From an uncultured Gammaproteobacteria bacterium (lineage in GTDB: Bacteria; Pseudomonadota; Gammaproteobacteria; PS1; Pseudothioglobaceae): DNA of 45,469 nt. Under the pieces are notes generated by a model, which saw only the letters and a list, made by a program, of their open reading frames with translations, was not told where the DNA came from and ran no database searches. Positions 1 to 45,469 of the stretch are shown here, in pieces; the first letter of the stretch is position 1, and every line of letters begins with the position of its first letter. The position numbers and the translations under genes were made by a program. Location: the NCBI GenBank assembly GCA_937896195.1, contig CALBNC010000114.1, positions 1 to 45,469 on the forward strand, given 5' to 3'.

Positions 1-15
1 GAGCCTTTTAGGTTG

Positions 16-366
16 TTACAGTTTGATGTTGTAATAGCCTAAGACAGCCAACATTAGCCAGTAACAAATCGCAGTAATAGCGATTGAAATTCCTAGGCTT
101 AAATAAAACGCCACACCTTGTCTTAATAGTAAAGGCAAAGCGACAAACAACGCTAATGATGGAATCACCAGCCAAAAAATACTACTAGACAAAGCGCTTA
201 TTTTTTCAACATCTTTAGTGTCCACATAAATCCAAATAATAGCCAGAACAGAAACCAGAGGAATAGAGGCCAGCAGCGATCCGAGTAAAGAGCTGCGCTT
301 TGAAATTTCAGCTATGGCAACAATCAGAAGCGCGCTAATAAAAACCTTGAGAGCATAATAAATCAT
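16..366 (-). CDS. DUF3147/GlpM-like small membrane protein
   Basis: A 116-residue, very hydrophobic protein with about four predicted membrane segments (roughly residues 4-20, 28-48, 62-80 and 87-108) and short polar loops. Length and pattern fit the DUF3147/GlpM-like inner-membrane family, whose function is not firmly known. Its ATG overlaps the stop codon of the upstream sensor kinase by 4 nt (ATGA), so it is the third gene of a coupled regulator-kinase operon. That context suggests an envelope or signalling accessory role, but this is inference. No catalytic motif is visible. Confidence 0.75.
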   Translation of the reverse strand: MIYYALKVFISALLIVAIAEISKRSSLLGSLLASIPLVSVLAIIWIYVDTKDVEKISALSSSIFWLVIPSLALFVALPLLLRQGVAFYLSLGISIAITAICYWLMLAVLGYYNIKL

Positions 367-1655
367 ATTGAAATAGTTATGCTTGTGCCACTACCTTGTG
401 TAGATGATAGAGAGATTTCCCAGCCTCTTTGAGTGATGATTTGATCAACAATAGCTAGGCCTAATCCTGTACCGCCACTCGCCCTATTGCGCGAAGACTC
501 TAAGCGGTAAAACGGCCTAAATATTTTCTCTTGATGCTGCTCTGGTATGCCAGAACCTTGATCTGATATGGTGATCTTTAGGGTATCGTCCTGTTGTTCC
601 CATGAAATAGATACTGGGTTTTTGTTGCCGTAGCTAATAGCGTTATCAATTAGATTAAACAAAACTCGATGCAGTGCAACGGCGTAAGTCTCAAATTGAT
701 AATCGCCGTCATCAGCTAAATTAATAATTTGAGACTTATCAGGCTTTATTTCTTTAATAATAGCTGAAATTAACGTATTGATATTAACAGGTTCAATATT
801 CTCATCTTCAAGGCCTTTGGTAAGCTGCATGTATTCTCGAATGATCAACTCCATATTATCAATGGCTTCGGCCATTTCGCTACTGAGTTCAGTGTCAACA
901 GAGTCTGGCAACATTTCTAGCGCCATTCTCATTCGAGTTAGAGGCGTGCGTAGATCGTGCGAGATGCCGCCCAATAATACGGTGCGATTCTCTAGTAGGT
1001 TTTGCACATCGGTAGACATTTTGTTAAAAGCTCTGGCGGTTTCTGCAAGCTCTTTTGGGCCCTCTTCTAAAAGAGGTTTTGGTACGCCACCAGCGCCAAT
1101 AATGGTTGCAGCTTGAGAAAGGTTTTGCACCGGTCTGGTGATTTTTCTAACCAATAGTAGACTGCTAAAAATAGCCATGATTGATAAAATTGCAACAAGA
1201 TAAAACGCAACATAAGGAAGCGCCACACCAATTCTTTGTTGATCAAAACCAATTCTAACGGTTTTTTCTGCAATCTTAATATCCACCCAATGACGATCAA
1301 GGTTTCCAACCTCTGGTGAGATATCAACATTCGAGCCTAACCTGCTAGAAAGACTTTCTTCCATAAAGCTAAAATGCGGCTTTAAGTGGGTGTGTTCTGC
1401 CAGCTGTTCGGCGCCATTACCCCAATAAAGTTGGTGATTTTTTGAAAGCTCGTCAATAAAGTCTTGCCTGGTTTCTAGCGGTAGCTCAACATAGGTTTTG
1501 GCAGAAAGCAAAATAAGAGAAGCAAGGTCATCGGCGTTTCTTTTGCCAACGGGAAGAATGATGAAGTAGCCAGCGATGGCGATAGTTGCTAGCAAAAAAA
1601 TCAGCATAGTGCTGGTTATTATTAATGAGGTTCGACCAAACAGGGTTTTGGTCAT
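363..1655 (-). CDS. EnvZ-type sensor histidine kinase
   Basis: A 430-residue inner-membrane histidine kinase. It has a transmembrane segment at about 10-34, a periplasmic sensor region at about 35-145, a second membrane segment at about 146-169, and a HAMP linker at about 170-222. The HisKA motif ISHDLRTPLTR holds phospho-acceptor His233. The HATPase domain follows, with N box NLIDNAISYG, G1 box DQGSGIPEQH and G2 box GGTGLGLAIV. Its start overlaps the stop of the response-regulator gene by 4 nt, so the pair is coupled. The order regulator-kinase and the domain set match the EnvZ/OmpR class. The ligand is not visible; the divergent envelope-protein operon at 2523-4485 is a natural candidate target. 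Confidence 0.93.
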   Translation of the reverse strand: MTKTLFGRTSLIITSTMLIFLLATIAIAGYFIILPVGKRNADDLASLILLSAKTYVELPLETRQDFIDELSKNHQLYWGNGAEQLAEHTHLKPHFSFMEESLSSRLGSNVDISPEVGNLDRHWVDIKIAEKTVRIGFDQQRIGVALPYVAFYLVAILSIMAIFSSLLLVRKITRPVQNLSQAATIIGAGGVPKPLLEEGPKELAETARAFNKMSTDVQNLLENRTVLLGGISHDLRTPLTRMRMALEMLPDSVDTELSSEMAEAIDNMELIIREYMQLTKGLEDENIEPVNINTLISAIIKEIKPDKSQIINLADDGDYQFETYAVALHRVLFNLIDNAISYGNKNPVSISWEQQDDTLKITISDQGSGIPEQHQEKIFRPFYRLESSRNRASGGTGLGLAIVDQIITQRGWEISLSSTQGSGTSITISI

Positions 1656-2371
1656 GCTGCGCTGTCTCCATTTGGAGTGAAGCGATAGCCCACGCCGCGA
1701 ACGGTGCGAATAAATTGAGGCTTGCTCGGATCGAGTTCAATCTTTTTTCTTAAGCGGGTAATGCGCACGTCAATTGAGCGATCAAAAGGGTCTCGGTCAA
1801 TGCCAGACAATTCATTGAGAATAAAATCACGACTAATTGGGCGGTTTGGATTGTTGATAAAAAGCTGCAAAAGCTCAGTATCAGCATAGCCTAAAGACAT
1901 TTCGCTGCCTTTATTGAGCAGGATAAGTGAAGTCCTATTAAACACGTAGCTGCCAAATTTATACAATGCTTCCTCTGAGATTTTCTCTGTTTGACTATAA
2001 GCTGATCGTCTAAGCAGTGCATTAATACGTGCGAGTAACTCACGTGGGTTAAAAGGTTTTGACAAGTAATCGTCTGCACCAATTTCCAAGCCGATGATGC
2101 GATCAATATCCTCACCCTTGGCAGTTAGCATAATAATGGGTATATTAGAAGAGCCGCTTAACCGCCGAGCAATAGAAAGCCCGTCCTCCCCTGGTAGCAT
2201 GAGATCCAGCAAAATAAGATCGGGCTTGTGATTACTAAGCCAGCTATCCATTTGTATGCCATCTTCAACGCTCTCGCTATTAAACCCCTGTTCGTTTAAA
2301 TAGCGCGTTAGCATCCGGCAAATCCCGGGATCATCATCAACAATTAAAATATTTTTATTATCACTCATCAT
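1652..2371 (-). CDS. OmpR-family response regulator
   Basis: A 239-residue two-component regulator. The receiver domain (about 6-120) has the acidic cluster VDDDP near residues 11-15, the phosphorylation site Asp56 in LLDLMLPGEDG, and the conserved Lys in MLTAKGED. The C-terminal winged-helix DNA-binding domain (about 135-235) ends in the RTVRGVGYRF signature of OmpR/PhoB proteins. Two consecutive ATG codons allow a start one codon later. It leads a three-gene minus-strand operon with the kinase (4-nt overlap). The 151-bp divergent region to the plus-strand gene at 2523 contains repeated TGGTTACA elements that could be its binding sites. Confidence 0.95.
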   Translation of the reverse strand: MMSDNKNILIVDDDPGICRMLTRYLNEQGFNSESVEDGIQMDSWLSNHKPDLILLDLMLPGEDGLSIARRLSGSSNIPIIMLTAKGEDIDRIIGLEIGADDYLSKPFNPRELLARINALLRRSAYSQTEKISEEALYKFGSYVFNRTSLILLNKGSEMSLGYADTELLQLFINNPNRPISRDFILNELSGIDRDPFDRSIDVRITRLRKKIELDPSKPQFIRTVRGVGYRFTPNGDSAA

Positions 2372-2404
2372 TTAATTATACGTCAGCATTGGCCAATATG
2401 GTGC

Positions 2405-2479
2405 TGGTTACAATTGGTAACAAAGCGTTTTCAATTGATTTGTGCGGGAAATGTTCTGGTTACATTGGGGCGCTATACT
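2405..2479 (+). promoter_or_regulatory. Divergent control region with repeated TGGTTACA elements
   Basis: The octamer TGGTTACA occurs at 2405-2412 and again at 2457-2464. The first copy forms an imperfect palindrome GTTAC-N5-GTAAC. A -10-like TATACT lies at 2474-2479 with no good -35, as expected for an activator-dependent promoter reading into 2523. Control by the adjacent OmpR-type regulator is inference. Confidence 0.45.
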
Positions 2480-2522
2480 GATCCCAGTTTCAAAAATAAT
2501 TTAATAACAAGGAAGCAATACC

Positions 2523-3008
2523 ATGAAAAAAATAACAAAAATTTTTGCATTATCAACACTACTTTTGGGTGCGTATACAGTCCAGGCACATGTAGCCAGT
2601 CACGAACATCAGCACGGTGAATTATATAATAAGGTTCAAGTAATGTCACCGGCAGATAAAGCTGGATTTCAGCAGATGATGCATGACAATATGGACAAAA
2701 TGACGCCACAAGAAAAGCAAGTGTTTATGAATAGAATGAAAGCGTCTCAGGGATTTGGCCAGGGTGAACAGCATAATATGCACCGAAAGACAGATGCAAG
2801 AAGTGCGGTGAACTCAATGTCAACCATGGAGCGTGCTGGATTTATCAACATGATGCGTAACAATGTAGGAAACATGTCTGACTTAGAGAGAGGTGCATTT
2901 TTTGATTACATGGGTTTTGATGAGCGCGATAGACATTCTTTCTTTGAGCGCCTAGGCATTAATCACCAAAATAAGCACAATCAGCAAAAGCACGATTGTA
3001 AAGACTAA
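2523..3008 (+). CDS. Secreted His/Met-rich protein, Spy/CpxP-like in appearance
   Basis: A 161-residue protein with a signal peptide (KK, hydrophobic core, cleavage after VQA near residue 22), so the mature chain would begin with histidine (HVASHEHQHGE). The rest is helical, charged and Met-rich, with repeated phrases of the type MSPADKAGFQQMM and MTPQEKQVFMNRM. These resemble, without proving homology to, the repeated helical motifs of Spy/CpxP periplasmic chaperones. The N-terminal HxxxHEHQH cluster suggests metal binding. The start has an AAGGAA ribosome site 8 nt upstream. It is the first gene of a four-gene operon divergent from a two-component system. I do not recognise a named family. 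Confidence 0.75.
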   Translation: MKKITKIFALSTLLLGAYTVQAHVASHEHQHGELYNKVQVMSPADKAGFQQMMHDNMDKMTPQEKQVFMNRMKASQGFGQGEQHNMHRKTDARSAVNSMSTMERAGFINMMRNNVGNMSDLERGAFFDYMGFDERDRHSFFERLGINHQNKHNQQKHDCKD

Positions 3009-3027
3009 TTATTAAGGAGTAATAATC

Positions 3028-3438
3028 ATGAGAATAATTAACAAAGCATTGGCTGTATCAGCCTTAATTTTAACTACTCAAATGGCGCAGGCACATGTAA
3101 CCGAAGACGTAACGCACACACATGATGGCACGCAAATGCGCAGCACTATTCAAGCCATGTCACCAACAGATAGACTGGAATTTAGAAGCACTATGCAGAC
3201 AAACCTTGAAGGTATGCCTGTAGAAGATAGACAAGCTTTTAGAGATACAATGAGAACAAGTCAAGGTATCGGCGAGGGACAAGGCATGGGCAAAGATATG
3301 TCGCCAGAAGAGAGACAAGCTTTTAGAGATACAAGGAGATCGGGCGAAGGCACGGGTCAAAATAATCAATTTATGCACGGTGGCTCACAAGGTGGTTCAC
3401 AAGGTGGCGGCTATGGTCGTGGCTACGGCAAACGTTAG
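3028..3438 (+). CDS. Secreted His-containing paralogue of the upstream protein
   Basis: A 136-residue protein with a signal peptide ending MAQA near residue 22, leaving a mature N-terminus starting with His (HVTEDVTHTHDG). It shares with its neighbour the unit MSPxDRxxF...M, then RQAFRDTMRTSQGxGxGQ, and repeats RQAFRDT twice itself. The C-terminus is a Gly/Gln/Ser low-complexity tail (GGSQGGSQGGGYGRGYG). An AAGGAG site precedes the ATG, and only 19 nt separate it from the upstream stop. A tandem duplication followed by divergence is the simplest reading. Periplasmic metal or stress protection is inference from His content and context. Confidence 0.75.
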   Translation: MRIINKALAVSALILTTQMAQAHVTEDVTHTHDGTQMRSTIQAMSPTDRLEFRSTMQTNLEGMPVEDRQAFRDTMRTSQGIGEGQGMGKDMSPEERQAFRDTRRSGEGTGQNNQFMHGGSQGGSQGGGYGRGYGKR

Positions 3439-3447
3439 GAGATACAG

Positions 3448-3942
3448 ATGAAAAAATTATTAACCATTAGTCTACTTGCACTTTCAACAGCTACTTTAGC
3501 ATTTACTGATAAAGCTGAAGTGCTGAATGTAGAAGAAGTATTCAAAGCCAAAATCTATCAAACACCTTATGAAGAGTGCTGGTCTGAAGATATCCCGGTT
3601 TATTCCCAACAGGCCGACAACTCATATACCGATGAAATATTTGGCGGCATCTTGGGCGGCGTTATTGGCAATCAGTTGGGTGGCGGTCGAGGCAATAAAG
3701 CCATGACGGTTGCAGGAACTTTGTTAGGTGCCTCTATCGCAAATGATAGTAGCAAGACCAGTGGAACCAAGGTTGTGAGTTATAAGCAGGTTCGTCAGTG
3801 TGAGACTAGATACAAACAAGAGCGCAAAGAAGTTGTTGATTATTACATGGTAAATGCCAAATACAACGGTCGTGAATTTAGCTTTAAAGCTGATACGATG
3901 CCAGGTTCATTTGTTACCGTAAGCGTGTCACCTGTCAATTAA
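3448..3942 (+). CDS. Glycine-zipper envelope protein
   Basis: A 164-residue exported protein with a signal peptide of about 18 residues (cleavage near TLA-FTDK). A glycine-zipper segment at about 66-100 (GGILGGVIGNQLGGGRGNKA) matches the 17-kDa antigen/2TM glycine-zipper group (Rick_17kDa_Anti type). Two cysteines (YEECWSED and VRQCETRYK) flank the zipper and could form a disulfide. There is no lipobox, so it is probably periplasmic or membrane-inserted rather than a lipoprotein. It lies 9 nt after the upstream gene and 9 nt before cytochrome b561, in one operon. Relatives affect outer-membrane integrity, but the precise role is unknown. Confidence 0.8.
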   Translation: MKKLLTISLLALSTATLAFTDKAEVLNVEEVFKAKIYQTPYEECWSEDIPVYSQQADNSYTDEIFGGILGGVIGNQLGGGRGNKAMTVAGTLLGASIANDSSKTSGTKVVSYKQVRQCETRYKQERKEVVDYYMVNAKYNGREFSFKADTMPGSFVTVSVSPVN

Positions 3943-3951
3943 TAGGAGATT

Positions 3952-4485
3952 ATGATGAAACGATATCATCCATTTTTAGTAACACTACACTGGATTTTGG
4001 CCGTTGCAATTGCAGCATGGCTACTGATGGGTAGTAATATTTTAAGCGAGATGCCAAATAGTGATCCTGAAAAAATAAACTCACTTAAGGTGCACATGAG
4101 CGTTGGTATTGGCATATTAGTGCTTATGGTGACGCGCTTAGTAGTGCGACTGCGCAGTACTAAGCTAACACCAGTCAACACTAATGCTACTACTATGAAC
4201 AAGCTTAGTGCCATTGGTCACTACGCTTTATATACAGTGGTTATTTTGATGTCAGTAAGTGGCATCGTTAGTGCGCAAATTGCTGGTTTGGGCGATATTG
4301 TATTCTTCGGATCAGGTGCAGCATTGCCTGAAACATTTGATAATATTGCGCCTCTAGTTGCACATCAAGTATTAAGCACTGTATTGATGCTGTTGGTTGC
4401 AGGGCACGTATTAGCCGCTCTGTATCACCAATTTGCATTAAAAGAAAAACTGTTTTCAAGAGTTTGGTATGGCAATAGACAATAG
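3952..4485 (+). CDS. Cytochrome b561, diheme membrane electron carrier
   Basis: A 177-residue four-helix membrane protein of the bacterial cytochrome b561 (YodB/CybB) family. Haem-ligand candidates sit where expected: His in FLVTLHWILA (helix 1), LKVHMSVGIG (helix 2), and VAHQVLS and VAGHVLAALYHQF (helices 3-4). The family moves electrons between quinol and periplasmic acceptors, sometimes superoxide. It is the last gene of the operon with the His-rich secreted proteins. Two consecutive ATGs (3952, 3955) make the start uncertain by one codon. A terminator follows at 4574. Confidence 0.9.
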   Translation: MMKRYHPFLVTLHWILAVAIAAWLLMGSNILSEMPNSDPEKINSLKVHMSVGIGILVLMVTRLVVRLRSTKLTPVNTNATTMNKLSAIGHYALYTVVILMSVSGIVSAQIAGLGDIVFFGSGAALPETFDNIAPLVAHQVLSTVLMLLVAGHVLAALYHQFALKEKLFSRVWYGNRQ

Positions 4486-4573
4486 GTTTTTAACTGTCGC
4501 ACCAGTCAGTCATAGATTTTTAATTCTCCCTCTTTATTTTGGTCTGTGACACCTGAAAGTGTGTGCGGGACTT

Positions 4574-4594
4574 GCTGCCCTAAGCAGCTTTTTT
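4574..4594 (+). terminator. Rho-independent terminator after cytochrome b561
   Basis: The stem GCTGC / GCAGC with loop CCTAA is followed by six T residues. It lies 88 bp after the cytochrome b561 stop and before the RND operon. Confidence 0.75.
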
Positions 4595-4607
4595 AATTTA
4601 AATCAAA

Positions 4608-4634
4608 GTAAATTTAGTTTACAATTGATACAAT
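4608..4634 (+). promoter_or_regulatory. Inverted repeat and -10-like element before the RND operon
   Basis: A perfect inverted repeat GTAAA-TTTAG-TTTAC occupies 4608-4622, and TACAAT, a -10-like hexamer, lies at 4629-4634. No strong -35 is present. The repeat could be an operator in the promoter of the gene at 4655. This is inference. Confidence 0.35.
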
Positions 4635-4654
4635 TTTATTAGGGATATAGGCTT

Positions 4655-7072
4655 ATGAACTGGCGTCACCGTAGCGAGAGAAAATTCGAAAGTTTTTCAG
4701 ATATTATTTTTGAAAATAGCAAAAAAACCATTGCTTCAATTTTATTATTGGTCGCCCTATTTGGCTCTCAATTGCCTAATTTGACAATGGATACCTCGAC
4801 AGAGGGTTTTTTGCATAAGACTGATTCTATGCGTGTGACTTATGATGAGTTTCGAGATCAATTTGGACGTGATGAAAAATTATTGATCGCCATAAAAACA
4901 GAAAATGTATTCGACCTAAATTTTCTAAAAAAATTAGAAAAGCTACATAAAAGATTGGAAAATGAGCTGCCTTATATCGCTGACGTAAATTCATTGATTA
5001 ATGCTAGAAACACCTATGGTGACCAAGAGAGCTTAATTGTTGAAGATTTGTTTGAGGTCTTGCCAGATACCCAAGCACAAGTCGAGCCGCAAAAACAAAG
5101 AGCGCTTAATAATCCATTATTACAAAACTTGTTGTTTAGTGAAGATCAAACTTTCACAGCAATTGTGATCGATACACAAACATACTCTTCTTTTGACGCT
5201 AATGGTGAGCTGATTGTTGTTGGCGAAAAAGACGAGTTCTCGGACGAAATAGCGACAGAAACAACAAAAAAGATTTATTTGTCTGATGCAGAAAACACAG
5301 TTATTGTTAAAAAAACCCAAGAGATTATCAAGGATTTTGAAGCACAAGATTTTGAAATTTATTTAACAGGATCGGCGGTCATCGCAGGCACCTTAAAGCA
5401 AAGTATGATGGCAGATACAAAAAGCTTTGTAACGAAAATGGTCGTTATGATTATTATCGTTTTGGCGCTCTTGTTTAGGCGTATTTCAGGCGTTCTATTG
5501 CCACTGATGGCGGTTATTTTTACCATTACAATAACGCTATCTTTAATGGCTTTAACCAATACACCATTTACCATCGTGACCCAAATTATGCCATCTTTTT
5601 TGCTGGCAGTGGTTACTGGTGGCGCCATTCACTTGCTAGCTATTTTTTATAAAGACTTTGCAAAAACCCACGACACCAAGGCATCATTAAGATATGCCAT
5701 GGGCCACTCTGGTCTGGCCATCGTGATGACATCGCTAACGACAGCGGCGGGTTTATGGTCATTTTCATTTTCAGAATTATCACCGGTAGCGGATCTTGGC
5801 GTCTTTGCTAGTAGCGGCGTTTTGATTAGCTTATTGTTCAACCTCGTTTTGTTACCAGCCTTTATTGGTACTATAAAAATTAAAGTTAAATCAACCAAAG
5901 AAGATGCTCAAGAACATACAACGATGGATACCATGTTGTTAGGCATTAGTCGTATTTCTACTGGCTACCCAAAGGCCATTGTTGCCATTAGTGCAGTGAT
6001 GATCATTGTGGCAATATTTTTTGCTTCGCAATTAAGGTTTTCACACTACCCCCTGGAATGGTTTCCAAAAGACCACGCTTCAAGAATAGCCACAGAGGTG
6101 GTAGATGAAAATCTCAAAGGCTCAGTGACGTTAGAAATTATTATTGATACAGAAAAAGAAAACGGCCTATATGATCCGGTAATGCTGAATAAAATTCAGA
6201 CAACCACCGATTATCTTAATAGTATTCAAACGCCAACTTACTTTGTCGGAAAAACACTCAGCTTGGTGGATGTTCTAAAAGAAACCAATCGAGCATTAAA
6301 TGAAAATAGGGCTGATTTTTACACCATCCCGCAAGATAAAGATTTAATCGCTCAAGAGTTATTTTTATTTGAAAATAGCGGTAGTGATGATTTGGAAGAT
6401 TTTGTAGATGCCAGCTTTTCTAAGGCTAGAATTACGGTTAAGGTGCCGTATATTGATGCGCTCGAATACAACGGCTTTATATCGCAAGTCAAGGCACATC
6501 TTGAGCAAGAGTTTAATGGCCACGCAGTCGTAACCTTAACAGGCATAACTACTCTGCTTTCCGTTATCATGGATAAGTCAATTCATTCGAGTGCAGTGAG
6601 TTACCTAATTGCTTTTGGCCTAATTTCAGTTATGATGGTTTTATTAATTGGTAATGTAAAAATTGGCCTAATCAGTATGGTTCCAAACATGCTACCAATT
6701 CTATTCCTTTCAACCATTATGGTTGTTTTCGATATGCCACTTGATATGTTTACCATGCTAATTGGTGCTATCGCCCTAGGTTTGGCAGTGGACGATACCG
6801 TACACTTTATGCATAATTTTAGGCGCTATGAGCTTGAATTTAACGATGTTGATAAAGCCGTTAGGCTGACATTTATGGGCACGGGCAGGGCTATTGTAGT
6901 TACTTCGGTCGTACTATCCGTTGGATTTTTGGTGTTACTATTTGCCTCTATGAGCTCTATGTTTAACTTTGGCGTGCTGACAGCAAGCGCTATTTTTATT
7001 GCATTGATGGCAGATTTTTTCTTAGTACCGGCAATTATGAAATTACTTATTCACAATAAAGGAGATCTTTAA
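4655..7072 (+). CDS. RND superfamily (MMPL-type) lipid/hydrophobe exporter
   Basis: An 805-residue inner-membrane protein with the two-fold RND layout. TM1 is at about 33-50, followed by a large periplasmic domain (about 55-255), a five-helix block (about 258-400), TM7 near 440-455, a second periplasmic domain (about 460-640), and a final helix block (about 645-800). The helix-4 motif of the second half, ALGLAVDDTVHFMHNFRRY, carries the paired Asp typical of proton-driven MMPL/RND proteins. It heads a tight operon: its stop overlaps the next ATG by 1 nt, then a barrel protein. No membrane-fusion protein is present, so it resembles lipid-handling MMPL systems more than AcrB drug pumps. The substrate is unknown. 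Confidence 0.88.
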   Translation: MNWRHRSERKFESFSDIIFENSKKTIASILLLVALFGSQLPNLTMDTSTEGFLHKTDSMRVTYDEFRDQFGRDEKLLIAIKTENVFDLNFLKKLEKLHKRLENELPYIADVNSLINARNTYGDQESLIVEDLFEVLPDTQAQVEPQKQRALNNPLLQNLLFSEDQTFTAIVIDTQTYSSFDANGELIVVGEKDEFSDEIATETTKKIYLSDAENTVIVKKTQEIIKDFEAQDFEIYLTGSAVIAGTLKQSMMADTKSFVTKMVVMIIIVLALLFRRISGVLLPLMAVIFTITITLSLMALTNTPFTIVTQIMPSFLLAVVTGGAIHLLAIFYKDFAKTHDTKASLRYAMGHSGLAIVMTSLTTAAGLWSFSFSELSPVADLGVFASSGVLISLLFNLVLLPAFIGTIKIKVKSTKEDAQEHTTMDTMLLGISRISTGYPKAIVAISAVMIIVAIFFASQLRFSHYPLEWFPKDHASRIATEVVDENLKGSVTLEIIIDTEKENGLYDPVMLNKIQTTTDYLNSIQTPTYFVGKTLSLVDVLKETNRALNENRADFYTIPQDKDLIAQELFLFENSGSDDLEDFVDASFSKARITVKVPYIDALEYNGFISQVKAHLEQEFNGHAVVTLTGITTLLSVIMDKSIHSSAVSYLIAFGLISVMMVLLIGNVKIGLISMVPNMLPILFLSTIMVVFDMPLDMFTMLIGAIALGLAVDDTVHFMHNFRRYELEFNDVDKAVRLTFMGTGRAIVVTSVVLSVGFLVLLFASMSSMFNFGVLTASAIFIALMADFFLVPAIMKLLIHNKGDL

Positions 7073-7878
7073 TGAACAAAATAACACTATTAGCACTAGG
7101 TGTCATATTGGCTACAGCCAATGTTTCTGCCGCTGATGAGGCTAGAAGCATTATGGAAAGGGCTGATTCTAGAGACGATGGCTCTAGCCTTATCTCCACC
7201 ATGCAAATGATATTAATTGATAAAAATAACAAGCAGCGCACTCGACAAATGCGTACTTTTTCAAAAGATATTGATGATAATACTGAGCATAAAACCATCT
7301 TTTTCTTGTCACCAAGCGATGTAAAAAATACCGCATTTTTAACTTATGATTACAGCGGCGACGACAAGGACGATGATCAGTGGATGTATTTGCCAGCGTT
7401 GAAAAAAACCAAGCGCATTCCAGCTAGTGACAAAGATTCAGCTTTTATGGGTAGTGATTTTACTTACTCTGACATGACTGATAAGGAGCTAGATGATTAC
7501 ACATTTAAGCTGATTAAAGAAACTGTAATTAAGCGTAAAGATGGCGCCCATCCAGTTTGGGTGATTGAATCTTTGCCCGTGAGTCAGGCTATAATTGACG
7601 AAACTGGCTATACCAAAAGCGATTTGTACGTCAGAAAAGATAACTACGTACTAACGCGCGCGAAGTTTTATTTGAAAAAATCCAGCCGTTTGAAGTATAT
7701 GGATGTCAGTAAACTTGAAAAAATTGACGGCATTTGGGTGGCCATGCAAACCACTATGACGACCAAGCAAGGAACGCAAACACTACATAAGACCATCTTA
7801 AGTAATTCTGATGTCGAAATTAATCAGCCGATCGATAATGACATGTTTACAATTCGAACAATTGAGAAAGGCCTTTAA
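7072..7878 (+). CDS. LolA-like outer-membrane lipoprotein-sorting family protein
   Basis: A 268-residue exported protein with a signal peptide ending near NVSAAD. The mature part begins ARSIMERADSRDDG, then runs of beta strands including FFLSPSDVKNTAFL and DQWMYLPALKKTKRIP. This is the pattern of the outer membrane lipoprotein-sorting protein group with a LolA/LppX-like half-barrel. These proteins commonly pair with an MMPL/RND transporter and an outer-membrane barrel, as here. A periplasmic shuttle for a hydrophobic substrate is the expected role; the cargo is not determinable. The ATG overlaps the transporter stop by 1 nt (TAATG), indicating coupled translation. Confidence 0.85.
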   Translation: MNKITLLALGVILATANVSAADEARSIMERADSRDDGSSLISTMQMILIDKNNKQRTRQMRTFSKDIDDNTEHKTIFFLSPSDVKNTAFLTYDYSGDDKDDDQWMYLPALKKTKRIPASDKDSAFMGSDFTYSDMTDKELDDYTFKLIKETVIKRKDGAHPVWVIESLPVSQAIIDETGYTKSDLYVRKDNYVLTRAKFYLKKSSRLKYMDVSKLEKIDGIWVAMQTTMTTKQGTQTLHKTILSNSDVEINQPIDNDMFTIRTIEKGL

Positions 7879-7881
7879 GAG

Positions 7882-9174
7882 ATGAAATACTGGCTTAGCT
7901 CTGTCGCATTAGTTTTGTCATTATCTATTAGTGCAGAAGACGGCTTTGATGAAGGCTTTGATGATGAAGTGATTGAAGTGATTGAAGTTGTTGTCGATCA
8001 GGCGCCAGATTCAAAAGGTGACTTGTATGGCTCGATCGAAGTAGAAGCGCACTACAATGTTAGCAATGAAAAAGACTTGTCATCTTTAAAAACCTTAGTC
8101 GATATTTTGGGCGAGTACAAATTTGACAATGGCGCCAAATTATCAGGCAACCTTAAAGGCTACCGTGATTTTGTGTATGAGCTTGAAAATCGATCCGTTC
8201 CAGAGGGCTATGAAACTGAAATTGATTTAAATGAGCTTAATATTGAGCTCGAAATTTTTCAAGATTTAGACTTTAAGGCTGGTAGGCAGGTCGTAGTTTG
8301 GGGTAAGTCAGACTCTATCAGAATAACGGATATTCTTAATCCATTAGACAACCGCACACCTGGATTGGTCGATATTAAGAATTTACGCTTAGGTAGAACG
8401 ATGAGTAAACTAGATTATTATATGAATGATCTAAATCTATCTGTCATCGCCCTTCACGAAAATCGTTTTACAAAAACCCCAACCTATGGCTCTGATTTCA
8501 AAACCACTATAGATAATGCAACAAACATGCCCAGCGACAGTTTAGATAATACGTCTTTAGCGCTGAGCCTAACCGGTGCGTTTGAAGGCTACGATCTGGG
8601 ATTTTATTTTGCCGATACTTATGTTGACAAAGCCTATTTAAAAGACGACATACTTTATTATGATAATAAGTCAAAAATGGTGGGCGCCGCTTACAATCAA
8701 GTAATTGATAGTTTTTTGCTTAAGGCTGAGGCGGCACATTTTGAACAGATTAAGTACAATACTGATGTCAACAACACCATTGATAAAGCCAGAACTGATT
8801 TATTGTTAGGCATTGAATATAGTGGTATTCGTGATGGATCGATCAGCTATGAAATCGCCTTGAGAAAAATCCATGATTATGAAGCCCTAATCAATCATGT
8901 GCTAAATGGCTATAAGCCTGAGAAAGAATACCAACAGGCCTTACGTTTTAACCAATCTTATTTAAATCAAACGCTAGATTTTAATGCAGTTGTCAATGTA
9001 TTTGGTAACACGGGACAAGACGGAGGGACGGCTAGGTTTGAGCTTGATTATGCGGTTGATGATCAAATATCAGTGAGTGCTGGCGTTATTGATTATCTAT
9101 CAGGTGATAATCTTACTATTGATAGCTATAAGGATAACGACCGAATCTTTGCAAAACTAAGCTACGGTTTTTAG
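7882..9174 (+). CDS. Outer-membrane beta-barrel protein (DUF1302-like)
   Basis: A 430-residue protein with a signal peptide of about 18 residues (cleavage near SISAED), then an acidic stretch (DGFDEGFDDEVIEVIEVV). A series of amphipathic beta strands follows, ending in Phe (AKLSYGF), the usual C-terminal signature of outer-membrane barrels. The segment LDFKAGRQVVVWGKSDSIRI with later NPLDNRTPG resembles DUF1302 proteins, known neighbours of RND transporters and LolA-like proteins. It lies 3 nt after the LolA-like gene, completing a three-part inner membrane, periplasm and outer membrane set. Assignment rests on architecture and context. Confidence 0.78.
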   Translation: MKYWLSSVALVLSLSISAEDGFDEGFDDEVIEVIEVVVDQAPDSKGDLYGSIEVEAHYNVSNEKDLSSLKTLVDILGEYKFDNGAKLSGNLKGYRDFVYELENRSVPEGYETEIDLNELNIELEIFQDLDFKAGRQVVVWGKSDSIRITDILNPLDNRTPGLVDIKNLRLGRTMSKLDYYMNDLNLSVIALHENRFTKTPTYGSDFKTTIDNATNMPSDSLDNTSLALSLTGAFEGYDLGFYFADTYVDKAYLKDDILYYDNKSKMVGAAYNQVIDSFLLKAEAAHFEQIKYNTDVNNTIDKARTDLLLGIEYSGIRDGSISYEIALRKIHDYEALINHVLNGYKPEKEYQQALRFNQSYLNQTLDFNAVVNVFGNTGQDGGTARFELDYAVDDQISVSAGVIDYLSGDNLTIDSYKDNDRIFAKLSYGF

Positions 9175-9179
9175 TTGGC

Positions 9180-9224
9180 TTGAAATATAATGTATATTAT
9201 GGTATAATAATATACATTATATTT
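9180..9224 (+). promoter_or_regulatory. Near-consensus sigma-70 promoter inside a perfect palindrome
   Basis: A -35 TTGAAA (9180-9185) and a consensus -10 TATAAT (9203-9208) are separated by 17 bp. The same DNA forms an 18-bp perfect inverted repeat: 9183-9200 is the reverse complement of 9207-9224, with centre GGTATA. The expected start is near 9215, so the palindrome covers the promoter spacer and start site and could be an operator. A simple hairpin terminator for the preceding gene is less likely because there is no T tract. Confidence 0.65.
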
Positions 9225-9239
9225 ACCAAGTCACGTACT

Positions 9240-9752
9240 ATGAAAAAAATTAATTATTTTCTGATTGGCTTAGCGGCTACATCTATGAGTGCTACTGCAT
9301 TTTTTAATGCCGACAGCTTCACACCTTTTGGTAACGGCACGGGCCACACGAGCCAAGCTCCTTGGAGCAATGGCTCTAATTGGAATCCAATGTCTTCGGG
9401 TAAGCAATATTCACCACAAAATGACGCACGTAACATGAGTCGCTACGGTGTACGCTCAGGCACACTTAAAAATAATGCATTCCAACAAAATAACGCAATG
9501 ATGGCTACGCCTAATCAAATCCAGCCGAGTAATTGGTTACAAGAGACAGACTTTAGTAAAACGCTAGATCAAATTAAAGGCTCAGGCAGCAAAACATTTT
9601 TCGTTAACGAAATGCCAGTAAATTTTAATGAAGGCTATAAGCAGATGCAATCGCAGTCTCAAAATGCTCAACAAGCGGTTAGAGAGCAAATACAGGGTCA
9701 GCGCTTATCGCCCGCTGCTTCATCTACGCCTAGAGTTAACACCGATCAGTAA
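9240..9752 (+). CDS. Secreted Asn/Gln/Ser-rich protein, sulfur-globule-like in style
   Basis: A 170-residue protein with a signal peptide (MKKINYFLIGLAAT...SATA, cleavage before FFNADS). The mature region is rich in Asn, Gln, Ser, Gly and Met, with phrases such as FTPFGNG and GSNWNPMSSG near the N-terminus and a Gln-rich helical tail. I chose the ATG at 9240 because it starts a clean signal peptide. The in-frame start at 9180 lies inside the promoter palindrome. No convincing Shine-Dalgarno sequence is visible. The export signal followed by AFF and the Pro-Phe/Asn-Gly motifs resemble the gene at 10165. No enzyme motif is present. A structural envelope or sulfur-globule role is inference. Confidence 0.7.
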   Translation: MKKINYFLIGLAATSMSATAFFNADSFTPFGNGTGHTSQAPWSNGSNWNPMSSGKQYSPQNDARNMSRYGVRSGTLKNNAFQQNNAMMATPNQIQPSNWLQETDFSKTLDQIKGSGSKTFFVNEMPVNFNEGYKQMQSQSQNAQQAVREQIQGQRLSPAASSTPRVNTDQ

Positions 9753-9778
9753 TTAACAAGGCTTGACTTAATCTAGGG

Positions 9779-9801
9779 CCGCTATTTATAGCGGTTTTTT
9801 T
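9779..9801 (+). terminator. Rho-independent terminator
   Basis: The stem CCGCTA / TAGCGG with loop TTTA is followed by seven T residues, 26 bp after the stop of the secreted-protein gene. Confidence 0.9.
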
Positions 9802-10046
9802 GTTTTTGTTAAGAGCGATAGCTATAAACGGGTTCATTCTCAATATTTGCTAAATTTTTATAATTTGCACAGATAAGCACCTAAAAAACCCCTCTTGCTA
9901 AGATAAAACAGTCTTTTTGGTTGCTTTTTAAGCACTTTTAAGGATTTTTTTAGATGATATTAATTTTTTTCAATATTTTTTTAATGATATAAACGCTTTC
10001 ACAGCAATGATTTATAGGATATGTAAAAAAAAATAAAAGAATATCA
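9802..10046. other. AT-rich noncoding stretch
   Basis: About 245 bp between the terminator and the next promoter hold no plausible ORF. It is very AT-rich with several T and A tracts, and the phrase ATGATAT(T/A)AA occurs near 9953 and 9984. It may supply upstream curvature or UP-element function for the strong promoter at 10047. I see no RNA gene here. Confidence 0.5.
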
Positions 10047-10074
10047 TTGACTTCTAATATAATTGTTATATAAT
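10047..10074 (+). promoter_or_regulatory. Strong sigma-70 promoter for the repeat protein
   Basis: TTGACT (10047-10052) and TATAAT (10069-10074) are separated by 16 bp, with an A/T-rich region upstream. The expected start is near 10081, giving an 84-nt leader with a hairpin. Confidence 0.75.
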
Positions 10075-10108
10075 ACTCACCATGCAGAACAAGAGTTCAG
10101 CACTTTAA

Positions 10109-10132
10109 AACAGAATCAATAATGACTCTGTT
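10109..10132 (+). promoter_or_regulatory. 5' leader hairpin
   Basis: The arms AACAGAATCA and TGACTCTGTT pair over ten positions with one mismatch and an ATAA loop. It sits in the leader of the repeat-protein mRNA, upstream of the AGGAG site at about 10154. A stabilising role is inference. Confidence 0.45.
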
Positions 10133-10164
10133 AAAAAATTTAAAAAATAATCTAGGAGATTAAC

Positions 10165-10680
10165 ATGAAAAAAATTATCGCAATTACTACTTTAGTAGCA
10201 GCTACTTCAGCTTCAGCTTTTTTTGGTAACAACAACAACAACGGTTGGACTAACGGTAACGGCATGTCTAACTGGGGTCCTTTTGACGGTGGTTCTAACT
10301 TCGGTCCTATGAACTCAGGTTCTAACATGGGTCCTTTTACTGGTGGACAGAACATGGGTCCTTTCAACGGTGGTTCTAACATGGGTCCTTTCAATGGCGC
10401 TCAAAACATGGGTCCTTTTGCAAACAACAACGACATGAACAACGATTCTGATTGGGGTTTCCATTACAACAACAAGAACGCTACTAAGAACGTTTCTAAC
10501 GCGACTACAGACGGTAAATTCGCTGGTGTTGCTGACGCTAACGCTAAAGGTGTTGCTGATGCATACGCTAAAGGTCAAGCTGACGCTTTTGCTAAGGCTC
10601 AAGCAGATGCATACGCTAAAGGTTACGCAGACGCTAAGACTAGCTCTGCTGTAGACTCACGTGAAACAACTGCTAAGTAA
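10165..10680 (+). CDS. Secreted protein of two tandem repeat types, possible sulfur globule protein
   Basis: A 171-residue protein with a signal peptide cleaved near SASA-FFG. After an Asn run come six exact-period 9-residue repeats with core (W/F/M)-G-P-(F/M) at residues 37, 46, 55, 64, 73 and 82 (for example NMGPFNGGS). An Asn/Asp linker follows, then five 8-residue repeats of the type GVADAYAK at 121-158. There is no cysteine and no enzyme motif. Signal peptide plus Gly/Pro/Asn/aromatic repeats recall the sulfur globule envelope proteins of purple sulfur bacteria; homology is not shown. Strong promoter, leader hairpin, AGGAG site, uniform codons (GGT, AAC, GCT, TCT) and two terminators all suggest very high expression. 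Confidence 0.8.
   Translation: MKKIIAITTLVAATSASAFFGNNNNNGWTNGNGMSNWGPFDGGSNFGPMNSGSNMGPFTGGQNMGPFNGGSNMGPFNGAQNMGPFANNNDMNNDSDWGFHYNNKNATKNVSNATTDGKFAGVADANAKGVADAYAKGQADAFAKAQADAYAKGYADAKTSSAVDSRETTAK
10267..10428 (+). repeat. Six tandem 27-bp coding repeats
   Basis: Six in-frame units encode the 9-residue pattern x-N-(W/F/M)-G-P-(F/M) plus three linker residues. The core GGTCCT is nearly invariant. Codons vary slightly between units, so selection at the protein level is likely. Confidence 0.85.
10525..10638 (+). repeat. Five tandem 24-bp coding repeats
   Basis: In-frame units encode the octapeptide (G/A)(V/Q/Y)ADA(N/Y/F)AK; the last unit is truncated. This second repeat family is distinct from the 27-bp repeats in the same gene. 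Confidence 0.85.
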
Positions 10681-10697
10681 TTAGCACTCACGTTAAG

Positions 10698-10722
10698 CGA
10701 TTGAGTTAACTCAATCGTTTTT
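10698..10722 (+). terminator. Palindromic terminator hairpin
   Basis: A 20-bp perfect palindrome with halves CGATTGAGTT and AACTCAATCG is followed by five T residues, 17 bp after the repeat-protein stop. Confidence 0.75.
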
Positions 10723-10726
10723 AGCT

Positions 10727-10754
10727 AAAACCACCCTTCGGGGTGGTTTTTTTT
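10727..10754 (+). terminator. Strong Rho-independent terminator
   Basis: The stem AAAACCACCC / GGGTGGTTTT has a stable TTCG tetraloop and a long T run. It is the second terminator in tandem, insulating the next promoter from the strongly expressed repeat-protein gene. Confidence 0.92.
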
Positions 10755-10778
10755 GGCCAAAATAAAGTTTTAACTTGC

Positions 10779-10820
10779 TTGATGTGCATCAATACACAGT
10801 TGTTGAACTATTGTTACAAT
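10779..10820 (+). promoter_or_regulatory. FNR/Anr site and promoter for the radical SAM-ubiU-ubiV operon
   Basis: TTGAT-GTGC-ATCAA at 10779-10792 is a perfect FNR palindrome. A -10 TACAAT lies at 10815-10820, predicting a start near 10827, so the palindrome centre (10785.5) is at -41.5, the class II activator position. The 5' leader would be about 23 nt. Confidence 0.85.
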
Positions 10821-10849
10821 AAAAACTGATTAATTTTTATTGATGACAC

Positions 10850-11791
10850 TTGCTTTCTGACTACGTAAATACATTGGGCCAATCGCTCTTAAAAAAATAT
10901 GGTGAACGGGTGCATAAAGTAGCGATTGATGCGGGACTTAGTTGTCCTAATCGCGACGGATCGAAAGGCATTGGCGGCTGTACTTTTTGCAATAATGCGA
11001 GCTTTAGTCCTAATGGTAGAATGCCAAAACCTCTATTGCAACAAATTCAAAGTGGTCGTGAAGTTATTATTAAAAGAACGGGTGCAAAAAAATATATCGC
11101 TTATTTTCAAGCCTATACCAATACCTATGGGGATGTAGAGGTGTTATCGGCCATGTATGAAAAGGCACTAGCTGAGCAAGATGTTATTGGACTGTCAATT
11201 GGAACTCGGCCTGATTGTGTGCCTGACAAGGTGATCGATTTATTGGTTGATTATCAGAATCGTGGTTTTGAAGTTTGGCTAGAATTAGGACTACAGTCCA
11301 GTTTTGATGAAACACTTAATAAAGTTAATAGAGGTCATGGGTTTAAAGAATACAAAGATGCATTAATCAGAGCGAGGTCTCGAGGGGTTCGAGTTTGCAC
11401 CCATTTAATCATTGGCCTTCCCGGAGAGGGCAGGCAGCACTATGAGCAAACACTCGGGCGCGTTTTAGAATTAGGGGTTGATGGGCTTAAATATCATCCT
11501 CTGCATGTGGTTAAAGGAACCATGCTGGCAAATGATTATCGACGAGGCAATTACTCGCCTTTGTCTATGGAGGAGTATGTTGATATTGTTGCAGGTTTAA
11601 TCGCTCTAGCGCCTAGAGATATGATTTATCATCGGTTGACGGGTACAGCTAGTGTAGAGCAATTATTGGCACCAAAATGGTGTTCTAAAAAGTGGGCGGT
11701 TCTTAATGCTATTGAGCGTAAATTAATAAGCCAAAATAAGGAAGAAATTTATGGAGTTAGTGTGTCCAGCAGGCAACTTGCCGGCGCTTAA
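10850..11791 (+). CDS. YhcC-like radical SAM protein (TIGR01212 type)
   Basis: A 313-residue radical SAM protein. The N-terminal motif SCPNRDGSKGIGGCTFC supplies Cys32, Cys44 and Cys47 for the [4Fe-4S]-SAM cluster, with the wide first spacing of the YhcC/TIGR01212 family. Later motifs include SIGTRPDCVPD, LELGLQSSFDETL and HLIIGLPGEG. The start is taken as TTG at 10850, since no ATG in frame leaves this conserved N-terminus intact; the ribosome site is poor. It is preceded by a perfect FNR-type site and overlaps ubiU by 41 nt, so it belongs to the oxygen-independent ubiquinone operon. Its reaction is not known. I infer a link to anaerobic metabolism from context only. Confidence 0.88.
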   Translation: MLSDYVNTLGQSLLKKYGERVHKVAIDAGLSCPNRDGSKGIGGCTFCNNASFSPNGRMPKPLLQQIQSGREVIIKRTGAKKYIAYFQAYTNTYGDVEVLSAMYEKALAEQDVIGLSIGTRPDCVPDKVIDLLVDYQNRGFEVWLELGLQSSFDETLNKVNRGHGFKEYKDALIRARSRGVRVCTHLIIGLPGEGRQHYEQTLGRVLELGVDGLKYHPLHVVKGTMLANDYRRGNYSPLSMEEYVDIVAGLIALAPRDMIYHRLTGTASVEQLLAPKWCSKKWAVLNAIERKLISQNKEEIYGVSVSSRQLAGA

Positions 11792-12740
11792 AATTGCAAT
11801 TGATAATGGCGCTGATACGGTTTATATAGGCTTTGGTGATGACACTAACGCACGCCATTTTGCAGGCTTAAACTTCAATGAAGATCGAGCTAAGCAAGGG
11901 GTTAATTATGCCCACGATCGAGGCAAGAAAATTTATGTAGCCATTAATACTTATCCACAGCCTTCAGGATGGGGGCGCTGGATTGATGCCGTTGATAAGG
12001 CGGCAAGAATTGGTGTTGACGCCATTATTTTGGCAGATATAGGTTTGATGGAGTATGCCAGTACCCATCATCCAGATTTAAATCTTCATTTATCAGTGCA
12101 AGGTTCAGCAACAAGCTATGAGGCGTTGGATTTTTATTATCAAAATTTTAATATTAAGCGCGCCGTATTACCCAGGGTTTTGTCACTTGCCCAGGTGCAG
12201 AAAGTTGTTGAAAATTCACCGGTGGATATTGAAGTATTTGGTTTTGGATCTTTATGTGTAATGGTTGAAGGGCGCTGTATTTTGTCATCCTATGTAACAG
12301 GGCTTTCCCCTAATACTTATGGCGCTTGCTCCCCTGCATCTCATGTTGAATATATAGAAAACGACATGCAGCTTGAAACACGCCTTGGTGGCGTGTTAAT
12401 TGATGCTTATGAAAAGGATGAGGTAGCTGGCTACCCAACATTGTGCAAAGGTAGGTTTGAATCAATGGGTAATACTTATTACGCCTTAGAGGAGCCGACT
12501 AGTCTAAATACATTGGATATATTGCCCGAGCTGCAAGCGATTGGCGTCAAGGCAATTAAAATAGAGGGTAGGCAAAGATCCCCTGCTTATATTAAGGTGG
12601 TCGCCAAAACATGGTCAGAGGCGCTTAAGCAGCTAGACAAGGGTGATTATCAGATTAATGAGGAGAGGAATCGAGATTTATCTGAAATTTCTGAAGGCTT
12701 TCAAACCACGCTTGGTGCCTATCATAGGAGTTGGCAGTGA
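11751..12740 (+). CDS. ubiU: UbiU, U32-family protein of O2-independent ubiquinone synthesis
   Basis: A 329-residue U32 peptidase-family protein. UbiU and UbiV form a heterodimer, each with a [4Fe-4S] cluster, required for oxygen-independent hydroxylation in ubiquinone synthesis. The N-terminus MELVCPAGNLPALKIAIDNGAD is typical. Cys169, Cys176, Cys193 and Cys232 fall at the same positions as the cluster ligands reported for the E. coli protein. The motif FGFGSLCVMVEGRC contains the first two, and later IKIEGRQRSPAYI is conserved. The gene overlaps the radical SAM gene by 41 nt upstream and ubiV by 4 nt downstream, so it is translationally coupled and under the FNR-type promoter at 10779. Confidence 0.95.
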   Translation: MELVCPAGNLPALKIAIDNGADTVYIGFGDDTNARHFAGLNFNEDRAKQGVNYAHDRGKKIYVAINTYPQPSGWGRWIDAVDKAARIGVDAIILADIGLMEYASTHHPDLNLHLSVQGSATSYEALDFYYQNFNIKRAVLPRVLSLAQVQKVVENSPVDIEVFGFGSLCVMVEGRCILSSYVTGLSPNTYGACSPASHVEYIENDMQLETRLGGVLIDAYEKDEVAGYPTLCKGRFESMGNTYYALEEPTSLNTLDILPELQAIGVKAIKIEGRQRSPAYIKVVAKTWSEALKQLDKGDYQINEERNRDLSEISEGFQTTLGAYHRSWQ

Positions 12741-13645
12741 AAATTTCATTAGGCCCTATCTATTATTATTGGCCTAAACAGCAAGTTGTTGAGTTTTACA
12801 AGCAAGTTGCAAAATCGCCTGTTGATATTGTTTATCTGGGTGAGGTGGTTTGCTCAAAACGACATGAATTAAAATTCGATGATTGGCTAGAAATTGCCCG
12901 GCAGCTAATAGAAGCAGGCAAGCAGGTGGTTTTATCGACCCTAACCTTACTAGAAGCAGATTCTGAGCTTAAGCGCCTCAATAGAATTGTAAGTACAGAG
13001 CAGTTTTTAGTGGAGGCCAATGATTTTGCGGCTATTGGGCTATTGAGCAAAAAGGCAAAATCGTTTACCGTTGGGCCAAGTGTTAATATGTATAACGCAC
13101 AAAGTTTGAACGTACTTTTTAATAAAGGTCTAAAACGTTGGTGTCTTCCCGTTGAATTATCACATGAAACATTGGCAGGTATTATTAATGATACGAACGA
13201 TAGTTTAGAGACTGAAGTATTCGCTTTTGGCAGGTTGCCGCTGGCTTTTTCAGCACGTTGTTTTACTGCTAGAGCCTATAATTTGGATAAAGATGATTGT
13301 CAGTATAAGTGTATTGATCACGAAGATGGCTTATTATTATCAACCAAAGAGAATGAGGAATTTTTGGTTATGAACGGCATTCAAACACTGTCTAGTGATA
13401 CTTATAATTTAATTAAGAACTTAAAGCAAATGAGTGATATGGGTGTTGATATTGTTCGCATTAGTCCTGAAGCAAAGCACACTATTGATGTTATTAGTAT
13501 TTTTAAAGAAGTCATTGACAGCACGCTGTCGACTGTCGAAGCGCAATTAAAAATAGATCATTTAATTGCACAGAAACAGTGTGACGGATACTGGTTTGAT
13601 CAGGCAGGCATGAAACAGATTGAGCTTATAAATCAACCCGTTTAG
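12737..13645 (+). CDS. ubiV: UbiV, U32-family partner of UbiU
   Basis: A 302-residue U32-family protein and partner of UbiU in oxygen-independent ubiquinone hydroxylation. I chose the GTG at 12737, six nt after an AGGAG site and overlapping the ubiU stop by 4 nt (GTGA), over the in-frame TTG at 12731. With this start the cluster cysteines are Cys39 (YLGEVVC), Cys175, Cys188 and Cys192 (CQYKC). Cys39 then coincides with the position known in E. coli UbiV, and the spacing of the other three is as expected. Its stop overlaps the stop of the convergent TauD-like gene by 4 nt. Confidence 0.94.
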   Translation: MKISLGPIYYYWPKQQVVEFYKQVAKSPVDIVYLGEVVCSKRHELKFDDWLEIARQLIEAGKQVVLSTLTLLEADSELKRLNRIVSTEQFLVEANDFAAIGLLSKKAKSFTVGPSVNMYNAQSLNVLFNKGLKRWCLPVELSHETLAGIINDTNDSLETEVFAFGRLPLAFSARCFTARAYNLDKDDCQYKCIDHEDGLLLSTKENEEFLVMNGIQTLSSDTYNLIKNLKQMSDMGVDIVRISPEAKHTIDVISIFKEVIDSTLSTVEAQLKIDHLIAQKQCDGYWFDQAGMKQIELINQPV

Positions 13646-14619
13646 ATAAAATCTATTACATCAGTATTGGAGAGGCGGTCAAAATATCTTGCACGATAAT
13701 AATGGCGTTTGTTTTCTTTGTTGTCGGTAAAGGCCGCTCTATCATGGAGTACATTGTTACTGATAAGCCCCATGCCAGATTCTAACAAGCCTCTAAAAAT
13801 ATAGGCAGAGCCTTGATCGTTAAGAATGGCTTCCAAATGAGTAACAGCCTCCTGAACTAATGGATTTTGTGACCATTTAATATTGCGTTTTCTGGCAGTA
13901 TAGCGCATGTGTAAATTTCCTTGGTTAGTAATGCTAAATACAGGGCCGGGCCGGTCTGGACGTACACTACCATCAGCCTTGGTGCCAGCTGGAATTAGCA
14001 TGGCATCATTGGACATTAAGGCTTTGATATAGTCAGGGCTCTTTTCGCGTAACAACAGATAGGCAATTTCATGGTCCATCAGCTGATTTTCGCCACCACT
14101 AGCGGCTTTTTGGACAACATGGAGATTTAGAGCGTGCACCTGTTTGTCAGCAGCATTATAGTAACCATCAGTATGCCAATTGATTAGACGATTAGTATAG
14201 GGAATATAGTTTTGTCTCACACCTTCATTAGCTACAGTTAATGAGGTAAGGCCATTATCATCGGCTAGCCAATTTTTATTTATTTGCTCCAGTCCAAACC
14301 TATTGGCGACAGCCATGGGTATTTCTGGCGCTGGATCAGCGCCAGTATTGCCAACATAAATAGCCATATTAGCTGTTTGCGTTAGTTTTAATAAGGCCCC
14401 GTATTCAATATCAGATAGGCTTCTTGGGTCTTTAACCTCAATCAATAAATCTTCTATTTTGCAAGGATGTGTGCTGAGTTTTTTATCGCGCCAATGTTGG
14501 TAAAGATCTTCATTGCCTAATAAAAAAGGAGAGTTGATTGCAGCTGCGTATTGTGTACTTTGCATATAAGTGCCCAAAGTAAAAGTAGACAGTTTATCGT
14601 GGATGCATGTATATGACAT
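13642..14619 (-). CDS. TauD/TfdA-like Fe(II)/2-oxoglutarate dioxygenase
   Basis: A 325-residue protein with the TauD/TfdA fold signature. His149 and Asp151 in NWHTDGYY and a distal His292 in NNVLHDRAAF make the iron facial triad; Arg305 or Arg309 downstream (RHYYRAR) is a candidate 2-oxoglutarate anchor. The family hydroxylates small molecules using O2 and 2-oxoglutarate. It is the third gene of the ubiT operon (gaps of 27 and 34 nt), downstream of an FNR-type promoter, which is odd for an O2-consuming enzyme. The substrate is unknown. A later in-frame ATG at residue 19 is an alternative start. The terminus overlaps ubiV tail-to-tail. Confidence 0.82.
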   Translation of the reverse strand: MSYTCIHDKLSTFTLGTYMQSTQYAAAINSPFLLGNEDLYQHWRDKKLSTHPCKIEDLLIEVKDPRSLSDIEYGALLKLTQTANMAIYVGNTGADPAPEIPMAVANRFGLEQINKNWLADDNGLTSLTVANEGVRQNYIPYTNRLINWHTDGYYNAADKQVHALNLHVVQKAASGGENQLMDHEIAYLLLREKSPDYIKALMSNDAMLIPAGTKADGSVRPDRPGPVFSITNQGNLHMRYTARKRNIKWSQNPLVQEAVTHLEAILNDQGSAYIFRGLLESGMGLISNNVLHDRAAFTDNKENKRHYYRARYFDRLSNTDVIDFI

Positions 14620-14653
14620 TGATTTGGGTTAACAAATATTGCGTAACCAACTA

Positions 14654-14917
14654 TTAAAGTAGCTTATTTTGTATAAGCACTGCACGGATTTTGTTGGCCA
14701 TTTTTGCCAACCTGTCAATATCTTTAAAATTTGGCACAATCAACTGGCTAATCTTATATTCCCATTCGTCAATTTCTAATGCTAGAAAATCTACCAACTT
14801 TAAGGAGCATCCTGAGCAAGTATCAGAGCAAAAGCCACTAACAACGCCATCAAGAGGTAGGGTTGTTTTTATTTGCGCAATAAGCCCGCGCATGGCAGTG
14901 GTGGTATCAGGTTTCAC
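14654..14917 (-). CDS. Small Cys-rich protein in the ubiT operon
   Basis: An 87-residue soluble protein starting at GTG. The only distinctive motif is GFCSDTCSGCSLKL near residues 28-41, with three cysteines (C..C..C) that could bind metal or an Fe-S cluster, followed by an acidic-aromatic helix (EIDEWEYKI) and a basic C-terminus. It lies 27 nt after ubiT and 34 nt before the TauD-like gene, in an apparently FNR-controlled operon. I do not recognise a named family. An electron-transfer, metal or cluster-delivery role for the UbiT/U/V pathway or for its dioxygenase neighbour is possible but unproven. Confidence 0.75.
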   Translation of the reverse strand: MKPDTTTAMRGLIAQIKTTLPLDGVVSGFCSDTCSGCSLKLVDFLALEIDEWEYKISQLIVPNFKDIDRLAKMANKIRAVLIQNKLL

Positions 14918-14944
14918 GAGGGTGTAGTAAATATTAGGATTACC

Positions 14945-15436
14945 TTAACCGTCTTTACAAAATATTTTTTTGAGCAAGGGGTAGCCTTTTTGAAGGGCCC
15001 GATCAGTTTTATGACTAAACCAATGTGATTCAACCTCAAAAGCATCCAAAAAGTTTTTGACATACAAGCCGAGCTCGGTTGAGCCCTGCATTTGGATTTT
15101 TCGCTGAAAAAATAAAGTGTCAGGGTCTTTTTGTTTGGTAATCATGGATAAGAAGTCACAGGCCTTAGCTCGAATACTCAAATCATGGCTGTGTCGCTGC
15201 GAGTCATCAATAAGGCTTCCCCCTTTTAGGCTAAATGCAAACTCCAAATCTATATCAGTCACCTTGATAGACACCCAATTGCCTTTTAAAAAATCCAGGT
15301 CCCCAGCTTCAATGGCTTGTTTAAATACTTGATTGAACAAGGCGACAATTATTTTGTTACTAATCAGATTAGGTACTAATGAAAAAGGCGACGGAATTAA
15401 TGAAAAAGCATAGTTTAAGGCGTTGGAAGGTGACAT
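14945..15436 (-). CDS. ubiT: UbiT, SCP2-domain protein of O2-independent ubiquinone synthesis
   Basis: A 163-residue SCP2-type lipid-binding protein. UbiT is the anaerobic counterpart of UbiJ, binding polyprenylated ubiquinone intermediates for the UbiUV hydroxylation system. The N-terminal hydrophobic segment (FSLIPSPFSLVPNLIS), the GDLDFLKGNWVSIKVTDIDLEF strand pair and the QMQGSTELGLYVKNFLD motif match the family. It is the first gene of a minus-strand operon with a small Cys-rich protein and a TauD-like protein. A perfect FNR palindrome is centred 64 nt upstream of its ATG. No clear Shine-Dalgarno sequence is present. Confidence 0.92.
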   Translation of the reverse strand: MSPSNALNYAFSLIPSPFSLVPNLISNKIIVALFNQVFKQAIEAGDLDFLKGNWVSIKVTDIDLEFAFSLKGGSLIDDSQRHSHDLSIRAKACDFLSMITKQKDPDTLFFQRKIQMQGSTELGLYVKNFLDAFEVESHWFSHKTDRALQKGYPLLKKIFCKDG

Positions 15437-15465
15437 AAATAGAGGGCAATTATGGTAATTTATTT

Positions 15466-15511
15466 ATTTTAAGTCAATGAGCAATAATTTTGATTGATAC
15501 AAATCAATCAA
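15466..15511 (-). promoter_or_regulatory. FNR/Anr site and promoter for ubiT
   Basis: TTGAT-ACAA-ATCAA at 15494-15507 is a perfect FNR palindrome, extended to 9-bp arms (15490-15498 and 15503-15511). On the minus strand a -10 TAAAAT lies at 15471-15466, predicting a start at 15459, so the palindrome centre (15500.5) is at -41.5. Confidence 0.85.
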
Positions 15512-15541
15512 TTAAAGTATTTTAAATTAAAATTAAAGATA

Positions 15542-15584
15542 TTGATTTACATCAATGTAACACTATATATAGTTATTTTATAAT
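15542..15584 (+). promoter_or_regulatory. FNR/Anr site and promoter for nrdD
   Basis: TTGAT-TTAC-ATCAA at 15542-15555 is a perfect FNR palindrome. A consensus -10 TATAAT lies at 15579-15584, predicting a start near 15591. The palindrome centre is then at about -42, the class II activator position. Confidence 0.85.
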
Positions 15585-15606
15585 ATAAAAACACTACATA
15601 TAGTGT
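15560..15606 (+). promoter_or_regulatory. Pair of NrdR boxes at the nrdD promoter
   Basis: Two 16-mers match the NrdR box pattern ACACWATATATWGTGT: ACACTATATATAGTTA at 15560-15575 and ACACTACATATAGTGT at 15591-15606. They are 31 bp apart start to start, about three helical turns, as is usual for paired NrdR boxes. They flank the -10 hexamer, so binding should repress nrdD. Confidence 0.82.
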
Positions 15607-15684
15607 TAGTCTGATTAGCAGACGTTTTTATTAATAGAGGCATTTCCATAATTATGCAATGGCCTCGTTATATTGGGGAATAAC

Positions 15685-17736
15685 ATGGATGTTACTAATG
15701 CAAATACGCCGCGCAGCGCTATAAAAAGAAATGGCACGACTGTCATTTTTGACAGTGAAAAAATTCATTTGGCCATACTTAGGGCAGGCCAAGTTACGCA
15801 AGAATTTGATGAAAATGAAGCAAGCTTGCTCGCCATTCAGGTTCTTAAGGTTTTGGGATATTCAGCTGAAAGTGAGCCGGGAATTGAGCGCATTCAAGAC
15901 ATTGTAGAGCAGGCGCTTATATCATCTAATTTTGTTAAAACAGCCAGAACATATATCGAATATCGAGCCAAGCACAAAACACTACGAGAGGATAAAAAAA
16001 CACTGGTTGATGTTGCATCAAGCATTAATGAGTATGTAGATCGGGCAGATTGGCGGGTCAATGCCAATGCTAATCAAGGGTATTCCTTGGGTGGACTAAT
16101 TTTAAATGTATCAGGTAAGGTGATTGCTAATTATTGGCTGTCTCATGTCTATGCGCCCGAGATTGGCAACGCCCATCGCCAAGGAGATTTACACATTCAT
16201 GACCTGGATATGTTGGCAGGCTATTGCGCTGGCTGGTCACTCAGGACATTATTAAGAGAAGGCTTGAATGGCGTGGAAAATAGGATTGAGGCGGGTCCGC
16301 CAAAGCACCTAACTAGTGCGGTAGGACAAATAGTTAATTTTTTAGGAACCTTGCAAAATGAGTGGGCCGGAGCACAGGCATTTAGCTCTTTTGACACGTA
16401 TGTAGCGCCTTATATTCGTCTAGACAATTTAAGCTATAAAGAGGTTAAGCAGAGTATTCAGGAACTTATCTATAATTTAAATGTTCCTTCTCGTTGGGGT
16501 ACGCAAACGCCATTTACCAACCTTACTTTTGATTGGGTTTGTCCTGAAGATTTGCGCGACCAAGTGCCGATGATGGGTGATGAGGAAATGCCATTTACTT
16601 ATGGTGATTTGCAAGTAGAGATGGATATGATTAATCGGGCCTATATTGAGGTAATGACAGAGGGCGATGCCAAGAGTCGAGTTTTCACTTTTCCAATTCC
16701 AACTTATAATATGACACCTGACTTTCCTTGGGAAAGTGAAAACGCCAAGCGTTTATTTGATATGACAGCCAAGTATGGTCTGCCTTATTTTCAGAATTTT
16801 TTAAACTCTGATTTGAAGCCAAATATGGTTAGATCAATGTGTTGTCGTTTGCAGCTAGATCTTAATGAATTGTTAAAGCGCGGTAACGGATTGTTTGGAT
16901 CAGCAGAGCAAACAGGCTCACTAGGCGTGGTCACCATCAACTGCGCTCGCCTAGGATATACGCACAAAAGTGATAAAAAAGGCTTGTATGAGCAATTAGA
17001 TGTCTTGTTGCTAATGGCCAAAGATTCTTTAGAGGTTAAGCGCAAAGTGGTGCAAAAATTAATGGACGATGGCTTGTTCCCCTATACGAAGCGCTATCTT
17101 GGCACGCTAAGAAATCATTTTTCAACAATTGGCGTGAATGGAATTAATGAAATGATTCGTAATTTTAGCAATGATAAAAATGATATCGCCTCTGAATATG
17201 GACATGCAATGGCAGTAGAGTTTTTAGATCATATTCGTATGCGTATGATTGAATTTCAAGAGCAAACAGGACATATGTTTAACCTAGAAGCAACACCTGC
17301 TGAAGGTACCACGTATCGTTTTGCCAAAGAAGACATGAAGCGCTATACTGATATTTTACATGCGGGTAGCGATGAAAAGCCTTATTATACAAACTCATCT
17401 CAGCTACCTGTAGGCTATACCTCTGACCCATTCGAGGCACTGGAAAAACAAGATGAATTGCAAACAAAATATACGGGCGGTACAGTGTTACACCTTTATA
17501 TGGGCGAAAGAATCAGTAGTGGAGAGGCCTGCATGAAAATGGTGAAGCGCTCTTTGGAAAACTTTCGTCTGCCATATATCACCATCACCCCAACCTTTTC
17601 AATCTGTCCAACACATGGATATTTAGCAGGGGAGCATGAATACTGTCCAAAATGTGATGAAGTATTATTAGCAAAAAAACAACTTAAAACAACAGGAGAT
17701 AAGCATGAAAAATCAGAAAATATTGTTAACCAATAG
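15685..17736 (+). CDS. nrdD: Anaerobic (class III) ribonucleoside-triphosphate reductase, main chain
   Basis: The oxygen-sensitive enzyme that reduces ribonucleotides to deoxyribonucleotides. This chain is 683 residues from the ATG at 15685, preceded by GGGGA; an in-frame TTG at 15673 is less likely. It has an N-terminal ATP-cone (about 8-100), the catalytic barrel with GYCAGWSLRTLL, SMCCRLQLD and FGSAEQTGSLGVVTINCARLGY, and a C-terminal zinc site with Cys641, His644, Cys654 and Cys657. It stops 26 residues after the zinc motif and lacks the glycyl-radical segment, which is encoded by the next, overlapping ORF in the +1 frame. Without that segment it should be inactive alone. Confidence 0.93.
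   Translation: MDVTNANTPRSAIKRNGTTVIFDSEKIHLAILRAGQVTQEFDENEASLLAIQVLKVLGYSAESEPGIERIQDIVEQALISSNFVKTARTYIEYRAKHKTLREDKKTLVDVASSINEYVDRADWRVNANANQGYSLGGLILNVSGKVIANYWLSHVYAPEIGNAHRQGDLHIHDLDMLAGYCAGWSLRTLLREGLNGVENRIEAGPPKHLTSAVGQIVNFLGTLQNEWAGAQAFSSFDTYVAPYIRLDNLSYKEVKQSIQELIYNLNVPSRWGTQTPFTNLTFDWVCPEDLRDQVPMMGDEEMPFTYGDLQVEMDMINRAYIEVMTEGDAKSRVFTFPIPTYNMTPDFPWESENAKRLFDMTAKYGLPYFQNFLNSDLKPNMVRSMCCRLQLDLNELLKRGNGLFGSAEQTGSLGVVTINCARLGYTHKSDKKGLYEQLDVLLLMAKDSLEVKRKVVQKLMDDGLFPYTKRYLGTLRNHFSTIGVNGINEMIRNFSNDKNDIASEYGHAMAVEFLDHIRMRMIEFQEQTGHMFNLEATPAEGTTYRFAKEDMKRYTDILHAGSDEKPYYTNSSQLPVGYTSDPFEALEKQDELQTKYTGGTVLHLYMGERISSGEACMKMVKRSLENFRLPYITITPTFSICPTHGYLAGEHEYCPKCDEVLLAKKQLKTTGDKHEKSENIVNQ
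17694..17704 (+). promoter_or_regulatory. Ribosome binding site for the glycyl-radical ORF
   Basis: AGGAG at 17694-17698, six nt before the ATG at 17705, lies inside the 3' end of the main nrdD chain. It decides that the small ORF is separately initiated rather than being only a frameshifted tail. Confidence 0.8.
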
Positions 17737-17863
17737 TGAAAGACAGGTCTGCGAAGTATGGACACGAGTTATGGGGTATCACCGACCTGTTACTAGTTTC
17801 AATCCAGGAAAGCAGTCTGAACACGCTGAAAGGGTTAGTTTCAAAGAGCAGAAGGTAGGCTGA
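17705..17863 (+). CDS. Separately encoded glycyl-radical segment of NrdD
   Basis: A 52-residue ORF too short for ordinary ORF calling. It contains the class III RNR glycyl-radical signature CEVWTRVMGYHRPVTSFNPGK, with the radical glycine at residue 24. In most NrdD proteins this block forms the C-terminus of the single chain, just after the zinc site. Here it starts at its own ATG with a good AGGAG site, overlaps the main chain by 32 nt in another frame, and ends 4 nt before nrdG. The product probably docks on the main chain like a detachable glycyl-radical domain (compare YfiD for pyruvate formate-lyase). A +1 frameshift or assembly indel at the A7 run (17673-17679) is the alternative. Confidence 0.85.
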   Translation: MKNQKILLTNSERQVCEVWTRVMGYHRPVTSFNPGKQSEHAERVSFKEQKVG

Positions 17864-17867
17864 TAAT

Positions 17868-18485
17868 ATGGCTATTAGTGTTGGCGGCTTTGAGCCGCTA
17901 ACAACGATAGATTATCCTGATCATTTAGCTTGTGTTGTTTTTACACAGGGTTGTGGATGGCGTTGTCGGTATTGTCATAATCATGACTTAATCCCTGTCG
18001 AGACAGATGCTCAGTTTAAATGGCGTGACATTCTTGAGTTTATTAAATTAAGGCAAGGCTTACTAGATGCGGTGGTGTTTAGTGGCGGTGAACCCTGTTT
18101 GCAAAGTGATTTGTATGACGCTATATTACAAGTTAAGGCGCTAGGTTTTAAAGTGGGTCTGCATACAGGGGGAGCCTACCCCAAGCGATTTGAGCAGTGT
18201 TTGGATCAGGTTGACTGGGTGGGTTTTGATATAAAACACCTGCCTTTGGAATACGAAAAAATCACACAAACACCGAAATCTGGAGATAAAGCTTGGGCAT
18301 CCTTAGAGATACTATTAGCCTCTGGGGTTGATTATCAGCTTAGAGTTACCCGCCATCCAGGATTGATCAGTGATCAGCAGTTGCTGCAGCTAAAAAAACT
18401 AATAACAGAAAGCTGCCAAAGTGATTTAGTTGTTCAAACTTGTGATTTAAATGATTGCTTAGATGTAGCATTAAATATTGTTTAG
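17868..18485 (+). CDS. nrdG: Anaerobic RNR activating protein
   Basis: A 205-residue radical SAM activase that generates the glycyl radical on NrdD. The motif CGWRCRYCHN gives Cys29, Cys33 and Cys36 (CxxxCxxC) for the [4Fe-4S] cluster and SAM. VFSGGEPCLQ and GLHTGGAYP are the usual SAM-binding and barrel motifs. The N-terminus GGFEPLTTIDYPDHLACVVF is typical of the proteobacterial NrdG type. It lies 4 nt after the small glycyl-radical ORF, which is its presumed substrate, and shares the FNR/NrdR promoter at 15542. A bidirectional terminator separates it from tsf. Confidence 0.94.
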   Translation: MAISVGGFEPLTTIDYPDHLACVVFTQGCGWRCRYCHNHDLIPVETDAQFKWRDILEFIKLRQGLLDAVVFSGGEPCLQSDLYDAILQVKALGFKVGLHTGGAYPKRFEQCLDQVDWVGFDIKHLPLEYEKITQTPKSGDKAWASLEILLASGVDYQLRVTRHPGLISDQQLLQLKKLITESCQSDLVVQTCDLNDCLDVALNIV

Positions 18486-18491
18486 GCGATT

Positions 18492-18519
18492 AAAAAGGCG
18501 CTTTCGCGCCCTTTTAAAA
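18492..18519. terminator. Bidirectional terminator between nrdG and tsf
   Basis: The stem GGCGC / GCGCC with loop TTTC is flanked by an A5 run on one side and T4 then A4 on the other (one bulged C), between the convergent ends of nrdG and tsf. Confidence 0.8.
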
Positions 18520-18537
18520 CTAGAATCAGTTTAAAGC

Positions 18538-19416
18538 TTAGCCTTTCATTTGAGCAGCAACTTCATCTGCAAAGTTCTCTTCTTTTTTCTCGATACCTTC
18601 ACCAACTTCGTATCGGACAAAAGAAACAACCTCTGCACCACTCGCTTTCGCAAGTGCACCAACCGTTGTGTCTGGGTCCTTAACAAATGCTTGACCATAA
18701 AGAGTCACTTCATTAACAAACTTCTTCATACGGCCACCAATCATTTTTTCAATGATGTTTTCTGGCTTGCCAGATTCACGTGCTTGTTCAACAAAAATTG
18801 CTTTTTCTCTTTCTAGTAGAGCAGCATCTAGCTGGTCTTCAGTAACACATTCAGGACGTGTAGCAGCAATATGCATAGCAATATCTTTTGCTAATGTCTC
18901 GTCGCCACCTTCTAGAACAGCTAATACTGCAATGCGCTCACCGTGCTTGTATGCACCGATTACGCCAGAGTCAACAGTTACAGTTTTAACACGTCTGATT
19001 GAAACGTTTTCACCCACTTTGGCTACGATATCTTCACGAGCTTTATCAAGTGAGTCGCCGTTGTCTAGTGTTTGAGTTAAGAACTCTTCAATGTCTGCAG
19101 GTTTTGTTTTAAGTGCTAACTCACCAAGCGTATTAACGAAGTTAATAAAATCGTCACCCTTAGTAACAAAATCAGTTTCAGAGTTAACCTCTAAAATAGT
19201 TGCTGTTTTATTGTCATCGCTAATATTAACTTTGACTAAGCCTTCAGCAGCAACACGGCCTGATTTTTTTGCAGCTTTTGCTGCACCAGAGGCACGCATC
19301 AAGTCGATTGCTGCCTCCATGTCACCATTAGTTTCAGTCAATGCTCTTTTGCAGTCCATCATGCCTGCGCCGGTTCTCTCTCTTAGATCTTTAACTAAAG
19401 CAGCCGTAATTGCCAT
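18538..19416 (-). CDS. tsf: Elongation factor Ts
   Basis: A 292-residue EF-Ts, the nucleotide exchange factor for EF-Tu. The N-terminal UBA-like domain (KDLRERTGAGMMDCKRALTE), the NSETDFVTKGDDF motif that contacts EF-Tu, and the C-terminal EVGEGIEKKEENFADEV segment are intact. It follows rpsB on the same strand, as in most bacteria, with a 57-bp spacer containing a small hairpin (19440-19459). A good AGGAG site precedes the ATG. Nothing unusual in length. Confidence 0.98.
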   Translation of the reverse strand: MAITAALVKDLRERTGAGMMDCKRALTETNGDMEAAIDLMRASGAAKAAKKSGRVAAEGLVKVNISDDNKTATILEVNSETDFVTKGDDFINFVNTLGELALKTKPADIEEFLTQTLDNGDSLDKAREDIVAKVGENVSIRRVKTVTVDSGVIGAYKHGERIAVLAVLEGGDETLAKDIAMHIAATRPECVTEDQLDAALLEREKAIFVEQARESGKPENIIEKMIGGRMKKFVNEVTLYGQAFVKDPDTTVGALAKASGAEVVSFVRYEVGEGIEKKEENFADEVAAQMKG

Positions 19417-19439
19417 AATTATCTCCTATGTATATTGGT

Positions 19440-19459
19440 ATCCCCCGTAAGCAGGGGAT
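19440..19459 (-). promoter_or_regulatory. Hairpin in the rpsB-tsf spacer
   Basis: ATCCCC / GGGGAT pair around an 8-nt loop. There is no T run directly after it, so it is more likely an mRNA stability or processing element than a full terminator. Confidence 0.4.
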
Positions 19460-19473
19460 GAGTATTTTATGAG

Positions 19474-20451
19474 TTACGCAAGTTTTGCAATAATATCTGC
19501 TTTTGTATCTTTACTAGCGATTTCAATGCCTTTTTCTTTAGCAAGTGCAACTAATTCTGCTTTCAGCATGTCACTAAGGTTTGCTTCTACTGCTACTGCT
19601 ACTTCAACTTTAGCTACAACTGGTGTTTCAGCTTTTTTAGCTGGCGCTTTTTTCTTAGCGGCTGGTTTAGTTTCTACTGTCGGTGTTTCAACTTTAGCTT
19701 CTACTTTAGTTTCTGTTGCAACTGGTGCCTCAGCTTTTTTAGCCGGTGCTTTCTTTTTAATTTGTGTACCCGCTGCTGCTTTTGCTTCTAGTACTGCATT
19801 AGCAATTTCTCGCGCGTAGTAACCAATTGCTCTGATAGAGTCATCGTTGCCAGGCACAACGTAATCGATACCTTCTGGATTGTAGTTTGTATCTACGATA
19901 CCAATAATTGGAAGGCCTAATTTTTTAGATTCTGCAATAGCATTTTTTTCATGACCAATATCGACCACGAACACCACATCAGGAATACCACCAAGATCTT
20001 TAATACCACCAAGACTACGTTCTAGTTTAGTCATTTCACGAGTCATCATTAGCGCTTCTTTCTTGCCAAACTGTGAGAAGTTTTCTTCTGCTAAAAACTC
20101 AAGATCTTTTAGACGCTTAATAGATGCCTTGATAGTCTTGTAGTTTGTCATCATGCCACCTAACCAACGGTGATTCACATAAGGCATTCCACAACGCATT
20201 GCTTCTTCCTTCATGATGTCACCAGCTGCGCGCTTAGTACCGACAAAAAGAATTGTACGACCAGCAGCAGCAGTTTTAGATGCGAAATTAAGAACATCAT
20301 TAAATAGAGGTAATGTTTTCTCTAAGTTGATAATATGAACACCGTTACGAGTACCGTAGATGTATTGATCCATTTTTGGATGCCAGAAGCGTGAGCGGTG
20401 ACCAAAGTGTACACCTGCTTCAAGCATTTTTTTCATTGACGTTTTTGCCAT
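19474..20451 (-). CDS. rpsB: Ribosomal protein S2 with a long C-terminal extension
   Basis: Residues 1 to about 230 form a normal S2 ([56 protein letters not shown]). The protein is 325 residues, about 85 longer than the E. coli protein. The tail is Lys/Ala/Pro/Glu-rich with two near-identical blocks ([13 protein letters not shown] and [13 protein letters not shown]). It ends in a compact segment [31 protein letters not shown] that looks like a small SAP/HeH-type helix-extended-helix fold. Similar short domains bind nucleic acid elsewhere; a role on the ribosome here is inference. Upstream is an rpsB leader-like RNA structure. Confidence 0.97.
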
Positions 20452-20465
20452 TTTTATTTCTCCAT

Positions 20466-20560
20466 GGGGTTAACAGAGCGTTTTTTTATAACGCTCCCTT
20501 CCACAGCTTCTAATAATCAACCCCTTTTAGGGCACCCTGATTACTATGTCGAGCTGTGTG
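20466..20560 (-). ncRNA. rpsB leader-like RNA structure
   Basis: On the minus strand the leader can fold with outer stem CACAGCT (20558-20552) / AGCTGTG (20508-20502) and inner stem TAATCA / TGATTA around CCCT / AGGG. A separate hairpin GAGCGTT / AACGCTC lies just before the ribosome site. This matches the general layout of the S2-binding rpsB leader in gammaproteobacteria. I could not score it against a covariance model. Confidence 0.55.
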
Positions 20561-20566
20561 ATACAT

Positions 20567-20605
20567 TAAAACGAGTTAGGCGCTTGATTTACAAGCGCCT
20601 AACTC
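20567..20605 (-). terminator. Terminator between rpe and rpsB
   Basis: A 14-bp perfect stem (20573-20586 with 20592-20605, sequence GAGTTAGGCGCTTG) has a 5-nt loop. Read on the minus strand it is followed by GTTTTA, a short T tract. It ends the rpe transcript upstream of the rpsB leader. Confidence 0.7.
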
Positions 20606-20713
20606 AACTTTAGATTTTTTCTGAGTTTTTAAACGTCCAAGTAAAATCTTAAAAAAAACAATTATACCGAATTAACGCTGATGTATCAAGCGGTTAGACG
20701 ATAACAATGCTTA

Positions 20714-21388
20714 CTATTTTGCCTTAGCAAGCTCTGCTCGCATCGCATCGATAGTCGTTTTATAGTTATCAGTGCTAAAGATTGCTGATCCTGCTACAAA
20801 CGTGTCTGCACCAGCTTCTGCAACCTCACGAATGTTATCAATCTTAACGCCACCATCAACTTCTAAACGAATGTCTTTGCCGCTTGCGTCAATTAGTTTG
20901 CGCACTTGACGACATTTTTCTAATGTATGAGGAATGAAAGACTGACCGCCAAAACCTGGATTAACAGACATCAGAAGGATCATGTCTAGCTTATCCATTA
21001 CATTTTCTAATACGTGAAGCGGCGTTGCTGGATTGAATACCAGGCCCGCTTTACAGCCACTTTCTTTAATCATGGCCAAAGTTCTGTCAATATGCTCCGA
21101 AGCTTCAGGATGGAAAGTAATATATGATGCGCCAGCAGCAACAAAATCAGGGATTAGTCTGTCAACTGGCTTAACCATCAAATGAACATCAATCGGTGCA
21201 GTAACACCATGATTTCTAAGAGCTTCACAAACTAGTGGACCGATCGTTAAGTTTGGCACGTAATGATTGTCCATTACGTCAAAATGAACAATGTCAGCGC
21301 CATCACGTAATACGTTATCAACTTCCTCACCCAGTTTGGCAAAGTCTGCCGCTAAAATCGATGGTGCAATAAAATTTTCTTGTTTCAT
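20714..21388 (-). CDS. rpe: Ribulose-phosphate 3-epimerase
   Basis: A 224-residue TIM barrel that interconverts ribulose-5-phosphate and xylulose-5-phosphate in the pentose phosphate and Calvin pathways. Conserved segments are [14 protein letters not shown] at the start, [17 protein letters not shown] with metal and catalytic residues, [18 protein letters not shown] at the phosphate loop and LEVDGGV. Length is normal. It lies 36 bp after gpmI on the same strand, and a strong stem-loop follows it. In an autotroph it would serve ribulose bisphosphate regeneration, but no RuBisCO gene is in this window. Confidence 0.97.
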
Positions 21389-21424
21389 GTTTTCTCCTAA
21401 ATTATTTTTTATATGTCGTTTATT

Positions 21425-22966
21425 TTACTTAAATGTTAGTAAACTTTTGCCAGTCATTTCATTTGGTTGATCAACGCCCATCATGGCTAATAAAGTTGGT
21501 GCAATATCAGACAGCGCTCCTTTGCAAGGCTCAGCTATTGTTGCCTCTCTAGAGCTGACAAATATTAATGGCACCGGATTATTAGTATGAGCCGTATGCA
21601 CTTCATGTGTTTCTAGGTTGAACATCTGCTCCACATTACCATGGTCAGCTGTGATTAACATTTCACCATCAATGGATTTAATTGCTTGGTAAATAAGCCC
21701 TAAACAAGCGTCTACTGCTTCAACCGCTTTAATGGCGGCATCAAGCATTCCGGAATGACCAACCATGTCAGTATTAGCAAAGTTGCAAATAATTAAATCG
21801 TACTTTTGGCTTTCGATATTTTCAACTAGCGCATCAGTTAATTCAAAAGCGCTCATTTCTGGCTGAAGGTCGTAGGTTGCAACTTCTGGAGATGGTATTA
21901 AGACACGGTCTTCACCATTAAATGGACGCTCAACACCGCCATTTAAAAAGAAAGTGACATGAGCGTACTTCTCGGTTTCGGCAATTCTAAGCTGCGTCAT
22001 ACCTAGGTCGGCTAAATATTCTCCAAGTACGTTGTTGAGCTTGGAGGATGGATAGGCAACGGGTAAATTGAAGTCTTTTTTATATTCAGTTAGACAAACA
22101 AATTGGTTAGATACAAAGGTTCCACGTGAAAATCCTTGGAAATTTTCATCCGTAAAGGCTTGGGTAATTTGGCGTGCACGATCGGCGCGATAGTTCATGA
22201 AAATCAGAACGTCGCCTTCGTTGATTACGACTGGCGCATTGATAACGGTTGACTGAATGAATTCATCAGTTTCACCTCGCGCATAAGCCTGATCAATTGC
22301 GTCCATAGCGGTTCTGGCTAAGAATTTAGACTTGCCTTTTGAGATAAGCTCATAGGCACAGCGTATGCGTGACCAGCGATTATCTCTATCCATAGAAAAA
22401 TATCGCCCAATAATGGTTGCAATCTCGCCAACACCTAGGTTGACAATTTTGTCTTCTAATTTTTGAATGTATTTCTTGGCACTTTTTTGAGCACAGTCTC
22501 TACCGTCAGTAAATATGTGTAAATACACGTCTTGACAGTCGTATTTTTTTGCCATTTCAAGCATGCCATGCAGCTGGTCTTCGTGAGAATGCACACCACC
22601 ATCAGATAATAACCCCATGATGTGAACGGCCTTATTGTTCTCATTGGCATATTCAAGAGAGTTTCTTAGCGTTGGGTTTCTAAAGAAATCACCATTTTGT
22701 ATTTCATTCTGAATACGAGTAAAGTCCTGTTTAACAACACGACCTGCGCCCAAGTTAAGGTGGCCCACTTCTGAGTTGCCCATTTGCTCGCCAGGTAGAC
22801 CTACCTGTTCGCCACTGGTTAGGATTAGAGAGTGTTGAAATTCTTGATTAAAGCGATCCCAAACTGGTGTTTTTGCCTGAGCAATCGCATTGTTTTCAAT
22901 TGTTTCAGAATGCCCCCAGCCGTCTAAAATTAATAAGATTTTGGTGTCTTTTTTGGATTTCATCAT
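21425..22966 (-). CDS. gpmI: Cofactor-independent phosphoglycerate mutase
   Basis: A 513-residue, Mn-dependent enzyme of the alkaline phosphatase superfamily interconverting 3- and 2-phosphoglycerate. The N-terminal metal site LILDGWGHS, the phosphorylated serine in MGNSEVGHLNLGAGR (Ser65), DGGVHSHEDQL, and the C-terminal metal ligands in NFANTDMVGHSG and TADHGNVEQM are all present. Length is as in E. coli GpmI. Two adjacent ATGs make the exact start uncertain by one codon. It is followed by rpe at 36 bp, probably in one transcript. Confidence 0.97.
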   Translation of the reverse strand: MMKSKKDTKILLILDGWGHSETIENNAIAQAKTPVWDRFNQEFQHSLILTSGEQVGLPGEQMGNSEVGHLNLGAGRVVKQDFTRIQNEIQNGDFFRNPTLRNSLEYANENNKAVHIMGLLSDGGVHSHEDQLHGMLEMAKKYDCQDVYLHIFTDGRDCAQKSAKKYIQKLEDKIVNLGVGEIATIIGRYFSMDRDNRWSRIRCAYELISKGKSKFLARTAMDAIDQAYARGETDEFIQSTVINAPVVINEGDVLIFMNYRADRARQITQAFTDENFQGFSRGTFVSNQFVCLTEYKKDFNLPVAYPSSKLNNVLGEYLADLGMTQLRIAETEKYAHVTFFLNGGVERPFNGEDRVLIPSPEVATYDLQPEMSAFELTDALVENIESQKYDLIICNFANTDMVGHSGMLDAAIKAVEAVDACLGLIYQAIKSIDGEMLITADHGNVEQMFNLETHEVHTAHTNNPVPLIFVSSREATIAEPCKGALSDIAPTLLAMMGVDQPNEMTGKSLLTFK

Positions 22967-22992
22967 TTTCGAGTAAACCTTAAATATTAGAA

Positions 22993-24084
22993 CTAAACAT
23001 TAAACAAGAAGTGTACCACATCACCATCTTGGACAATGTATTCCTTACCTTCAGAGCGTAGTTTTCCGGCTTCTTTGGCGCCTTTCTCACCGCCGAATTT
23101 AATAAAGTCATCATAGGCAATTGTTTCAGCTCGAATAAAACCCTTTTCGAAATCTCCATGGATTTTTCCTGCCGCTTGTGGTGCGCTATCACCAATATTA
23201 ATAGTCCAGGCACGAACCTCTTGAACACCTGCTGTGAAGTAGGTTTGCAATCCAAGCAGAGAGTATCCTGCTCTGATTAGACGATCAAGCCCCGCTTCTG
23301 TTTGGCCCATTTCATCTAGAAAATCTTGTTTTTCATCTGCATCTAGCTCTGAAATTTCAGCTTCAATATCAGCGCAAATAGCAACAACTTGAGCACCTTC
23401 ATGTTTTGCAAATTGATCAACCGCATCTAAAAGCGGATTGTTCTCAAAACCCTCCTCACTAACATTAGCCATATAAAGAACAGGCTTGATAGTGAGTAGT
23501 TGAAATCCGCGTAGAAGCTTTAGCTCTTCTTCGTCAAATTCAAGACTTCTTGCGCTGTGTCCAGCTTCCAATGCAGGTAATATTTTTTCTAATAATTCCT
23601 TCAGTGGCACGCCGCCTTGTTGACCAGACTTAGTATTTTTAAGCGCTTTCTGTAAGAGTTTTTCCACGACAGCAAGGTCAGCGAGGATAAGCTCTGTATT
23701 GATAATCTCGATGTCATCTAAAGGCGATATTTTGCCCGCAACATGGATAATATCATCATTTTCAAAGCAACGAACCACGTGAACGATTGCATCAGTTTCA
23801 CGGATGTTGGTTAAAAACTGGTTGCCCAGTCCTTCACCCTTAGAGGCGCCTTCTACTAATCCAGCAATGTCGACAAACTCCATCGTCGTTGGTAGAATTT
23901 TTTGAGGGTTAACAATTTTTGCCAGCTCATTAAGGCGCTTATCATTGATTGGCACGATGCCAACATTAGGCTCAATGGTGCAAAAAGGATAGTTTTCTGA
24001 CGCGATGCCAGCCTGGGTTAACGCATTAAATAGGGTTGATTTCCCTACATTGGGCAGTCCAACAATACCACATTTAAATCCCAT
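22993..24084 (-). CDS. ychF: YchF/OLA1-type P-loop NTPase
   Basis: A 363-residue ribosome-associated NTPase of the Obg-related YchF family. P-loop [15 protein letters not shown] (about 8-22), the switch region with [20 protein letters not shown], and the G4 variant NVSE in place of NKxD are visible; the last explains the ATP preference of the family. A coiled insert and a C-terminal TGS-like domain ([24 protein letters not shown]) complete it. It follows pth and precedes gpmI on the same strand, the pth-ychF pairing being common in gammaproteobacteria. The family is linked to translation and oxidative stress response. Confidence 0.97.
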
Positions 24085-24119
24085 TTTTTTCTCCTTTTAG
24101 CTCCAGCGAGCCGTGCCTA

Positions 24120-24692
24120 TTATTTTGTATGTAAGTTTTTCATGGCTTGATCTATATTGCCCTTGACAACTTCTTCAATGACTTGTAGCGAGTCTATCAT
24201 TGCGTTTTGAATATGCTCTAGTTCGCTTTTATTTGGCGAATGTAGAACATAATCAGCCACCTGTTCTTTATTACCAGGATGACCAATACCAAGACGTAAT
24301 CGATAAAAAGCCTTGGTATCTAGTACTTTAATAGTATCACGTAAGCCATTATGACCACCATGCCCACCTTCAGCCTTAAGCCTAGCAACGCCCGCATCCA
24401 AGTCAAGCTCATCATGGACAACCAATATTTCATCGGCCTCTAGTTGATAGAACCTTGCTAAAGCCTGAATAGATTGGCCCGATCGGTTCATGAACGTGCC
24501 AGGTTTTAATAGACGAACGCCAACACCAGCGATGGTGATTTGTGTCACATCGCCGAAAAATTTAGCTTCCTTTTTGAAGGTGGCTGAGTATAAATTGGCC
24601 AGTGCATCACAAAACCAAAACCCAACATTATGACGATGCGACTGATAATCCTTGCCTGGATTTCCCAGGCCAACAATCAGTTTTATTGCCAT
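24120..24692 (-). CDS. pth: Peptidyl-tRNA hydrolase
   Basis: A 190-residue enzyme that releases peptides from peptidyl-tRNA. Conserved parts: VGLGNPGKDYQSHRHNVGFWF with catalytic His21, FMNRSGQS, LVVHDELDLDAG and GGHGGHNGLRD. Length is normal. It lies 6 bp after rplY and 35 bp before ychF, the common rplY-pth-ychF order. No irregularity seen. Confidence 0.98.
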   Translation of the reverse strand: MAIKLIVGLGNPGKDYQSHRHNVGFWFCDALANLYSATFKKEAKFFGDVTQITIAGVGVRLLKPGTFMNRSGQSIQALARFYQLEADEILVVHDELDLDAGVARLKAEGGHGGHNGLRDTIKVLDTKAFYRLRLGIGHPGNKEQVADYVLHSPNKSELEHIQNAMIDSLQVIEEVVKGNIDQAMKNLHTK

Positions 24693-24698
24693 AATTAT

Positions 24699-25373
24699 TT
24701 ACTTAGAGTCTGACTCTTCTTCTGCATCAGCTGCATCTTGGCCAGTTACTTCAGTTTCAGGTGCAACTGGTGCATCATCTTCAACTTCAGCCATAATCTT
24801 AGCTTCTTGAACAGCAACAACACTCTGGTCGTGTGCCTCGATATCGCCATGTGTTAGAGCTGTTAGAGTTACACCTTCAGGCATAACTAAGCCAGTTAGA
24901 CTGATGTGACCACCTAACGCTAAGTTAGTGATATCTACGTCAATTGAAGTCGGAAGGTCGTCCGGTAAGCACGATACTTCAACAGAAGTAACAAACTGAT
25001 TAAGGATAGCGCCTAAACGAACGTTTTCATTTTTATCAGAACCGATAAAATGTAGAGGAACATTTGTAACAAGCGCTTGTTTTAAGTTAATACGCAAGAA
25101 GTCAACATGAGTAACAAGATTTTTTGCAGGATGACGTTGCAAATCTTTAATGATCACCGCCTCTTTCTTCTTGCCAACCATTAGATCTAATACAGAGTTA
25201 AAAGACTCTTCTTTTTCTAATAAGTGTGTAATTTCGTGAATACTTAGGGTGATGTTAGTTGGGGCTTTACCCGCACCATAAATAATTGCAGGGATTTTTT
25301 CTGCGTGACGTAGGCGGCGGCTCGCACCTTTACCTTGATCTTCACGCTTTGTTGCATTGATTGTTAAACTCAT
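24699..25373 (-). CDS. rplY: Ribosomal protein L25 (CTC form)
   Basis: A 224-residue L25 of the longer CTC type. The N-terminal 5S rRNA-binding domain (about 1-95) has KREDQGKGASRRLRHAEKIPAIIYG and HVDFLRI. A beta-rich TL5/CTC domain follows (NVPLHFIGSDKNENVRLGAI, EVSCLPDDLPTSIDVDI). The acidic tail (EVEDDAPVAPETEVTGQDAADAEEESDS) is typical of the family. The E. coli L25 is only 94 residues; the long form is common in other proteobacteria. A promoter and a terminator-like hairpin lie directly upstream (25390-25453). Confidence 0.96.
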   Translation of the reverse strand: MSLTINATKREDQGKGASRRLRHAEKIPAIIYGAGKAPTNITLSIHEITHLLEKEESFNSVLDLMVGKKKEAVIIKDLQRHPAKNLVTHVDFLRINLKQALVTNVPLHFIGSDKNENVRLGAILNQFVTSVEVSCLPDDLPTSIDVDITNLALGGHISLTGLVMPEGVTLTALTHGDIEAHDQSVVAVQEAKIMAEVEDDAPVAPETEVTGQDAADAEEESDSK

Positions 25374-25389
25374 GTTTATACTCCGTAAA

Positions 25390-25453
25390 ATAAAAAAAAC
25401 ACCATAATAAGGGTGTTGACTTAGTTTATATATTTTGCGACCAAATATATCAA
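25390..25453 (-). promoter_or_regulatory. rplY promoter with a 5'-terminal terminator-like hairpin
   Basis: On the minus strand TTGATA (25453-25448), 17 bp and TATAAA (25430-25425) form a good promoter with an expected start at 25418. Immediately after lies the stem AACACC / GGTGTT (25417-25412 and 25403-25398) with an 8-nt loop and an eight-T run, then the ribosome site ACGGAG. The hairpin may end readthrough from ubiB, attenuate rplY, or protect its mRNA. Confidence 0.6.
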
Positions 25454-25491
25454 CGGGTTAATTTTACCCTAAATAAATCCCCTCTGAAAGG

Positions 25492-27096
25492 CTATCTAGA
25501 CTTGATCCAGAATAGCAGGGCCACTATCGCGCCGACACCACTCGCAACCCACAAGGAGTTAACGGCAAAAACACCTGATAAGATCAATAGTGATCCAGAA
25601 AATAGGGCAGCAGTTTGCCTGTTGGCGTTCTCACTTAATTGGTTAACAATCTTCTCAGTTTGCTGGGTATAGAGCCTATCCATATCCTTTAGTTTGCTAA
25701 GCTGCTTTAGTGCATTAATAGTTAGTGCCGGAAGCTCTGGAATATCTCTCAATAGTTGCGGGGCATCTTCTTTTAGTTTTTCAAAGGTTTTTTTCATGCT
25801 GTATTTCTCTTTCATTAAATCTTCTAAAAATGGTTTAGCAGTTGACCACAAATCTAGTTGCGGATAAAGCTGCCTGCCTAGGCCCTCAATATTAAGCAAC
25901 GTCTTATCTAATAATAACAGTTGCGGCTGAACTTTGATGTCGAAATTTTTTGCCTCTTGGATTAAGTCTAACAAAACTTGTCCAAAAGATATATCGCCTA
26001 GTGGCTTGTCAAACATCGGATCACAAATTTTTTGCACAGCAGCCTCAAAAGCTTTTTCGTCAGTGTTGACACCTACCCAGCCAGAGTCTATGTAAACTTG
26101 CGCTACTTTTTGGTAGTTTTGATTAAAAAAGGCTAAAAATATGTCTGCTAAAAAATCCTTGTCTTCTTCGCGTAACGAGCCCATGATGCCAAAATCCACA
26201 CCAATGTACTGACCGGTATCAGAAACAAAAATATTACCAGGGTGCATATCAGCATGGAAAAAATTGTGTTTAAACACTTGTGTGAAGAAGATAATCACGC
26301 CTTCTTCTGCCAAGCGCTTCATGTCAATATTTTTAGCTTTGAGTGTTTCAATTTCACCAACTGGCGTGCCATAGATACGCTCAGTTGTGAGTACGCTAGT
26401 TCGGCTTAGATGATGATAGACCTTTGGAATGTAGAGTAGATCAGAATGTTCAAAATTTTCTCTAATTTTGTCACAATGCGCAGCTTCAATACGCATGTCC
26501 AGCTCATTCATGATAATAGCTTCAAACTCTTCTACAACTTCTATTGGTCGAATTTTTTTAGCCAAAGGGTGCTTGTTAAATATTTTTGCCAATGCATACA
26601 TTAGCTTTATATCGCGAGCGATAAGCTTATCAATGTCTGGGCGCACAACCTTAACTACTACCTCCTGCCCCTCTAAGGTGGTGGCTGTATGAACTTGAGC
26701 AATGGAGGCGCTAGCGAGAGGCTGATCATCAAATGTTTTAAAAAGCTGCTTAATTTTTCCACCCAAAGCCTCTTCAATCATAAGCTTGGCTTTTTGTGTA
26801 CTAAAGGCCGGGCAACTATCTTGCAGTTTTTTGAGCTCTAAACTGATATCATCAGGCAAAAGGTCTGGTCGAGTAGAGAGAGTCTGCCCAAATTTGATAT
26901 AAATAGGGCCTAACGCTTCAAGGGCCAGGCGAATTCTTTCGCCTCTTGAATACTTTTTAATAGGAAAATAATACCAAGGCGTTAAATACAGTAATGGCTT
27001 AAAGCTCTTAAGAAAAGGTGTTGAAAGTACCAGAGAATCTAATCGGTAACGCATTAGTACGCGTGAAATTTTCAAAAACCTAAAAAGACTACGCAT
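25492..27096 (-). CDS. ubiB: UbiB, ADCK-type atypical kinase for ubiquinone synthesis
   Basis: A 534-residue membrane-anchored atypical kinase/ATPase needed for ubiquinone synthesis. The family KxGQ motif is present as YIKFGQTLSTRPDLLP. The Ala-rich nucleotide loop is ASASIAQVHTA, the catalytic-loop segment FFHADMHPGNIFV, and the metal motif GVDFGIMG. Two C-terminal membrane helices (about 494-530) anchor it. It ends the gltA-ubiE-ubiJ-ubiB cluster (2 bp after ubiJ), the normal order for the ubi genes. Slightly shorter than the E. coli protein (546 residues). Confidence 0.96.
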   Translation of the reverse strand: MRSLFRFLKISRVLMRYRLDSLVLSTPFLKSFKPLLYLTPWYYFPIKKYSRGERIRLALEALGPIYIKFGQTLSTRPDLLPDDISLELKKLQDSCPAFSTQKAKLMIEEALGGKIKQLFKTFDDQPLASASIAQVHTATTLEGQEVVVKVVRPDIDKLIARDIKLMYALAKIFNKHPLAKKIRPIEVVEEFEAIIMNELDMRIEAAHCDKIRENFEHSDLLYIPKVYHHLSRTSVLTTERIYGTPVGEIETLKAKNIDMKRLAEEGVIIFFTQVFKHNFFHADMHPGNIFVSDTGQYIGVDFGIMGSLREEDKDFLADIFLAFFNQNYQKVAQVYIDSGWVGVNTDEKAFEAAVQKICDPMFDKPLGDISFGQVLLDLIQEAKNFDIKVQPQLLLLDKTLLNIEGLGRQLYPQLDLWSTAKPFLEDLMKEKYSMKKTFEKLKEDAPQLLRDIPELPALTINALKQLSKLKDMDRLYTQQTEKIVNQLSENANRQTAALFSGSLLILSGVFAVNSLWVASGVGAIVALLFWIKSR

Positions 27097-27098
27097 GG

Positions 27099-27611
27099 TT
27101 ATTGGTTTTTATTGGCGTATCTTTTTGAGACTTTTGGGCTGATCAATAGATTGCTTAGCCCGTTTTTCAACGCTTCGATTGGATTAGATGAGTCCTTGGC
27201 AATTTTTTTAAATTTTTCGGCTTTTTTGCCAATTTCATGCGCAACTATATCACCGGTATATTGAGATAGCATTTCTTCTAGGTCTATATCAGCCTCTGTC
27301 AATAAGTCAACCAAGAGCTGGGCAGTTTTGACGTCACCATGGATTTGGATTTTATCCTGCCTAAGTAGATCAGTAAGATCTTCACCCTTAAATAGCGCAA
27401 AAAATACATTGGGTTTGAGTTTGATTGCAACATCACTAGGGGTGTTAGTATCGCTAGTGACAAAGATTCGATTATTGGTGCAGACAAAATTAACTTCTAG
27501 GAATGAGTCGATCAGAGAAAATCGAATGACCTTTGATTCCAAAGGCTTGATATCGACAGAGCCATTTTGAATTAGAAAATTTAGTGCTTGCTCAAGAACA
27601 AAGTGCTGCAT
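27099..27611 (-). CDS. ubiJ: UbiJ, SCP2-domain ubiquinone accessory factor
   Basis: A 170-residue SCP2-type protein. UbiJ binds lipid intermediates and scaffolds the aerobic ubiquinone complex. Recognition rests on the SCP2-like strand pattern (SFLEVNFVCTNNRIFVTSD, FFALFKGEDLTDLLRQDKIQIHGDVKTAQLL) and its position between ubiE and ubiB. The C-terminal Lys-rich coiled segment (KKAEKFKKIAKDSS) is usual for the family. Together with ubiT, the genome has both the aerobic and the anaerobic SCP2 partner. Confidence 0.9.
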   Translation of the reverse strand: MQHFVLEQALNFLIQNGSVDIKPLESKVIRFSLIDSFLEVNFVCTNNRIFVTSDTNTPSDVAIKLKPNVFFALFKGEDLTDLLRQDKIQIHGDVKTAQLLVDLLTEADIDLEEMLSQYTGDIVAHEIGKKAEKFKKIAKDSSNPIEALKNGLSNLLISPKVSKRYANKNQ

Positions 27612-27617
27612 AACGTC

Positions 27618-28358
27618 TTAGGTTTTTATACCTTTATGAAGGGCCACAATACCACCTGAAAGGTTATGATATTCACAAAAGCCAAAACCCGCCTCAAGCA
27701 CCATATCTTTTAAGGTTTCTTGATCAGGGTGTTTGCGGATAGATTCTGCTAAATATTGGTAAGACTCCTCGTCATCAGCAACAATACCACCTAATTTTGG
27801 CATGATATTAAACGAGTAAAAGTCGTAGAATTTTTTTAAAAATTCAGAGTCTGTTGTAGAAAATTCTAAAATTAATAAACAGCCACCTGGTTTTAAAATT
27901 CTTTGCATTTCGCTCAATGCTTGGTCTTTATCAGTGACATTTCTAAGGCCAAAAGCAATAGAAATACAATCAAATGTATTGTCTTCAAACGGGAGGTACT
28001 GAGCATTAAGCTGGACATAATCTACGCCAAAAACACCTTTATTGATTAAGTTTTTACGACCTTCACCCAGCATAGCGGCGTTAATATCAGACAAGATGAC
28101 TTGGCCAGACTCACCGACTTTCTTTCGAAATTCAATGGCTAGATCACCTGTTCCGCCAGCGATGTCTAGTACTTTGTCACCAGTTTTAACATTAGAAGAT
28201 GCAATGGTGTAGCGCTTCCACAGGCGATGAGCACCAAACGACAAGACGTCATTCATGAGGTCATATTTACTCGCAACCGAATCAAACACACCTCTTACAA
28301 GGCTTTGTTTATCGTCAGTGGCTACTTCTTTAAAGCCGAAATGGGTGGTATTTTTCAT
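27618..28358 (-). CDS. ubiE: Ubiquinone/menaquinone C-methyltransferase
   Basis: A 246-residue SAM-dependent methyltransferase acting on the benzoquinone ring. Motif [40 protein letters not shown] and the N-terminal [29 protein letters not shown] are characteristic. I chose the ATG at 28358, 4 nt after the gltA stop, because it gives the typical N-terminus; an in-frame start at 28400 would overlap gltA by 38 nt. It is the first ubi gene of the gltA-ubiE-ubiJ-ubiB cluster. Confidence 0.95.
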
Positions 28359-28362
28359 TAGT

Positions 28363-29499
28363 TTACTTGGTTGGGTAGTCTCTAAAATCATGACCAACAT
28401 ATATTTGCGTTGGTCTAAAAATTCTATTTTGCCCTACTTGTTCATGCCAGTGTGCTGCCCAGCCAGCAGAACGCGCCATGGCAAATATTGAGGTAAAGTG
28501 CTCTTTTGGAATTTTAAAAATTTCAGAGTATAAGATACCTGAGTAAAAGTCTACATTTGGATACACGCCTTTTACTGATAGTAGTTCTTCGCATACTCGC
28601 TCTACTTCTAGTGCTGTTTCAAAACGCTTAGACAAGGTAATGCCTGATTTTTTAATGTAGGCTTCGATCATTTCTTGCAAAATTGTTGCGCGAGGATCTT
28701 TAACACGATATTCACGATGACCCATACCCCAGATAACTTGTTTATTTTTTAGGCGATTTTCAATATAACCACGAGCATTTTTTGCGTCACCGATTTCATC
28801 TAGCATTTTTAGCACGTCTTCATTCGCACCTCCATGCAATGAACCTGCTAAAGTGCCCACTGCTGCAGAAATTGAAGCAAAAGGGTTGGCCAGTGTTGAT
28901 GCGGTTACCATGGCTGAGAATGTACTAGCGTTGATAGTATGTTCAGCGTGTAATATTAAACAGGCATCAAACAATTGAACAATATCATCATCCGGCTCTT
29001 CACCAAAAGACATGTATAGGAAATTTTTCGCATAAGACATTCCCTTGCTTGGTGGAATTGGGTCGTAGCCTGTGCCAATTCTCGCCCACATAGCTACTAA
29101 AGTACTCATGTTGGCAATAATTTTAGTCAATGCATTTTGGGTAAAAGCAGAGTCTGGGTTTTTCGCGTCTGCACCTGGATAAAAGGTGGCCATCGCCGCA
29201 ATAGCAGCTTGCAAAACGTCCATTGGATGGCCATCTGTTGGCAAGGCCCACATCATTTGGCGAATATTACGCTTAACCTCGTAACGCTTATGTAGTACAG
29301 ACTGGAATTTTTTTAGTTTTTTTGCACTGGGTAATTCTCCATCTCTAAGTAGCATTGCCACTTCTTCGAATGAGGCATTTTTTACAAGGTCTTTAATGGA
29401 GTAACCACGATAAGCCAATATACCGTTTTCCCCATCAATTGACGAAATGGAAGACTCTGTTGCTGGAATGCCTGCAAGGCCTGGGACGTATTCAATCAT
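28363..29499 (-). CDS. gltA: Citrate synthase (short, CitZ/PrpC-like form)
   Basis: A 378-residue citrate synthase condensing oxaloacetate and acetyl-CoA. Catalytic residues are His222 ([10 protein letters not shown]), His261 ([14 protein letters not shown]) and Asp317 ([11 protein letters not shown]). The length and N-terminus ([17 protein letters not shown]) resemble the dimeric, NADH-insensitive type and methylcitrate synthases rather than the 427-residue E. coli GltA. No propionate genes are nearby, so citrate synthase is more likely. The mRNA leader can form alternative hairpins (29516-29579). AGGAG precedes the ATG. Confidence 0.92.
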
Positions 29500-29515
29500 A
29501 GTATCTCCTTATTAA

Positions 29516-29579
29516 GCTACCATATACTTGTAGTAGGGTAGCCATACTTATTATTAACTGTCATTAAGTAGGCTACCTT
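29516..29579 (-). promoter_or_regulatory. Leader of gltA with alternative hairpins
   Basis: On the minus strand three segments occur in order: AAGGTAGCCTACTTA (29579-29565), TAAGTATGGCTACCC (29550-29536) and GGTAGC (29521-29516). The first two pair almost perfectly; the second can instead pair with the third, which ends just upstream of the AAGGAG ribosome site. This is the layout of a leader with mutually exclusive structures. The ligand or trigger is unknown. Confidence 0.5.
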
Positions 29580-29645
29580 GTATTAATCTTAACTTTTCAC
29601 TATATAAAAAATAACTTCATAATATAATATTTAGGCAATAACGCC

Positions 29646-29993
29646 CTAAACTGAAAAAGACGAGCCACAACCACAAGTGGTTTTGGCATTAGGATTGTGA
29701 ATAATAAATCGTGATCCTTGTAAGTCTTCTAAATAATCAACCGTTGCACCGATAAGATACTGATAGCTCATTGGATCTATTACTAATTGAACGCCGTTTT
29801 TTTCAACGCCGGAGTCTCCCTCTTTATGTTCTTGATCAAACGTAAATCCATAAGAAAAACCTGAACAGCCGCCACCCGTGATATACACTCTTAGGCGTAG
29901 ATCTTTATTTTTTTCTTCTTTAATCAAGGTCGATACTTTATTGGCAGCGTTATCGCTAAAAATAATATCTGCTGATTCTAATTCTTCTGACAT
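29646..29993 (-). CDS. erpA: Iron-sulfur cluster insertion protein
   Basis: A 115-residue A-type carrier that delivers Fe-S clusters. The three ligand cysteines are in place: Cys43 in [11 protein letters not shown], and Cys107 and Cys109 in TTCGCGSSF. The N-terminus [13 protein letters not shown] and the [26 protein letters not shown] stretch match ErpA more than IscA. It lies 17 bp after argC, at the end of the aroQ-accB-accC-argC transcript. It would serve the several Fe-S proteins of this window (UbiU, UbiV, NrdG). Confidence 0.93.
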
Positions 29994-30010
29994 ATTAAGG
30001 CCTCTGTAAA

Positions 30011-31042
30011 TTAAGGTAATAACCCAATAGATGTTAGCCCTGATGTTTCATCAAGACCAAACATAATATTCATATTTTGAACGGCTTGGCCGGAAGCGCC
30101 CTTAACCAAGTTATCAATCACCGACATAATAACTAATTTATTGCTATTCGGGATTTTCTGAACTGAAATCTGGCAAAAGTTCGACGACTTAACACTACGC
30201 GTTTCTGGATAAACTCCATCATCTAATATTGTAACAAAAGGCTCATTAGAATAGGTATCAACAAAATAAGGTCTTATATCTATATTTTCATCAAGCAGAT
30301 CTACATAAATTGTAGCCTGCATGCCGCGAATCATTGGCACTAAATGAGGTACAAATGTAAAGTTAACAGTTTCACCTGCTAAGATTTCAAGTGCTTGCTT
30401 GATTTCAGGATAATGACGATGTCCGCTCACTCCATACGATTTTAGACTTTCACTAGTTTCACATAAAAGCATGGCTTGGTTGGCTGCGCGACCAGCGCCA
30501 CTAACGCCTGATTTACAATCAGCAACAATGCCAGAAAGGCTAATCAGCTTATTTGTAATAAGAGGTTTTAGTGCTAATTGAACAGCGGTCGGATAACAAC
30601 CCGGATTGGCTAGTAACATTGCATCTTTAATTTGAGCTCGGTTGGTTTCTGGCAATCCATAAACAGCTGAATCAAGTAGTTCTGCTTGAGTATGCTCCAT
30701 GCCGTACCATTTAGACCACTCAGTTTGATCTGTGATTCTAAAATCAGCACCCAGATCAATTACTTTAATGCCTTTATCAATAAAAGCACCTGCACCTTCC
30801 ATGGCAACACCATGAGGTGTTGCAAAGAAAATGACATCACAAGTGTTGAGAATGTTGTCACTAGGTAGCGAGAACACAAGATCTGAATGCCCAACTAGTG
30901 AAGGAAAAATGCTATCAACTCGTTTTCCATCAAGAGAACGAGAGCTAATCGCAACCACTTCAACACCAGTATGGTTATGAAGGAGTCTTAATAGTTCTAC
31001 ACCGGTATAGCCGGTGCCACCAATAATGCCTGCTTTAATCAT
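30011..31042 (-). CDS. argC: N-acetyl-gamma-glutamyl-phosphate reductase
   Basis: A 343-residue NADP-dependent enzyme of arginine synthesis. The N-terminal nucleotide loop [25 protein letters not shown], the active-site cysteine motif [15 protein letters not shown], and [11 protein letters not shown] with [14 protein letters not shown] are intact. Length is normal. It lies 14 bp after accC and 17 bp before erpA, so it is transcribed with the fatty-acid carboxylase genes. No irregularity. Confidence 0.97.
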
Positions 31043-31056
31043 AATTTTATAAAATC

Positions 31057-32418
31057 TTAGTGCGACTCTCCAAGCATCTTTTCAAGATAGTGAATATTCA
31101 TACCGCCTTTTTGAAACACTTTGTCTTCCATAATTCTTCTTTGTAAAGGGATGTTGGTTTTAATACCGTCAATCACCATTTCATCCAGAGCATTTTTCAT
31201 TTTAACAATGGCACCCAGTCGCGTATCAGAAAAAGTGATCAGTTTGCCGATCATTGAATCGTAATGTGGTGGCACAGTATAACCATTGTAAACATGTGAA
31301 TCTACACGCACACCCAGGCCACCGGCAACATGATATTGCGTGATTTTCCCTGGAGAAGGCATAAAGTTATTAGGATCTTCGGCATTAATACGGCACTCAA
31401 TTGAGAAGCCTTTAATGGTGACATCATCTTGTGTGAAAGACAGTTTTTGCCCATCAGCAATCAGGATCTGTTCACGCACGATATCAATACCAGTAATCAT
31501 TTCAGTAACCGGGTGCTCTACTTGCACACGTGTATTCATTTCAATGAAATAAAATTCGTCATTTTCAAATAAAAATTCAAACGTACCTGCACCGCGATAA
31601 CTAATCGCCTGGCACGCTTTAGTACAAATCGAGCCAATTTTGTTACGCAACTCTGGTGAAATACCAGGTGCTGGCGCTTCTTCTACCACTTTTTGGTGGC
31701 GACGCTGCATAGAGCAATCTCGCTCACCCAAGTGCACAGCATTGCCGTGCTCATCAGCTAGAATTTGGATCTCTACATGGCGAGGTGTGGTTAAAAACTT
31801 CTCCATGTAGACTTCTGGATTACCAAAAAAACTTAAACCTTCAGACTTGGCAAGTTCAATTGAGCCAGATAAGTCAGATTCATTTTCTACCACTTGCATG
31901 CCACGACCACCACCACCACCGGAAGCTTTAATAATAATTGGCAAGCCAATATTACGAGCAATCTCCAGATTTTGGATTGGGTTTTCACCCAGTGCACCAT
32001 CAGAACCAGGCACACAAGGAACGCCCGATTTTTGCATGGCTTCAATAGCGGCAACCTTGTCACCCATAACGCGAATATTTTGCGCCCTTGGACCAATAAA
32101 AATAAAGCCACACTCTTCAACACGCTGTGCAAAATCAGCACTTTCTGATAAAAAGCCGTAGCCTGGATGAATAGCATCTGCATGGGTTACTTCGGCCGCT
32201 GCAATGAGTGCTGGAATATTTAAATAACTATCAGCTGACGGATGCGGACCAATACAAACAGCCTCGTCTGCAAGACGAACATGTTTTAAATCTTTATCTG
32301 CTGTTGAATAGACAGCCACGGTTTTAATGCCAAGCTCTTTACAAGCTCGCAAGATTCTAAGCGCAATTTCACCACGATTAGCGATAAGAACTTTTTGGAT
32401 CTTATTCATTACTATCAT
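31057..32418 (-). CDS. accC: Biotin carboxylase subunit of acetyl-CoA carboxylase
   Basis: A 453-residue ATP-grasp enzyme that carboxylates biotin on AccB. Conserved parts: [22 protein letters not shown], the Gly-rich loop [34 protein letters not shown], and [16 protein letters not shown] with active-site Glu and Arg residues. The ATG at 32418 overlaps the accB stop by 4 nt (ATGA); a second in-frame ATG three codons later (32409) is equally close to the usual N-terminus. Part of the aroQ-accB-accC-argC-erpA transcript. Confidence 0.97.
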
Positions 32419-32858
32419 TTAATGATAACCAACGTTTGCCCAAATTCAACAGCATCGCCATCTCTACACAAGATTTCAGTCACTGTACCTGATTGATCTG
32501 CTTCGATTTGGTTCATGATTTTCATTGCCTCAACGATACAAACTGTATCACCTTGATTAACATGTTGCCCAATAGAGACAAATGAATTAGATGTTGGTGA
32601 CGCAGAACCATAGAAGGTGCCTACCATTGGCGATGTGATTGGATGACCATCAATAACCTTAACTGGATCAATAGGTGTTGCGCTTTCTGCGATCGCTGCC
32701 GGAGCAGCAGCCATTGGCATTGCCATCGGTGCTGGCATCATTGGAGCGTCGCCATAGCGAGAGATTCGAACAGACTCCTCACCTTCATGAATTTCAATTT
32801 CTGCCATGCCAGACCGCTCTAACAATTCCATTAATTTTTTTACTTTGCGAATGTCCAT
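32415..32858 (-). CDS. accB: Biotin carboxyl carrier protein
   Basis: A 147-residue acetyl-CoA carboxylase subunit. The N-terminal helix ([27 protein letters not shown]) is followed by a Pro/Ala/Met linker ([15 protein letters not shown]) and the biotinyl domain, with the biotinylated lysine in [12 protein letters not shown] and the thumb region [13 protein letters not shown]. It is coupled to accC by a 4-nt overlap and lies 3 bp after aroQ, the common proteobacterial order aroQ-accB-accC. Confidence 0.97.
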
Positions 32859-32861
32859 CTT

Positions 32862-33305
32862 TTACCCTCTTGATTTAATATGTTTGATTGCTACACTCAT
32901 TGCAAATTCATAGCCTTGAGAGCCAAAGCCTGAAATTACCCCTTGTGCAATGTCTGAAAAATAAGATTTTTTACGAAAGTCTTCACGTTTATAAACGTTA
33001 GACAAGTGAATTTCGGTGAACTCAATACCCACAGCTAGAAGCGCATCACGCAGTGCAACCGATGTATGTGTAAATGCTGCTGGATTGATAATAATGTATT
33101 TTGTACCATCGCTACTGGCCGCGTGAATTTTATCAATCAGCCCAACTTCAGAATTATCCTGATGATGATCTAAGCTAAGGCTGGCTTCATCTGCAAGCTG
33201 AGTTAGGTGCTTAACAATGTCATCAAGCGTTTGCGCACCATAAAGATCTGGCTCGCGAGTGCCAAGCATATTTAGATTTGGGCCATTTAACAATAAGATG
33301 TCCAT
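32862..33305 (-). CDS. aroQ: Type II 3-dehydroquinate dehydratase
   Basis: A 147-residue dehydratase of the shikimate pathway. Characteristic motifs: [20 protein letters not shown] with the catalytic Arg and Tyr, [33 protein letters not shown], and [21 protein letters not shown] with the lid and catalytic His. I take the ATG at 33305, since NGPNLN normally lies about seven residues from the start; an upstream TTG at 33326 would add seven residues. It leads into accB with a 3-bp gap. Confidence 0.95.
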
Positions 33306-33395
33306 AATACTAATAACAAGTTTCAAATAAACCTGATTTTACCACCAACATCATGAGTGTTAGTCAGCTTTGGACGACTTTTAGCGACTAAGTCT

Positions 33396-35630
33396 TTACT
33401 TAACTTTGTTGAGGTGCTCAAGAAACCCTTGGGCATTGATTTCACCAATAATACGCTGAGAACGATCTTCAACACCCGCCTTGAAGAACAAGATCCCAGG
33501 CGGACCGATAATATTAAATTTGGCCATAAGTGCTTTATCAGCCGCATCATTTTTGGTCACATCAGCTTGGACGGCAACAGCATTTTTCATACCATCAACA
33601 GCGTCTTTGTTACTAAACACAAAGCGCTCTAGCTCCTTACAAGAAATACACCAATCAGCGTAAAAATCTAGCATAACCACTTGATCATTTTTTTTAGATT
33701 TTGCTAAAATCTGGTCAAGATCATTGATACTTTTGATTTTTTCAAACGGTAAATGAACTTGAGCTACTTGAGTATTAGATGCACCCCAGCCTGATAGTGG
33801 TGCCAACATATCACCACCACCACGAGCAACCAAGCCCCAAAGCAAGATACCGTAGAACATAATCAACAGGCCAATTGCTTTAAAGATTCGAGCCCAAGCA
33901 CTTGGCGTATCCGTGAGCTTGTTTAAGACACCCATAGCAATTGGTGAAATACTTAAGATTGCCGCCCAAAGTGCTAATGAAGCAATAGACGGAATAATGC
34001 GTTCAATCAACCAAATAGCGACTGCCAACATAAGAATACCAAAAACGTACTTCACTTTATCCATCCAACCACCAGCTCTAGGTAGCTTAGACACACCAGC
34101 ACCAATTAGGATCAGTGGCGCGCCCATACCTAGGCTCATGACGAATAGTGATAATCCGCCCAATAAAGCATCACCTGTTTGGCCGATATAAATCAGCGCA
34201 CCTGCTAAAGGCGGGGCAACACAAGGGCCGACGATTAGTGCTGACAAGAAGCCCATTATGGCAACACCAACTAGATGGCCACCCTCTTGCTTGTTGCTCA
34301 TATTGGCAATTTTTGCTTGGAGCCCCGCAGGTAGTTGGATCTCATAATAACCAAACATAGAAAAAGCCAGTGCAACAAATACTAAACTGAAGACTACTAG
34401 CACCCAAGGTGTCTGGAATAAAACTTGTAAGTTTTCACCAAAGTATCCAGCTAAAACCCCTGCAATAGAATAAGTAACACTCATTGCTAGGACAAATACA
34501 ATCGACATGATTAGCGCCTTTCGAGTGGTTATTTCACCTTTTTGACCAACAATAATGCCCGATAAGATTGGAATCATTGGGAATACACAAGGGGTGAGTG
34601 ATAGTAATAAGCCAAAACCAAAGAAGCTAACCAACACCCAGAAAATATTATCCTGTTGCAATAGTGCAGCAATTTTGTCTGTCTCATTTAGTGAGTCAGG
34701 AGAGGTGGCTTGCGTTACAGGTGCTGAGTCAGATGACTTTTTTGTAATGCTTGTTGATGGTGCATCGCCTTGAACAGGCAGAGTAATCTTGATAATTTTT
34801 TCTTGCGGTGGATAACAAATTCCACCCGTCCAGCAACCTTGGTAGCGAGCTGTAAAGCTGATATTTTGAGTTTGAATATTTTTAAGCGGCAGCGTAACCT
34901 CTAGCCTACCCTTATGAACCTGTACTTTACCGAATAAAGGATCGTCTTTGATTTTGCCTTTAGGGAAATTAATGGTGTCAAGTTCTGCACCCACAACATC
35001 CACAAAAAACTTATCATGATATAAATAATATTCGTGATGAATATCCCACGAAGCAACCAGCGTATTGGCATCAATTGCATCAACTGAAAATTTGAATGCT
35101 TCATCAGCAGGCAGAGGCTCATCAGAGATTGGTTGGATCTTTTCAACAACGGATTGAGCGCCTTTCTTAACCTTGGAAAACATGTCAAAGGCGTTATCAA
35201 CCAAAGAGGGTTTTTTCAAAGCGCTAATGTCTAGCGCAACTGCTTTAGTGATAGGCGGGTAACAAACGCCTAAATCAGCACATCCCTGGAACACGACATT
35301 CATTAGTAAAGAATCTGCATCACCCTCTAATATTGGAATTTTGACTTCGACAGACTTTCTGTAGATTCCAACTTGACCAAAAAATTCGTCATTTTTAATC
35401 TTAGCTGGTGGAAATTTAGCCACACCTAGTTGCGTAGAGTAGTCGCTCGATATTTTGATTTTTTCTTTATAAAGGTAATAACCTTTGGCAATATTCCAAT
35501 CCAGTACGATTTCATCATTAACCACGCTAGCTTTAAAGGCAAAAGCCTTATCAGCTGGTAAAAGATCTCCTTGCGCTTGGGCAAAATTAGAGAGCAATAA
35601 CAAAAATAATGGCAATAAAAAACGCTTCAT
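33396..35630 (-). CDS. dsbD: Thiol:disulfide interchange protein DsbD with two N-terminal domains
   Basis: A 744-residue inner-membrane protein passing electrons from thioredoxin to the periplasm. The start at 35630 has an AAGGAG site and a clean signal peptide (KRFLLPLFLLLL, cleavage near AQAQ). Two tandem nDsbD domains follow, each with the redox pair and tail (QGCADLGVCYPP and QGCWTGGICYPP). Then comes the eight-helix domain with redox cysteines in LTPCVFPMIP and VGPCVAPPLAG, and a C-terminal thioredoxin fold with WCISC. E. coli DsbD is 565 residues with one N-terminal domain, so the extra length is the duplication. In sulfur oxidisers it may serve cytochrome c maturation. Confidence 0.95.
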   Translation of the reverse strand: MKRFLLPLFLLLLSNFAQAQGDLLPADKAFAFKASVVNDEIVLDWNIAKGYYLYKEKIKISSDYSTQLGVAKFPPAKIKNDEFFGQVGIYRKSVEVKIPILEGDADSLLMNVVFQGCADLGVCYPPITKAVALDISALKKPSLVDNAFDMFSKVKKGAQSVVEKIQPISDEPLPADEAFKFSVDAIDANTLVASWDIHHEYYLYHDKFFVDVVGAELDTINFPKGKIKDDPLFGKVQVHKGRLEVTLPLKNIQTQNISFTARYQGCWTGGICYPPQEKIIKITLPVQGDAPSTSITKKSSDSAPVTQATSPDSLNETDKIAALLQQDNIFWVLVSFFGFGLLLSLTPCVFPMIPILSGIIVGQKGEITTRKALIMSIVFVLAMSVTYSIAGVLAGYFGENLQVLFQTPWVLVVFSLVFVALAFSMFGYYEIQLPAGLQAKIANMSNKQEGGHLVGVAIMGFLSALIVGPCVAPPLAGALIYIGQTGDALLGGLSLFVMSLGMGAPLILIGAGVSKLPRAGGWMDKVKYVFGILMLAVAIWLIERIIPSIASLALWAAILSISPIAMGVLNKLTDTPSAWARIFKAIGLLIMFYGILLWGLVARGGGDMLAPLSGWGASNTQVAQVHLPFEKIKSINDLDQILAKSKKNDQVVMLDFYADWCISCKELERFVFSNKDAVDGMKNAVAVQADVTKNDAADKALMAKFNIIGPPGILFFKAGVEDRSQRIIGEINAQGFLEHLNKVK

Positions 35631-35721
35631 GGACTTCTCCTTAAAATATCTAGGGGAATTATAAGTCATAAGTAACTTTTAAACAAACCCCTTTGGCATG
35701 ACTACTTAATTTTACGCCATA

Positions 35722-35758
35722 AAAAACCCCAGCTATAAAAAATATAACTGGGGTTTTT
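35722..35758 (-). terminator. Terminator between adk and dsbD
   Basis: The 11-bp arms AAAAACCCCAG and CTGGGGTTTTT surround an AT-rich, partly paired loop. Read on the minus strand the stem ends in GGGGTTTTTT. It ends the adk transcript; T tracts on both sides would allow bidirectional action. Confidence 0.88.
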
Positions 35759-35803
35759 GAATATTTACAACGCCTATTAAGCGAGTAAAAAAGCTAGAAA
35801 GCT

Positions 35804-36442
35804 TTAGCCAATCTTAGCCTTGATCGCATTAATAACAGCATCAGACGAAGTTGCATCAACAGAAAGTAACAGACCTTCAGTTTTGTAAAAACCAACCAGA
35901 GGAGCAGTTTGGTCGTTGTACACGTTCAAACGGTTGCTAATTGCTTCTTCAGTTTCATCTTCACGCTGAACTGCAGCGCCACCACATTTGTCACAAACGC
36001 CTTCAACTTTAGTCGGGTTGGACTTAGTGTTGTAGATTGCGCCACAACTCTCACAAGTACGACGCGTTGTAAGACGATCAAGGATCACATCACGCGGAAC
36101 GTCGATTTCAACAGCAGCATCAAGCTTCTCGCCCATCTTCTCAAGTAAAGTTTTTAACGCCTCAGCTTGTGGAATTGTGCGTGGGAAGCCGTCTAATAAG
36201 TAGCCAGATTTACAGTCGTCTTCTTGAAGACGCTCTTCCATAATGCCCATGATTAAATCGTCAGAGACTAAGTCACCTGCTTTCATTGCTGCTTGCGCTT
36301 GCTTGCCTAGCTCCGTGCCTGCCGCTACTGCGCCACGTAGAATGTCGCCTGTAGAGATTTGAACTGAACCGTCAATTTTAGTTAGTAATTTTGCAACAGT
36401 ACCTTTGCCGGCACCTGGAGCACCTAAAAGAATTAATTTCAT
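35804..36442 (-). CDS. adk: Adenylate kinase (zinc-LID type)
   Basis: A 212-residue kinase interconverting AMP, ADP and ATP. P-loop GAPGAGKGTVAKLL (7-20), NMP-binding ISTGDILRGA, and DGFPRTIPQAE are intact. The LID has four cysteines, Cys130, Cys133, Cys150 and Cys153, forming the zinc site found in Gram-positive and many other bacterial forms but lost in E. coli Adk. Monocistronic by layout, with a terminator after it and a 297-bp gap before it. Confidence 0.97.
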   Translation of the reverse strand: MKLILLGAPGAGKGTVAKLLTKIDGSVQISTGDILRGAVAAGTELGKQAQAAMKAGDLVSDDLIMGIMEERLQEDDCKSGYLLDGFPRTIPQAEALKTLLEKMGEKLDAAVEIDVPRDVILDRLTTRRTCESCGAIYNTKSNPTKVEGVCDKCGGAAVQREDETEEAISNRLNVYNDQTAPLVGFYKTEGLLLSVDATSSDAVINAIKAKIG

Positions 36443-36739
36443 AATGTTTCCTTGGGAATGGTTAATAAAAAATTTAGCCCCATATTTTTTTAATACTTTG
36501 AGGTCAAAATTGAGCGAAAATTATATCATAGAGATGTGATGTTTACAATCTAAGCTAATTTTTGACCCATTATAAAAAAATTCAAAATTTTGCCTGAAGA
36601 GTTAATAAAAGTCCTGGTTTTATCTAAAAATGACCAGAATAATGAGTTTTTAGCCTATAAATGCTTGATTTTTAAGAATTTTATAGGCCATATCGATAAT
36701 TTGCGATATTTTTATAGTGAGCGAAGAAAGTTTGAAAAG
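36443..36739. other. AT-rich gap between grpE and adk
   Basis: About 297 bp without a convincing gene. It holds an inverted repeat GGTCAAAATT near 36504 with AATTTTTGACC near 36556. A second, imperfect stem CCTATAAA...TTTATAGG spans about 36653-36686 and could end the grpE transcript. A small plus-strand ORF beginning near 36590 has no ribosome site and is probably chance. Confidence 0.5.
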
Positions 36740-37285
36740 CTACTGAACCACAATCACCATCGCTGGACGCACTAAGCGACCATTAAGGGTAAAGCCGGTT
36801 TGGATAACCTCTAAAACAGAATTAGACTCCTGGTCTGGCATAGGTAGCATGGTAACAGCCTCATGAAATTCTGGATTAAACGCCTCACCTTTAGGATTAA
36901 TCGTTTCAACGCCAAATTTTTCTAGCGTTGATAAAAAGACTTTGTCCGTCATTTCTAGACCTTCAGTGATGCTTTCAACAGAAGCATTGTCATCTTTGGC
37001 GGTTTTTAGACCCATTGTCAAAGAATCTTTGACTTCAAGCAGCGCTTTAACAAAGCCATCGAGTGCAAATTTGTGGGCATTTTCAAGATCTTTAGCGTTG
37101 CGACGCTTAAGATTTTCCATTTCGGCTTGAGCGCGAAGTACTTTATCCCAGTTATCTTTTGTAGACTGCTGAGCCTCTTCTAGCTGAGTTTGTAGATCAT
37201 CTGCTTGAGGTTCTTGGGCGGTAGTTTCGATGTTTTCATCTTCTATTTTTTCAACACTTTCGTCTTGGTCTTGCTTTTTTGTCAT
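36740..37285 (-). CDS. grpE: GrpE nucleotide exchange factor
   Basis: A 181-residue co-chaperone that releases ADP from DnaK. A charged, disordered N-terminus (about 1-40) leads into a long coiled coil ([27 protein letters not shown]) and the C-terminal beta domain ([42 protein letters not shown]). I prefer the ATG at 37285 over an in-frame TTG at 37297. A candidate promoter on the minus strand is TTGAAT (37358-37353), 16 bp, TATATA (37336-37331). dnaK and dnaJ are not adjacent. It is divergent from nadK across a short spacer. Confidence 0.95.
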
Positions 37286-37330
37286 TTTGTTGTCCAATTA
37301 ATGTATATTTAGAGCTAATCATTAGCCAGT

Positions 37331-37358
37331 TATATAGTGGCTATTTTAAAGAATTCAA
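37331..37358 (-). promoter_or_regulatory. Candidate grpE promoter
   Basis: TTGAAT-N16-TATATA on the minus strand. TTGAA followed after 13 bp by CCACTATAT also weakly resembles a sigma-32 layout, which would suit a chaperone gene. The evidence does not separate the two. Confidence 0.4.
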
Positions 37359-37373
37359 TAGAAGAATATAACA

Positions 37374-38192
37374 ATGTTTAATACAATCGGCATTATCACC
37401 AAACCCAATGATTCAGTTAGCGATGGTATCGCTGAAGAATTGTCAGCATTTTTACAAAACAAAGGCGCAGGAGTTGTAGGCACCAATGAGCAAATAGCTG
37501 AACAGGCAGATTTGATTATTGTGGTGGGCGGCGACGGAACATTGCTCAACACTGCGCGTAGTTTTGTGGACAACAACATTCCAATTTTGGGTATCAATCT
37601 TGGTCGTCTTGGTTTTTTGGCCGACGTGTCAGTTGGGAAGATGTTTGAGGTTGTCTCTCAAGTTCTCGAAGGCGAATTTACCAAGGAAGAGCGTTGTTTG
37701 TTGTCGTGTCAAATAGAACAAGATGGCCGAGTAATACATAAAAGTGTGGCGTTAAATGACGCAGTTGTCAATCGTCAAGACGCACTTAAGATGATAGAAT
37801 TTGATGTTTATATTGATGGTAAGTTTGTCAATAATCAGAGAGCAGATGGACTTATTATTACTACGCCAACAGGATCAACCGCTTATGCGTTGTCAAGTGG
37901 TGGACCTATTATGCATCCCGGTGTTAATGCGATTGGCTTGGTGTCAATTTGTCCGCATACCATGAGTCACCGACCACTTCTGGTGCCTGGCGGCAGTGAG
38001 ATAGTGGTCCGAGTTAAAGATGCTAGTGAAGGAGTGAGCGTACATATAGATGGGCAAGCGTCTTTTCCAATTACATCAGATCAGGAGGTTCGCGTGCGTC
38101 AACACGCAAGCTTTGTGCACTTACTGCATCCAAAAGATTACGACTATTTTGAAATTATTCGCTCAAAACTACATTGGGGATCCAAGCTGTAA
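37374..38192 (+). CDS. nadK: NAD kinase
   Basis: A 272-residue enzyme that phosphorylates NAD to NADP. Signature motifs are VVGGDGTLLNTAR with the catalytic GGDGT, INLGRLGFLADV, ALNDAVVNR (the NE/D motif), and TPTGSTAYALSSGGPIMHP. Length is close to the usual 290. It is followed 15 bp later by recN, the nadK-recN pairing being common in proteobacteria. No irregularity. Confidence 0.97.
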   Translation: MFNTIGIITKPNDSVSDGIAEELSAFLQNKGAGVVGTNEQIAEQADLIIVVGGDGTLLNTARSFVDNNIPILGINLGRLGFLADVSVGKMFEVVSQVLEGEFTKEERCLLSCQIEQDGRVIHKSVALNDAVVNRQDALKMIEFDVYIDGKFVNNQRADGLIITTPTGSTAYALSSGGPIMHPGVNAIGLVSICPHTMSHRPLLVPGGSEIVVRVKDASEGVSVHIDGQASFPITSDQEVRVRQHASFVHLLHPKDYDYFEIIRSKLHWGSKL

Positions 38193-38207
38193 TAAGCAAA
38201 TCTAGCT

Positions 38208-39872
38208 ATGTTATCGCAGTTAACCGTTAAAAATTTAGCCGTTGTTGAAAGGCTTGATCTGTCTTTTGAGCCAGGAATGAGCACCGTTACCGGTGAAACA
38301 GGTGCGGGTAAATCTATTCTTCTTCAGGCGCTGGGTTTGGCATTAGGCGTTCGTGCTGACTCTAACCTGGTGCGTCATGGCAAAGACAAAGCCGATATTA
38401 GTGCAGCCTTTGCTTTAGAACATAACCAAACCGTGCAGGACTTTTTGTCCGAACATTCGCTAGAAGATGAGGGAGAATGTATCTTGCGCCGAGTTATCAC
38501 CAGTGATGGTCGCTCTAAAGCTTTTATCAACGGCAATAGCGTCCCTCTATCGACAGTTCGTGATGTGGGCGATTTATTGCTGGATATTCATGGCCAAAAC
38601 GAGCATCAATTATTATTACGACCTGACCAACAGATGAAACTGTTAGATGGATTTGCACAGCTAGAAGCCGATAAGCAAGCACTTAATGAAGTGGTCAAAG
38701 CGCATAAGACATTGAGTGAAAAAGTAAATAATTTACTTAATAATCAAGACATTATTGAGCAGCAGCAAGCGTTATATTTGCATCAGGTAGAAGAGCTCAA
38801 CGAGGCAACGCTTGATCAAGATGAGCTTAACACCATCGAGGCAAACTTTAAAACCAGTGCCAATTCTCAGGCGATTAATGAAAAGACATCTGGTGTATTA
38901 AATCAGCTAGAAAGTGAAGCAGGTGCAAATGCGCAGTTATTAACGCTTAGTTCACAACTGTCTGAAGCGCTCGAAATGGACGACAGACTTCAGGTAGGCG
39001 TTGAGTTACTCAGCTCAGCACAAGTGCAAACTCAAGAAGCTGTTTATGAGCTGACACAATACTTAAGCCGATTATCAACCGATGAACAAAGTGCGCAGGA
39101 AATTGAGGAGCGAATCTCTGAGCTGTATTCACTGGGCCGCAAGCATCAGTGCCAAATTGAAGAGTTGATAACAGTGCGTGATCAGTTGACTATAAAACTA
39201 GAAGACATTGGCGGCGGCGCGAACTCTATTGATGAGATGAATAGCCAGCTTGAAGTGTTTGCCAAGCAATATCAAAATAAAGCACAGAAGTTTTCTAAAG
39301 CGCGACACGCCAAAGCAGATGAGCTATCCAGACTCGTTACTGAAGCGATGCAAGTGTTGGGCATGCCAGGCAGTGAATTTAAAGTTGGACTCAATGAAAA
39401 GCCTGATGGCGTGCATTTGAATGGCCACGAATCAATAGAGTTTTTGGTGACAACCAACATGGGTCAAGCGTTTAAACCACTTAAAAAAGTTGCCTCAGGT
39501 GGTGAGTTGTCGCGCATATCACTTGCAATTTCAGTGGTTAGTAGCGATAGTGAATATACACCAACCTTAATTTTTGATGAGGTGGATGTTGGTATTAGTG
39601 GCGCAGTGGCTGAGGTTGTTGGCAGGAAACTGCAAGAGCTTGCTAAGAATTATCAAATTATCTGTATTACGCATTTGGCGCAAGTGGCCGCATTTGGTCA
39701 TCAGCATTTGCGAGTCAGCAAGGTGCAAAATACACAAGGTGCACAAACTACTGTTGAACAACTTGAAGACGAGCAAAGGGTCGATGAAGTGGCGCGTATT
39801 TTAGGCGGCGCAACCGTTACCGACAAAGCAAGAGTTGCCGCTGCTGAAATGATTGCCAGTAGTCGTGTTTGA
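38208..39872 (+). CDS. recN: DNA repair ATPase RecN
   Basis: A 554-residue SMC-like protein for double-strand break repair. Walker A GETGAGKSILLQALGLALG near residue 31, a coiled-coil middle (about 155-370), and the ABC signature VASGGELSRISLAI with Walker B TLIFDEVDVGISG and ITHLAQVAAFG. Length matches E. coli RecN (553). It follows nadK by 15 bp and ends at a terminator shared with the convergent sqr. No LexA box is obvious in the short upstream region. Confidence 0.97.
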   Translation: MLSQLTVKNLAVVERLDLSFEPGMSTVTGETGAGKSILLQALGLALGVRADSNLVRHGKDKADISAAFALEHNQTVQDFLSEHSLEDEGECILRRVITSDGRSKAFINGNSVPLSTVRDVGDLLLDIHGQNEHQLLLRPDQQMKLLDGFAQLEADKQALNEVVKAHKTLSEKVNNLLNNQDIIEQQQALYLHQVEELNEATLDQDELNTIEANFKTSANSQAINEKTSGVLNQLESEAGANAQLLTLSSQLSEALEMDDRLQVGVELLSSAQVQTQEAVYELTQYLSRLSTDEQSAQEIEERISELYSLGRKHQCQIEELITVRDQLTIKLEDIGGGANSIDEMNSQLEVFAKQYQNKAQKFSKARHAKADELSRLVTEAMQVLGMPGSEFKVGLNEKPDGVHLNGHESIEFLVTTNMGQAFKPLKKVASGGELSRISLAISVVSSDSEYTPTLIFDEVDVGISGAVAEVVGRKLQELAKNYQIICITHLAQVAAFGHQHLRVSKVQNTQGAQTTVEQLEDEQRVDEVARILGGATVTDKARVAAAEMIASSRV

Positions 39873-39890
39873 TAAAACCAGCTTATAAAA

Positions 39891-39910
39891 AAAGCCGCTT
39901 TCACGGCTTT
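39891..39910. terminator. Terminator between recN and sqr
   Basis: The stem AAAGCCG / CGGCTTT with loop CTTTCA is preceded by an A run and lies between convergent genes, so it may act in both directions. Confidence 0.75.
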
Positions 39911-39914
39911 CTAT

Positions 39915-41207
39915 CTAGACTTTATTTTTCTTAAGGCGTTCAATACCTAACATCTTAAAGATGTATTTTTGATAAGCCGGCTCTGGGTTGCCAACTTTCA
40001 TGTTTCGAATAAAGAACTTTTCGAAAGCAATTTTAGCTAAATGCATCATTTTACCTTTCTTCGCCCAAGTTACATTTCTTGGTGGAATTTGTGGCATGGC
40101 AACAAAGGCTGCGCCAGTATCGCCCATATCAGCAATACAGACAGCATTCCAAGTTGGAATATTTGAAGGCGCATTGCCAGCAATCATGTCTTCAATGTTG
40201 TGCACAATAGCAGTCACCATTGATTCAATCATATAGCCTGTTTTTGGCGTACCACACATAACCGGTGTTGCTTCTACAGGTGGAATAGCGATATTCACAC
40301 CGAGGGAGAAAATGTTGTCTTTAACAGGTGATTGCTGGTAATCGTTGATCATAACAAAACCACGTGGGTTGACATATCCTGGATCAACCTCTGCCAATTT
40401 AGCAACAGTATCAACGCCTTTAAATGCCGGTAAAAACATGGTGTGCTTCGTGGCTACTTCGTGGGTTTTAATTGTTTTACCCTCGTCGTCCACTTCATCA
40501 ACTGTAACTGTGTCAGCTGTTATAGAGGCAACCTTTGAATTAGTAATCCATTTAATATGACGACTTCTGAATTCAGATTCCAAAAGACCTTTTGAATCAC
40601 CAACGCCACCCAAACCTAAGTGGCCAATATAAGGTTCAGCAGTGACAAAGGTCATCGGGCACTTGTCGCGAATGCCACGTTTTTTCAAATCAGTATCCAT
40701 GATGGTTGCAAATTCATAAGCCGGGCCAAAGCATGATGCGCCTTGAACCGCACCGACCACAATCGGGCCGCCACCGTTTTCACAGAAAGTTTCCCATTCG
40801 CTAGAAGCGACCTTGGCATGAGCCGTCGTACAAATTGAGACACTATGTCCCTCAGGGCCAAGCCCCTCAACTTCATCAAAGGCAAGCTTAGGGCCAGTCG
40901 CCAATACTAGGTAATCATAGTCAACGGTTTGATCACCAACCAAAACTTGATTATCGTTTGGTTTGATTTCAGTCGCTTCACCAACGATTAAATTGATATC
41001 TTTACGTTTAAGTCTTGGTGCTAGCTCGAAGCTAATATCTTCTTCACTTCTCCAGCCCACTGCAAGCCAGGGGTTGGAAGGAATAAAGTTAAAGTTAGGG
41101 TTGTTAGATATAACAGTCACTTCGTGGCCGTTACCTAAAGTTTTCTTAATGTCGTAAGCAAAAGGCAATCCGCCCGTGCTCGCACCAATAACTACAATGT
41201 GCGCCAT
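39915..41207 (-). CDS. sqr: Sulfide:quinone oxidoreductase
   Basis: A 430-residue FAD enzyme that oxidises sulfide and reduces quinone at the cytoplasmic membrane. The N-terminal Rossmann motif VVIGASTGGLPFAYDI, YDYLVLATGPKLAF, and three cysteines at the positions used by sulfide:quinone oxidoreductases are present: Cys126 (VSICTT), Cys159 (QGASCFGPAYEFA) and Cys318 (PVMCGTPKTGYMIESM). The C-terminal amphipathic region (KKGKMMHLAKIAFEKFFIRNMKVG) fits membrane association. The three cysteines argue against a flavocytochrome c sulfide dehydrogenase or NDH-2. The SQR subtype is not assigned. It is monocistronic, with its own promoter and a clear AGGAG site. Confidence 0.88.
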   Translation of the reverse strand: MAHIVVIGASTGGLPFAYDIKKTLGNGHEVTVISNNPNFNFIPSNPWLAVGWRSEEDISFELAPRLKRKDINLIVGEATEIKPNDNQVLVGDQTVDYDYLVLATGPKLAFDEVEGLGPEGHSVSICTTAHAKVASSEWETFCENGGGPIVVGAVQGASCFGPAYEFATIMDTDLKKRGIRDKCPMTFVTAEPYIGHLGLGGVGDSKGLLESEFRSRHIKWITNSKVASITADTVTVDEVDDEGKTIKTHEVATKHTMFLPAFKGVDTVAKLAEVDPGYVNPRGFVMINDYQQSPVKDNIFSLGVNIAIPPVEATPVMCGTPKTGYMIESMVTAIVHNIEDMIAGNAPSNIPTWNAVCIADMGDTGAAFVAMPQIPPRNVTWAKKGKMMHLAKIAFEKFFIRNMKVGNPEPAYQKYIFKMLGIERLKKNKV

Positions 41208-41243
41208 ATTATTCTCCTCAAAAAGATGTCGTATAAAGGGCTT

Positions 41244-41272
41244 ATTATTCGCATGTCTTTATCTAATGTCAA
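41244..41272 (-). promoter_or_regulatory. Promoter for sqr
   Basis: On the minus strand, consensus -35 TTGACA (41272-41267), 17 bp, and -10 AATAAT (41249-41244). The start would be near 41237, about 30 nt before the ATG. Confidence 0.65.
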
Positions 41273-41343
41273 ATGTATTAGTGCATTGTGATATTAAAAG
41301 TCAATACGAACCCAATACATATATTCATAATATAAAAAAACAT

Positions 41344-41373
41344 TTGACGCTAGTAGAGTGGTTTATGTATAAT
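41344..41373 (+). promoter_or_regulatory. Promoter for the ATP synthase operon
   Basis: -35 TTGACG (41344-41349), 18 bp, consensus -10 TATAAT (41368-41373). The predicted start near 41380 is only about 4 nt before the atpI ATG, so the mRNA would be essentially leaderless. Confidence 0.7.
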
Positions 41374-41383
41374 ATTTTCACCT

Positions 41384-42483
<1,100 letters not shown>

Positions 42484-42504
42484 TTTTTTTATAAACAGGA
42501 GTAG

Positions 42505-42747
<243 letters not shown>

Positions 42748-42779
42748 ACACTGTTAATTTAAAGATAAAGGTTTAAGCT

Positions 42780-43250
42780 ATGAATATTAATTTGACAATG
42801 ATTGGCCAATTAATTATGTTTACCATGTTTACATGGTTTTGCATGAAATTTATTTGGCCACCAATTGTTGCCGCCATGGAAGAGCGTAAAAAGCATATTG
42901 AAGATGGTTTGCTTGCAGCAGAACGTGGACTTTCAGAGCAGATAGAGGCTGAGCAAAAAGCACAAGAGCTAATTAATCAGTCAAAAGATCAAGCTTCTGA
43001 AATTATTGCTAACGCATCTAAGCAAGCTTCCAACATGGTTGAAGAGGCTAAGGATGTTGCCTTGCAAGCTGCAGAAAAAGTTAAGTCACAAGCAACAATA
43101 GAGCTTGAACAAGATAAGGTGCGTGTGCGAAATGAGTTGCAAAGCCAAGTATCAAGTTTAGTGATGCAGGGCGTTAGGGCTGTTCTATCTAAAGAAGTGG
43201 ATGGTAAAACGCATAAGACCATGCTCAACAAATTGTCTCAAACACTATAG
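42780..43250 (+). CDS. atpF: ATP synthase F0 subunit b
   Basis: A 156-residue peripheral-stalk subunit. One N-terminal membrane helix (about 5-25, [21 protein letters not shown]) is followed by a long charged helix forming the dimeric stalk ([21 protein letters not shown] and onward). Length equals the E. coli protein. Only one b gene is present, with no b-prime, as expected in a gammaproteobacterium. Confidence 0.97.
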
Positions 43251-43259
43251 TAATCAATT

Positions 43260-43808
43260 ATGGAATTAGTAACAATTGCCAAACCTTATGCCAATGCAGT
43301 ATTTGAAATTGCACAGCAGGACAAGTCATACGATGGCTGGAAGTCAGTATTAGAGGCGGCGGCAGCACTCGTGAGTAATGAGAAGATGCAAAGTTATCTT
43401 GATTCTCCAAGCGTAACAAAGCAAGATAAAAGCGAAGCTATTCGAGGCTTGGTAGTAAAAATAACCGAGAGAAAGCTAGACTCCAAAGAAGATGAATTTT
43501 TATCTTTGATTTTGGAAAATAGCCGAACAGACGCGCTACCAAGCATTCTTGCTTTATTTGAAGAGCGTGCTAATGAATTTGAAGATGCGAAATTATTTCA
43601 AGTTATTAGCGCTTACAAATTAACAGCTGCAGAAGAGAAAAGCATTGCCACAGATCTTGGTGAAAAATACAATACAAATGTTAGTATTGAGACCACTATT
43701 GATGATGCTCTTGTTGGTGGCCTGGTAATAAAATTAGGAGACAAGGTGATCGATATGTCGATCAAAGCTCGTACAGATGAGCTAAGCTTGCGTCTTACAA
43801 CACATTAA
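43260..43808 (+). CDS. atpH: ATP synthase F1 subunit delta
   Basis: A 182-residue subunit linking the b stalk to the top of F1. The N-terminal helical domain (ITIAKPYANAVFEIAQQ-like start, then the WKSVLEAAAALV helix) and the C-terminal segment DDALVGGLVIKLGDKVIDMSIKARTDEL with the conserved GG are typical. It lies 9 bp after atpF and 27 bp before atpA in the standard order. Confidence 0.97.
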   Translation: MELVTIAKPYANAVFEIAQQDKSYDGWKSVLEAAAALVSNEKMQSYLDSPSVTKQDKSEAIRGLVVKITERKLDSKEDEFLSLILENSRTDALPSILALFEERANEFEDAKLFQVISAYKLTAAEEKSIATDLGEKYNTNVSIETTIDDALVGGLVIKLGDKVIDMSIKARTDELSLRLTTH

Positions 43809-43835
43809 TTATAAATTTATATAAAAGGAAGGGTT

Positions 43836-45377
43836 ATGCAATTAAACGCCAGCGAAATTAGTGATTTAATTAAAAAACAAATAGAAGGTTTCGACTTTAA
43901 AGCAGAGGCACGCACAGAAGGTGTTATTGTTAGTGTAAGTGATGGTATTGTTCGAATTCATGGCTTAGCTGATGTACAGTTTGGTGAAATGCTTGAATTT
44001 CCAAATAATACTTTCGGTATGGCGCTTAACCTTGAGCAAGATTCAGTGGGTGCAGTTGTCTTGGGCAGCTATCTTCACCTATCAGAAGGTGATATTGTTA
44101 AATGTACCAACAGACTGGTTGAAGTACCAGTAGGTGAAGCGTTATTAGGACGCGTGGTAAACCCATTGGGTCAGCCAATTGATGGTAAAGGCGCTATTGA
44201 TACAACAGAGTCTCTTCCACTAGAAATTATGGCACCAGGCGTTATTGAGCGTAAGTCTGTTGATCAACCAATTCAAACAGGTATTAAGGCAATTGATGCG
44301 ATGGTTCCAGTTGGCCGTGGCCAACGTGAACTTATCATTGGTGATCGTCAAACAGGTAAGACAGCTGTTGCCATCGATGCAATTATCAATCAAAAAGACA
44401 CAGGCATTCGTTGTGTTTATGTTGCTATTGGCCAAAAAGATTCTTCAGTAGCAGCTGTTGTTCGTAAATTAGAAGAGCATGGTGCATTAGAAAATACAAT
44501 TATTGTCAATGCTGGTGCAGCTTCATCTCCATCGCTACAATATATTGCACCTTATGCTGGTTGTTCGATGGCGGAGTATTTCCGTGACCGTGGCGAAGAT
44601 GCTTTAATTGTTTATGATGACTTAACTAAACAAGCCTGGGCATACCGTGAAGTATCATTACTACTAAAACGTCCACCAGGACGTGAAGCCTATCCAGGCG
44701 ATGTGTTTTACTTACACTCTCGATTATTGGAACGTGCTTCACGAGTAAATGCAGAGTATGTTGAGAAAATGACGAACGGTAAAGTTAAAGGCAAAACAGG
44801 TTCGTTAACTGCACTTCCAATTATTGAAACACAAGGTGGTGACGTTTCAGCATTTGTACCAACTAATGTAATTTCAATTACAGATGGTCAAATTTTCTTA
44901 GAAACAGATCTATTTAATGCTGGTATTAGACCCGCTATTAATGCAGGCCTCTCAGTATCTCGTGTGGGTGGCGCAGCGCAAACAAAAATTATTAAGAAGT
45001 TAGGTGGTGGTGTTCGACTAGATTTAGCGCAATATAGAGAATTAGCGGCTTTCGCTCAATTTTCTTCAGATCTTGACGCTGAAACTAAAGCACAAATTGA
45101 TCGTGGACAAAGAGTGACAGAGCTAATGAAGCAAAATCAATATAGACCTTTGTCTGTTGCTGAACTAGCTACCTCATTGTTTGCTGCAAACTCAGGATCT
45201 TTAGATGATCTTGAGGCTAATAAAGTAGTTGATTTTGAAAAAGCACTATTAACGTACATGGGCTCTAATCAAACAGAGTTAATGGACAACATTAACGAGA
45301 ACGGCGATTATAATGATGACATTGCTAGCAAATTACAAGCTGCAATTGATGATTTCAAGGCAAACCACACTTGGTAA
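43836..45377 (+). CDS. atpA: ATP synthase F1 subunit alpha
   Basis: A 513-residue non-catalytic nucleotide-binding subunit, the same length as in E. coli. Walker [14 protein letters not shown] (about 169-181), [45 protein letters not shown], and the arginine finger region [14 protein letters not shown]-like ([12 protein letters not shown]) are present. An AAGGAAGG-type ribosome site precedes the ATG. Nothing unusual. Confidence 0.98.
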
Positions 45378-45386
45378 ATAAATAAT

Positions 45387-45469
45387 ATGGCAGCTGGAAA
45401 GGAAATTAGAACGCAGATCGCGAGTATTAAAAATACTCAAAAGATCACATCGGCCATGGAAATGGTGGC
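45387..45469 (+). CDS. atpG: ATP synthase F1 subunit gamma (5' end, cut by the window)
   Basis: Only the first 27 codons are inside the window. The N-terminus [18 protein letters not shown] then KITSAMEMV is the conserved gamma-subunit start, the long helix that rotates inside the alpha-beta hexamer. It begins 9 bp after the atpA stop, in the standard operon order; atpD and atpC are expected beyond the edge. Confidence 0.93.

Follow-up and report, generated by a model that had tools for sequence, protein, structure and literature searches.

What is the function of the secreted, doubly repetitive protein encoded at positions 10165 to 10680 of this contig? In oxygen minimum zones, at vents and in animal symbioses, SUP05 bacteria contribute strongly to dark carbon fixation. 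Bacterial globule coats, like the storage and release of sulfur, are known mainly from purple sulfur bacteria, and our literature search found no SUP05 globule coat protein assigned by sequence. A sequence-only reading of the window (the whole stretch of 45,469 nucleotides that was analysed) had suggested a periplasmic structural protein, possibly the coat of sulfur globules. The gene and its product have the following features.

10165 to 10680, + strand: gene of the two-block repeat protein (171 aa, ATG start; mature protein of 15.8 kDa, pI 5.1, no Cys)
10165 to 10218, + strand: signal peptide, aa 1-18, MKKIIAITTLVAATSASA followed by FF after the cleavage site, read from the sequence and kept across the family
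10270 to 10419, + strand: six nonapeptides, family consensus G-P-F-N-G-G-S-N-W/M
10420 to 10515, + strand: conserved middle motif NNDSDWGFHYNNKNATKN, family consensus NDTDFGxNFNTKN (alignment A2)
10525 to 10638, + strand: octapeptides, four full and one truncated, family consensus A-D-A-Y-A-K-G-Q

The signal peptide was called by eye from its Lys-rich start, hydrophobic core and ASA site, and an N-terminal Sec signal of this type is conserved in 47/47 aligned family members, also by eye. The open reading frame with its signal peptide is thus as the sequence-only reading had it, and so are the six 9-residue repeats: GP(F/M) occurs at aa 38, 47, 56, 65, 74 and 83, a spacing of exactly nine, with a Pro every 9 residues six times over, and the period-9 identity of this block is 29 versus 6.5 +/- 2.3 in shuffles (z 9.9, 0/3000). 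The second period is also real (period-8 identity of 23 versus 6.6 +/- 2.1 in shuffles; z 8.0, 0/3000), but the five octads of that reading are in fact four full ones (aa 123-154) and a truncated fifth (aa 155-158). Across 47 members, the nonad consensus is GPFNGGSN(W/M), with Gly and Pro present in 288/288 nonads. In the 224 octads of the same proteins, the odd positions are A/G/S in >98% of cases, and the even positions hold Asp, Tyr/Phe/Asn, Lys and Gln/Tyr/Val. The protein is hydrophilic on average (GRAVY -0.87; family range -1.25 to -0.61). No family in Pfam, NCBIfam or the PDB matches it, and the earlier remark that no named family combines both repeats is right for Pfam and NCBIfam. The search for clear homology to an unrelated family in these three databases returned chance hits only, namely FliH (E 0.004) and HasA (E 0.27), which were dismissed as compositional.

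Composition bears on one alternative, that the protein binds or buffers, in the periplasm, some other form of sulfur or a metal (polysulfide, iron) and merely accompanies sulfur oxidation. The Asp-rich octads would suit such a role, as would the association with dsr genes and the Fe-S genes iscU, iscA and ferredoxin found in the phage clusters described below. However, the mature parts of all 47 members are devoid of Cys and contain ~0.4% His, unlike known metal or persulfide carriers, and the repeats and presumed abundance look structural. We regard this role as very improbable.

The octad block displays a strict alternation of small and large residues. Its hydrophobic moment is 1.67 at 180 degrees versus 0.22 at 100 degrees, a peak typical of an extended-strand pattern, which by sequence pattern alone would favour a strand-type over a helical conformation. 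Of the two possibilities raised beforehand, a regular helix or an amyloid-like layer, the sequence pattern thus points to the layer. The helix is less favoured, although the Asp and Lys residues four apart and the Ala content would suit it too, and although AlphaFold2, run with two alignments, drew a low-confidence helix over residues 120-164 (pLDDT ~50; ~43 overall, too low for a usable model).

The surroundings of the gene suggest abundant synthesis.

10047 to 10074, + strand: sigma-70-type promoter TTGACT-N16-TATAAT, 11/12 consensus matches
10082 to 10164, + strand: 5' leader RNA, with hairpin 1 at 10083-10102, hairpin 2 at 10109-10132 and a weak hairpin over the ribosome site
10154 to 10158, + strand: ribosome-binding site AGGAG, 6 nt before the ATG, read from the sequence
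10698 to 10722, + strand: terminator hairpin 1, CGATTGAG/CTCAATCG and T5, fold z -4.0
10727 to 10755, + strand: terminator hairpin 2, AACCACCC-TTCG-GGGTGGTT and a T-run, fold z -4.2

The promoter element, TTGACTTCTAATATA...GTATAAT, is also found upstream of orthologues in other genera. Both terminators were read from the sequence and then folded; the consensus scan listed neither. Codon usage is strongly biased: AAC serves for 26/27 Asn codons versus 34% in the rest of the window, GGT for 21/24 Gly codons, and the C-ending fraction of NNY codons (0.78) is the highest among window ORFs of at least 150 aa. The strong promoter, leader hairpin, ribosome site, uniform codons and two terminators that had been noticed at the outset are therefore all there. 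Because promoter, leader, ribosome site, codon bias and terminators concur, we infer that the gene is highly expressed; the sequence features support this earlier claim well, and the expression level itself is deduced from them.

The leader RNA folds into two hairpins (z -3.75), the first of which sits at the expected transcript start. Among 22 related leaders the mean fold z is -2.87, with 18 below -1.5, and the two hairpins are kept while the sequences change. Scored for the window's fold, a MAFFT alignment that was not fitted to structure showed 31 double-change cells versus 11.1 in shuffles (0/500 reach it), a number that drops to 5-12 once the pairing partner is slid. RNAalifold on the MAFFT leader alignment returned no structure, probably because gaps split the stems. 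A covariance model (R1) retrieved 24 loci at 59 bits or more, upstream of genes of this subtype and including other genera, and in five whole genomes every R1 match with E < 0.04 lies directly upstream of a family member. Rfam yielded no match to the leader above threshold, and its sub-threshold hits all fell on the terminator region. Since the 5' edge of hairpin 1 roughly coincides with the expected transcript start, this hairpin is probably an ompA-like stabiliser of the mRNA.

Upstream of the repeat gene lie genes for a two-component system, an HAE3 transporter, a LolA-like protein and a DUF1302 protein, as well as a relative of the repeat gene itself.

4655 to 9174, + strand: HAE3/MMPL transporter, LolA-like and DUF1302 genes (Pfam/NCBIfam), probably separate in function from the repeat gene
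9240 to 9752 (C114:9243), + strand: diverged secreted relative (170 aa) closing the run of transporter genes, with a terminator at 9775-9798

The product of the latter gene matches the repeat protein over the signal peptide and first repeats (BLASTP E 3e-6), and its orthologues sit at the same place in relatives. The HAE3/LolA-like/DUF1302 set is itself conserved across several families of gammaproteobacteria, many of which bear dsr genes (L079-L090). The repeat protein might be a cargo or partner of this system, e.g. in the export of outer-membrane lipids or pigments: the genes are adjacent and co-directional, the diverged relative lies right behind the DUF1302 gene, and Allochromatium vinosum sgpD also adjoins an HAE exporter and a two-component regulator (PMC10386293). 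Against this, the repeat gene has its own promoter, with a terminator in between, and the main cluster of two-block paralogues is found behind icd, elsewhere in the genome. We traced the SgpD-like linkage across orthologous transporter sets from about a dozen other gammaproteobacteria and found a repeat gene beside none of them. Clam and mussel symbionts keep repeat genes, and the three that were checked are devoid of a close transporter orthologue. Because of the orthologous sets without a repeat gene and the location of the main cluster behind icd, we treated the transporter context as uninformative, and partnership with the transporter is the least probable of the roles that we weighed. At the icd locus, upstream of the two-block paralogue cluster, some relatives carry a monomeric-type isocitrate dehydrogenase (L005:4725-6950, L006:4641-6866) at the very position of the dimeric-type enzyme (L093:15969-17216).

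A scan of representative genomes identified 41 loci of the two-block family, and the records named to genus or host are of SUP05 type (Thioglobus, Ruthia, Vesicomyosocius, Bathymodiolus symbionts, Thiodubiliella). The dsr-bearing SUP05/Thioglobaceae harbour 1-6 copies; the source genome has further members on another contig (C127; two plus one cut) and a weak relative on C81. Reduced clam symbionts of the Ruthia/Vesicomyosocius type, with genomes of ~1.0-1.2 Mb, have retained 2-4 copies. The dsrAB genes mark bacteria that build sulfur reserves (PMC2702494), and the family tracks dsrA: in 83 Thioglobaceae genomes, it is present in 46/49 with dsrA versus 4/34 without (Fisher p ~6e-15, descriptive only as the genomes are related, and overstated because the correlation rests largely on one deep split, genus g276 versus the rest). 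The 29 genomes of g276 contain neither dsrA nor the two-block family, except for one 4.4-kb contig in G383, which is probably mis-binned since a second MAG encodes the identical protein.

The association is not strict in the other direction. Three dsrA-bearing Thioglobaceae (G415, G417, G426) lack the family. Across our class sample, dsrA is present in 117/369 genomes, with strong two-block matches only in Thioglobaceae, and the family is absent, bar weak hits, from 113 other dsrA genomes outside Thioglobaceae. It is therefore not required for sulfur storage generally, and represents a solution of the Thioglobaceae clade rather than a universal one. Distant homologues of the same layout occur in another dsr-bearing family (G102, G219), where the middle motif is retained in one distant homologue.

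Within several genomes, paired copies are identical or nearly so (G407:C1:390702 and 1531401; G109:C1:9101 and 861251; L008 and L010), and as their flanks differ, the symbiont pairs suggest gene conversion. A frameshift divides the family gene of a Bathymodiolus heckerae symbiont (L033:4739-5244), leaving the repeat block in one frame and the remainder in another; this is either a pseudogene or an assembly error.

A second secreted family accompanies the first one. Beside metH, the source genome carries four tandem genes for secreted N/W/G-rich proteins (C81, i.e. L094:5694-7753, minus strand), one type of which bears a DNGMFGYNPYDYWDPRWYMEEM-like motif (PRWYxEEM). This PRWY type is present in 45/49 dsrA genomes of Thioglobaceae and in none of g276, and at two loci (L007, L169) the PRWY-motif gene directly follows a two-block gene. 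From this distribution and linkage, the PRWY-type and two-block sets are candidate components of one coat.

The cultured Candidatus Thioglobus autotrophicus EF1, whose published genome is of 1,512,449 bp (PMC4616170) and which we take to be our genome G427, has five two-block members. According to the main text of Shah et al. 2019 (PMC6509183), EF1 forms periplasmic globules as seen by cryo-ET, and four genes designated 'putative sgp', whose identities are not in that text, include three detected by proteomics. Because EF1 has five two-block members and a PRWY-type cluster, those four may be among these proteins; either set could correspond to them.

Shortened homologues are encoded by phages. 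Our scan of viral contigs identified ten that harbour them, each version comprising a signal peptide, 2-5 GPF-type units, the middle motif and 1-3 octads. In L185 and L186 the signal peptide is identical to that of host members. Phage hallmarks, i.e. PhoH, a gp32-type (T4-type) SSB, topoisomerase II, helicase, primase and major head proteins, are found on L179, L182, L185, L189 and L190, and exonuclease genes also neighbour the homologues. The gene order on one contig (L188:5682-10275) is two-block gene, outer-membrane-like gene, DsrA (83% identical to the host's), TusA, IscU, ferredoxin and IscA; on another (L185:10001-11123), the two-block gene precedes TusA and the start of DsrC. PRWY-type, DsrC-like and two-block genes lie within 3.2 kb on L182-L184 (L182:7263-10411), and L189:282-10240 also has both the two-block and PRWY types. 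The PRWY type is found on 28 viral contigs, two of which have a DsrC 75% identical to the host's following it. A secreted phage protein of ~290 aa, encoded beside the two-block gene on four contigs (L182:8949-9821, L186:10441-11313, L188:6123-6995, L190:8449-9273), reads like an outer-membrane porin, and the three scanned gave no Pfam match. Searches of GenBank phages yielded no match to the two-block family, the R1 model gave one weak hit on phage copies, whose leader folds are not significant, and the tree gave no answer as to the number of acquisitions. Phage dsrA, dsrC, tusA and iscA are already known (PMC8190135, PMC4164917); no mention of globule-type structural proteins in phages was found in the texts of these two papers or in a further literature search, and the two-block copies are apparently unreported auxiliary genes of a structural type. 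Of the evidence that ties the family's role to stored sulfur, this phage linkage is the strongest.

The same linkage bears on the possibility that the protein is a structural component of the cell surface or outer membrane (S-layer accessory, adhesin, matrix) without a role in globules. The signal peptide, the high predicted expression and the Gly/Asn-rich repeats, of a kind seen in many surface proteins, would suit this, and EF1 and other SUP05 bacteria have an S-layer and lack FtsZ (PMC6509183). Yet the S-layer protein known from SUP05 is a different one, and a surface role predicts neither a distribution that tracks dsrA nor phage copies beside dsrA, dsrC and tusA. We consider a surface role unlikely.

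We thus regard the two-block protein as a likely constituent, in SUP05 bacteria, of the periplasmic sulfur-globule envelope. The coat proposed in the sequence-only reading gains from the co-distribution with dsrA, the five copies in EF1 and the phage adjacency to dsrA, dsrC and tusA, from which we infer its location at the globule. In sequence the family is new, although the functional class to which it probably belongs is known, and its phage branch was unexpected. In our model, the strong promoter and a 5'-terminal hairpin that probably protects the mRNA would yield large amounts of protein, which would be exported by Sec and then stay in the periplasm. The nonads, rich in Gly, Asn, Pro and aromatic residues, would form a flexible, turn-rich block wetting the hydrophobic sulfur surface via the spaced W/M/F side chains. 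The octads, with an Ala/Gly face and an Asp/Tyr/Lys/Gln face, might stack against those of adjacent molecules in a sheet-like or paired layer, and 2-6 paralogues together with the PRWYxEEM-type tandem family would form the coat. The short phage versions, with the rDsr genes, would probably alter the globules so that stored sulfur is burnt during infection. More specifically, SUP05-type phages might use short two-block and PRWY proteins along with DsrA, DsrC and TusA to remodel host globules and speed the use of stored sulfur, a tentative proposal that we put at somewhat under even chances.

The two-block family offers a testable coat component, the short phage versions serving as a naturally minimal construct. 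Should globules be the target of the phage copies, a storage organelle would be under viral tuning, giving a wider view of viral control of the marine sulfur cycle, and if the remodelling proposal is true, this would be a viral gene for granule architecture rather than for an enzyme.

As described in PMC10386293, A. vinosum SgpA, SgpB and SgpC are, like the two-block proteins, small, exported, repetitive paralogues with spaced prolines, encoded in single transcription units; the prolines, the lone transcription unit and the paralogy argue for the globule assignment. The hosts of both are sulfur-storing, rDsr-bearing gammaproteobacteria. What argues against it is hydropathy: SgpA-C are described as extremely hydrophobic proteins of 11-13 kDa, whereas the two-block protein is hydrophilic and larger. 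The two exact-period blocks also distinguish it from SgpA-C as described there. No photosynthetic or purple sulfur genome was found among the 68 screened for comparison. SgpD (Alvin_2515), the most abundant globule protein of A. vinosum (PMC10386293), resembles the two-block protein in its Sec signal, repeats, own promoter and terminator. Genes for an HAE exporter and for a two-component system lie close to sgpD; such neighbours are present in the window yet not conserved in the genomes examined. The repeats of SgpD are described as helices and P-X2-P, and it is reported as nearly confined to Chromatiaceae by BLASTP (PMC10386293). In the order of G360, which is dsr-bearing, a multiplied, abundant secreted family rich in G/Y/W (L117:1453-2283; WWGNDGWGDG...GRGYGYGPYGYG) is a candidate classic Sgp.

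Functional amyloids such as CsgA and FapC have a dedicated secretion and nucleation operon and a cross-beta fibre; no operon of this sort was noticed around the repeat gene. The octads share with self-assembling alternating peptides and silks such as EAK16 and fibroin a strict alternation of small and large residues in which one face carries acidic and basic side chains, a likeness of pattern only. The putative Sgp proteins of EF1 come from the same clade as the two-block family, and their main-text description in PMC6509183 mentions neither a repeat architecture nor a leader RNA nor copies in phages. Lastly, the sulfur auxiliary metabolic genes of SUP05 phages, dsrA, dsrC and soxYZ (PMC8190135, PMC4164917), occur on the same kind of contig, with TusA, NifU/IscU, IscA and PhoH near dsrA/dsrC as here. 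Those published genes encode sulfur-oxidation enzymes and carriers, whereas the two-block copies are of a structural type.
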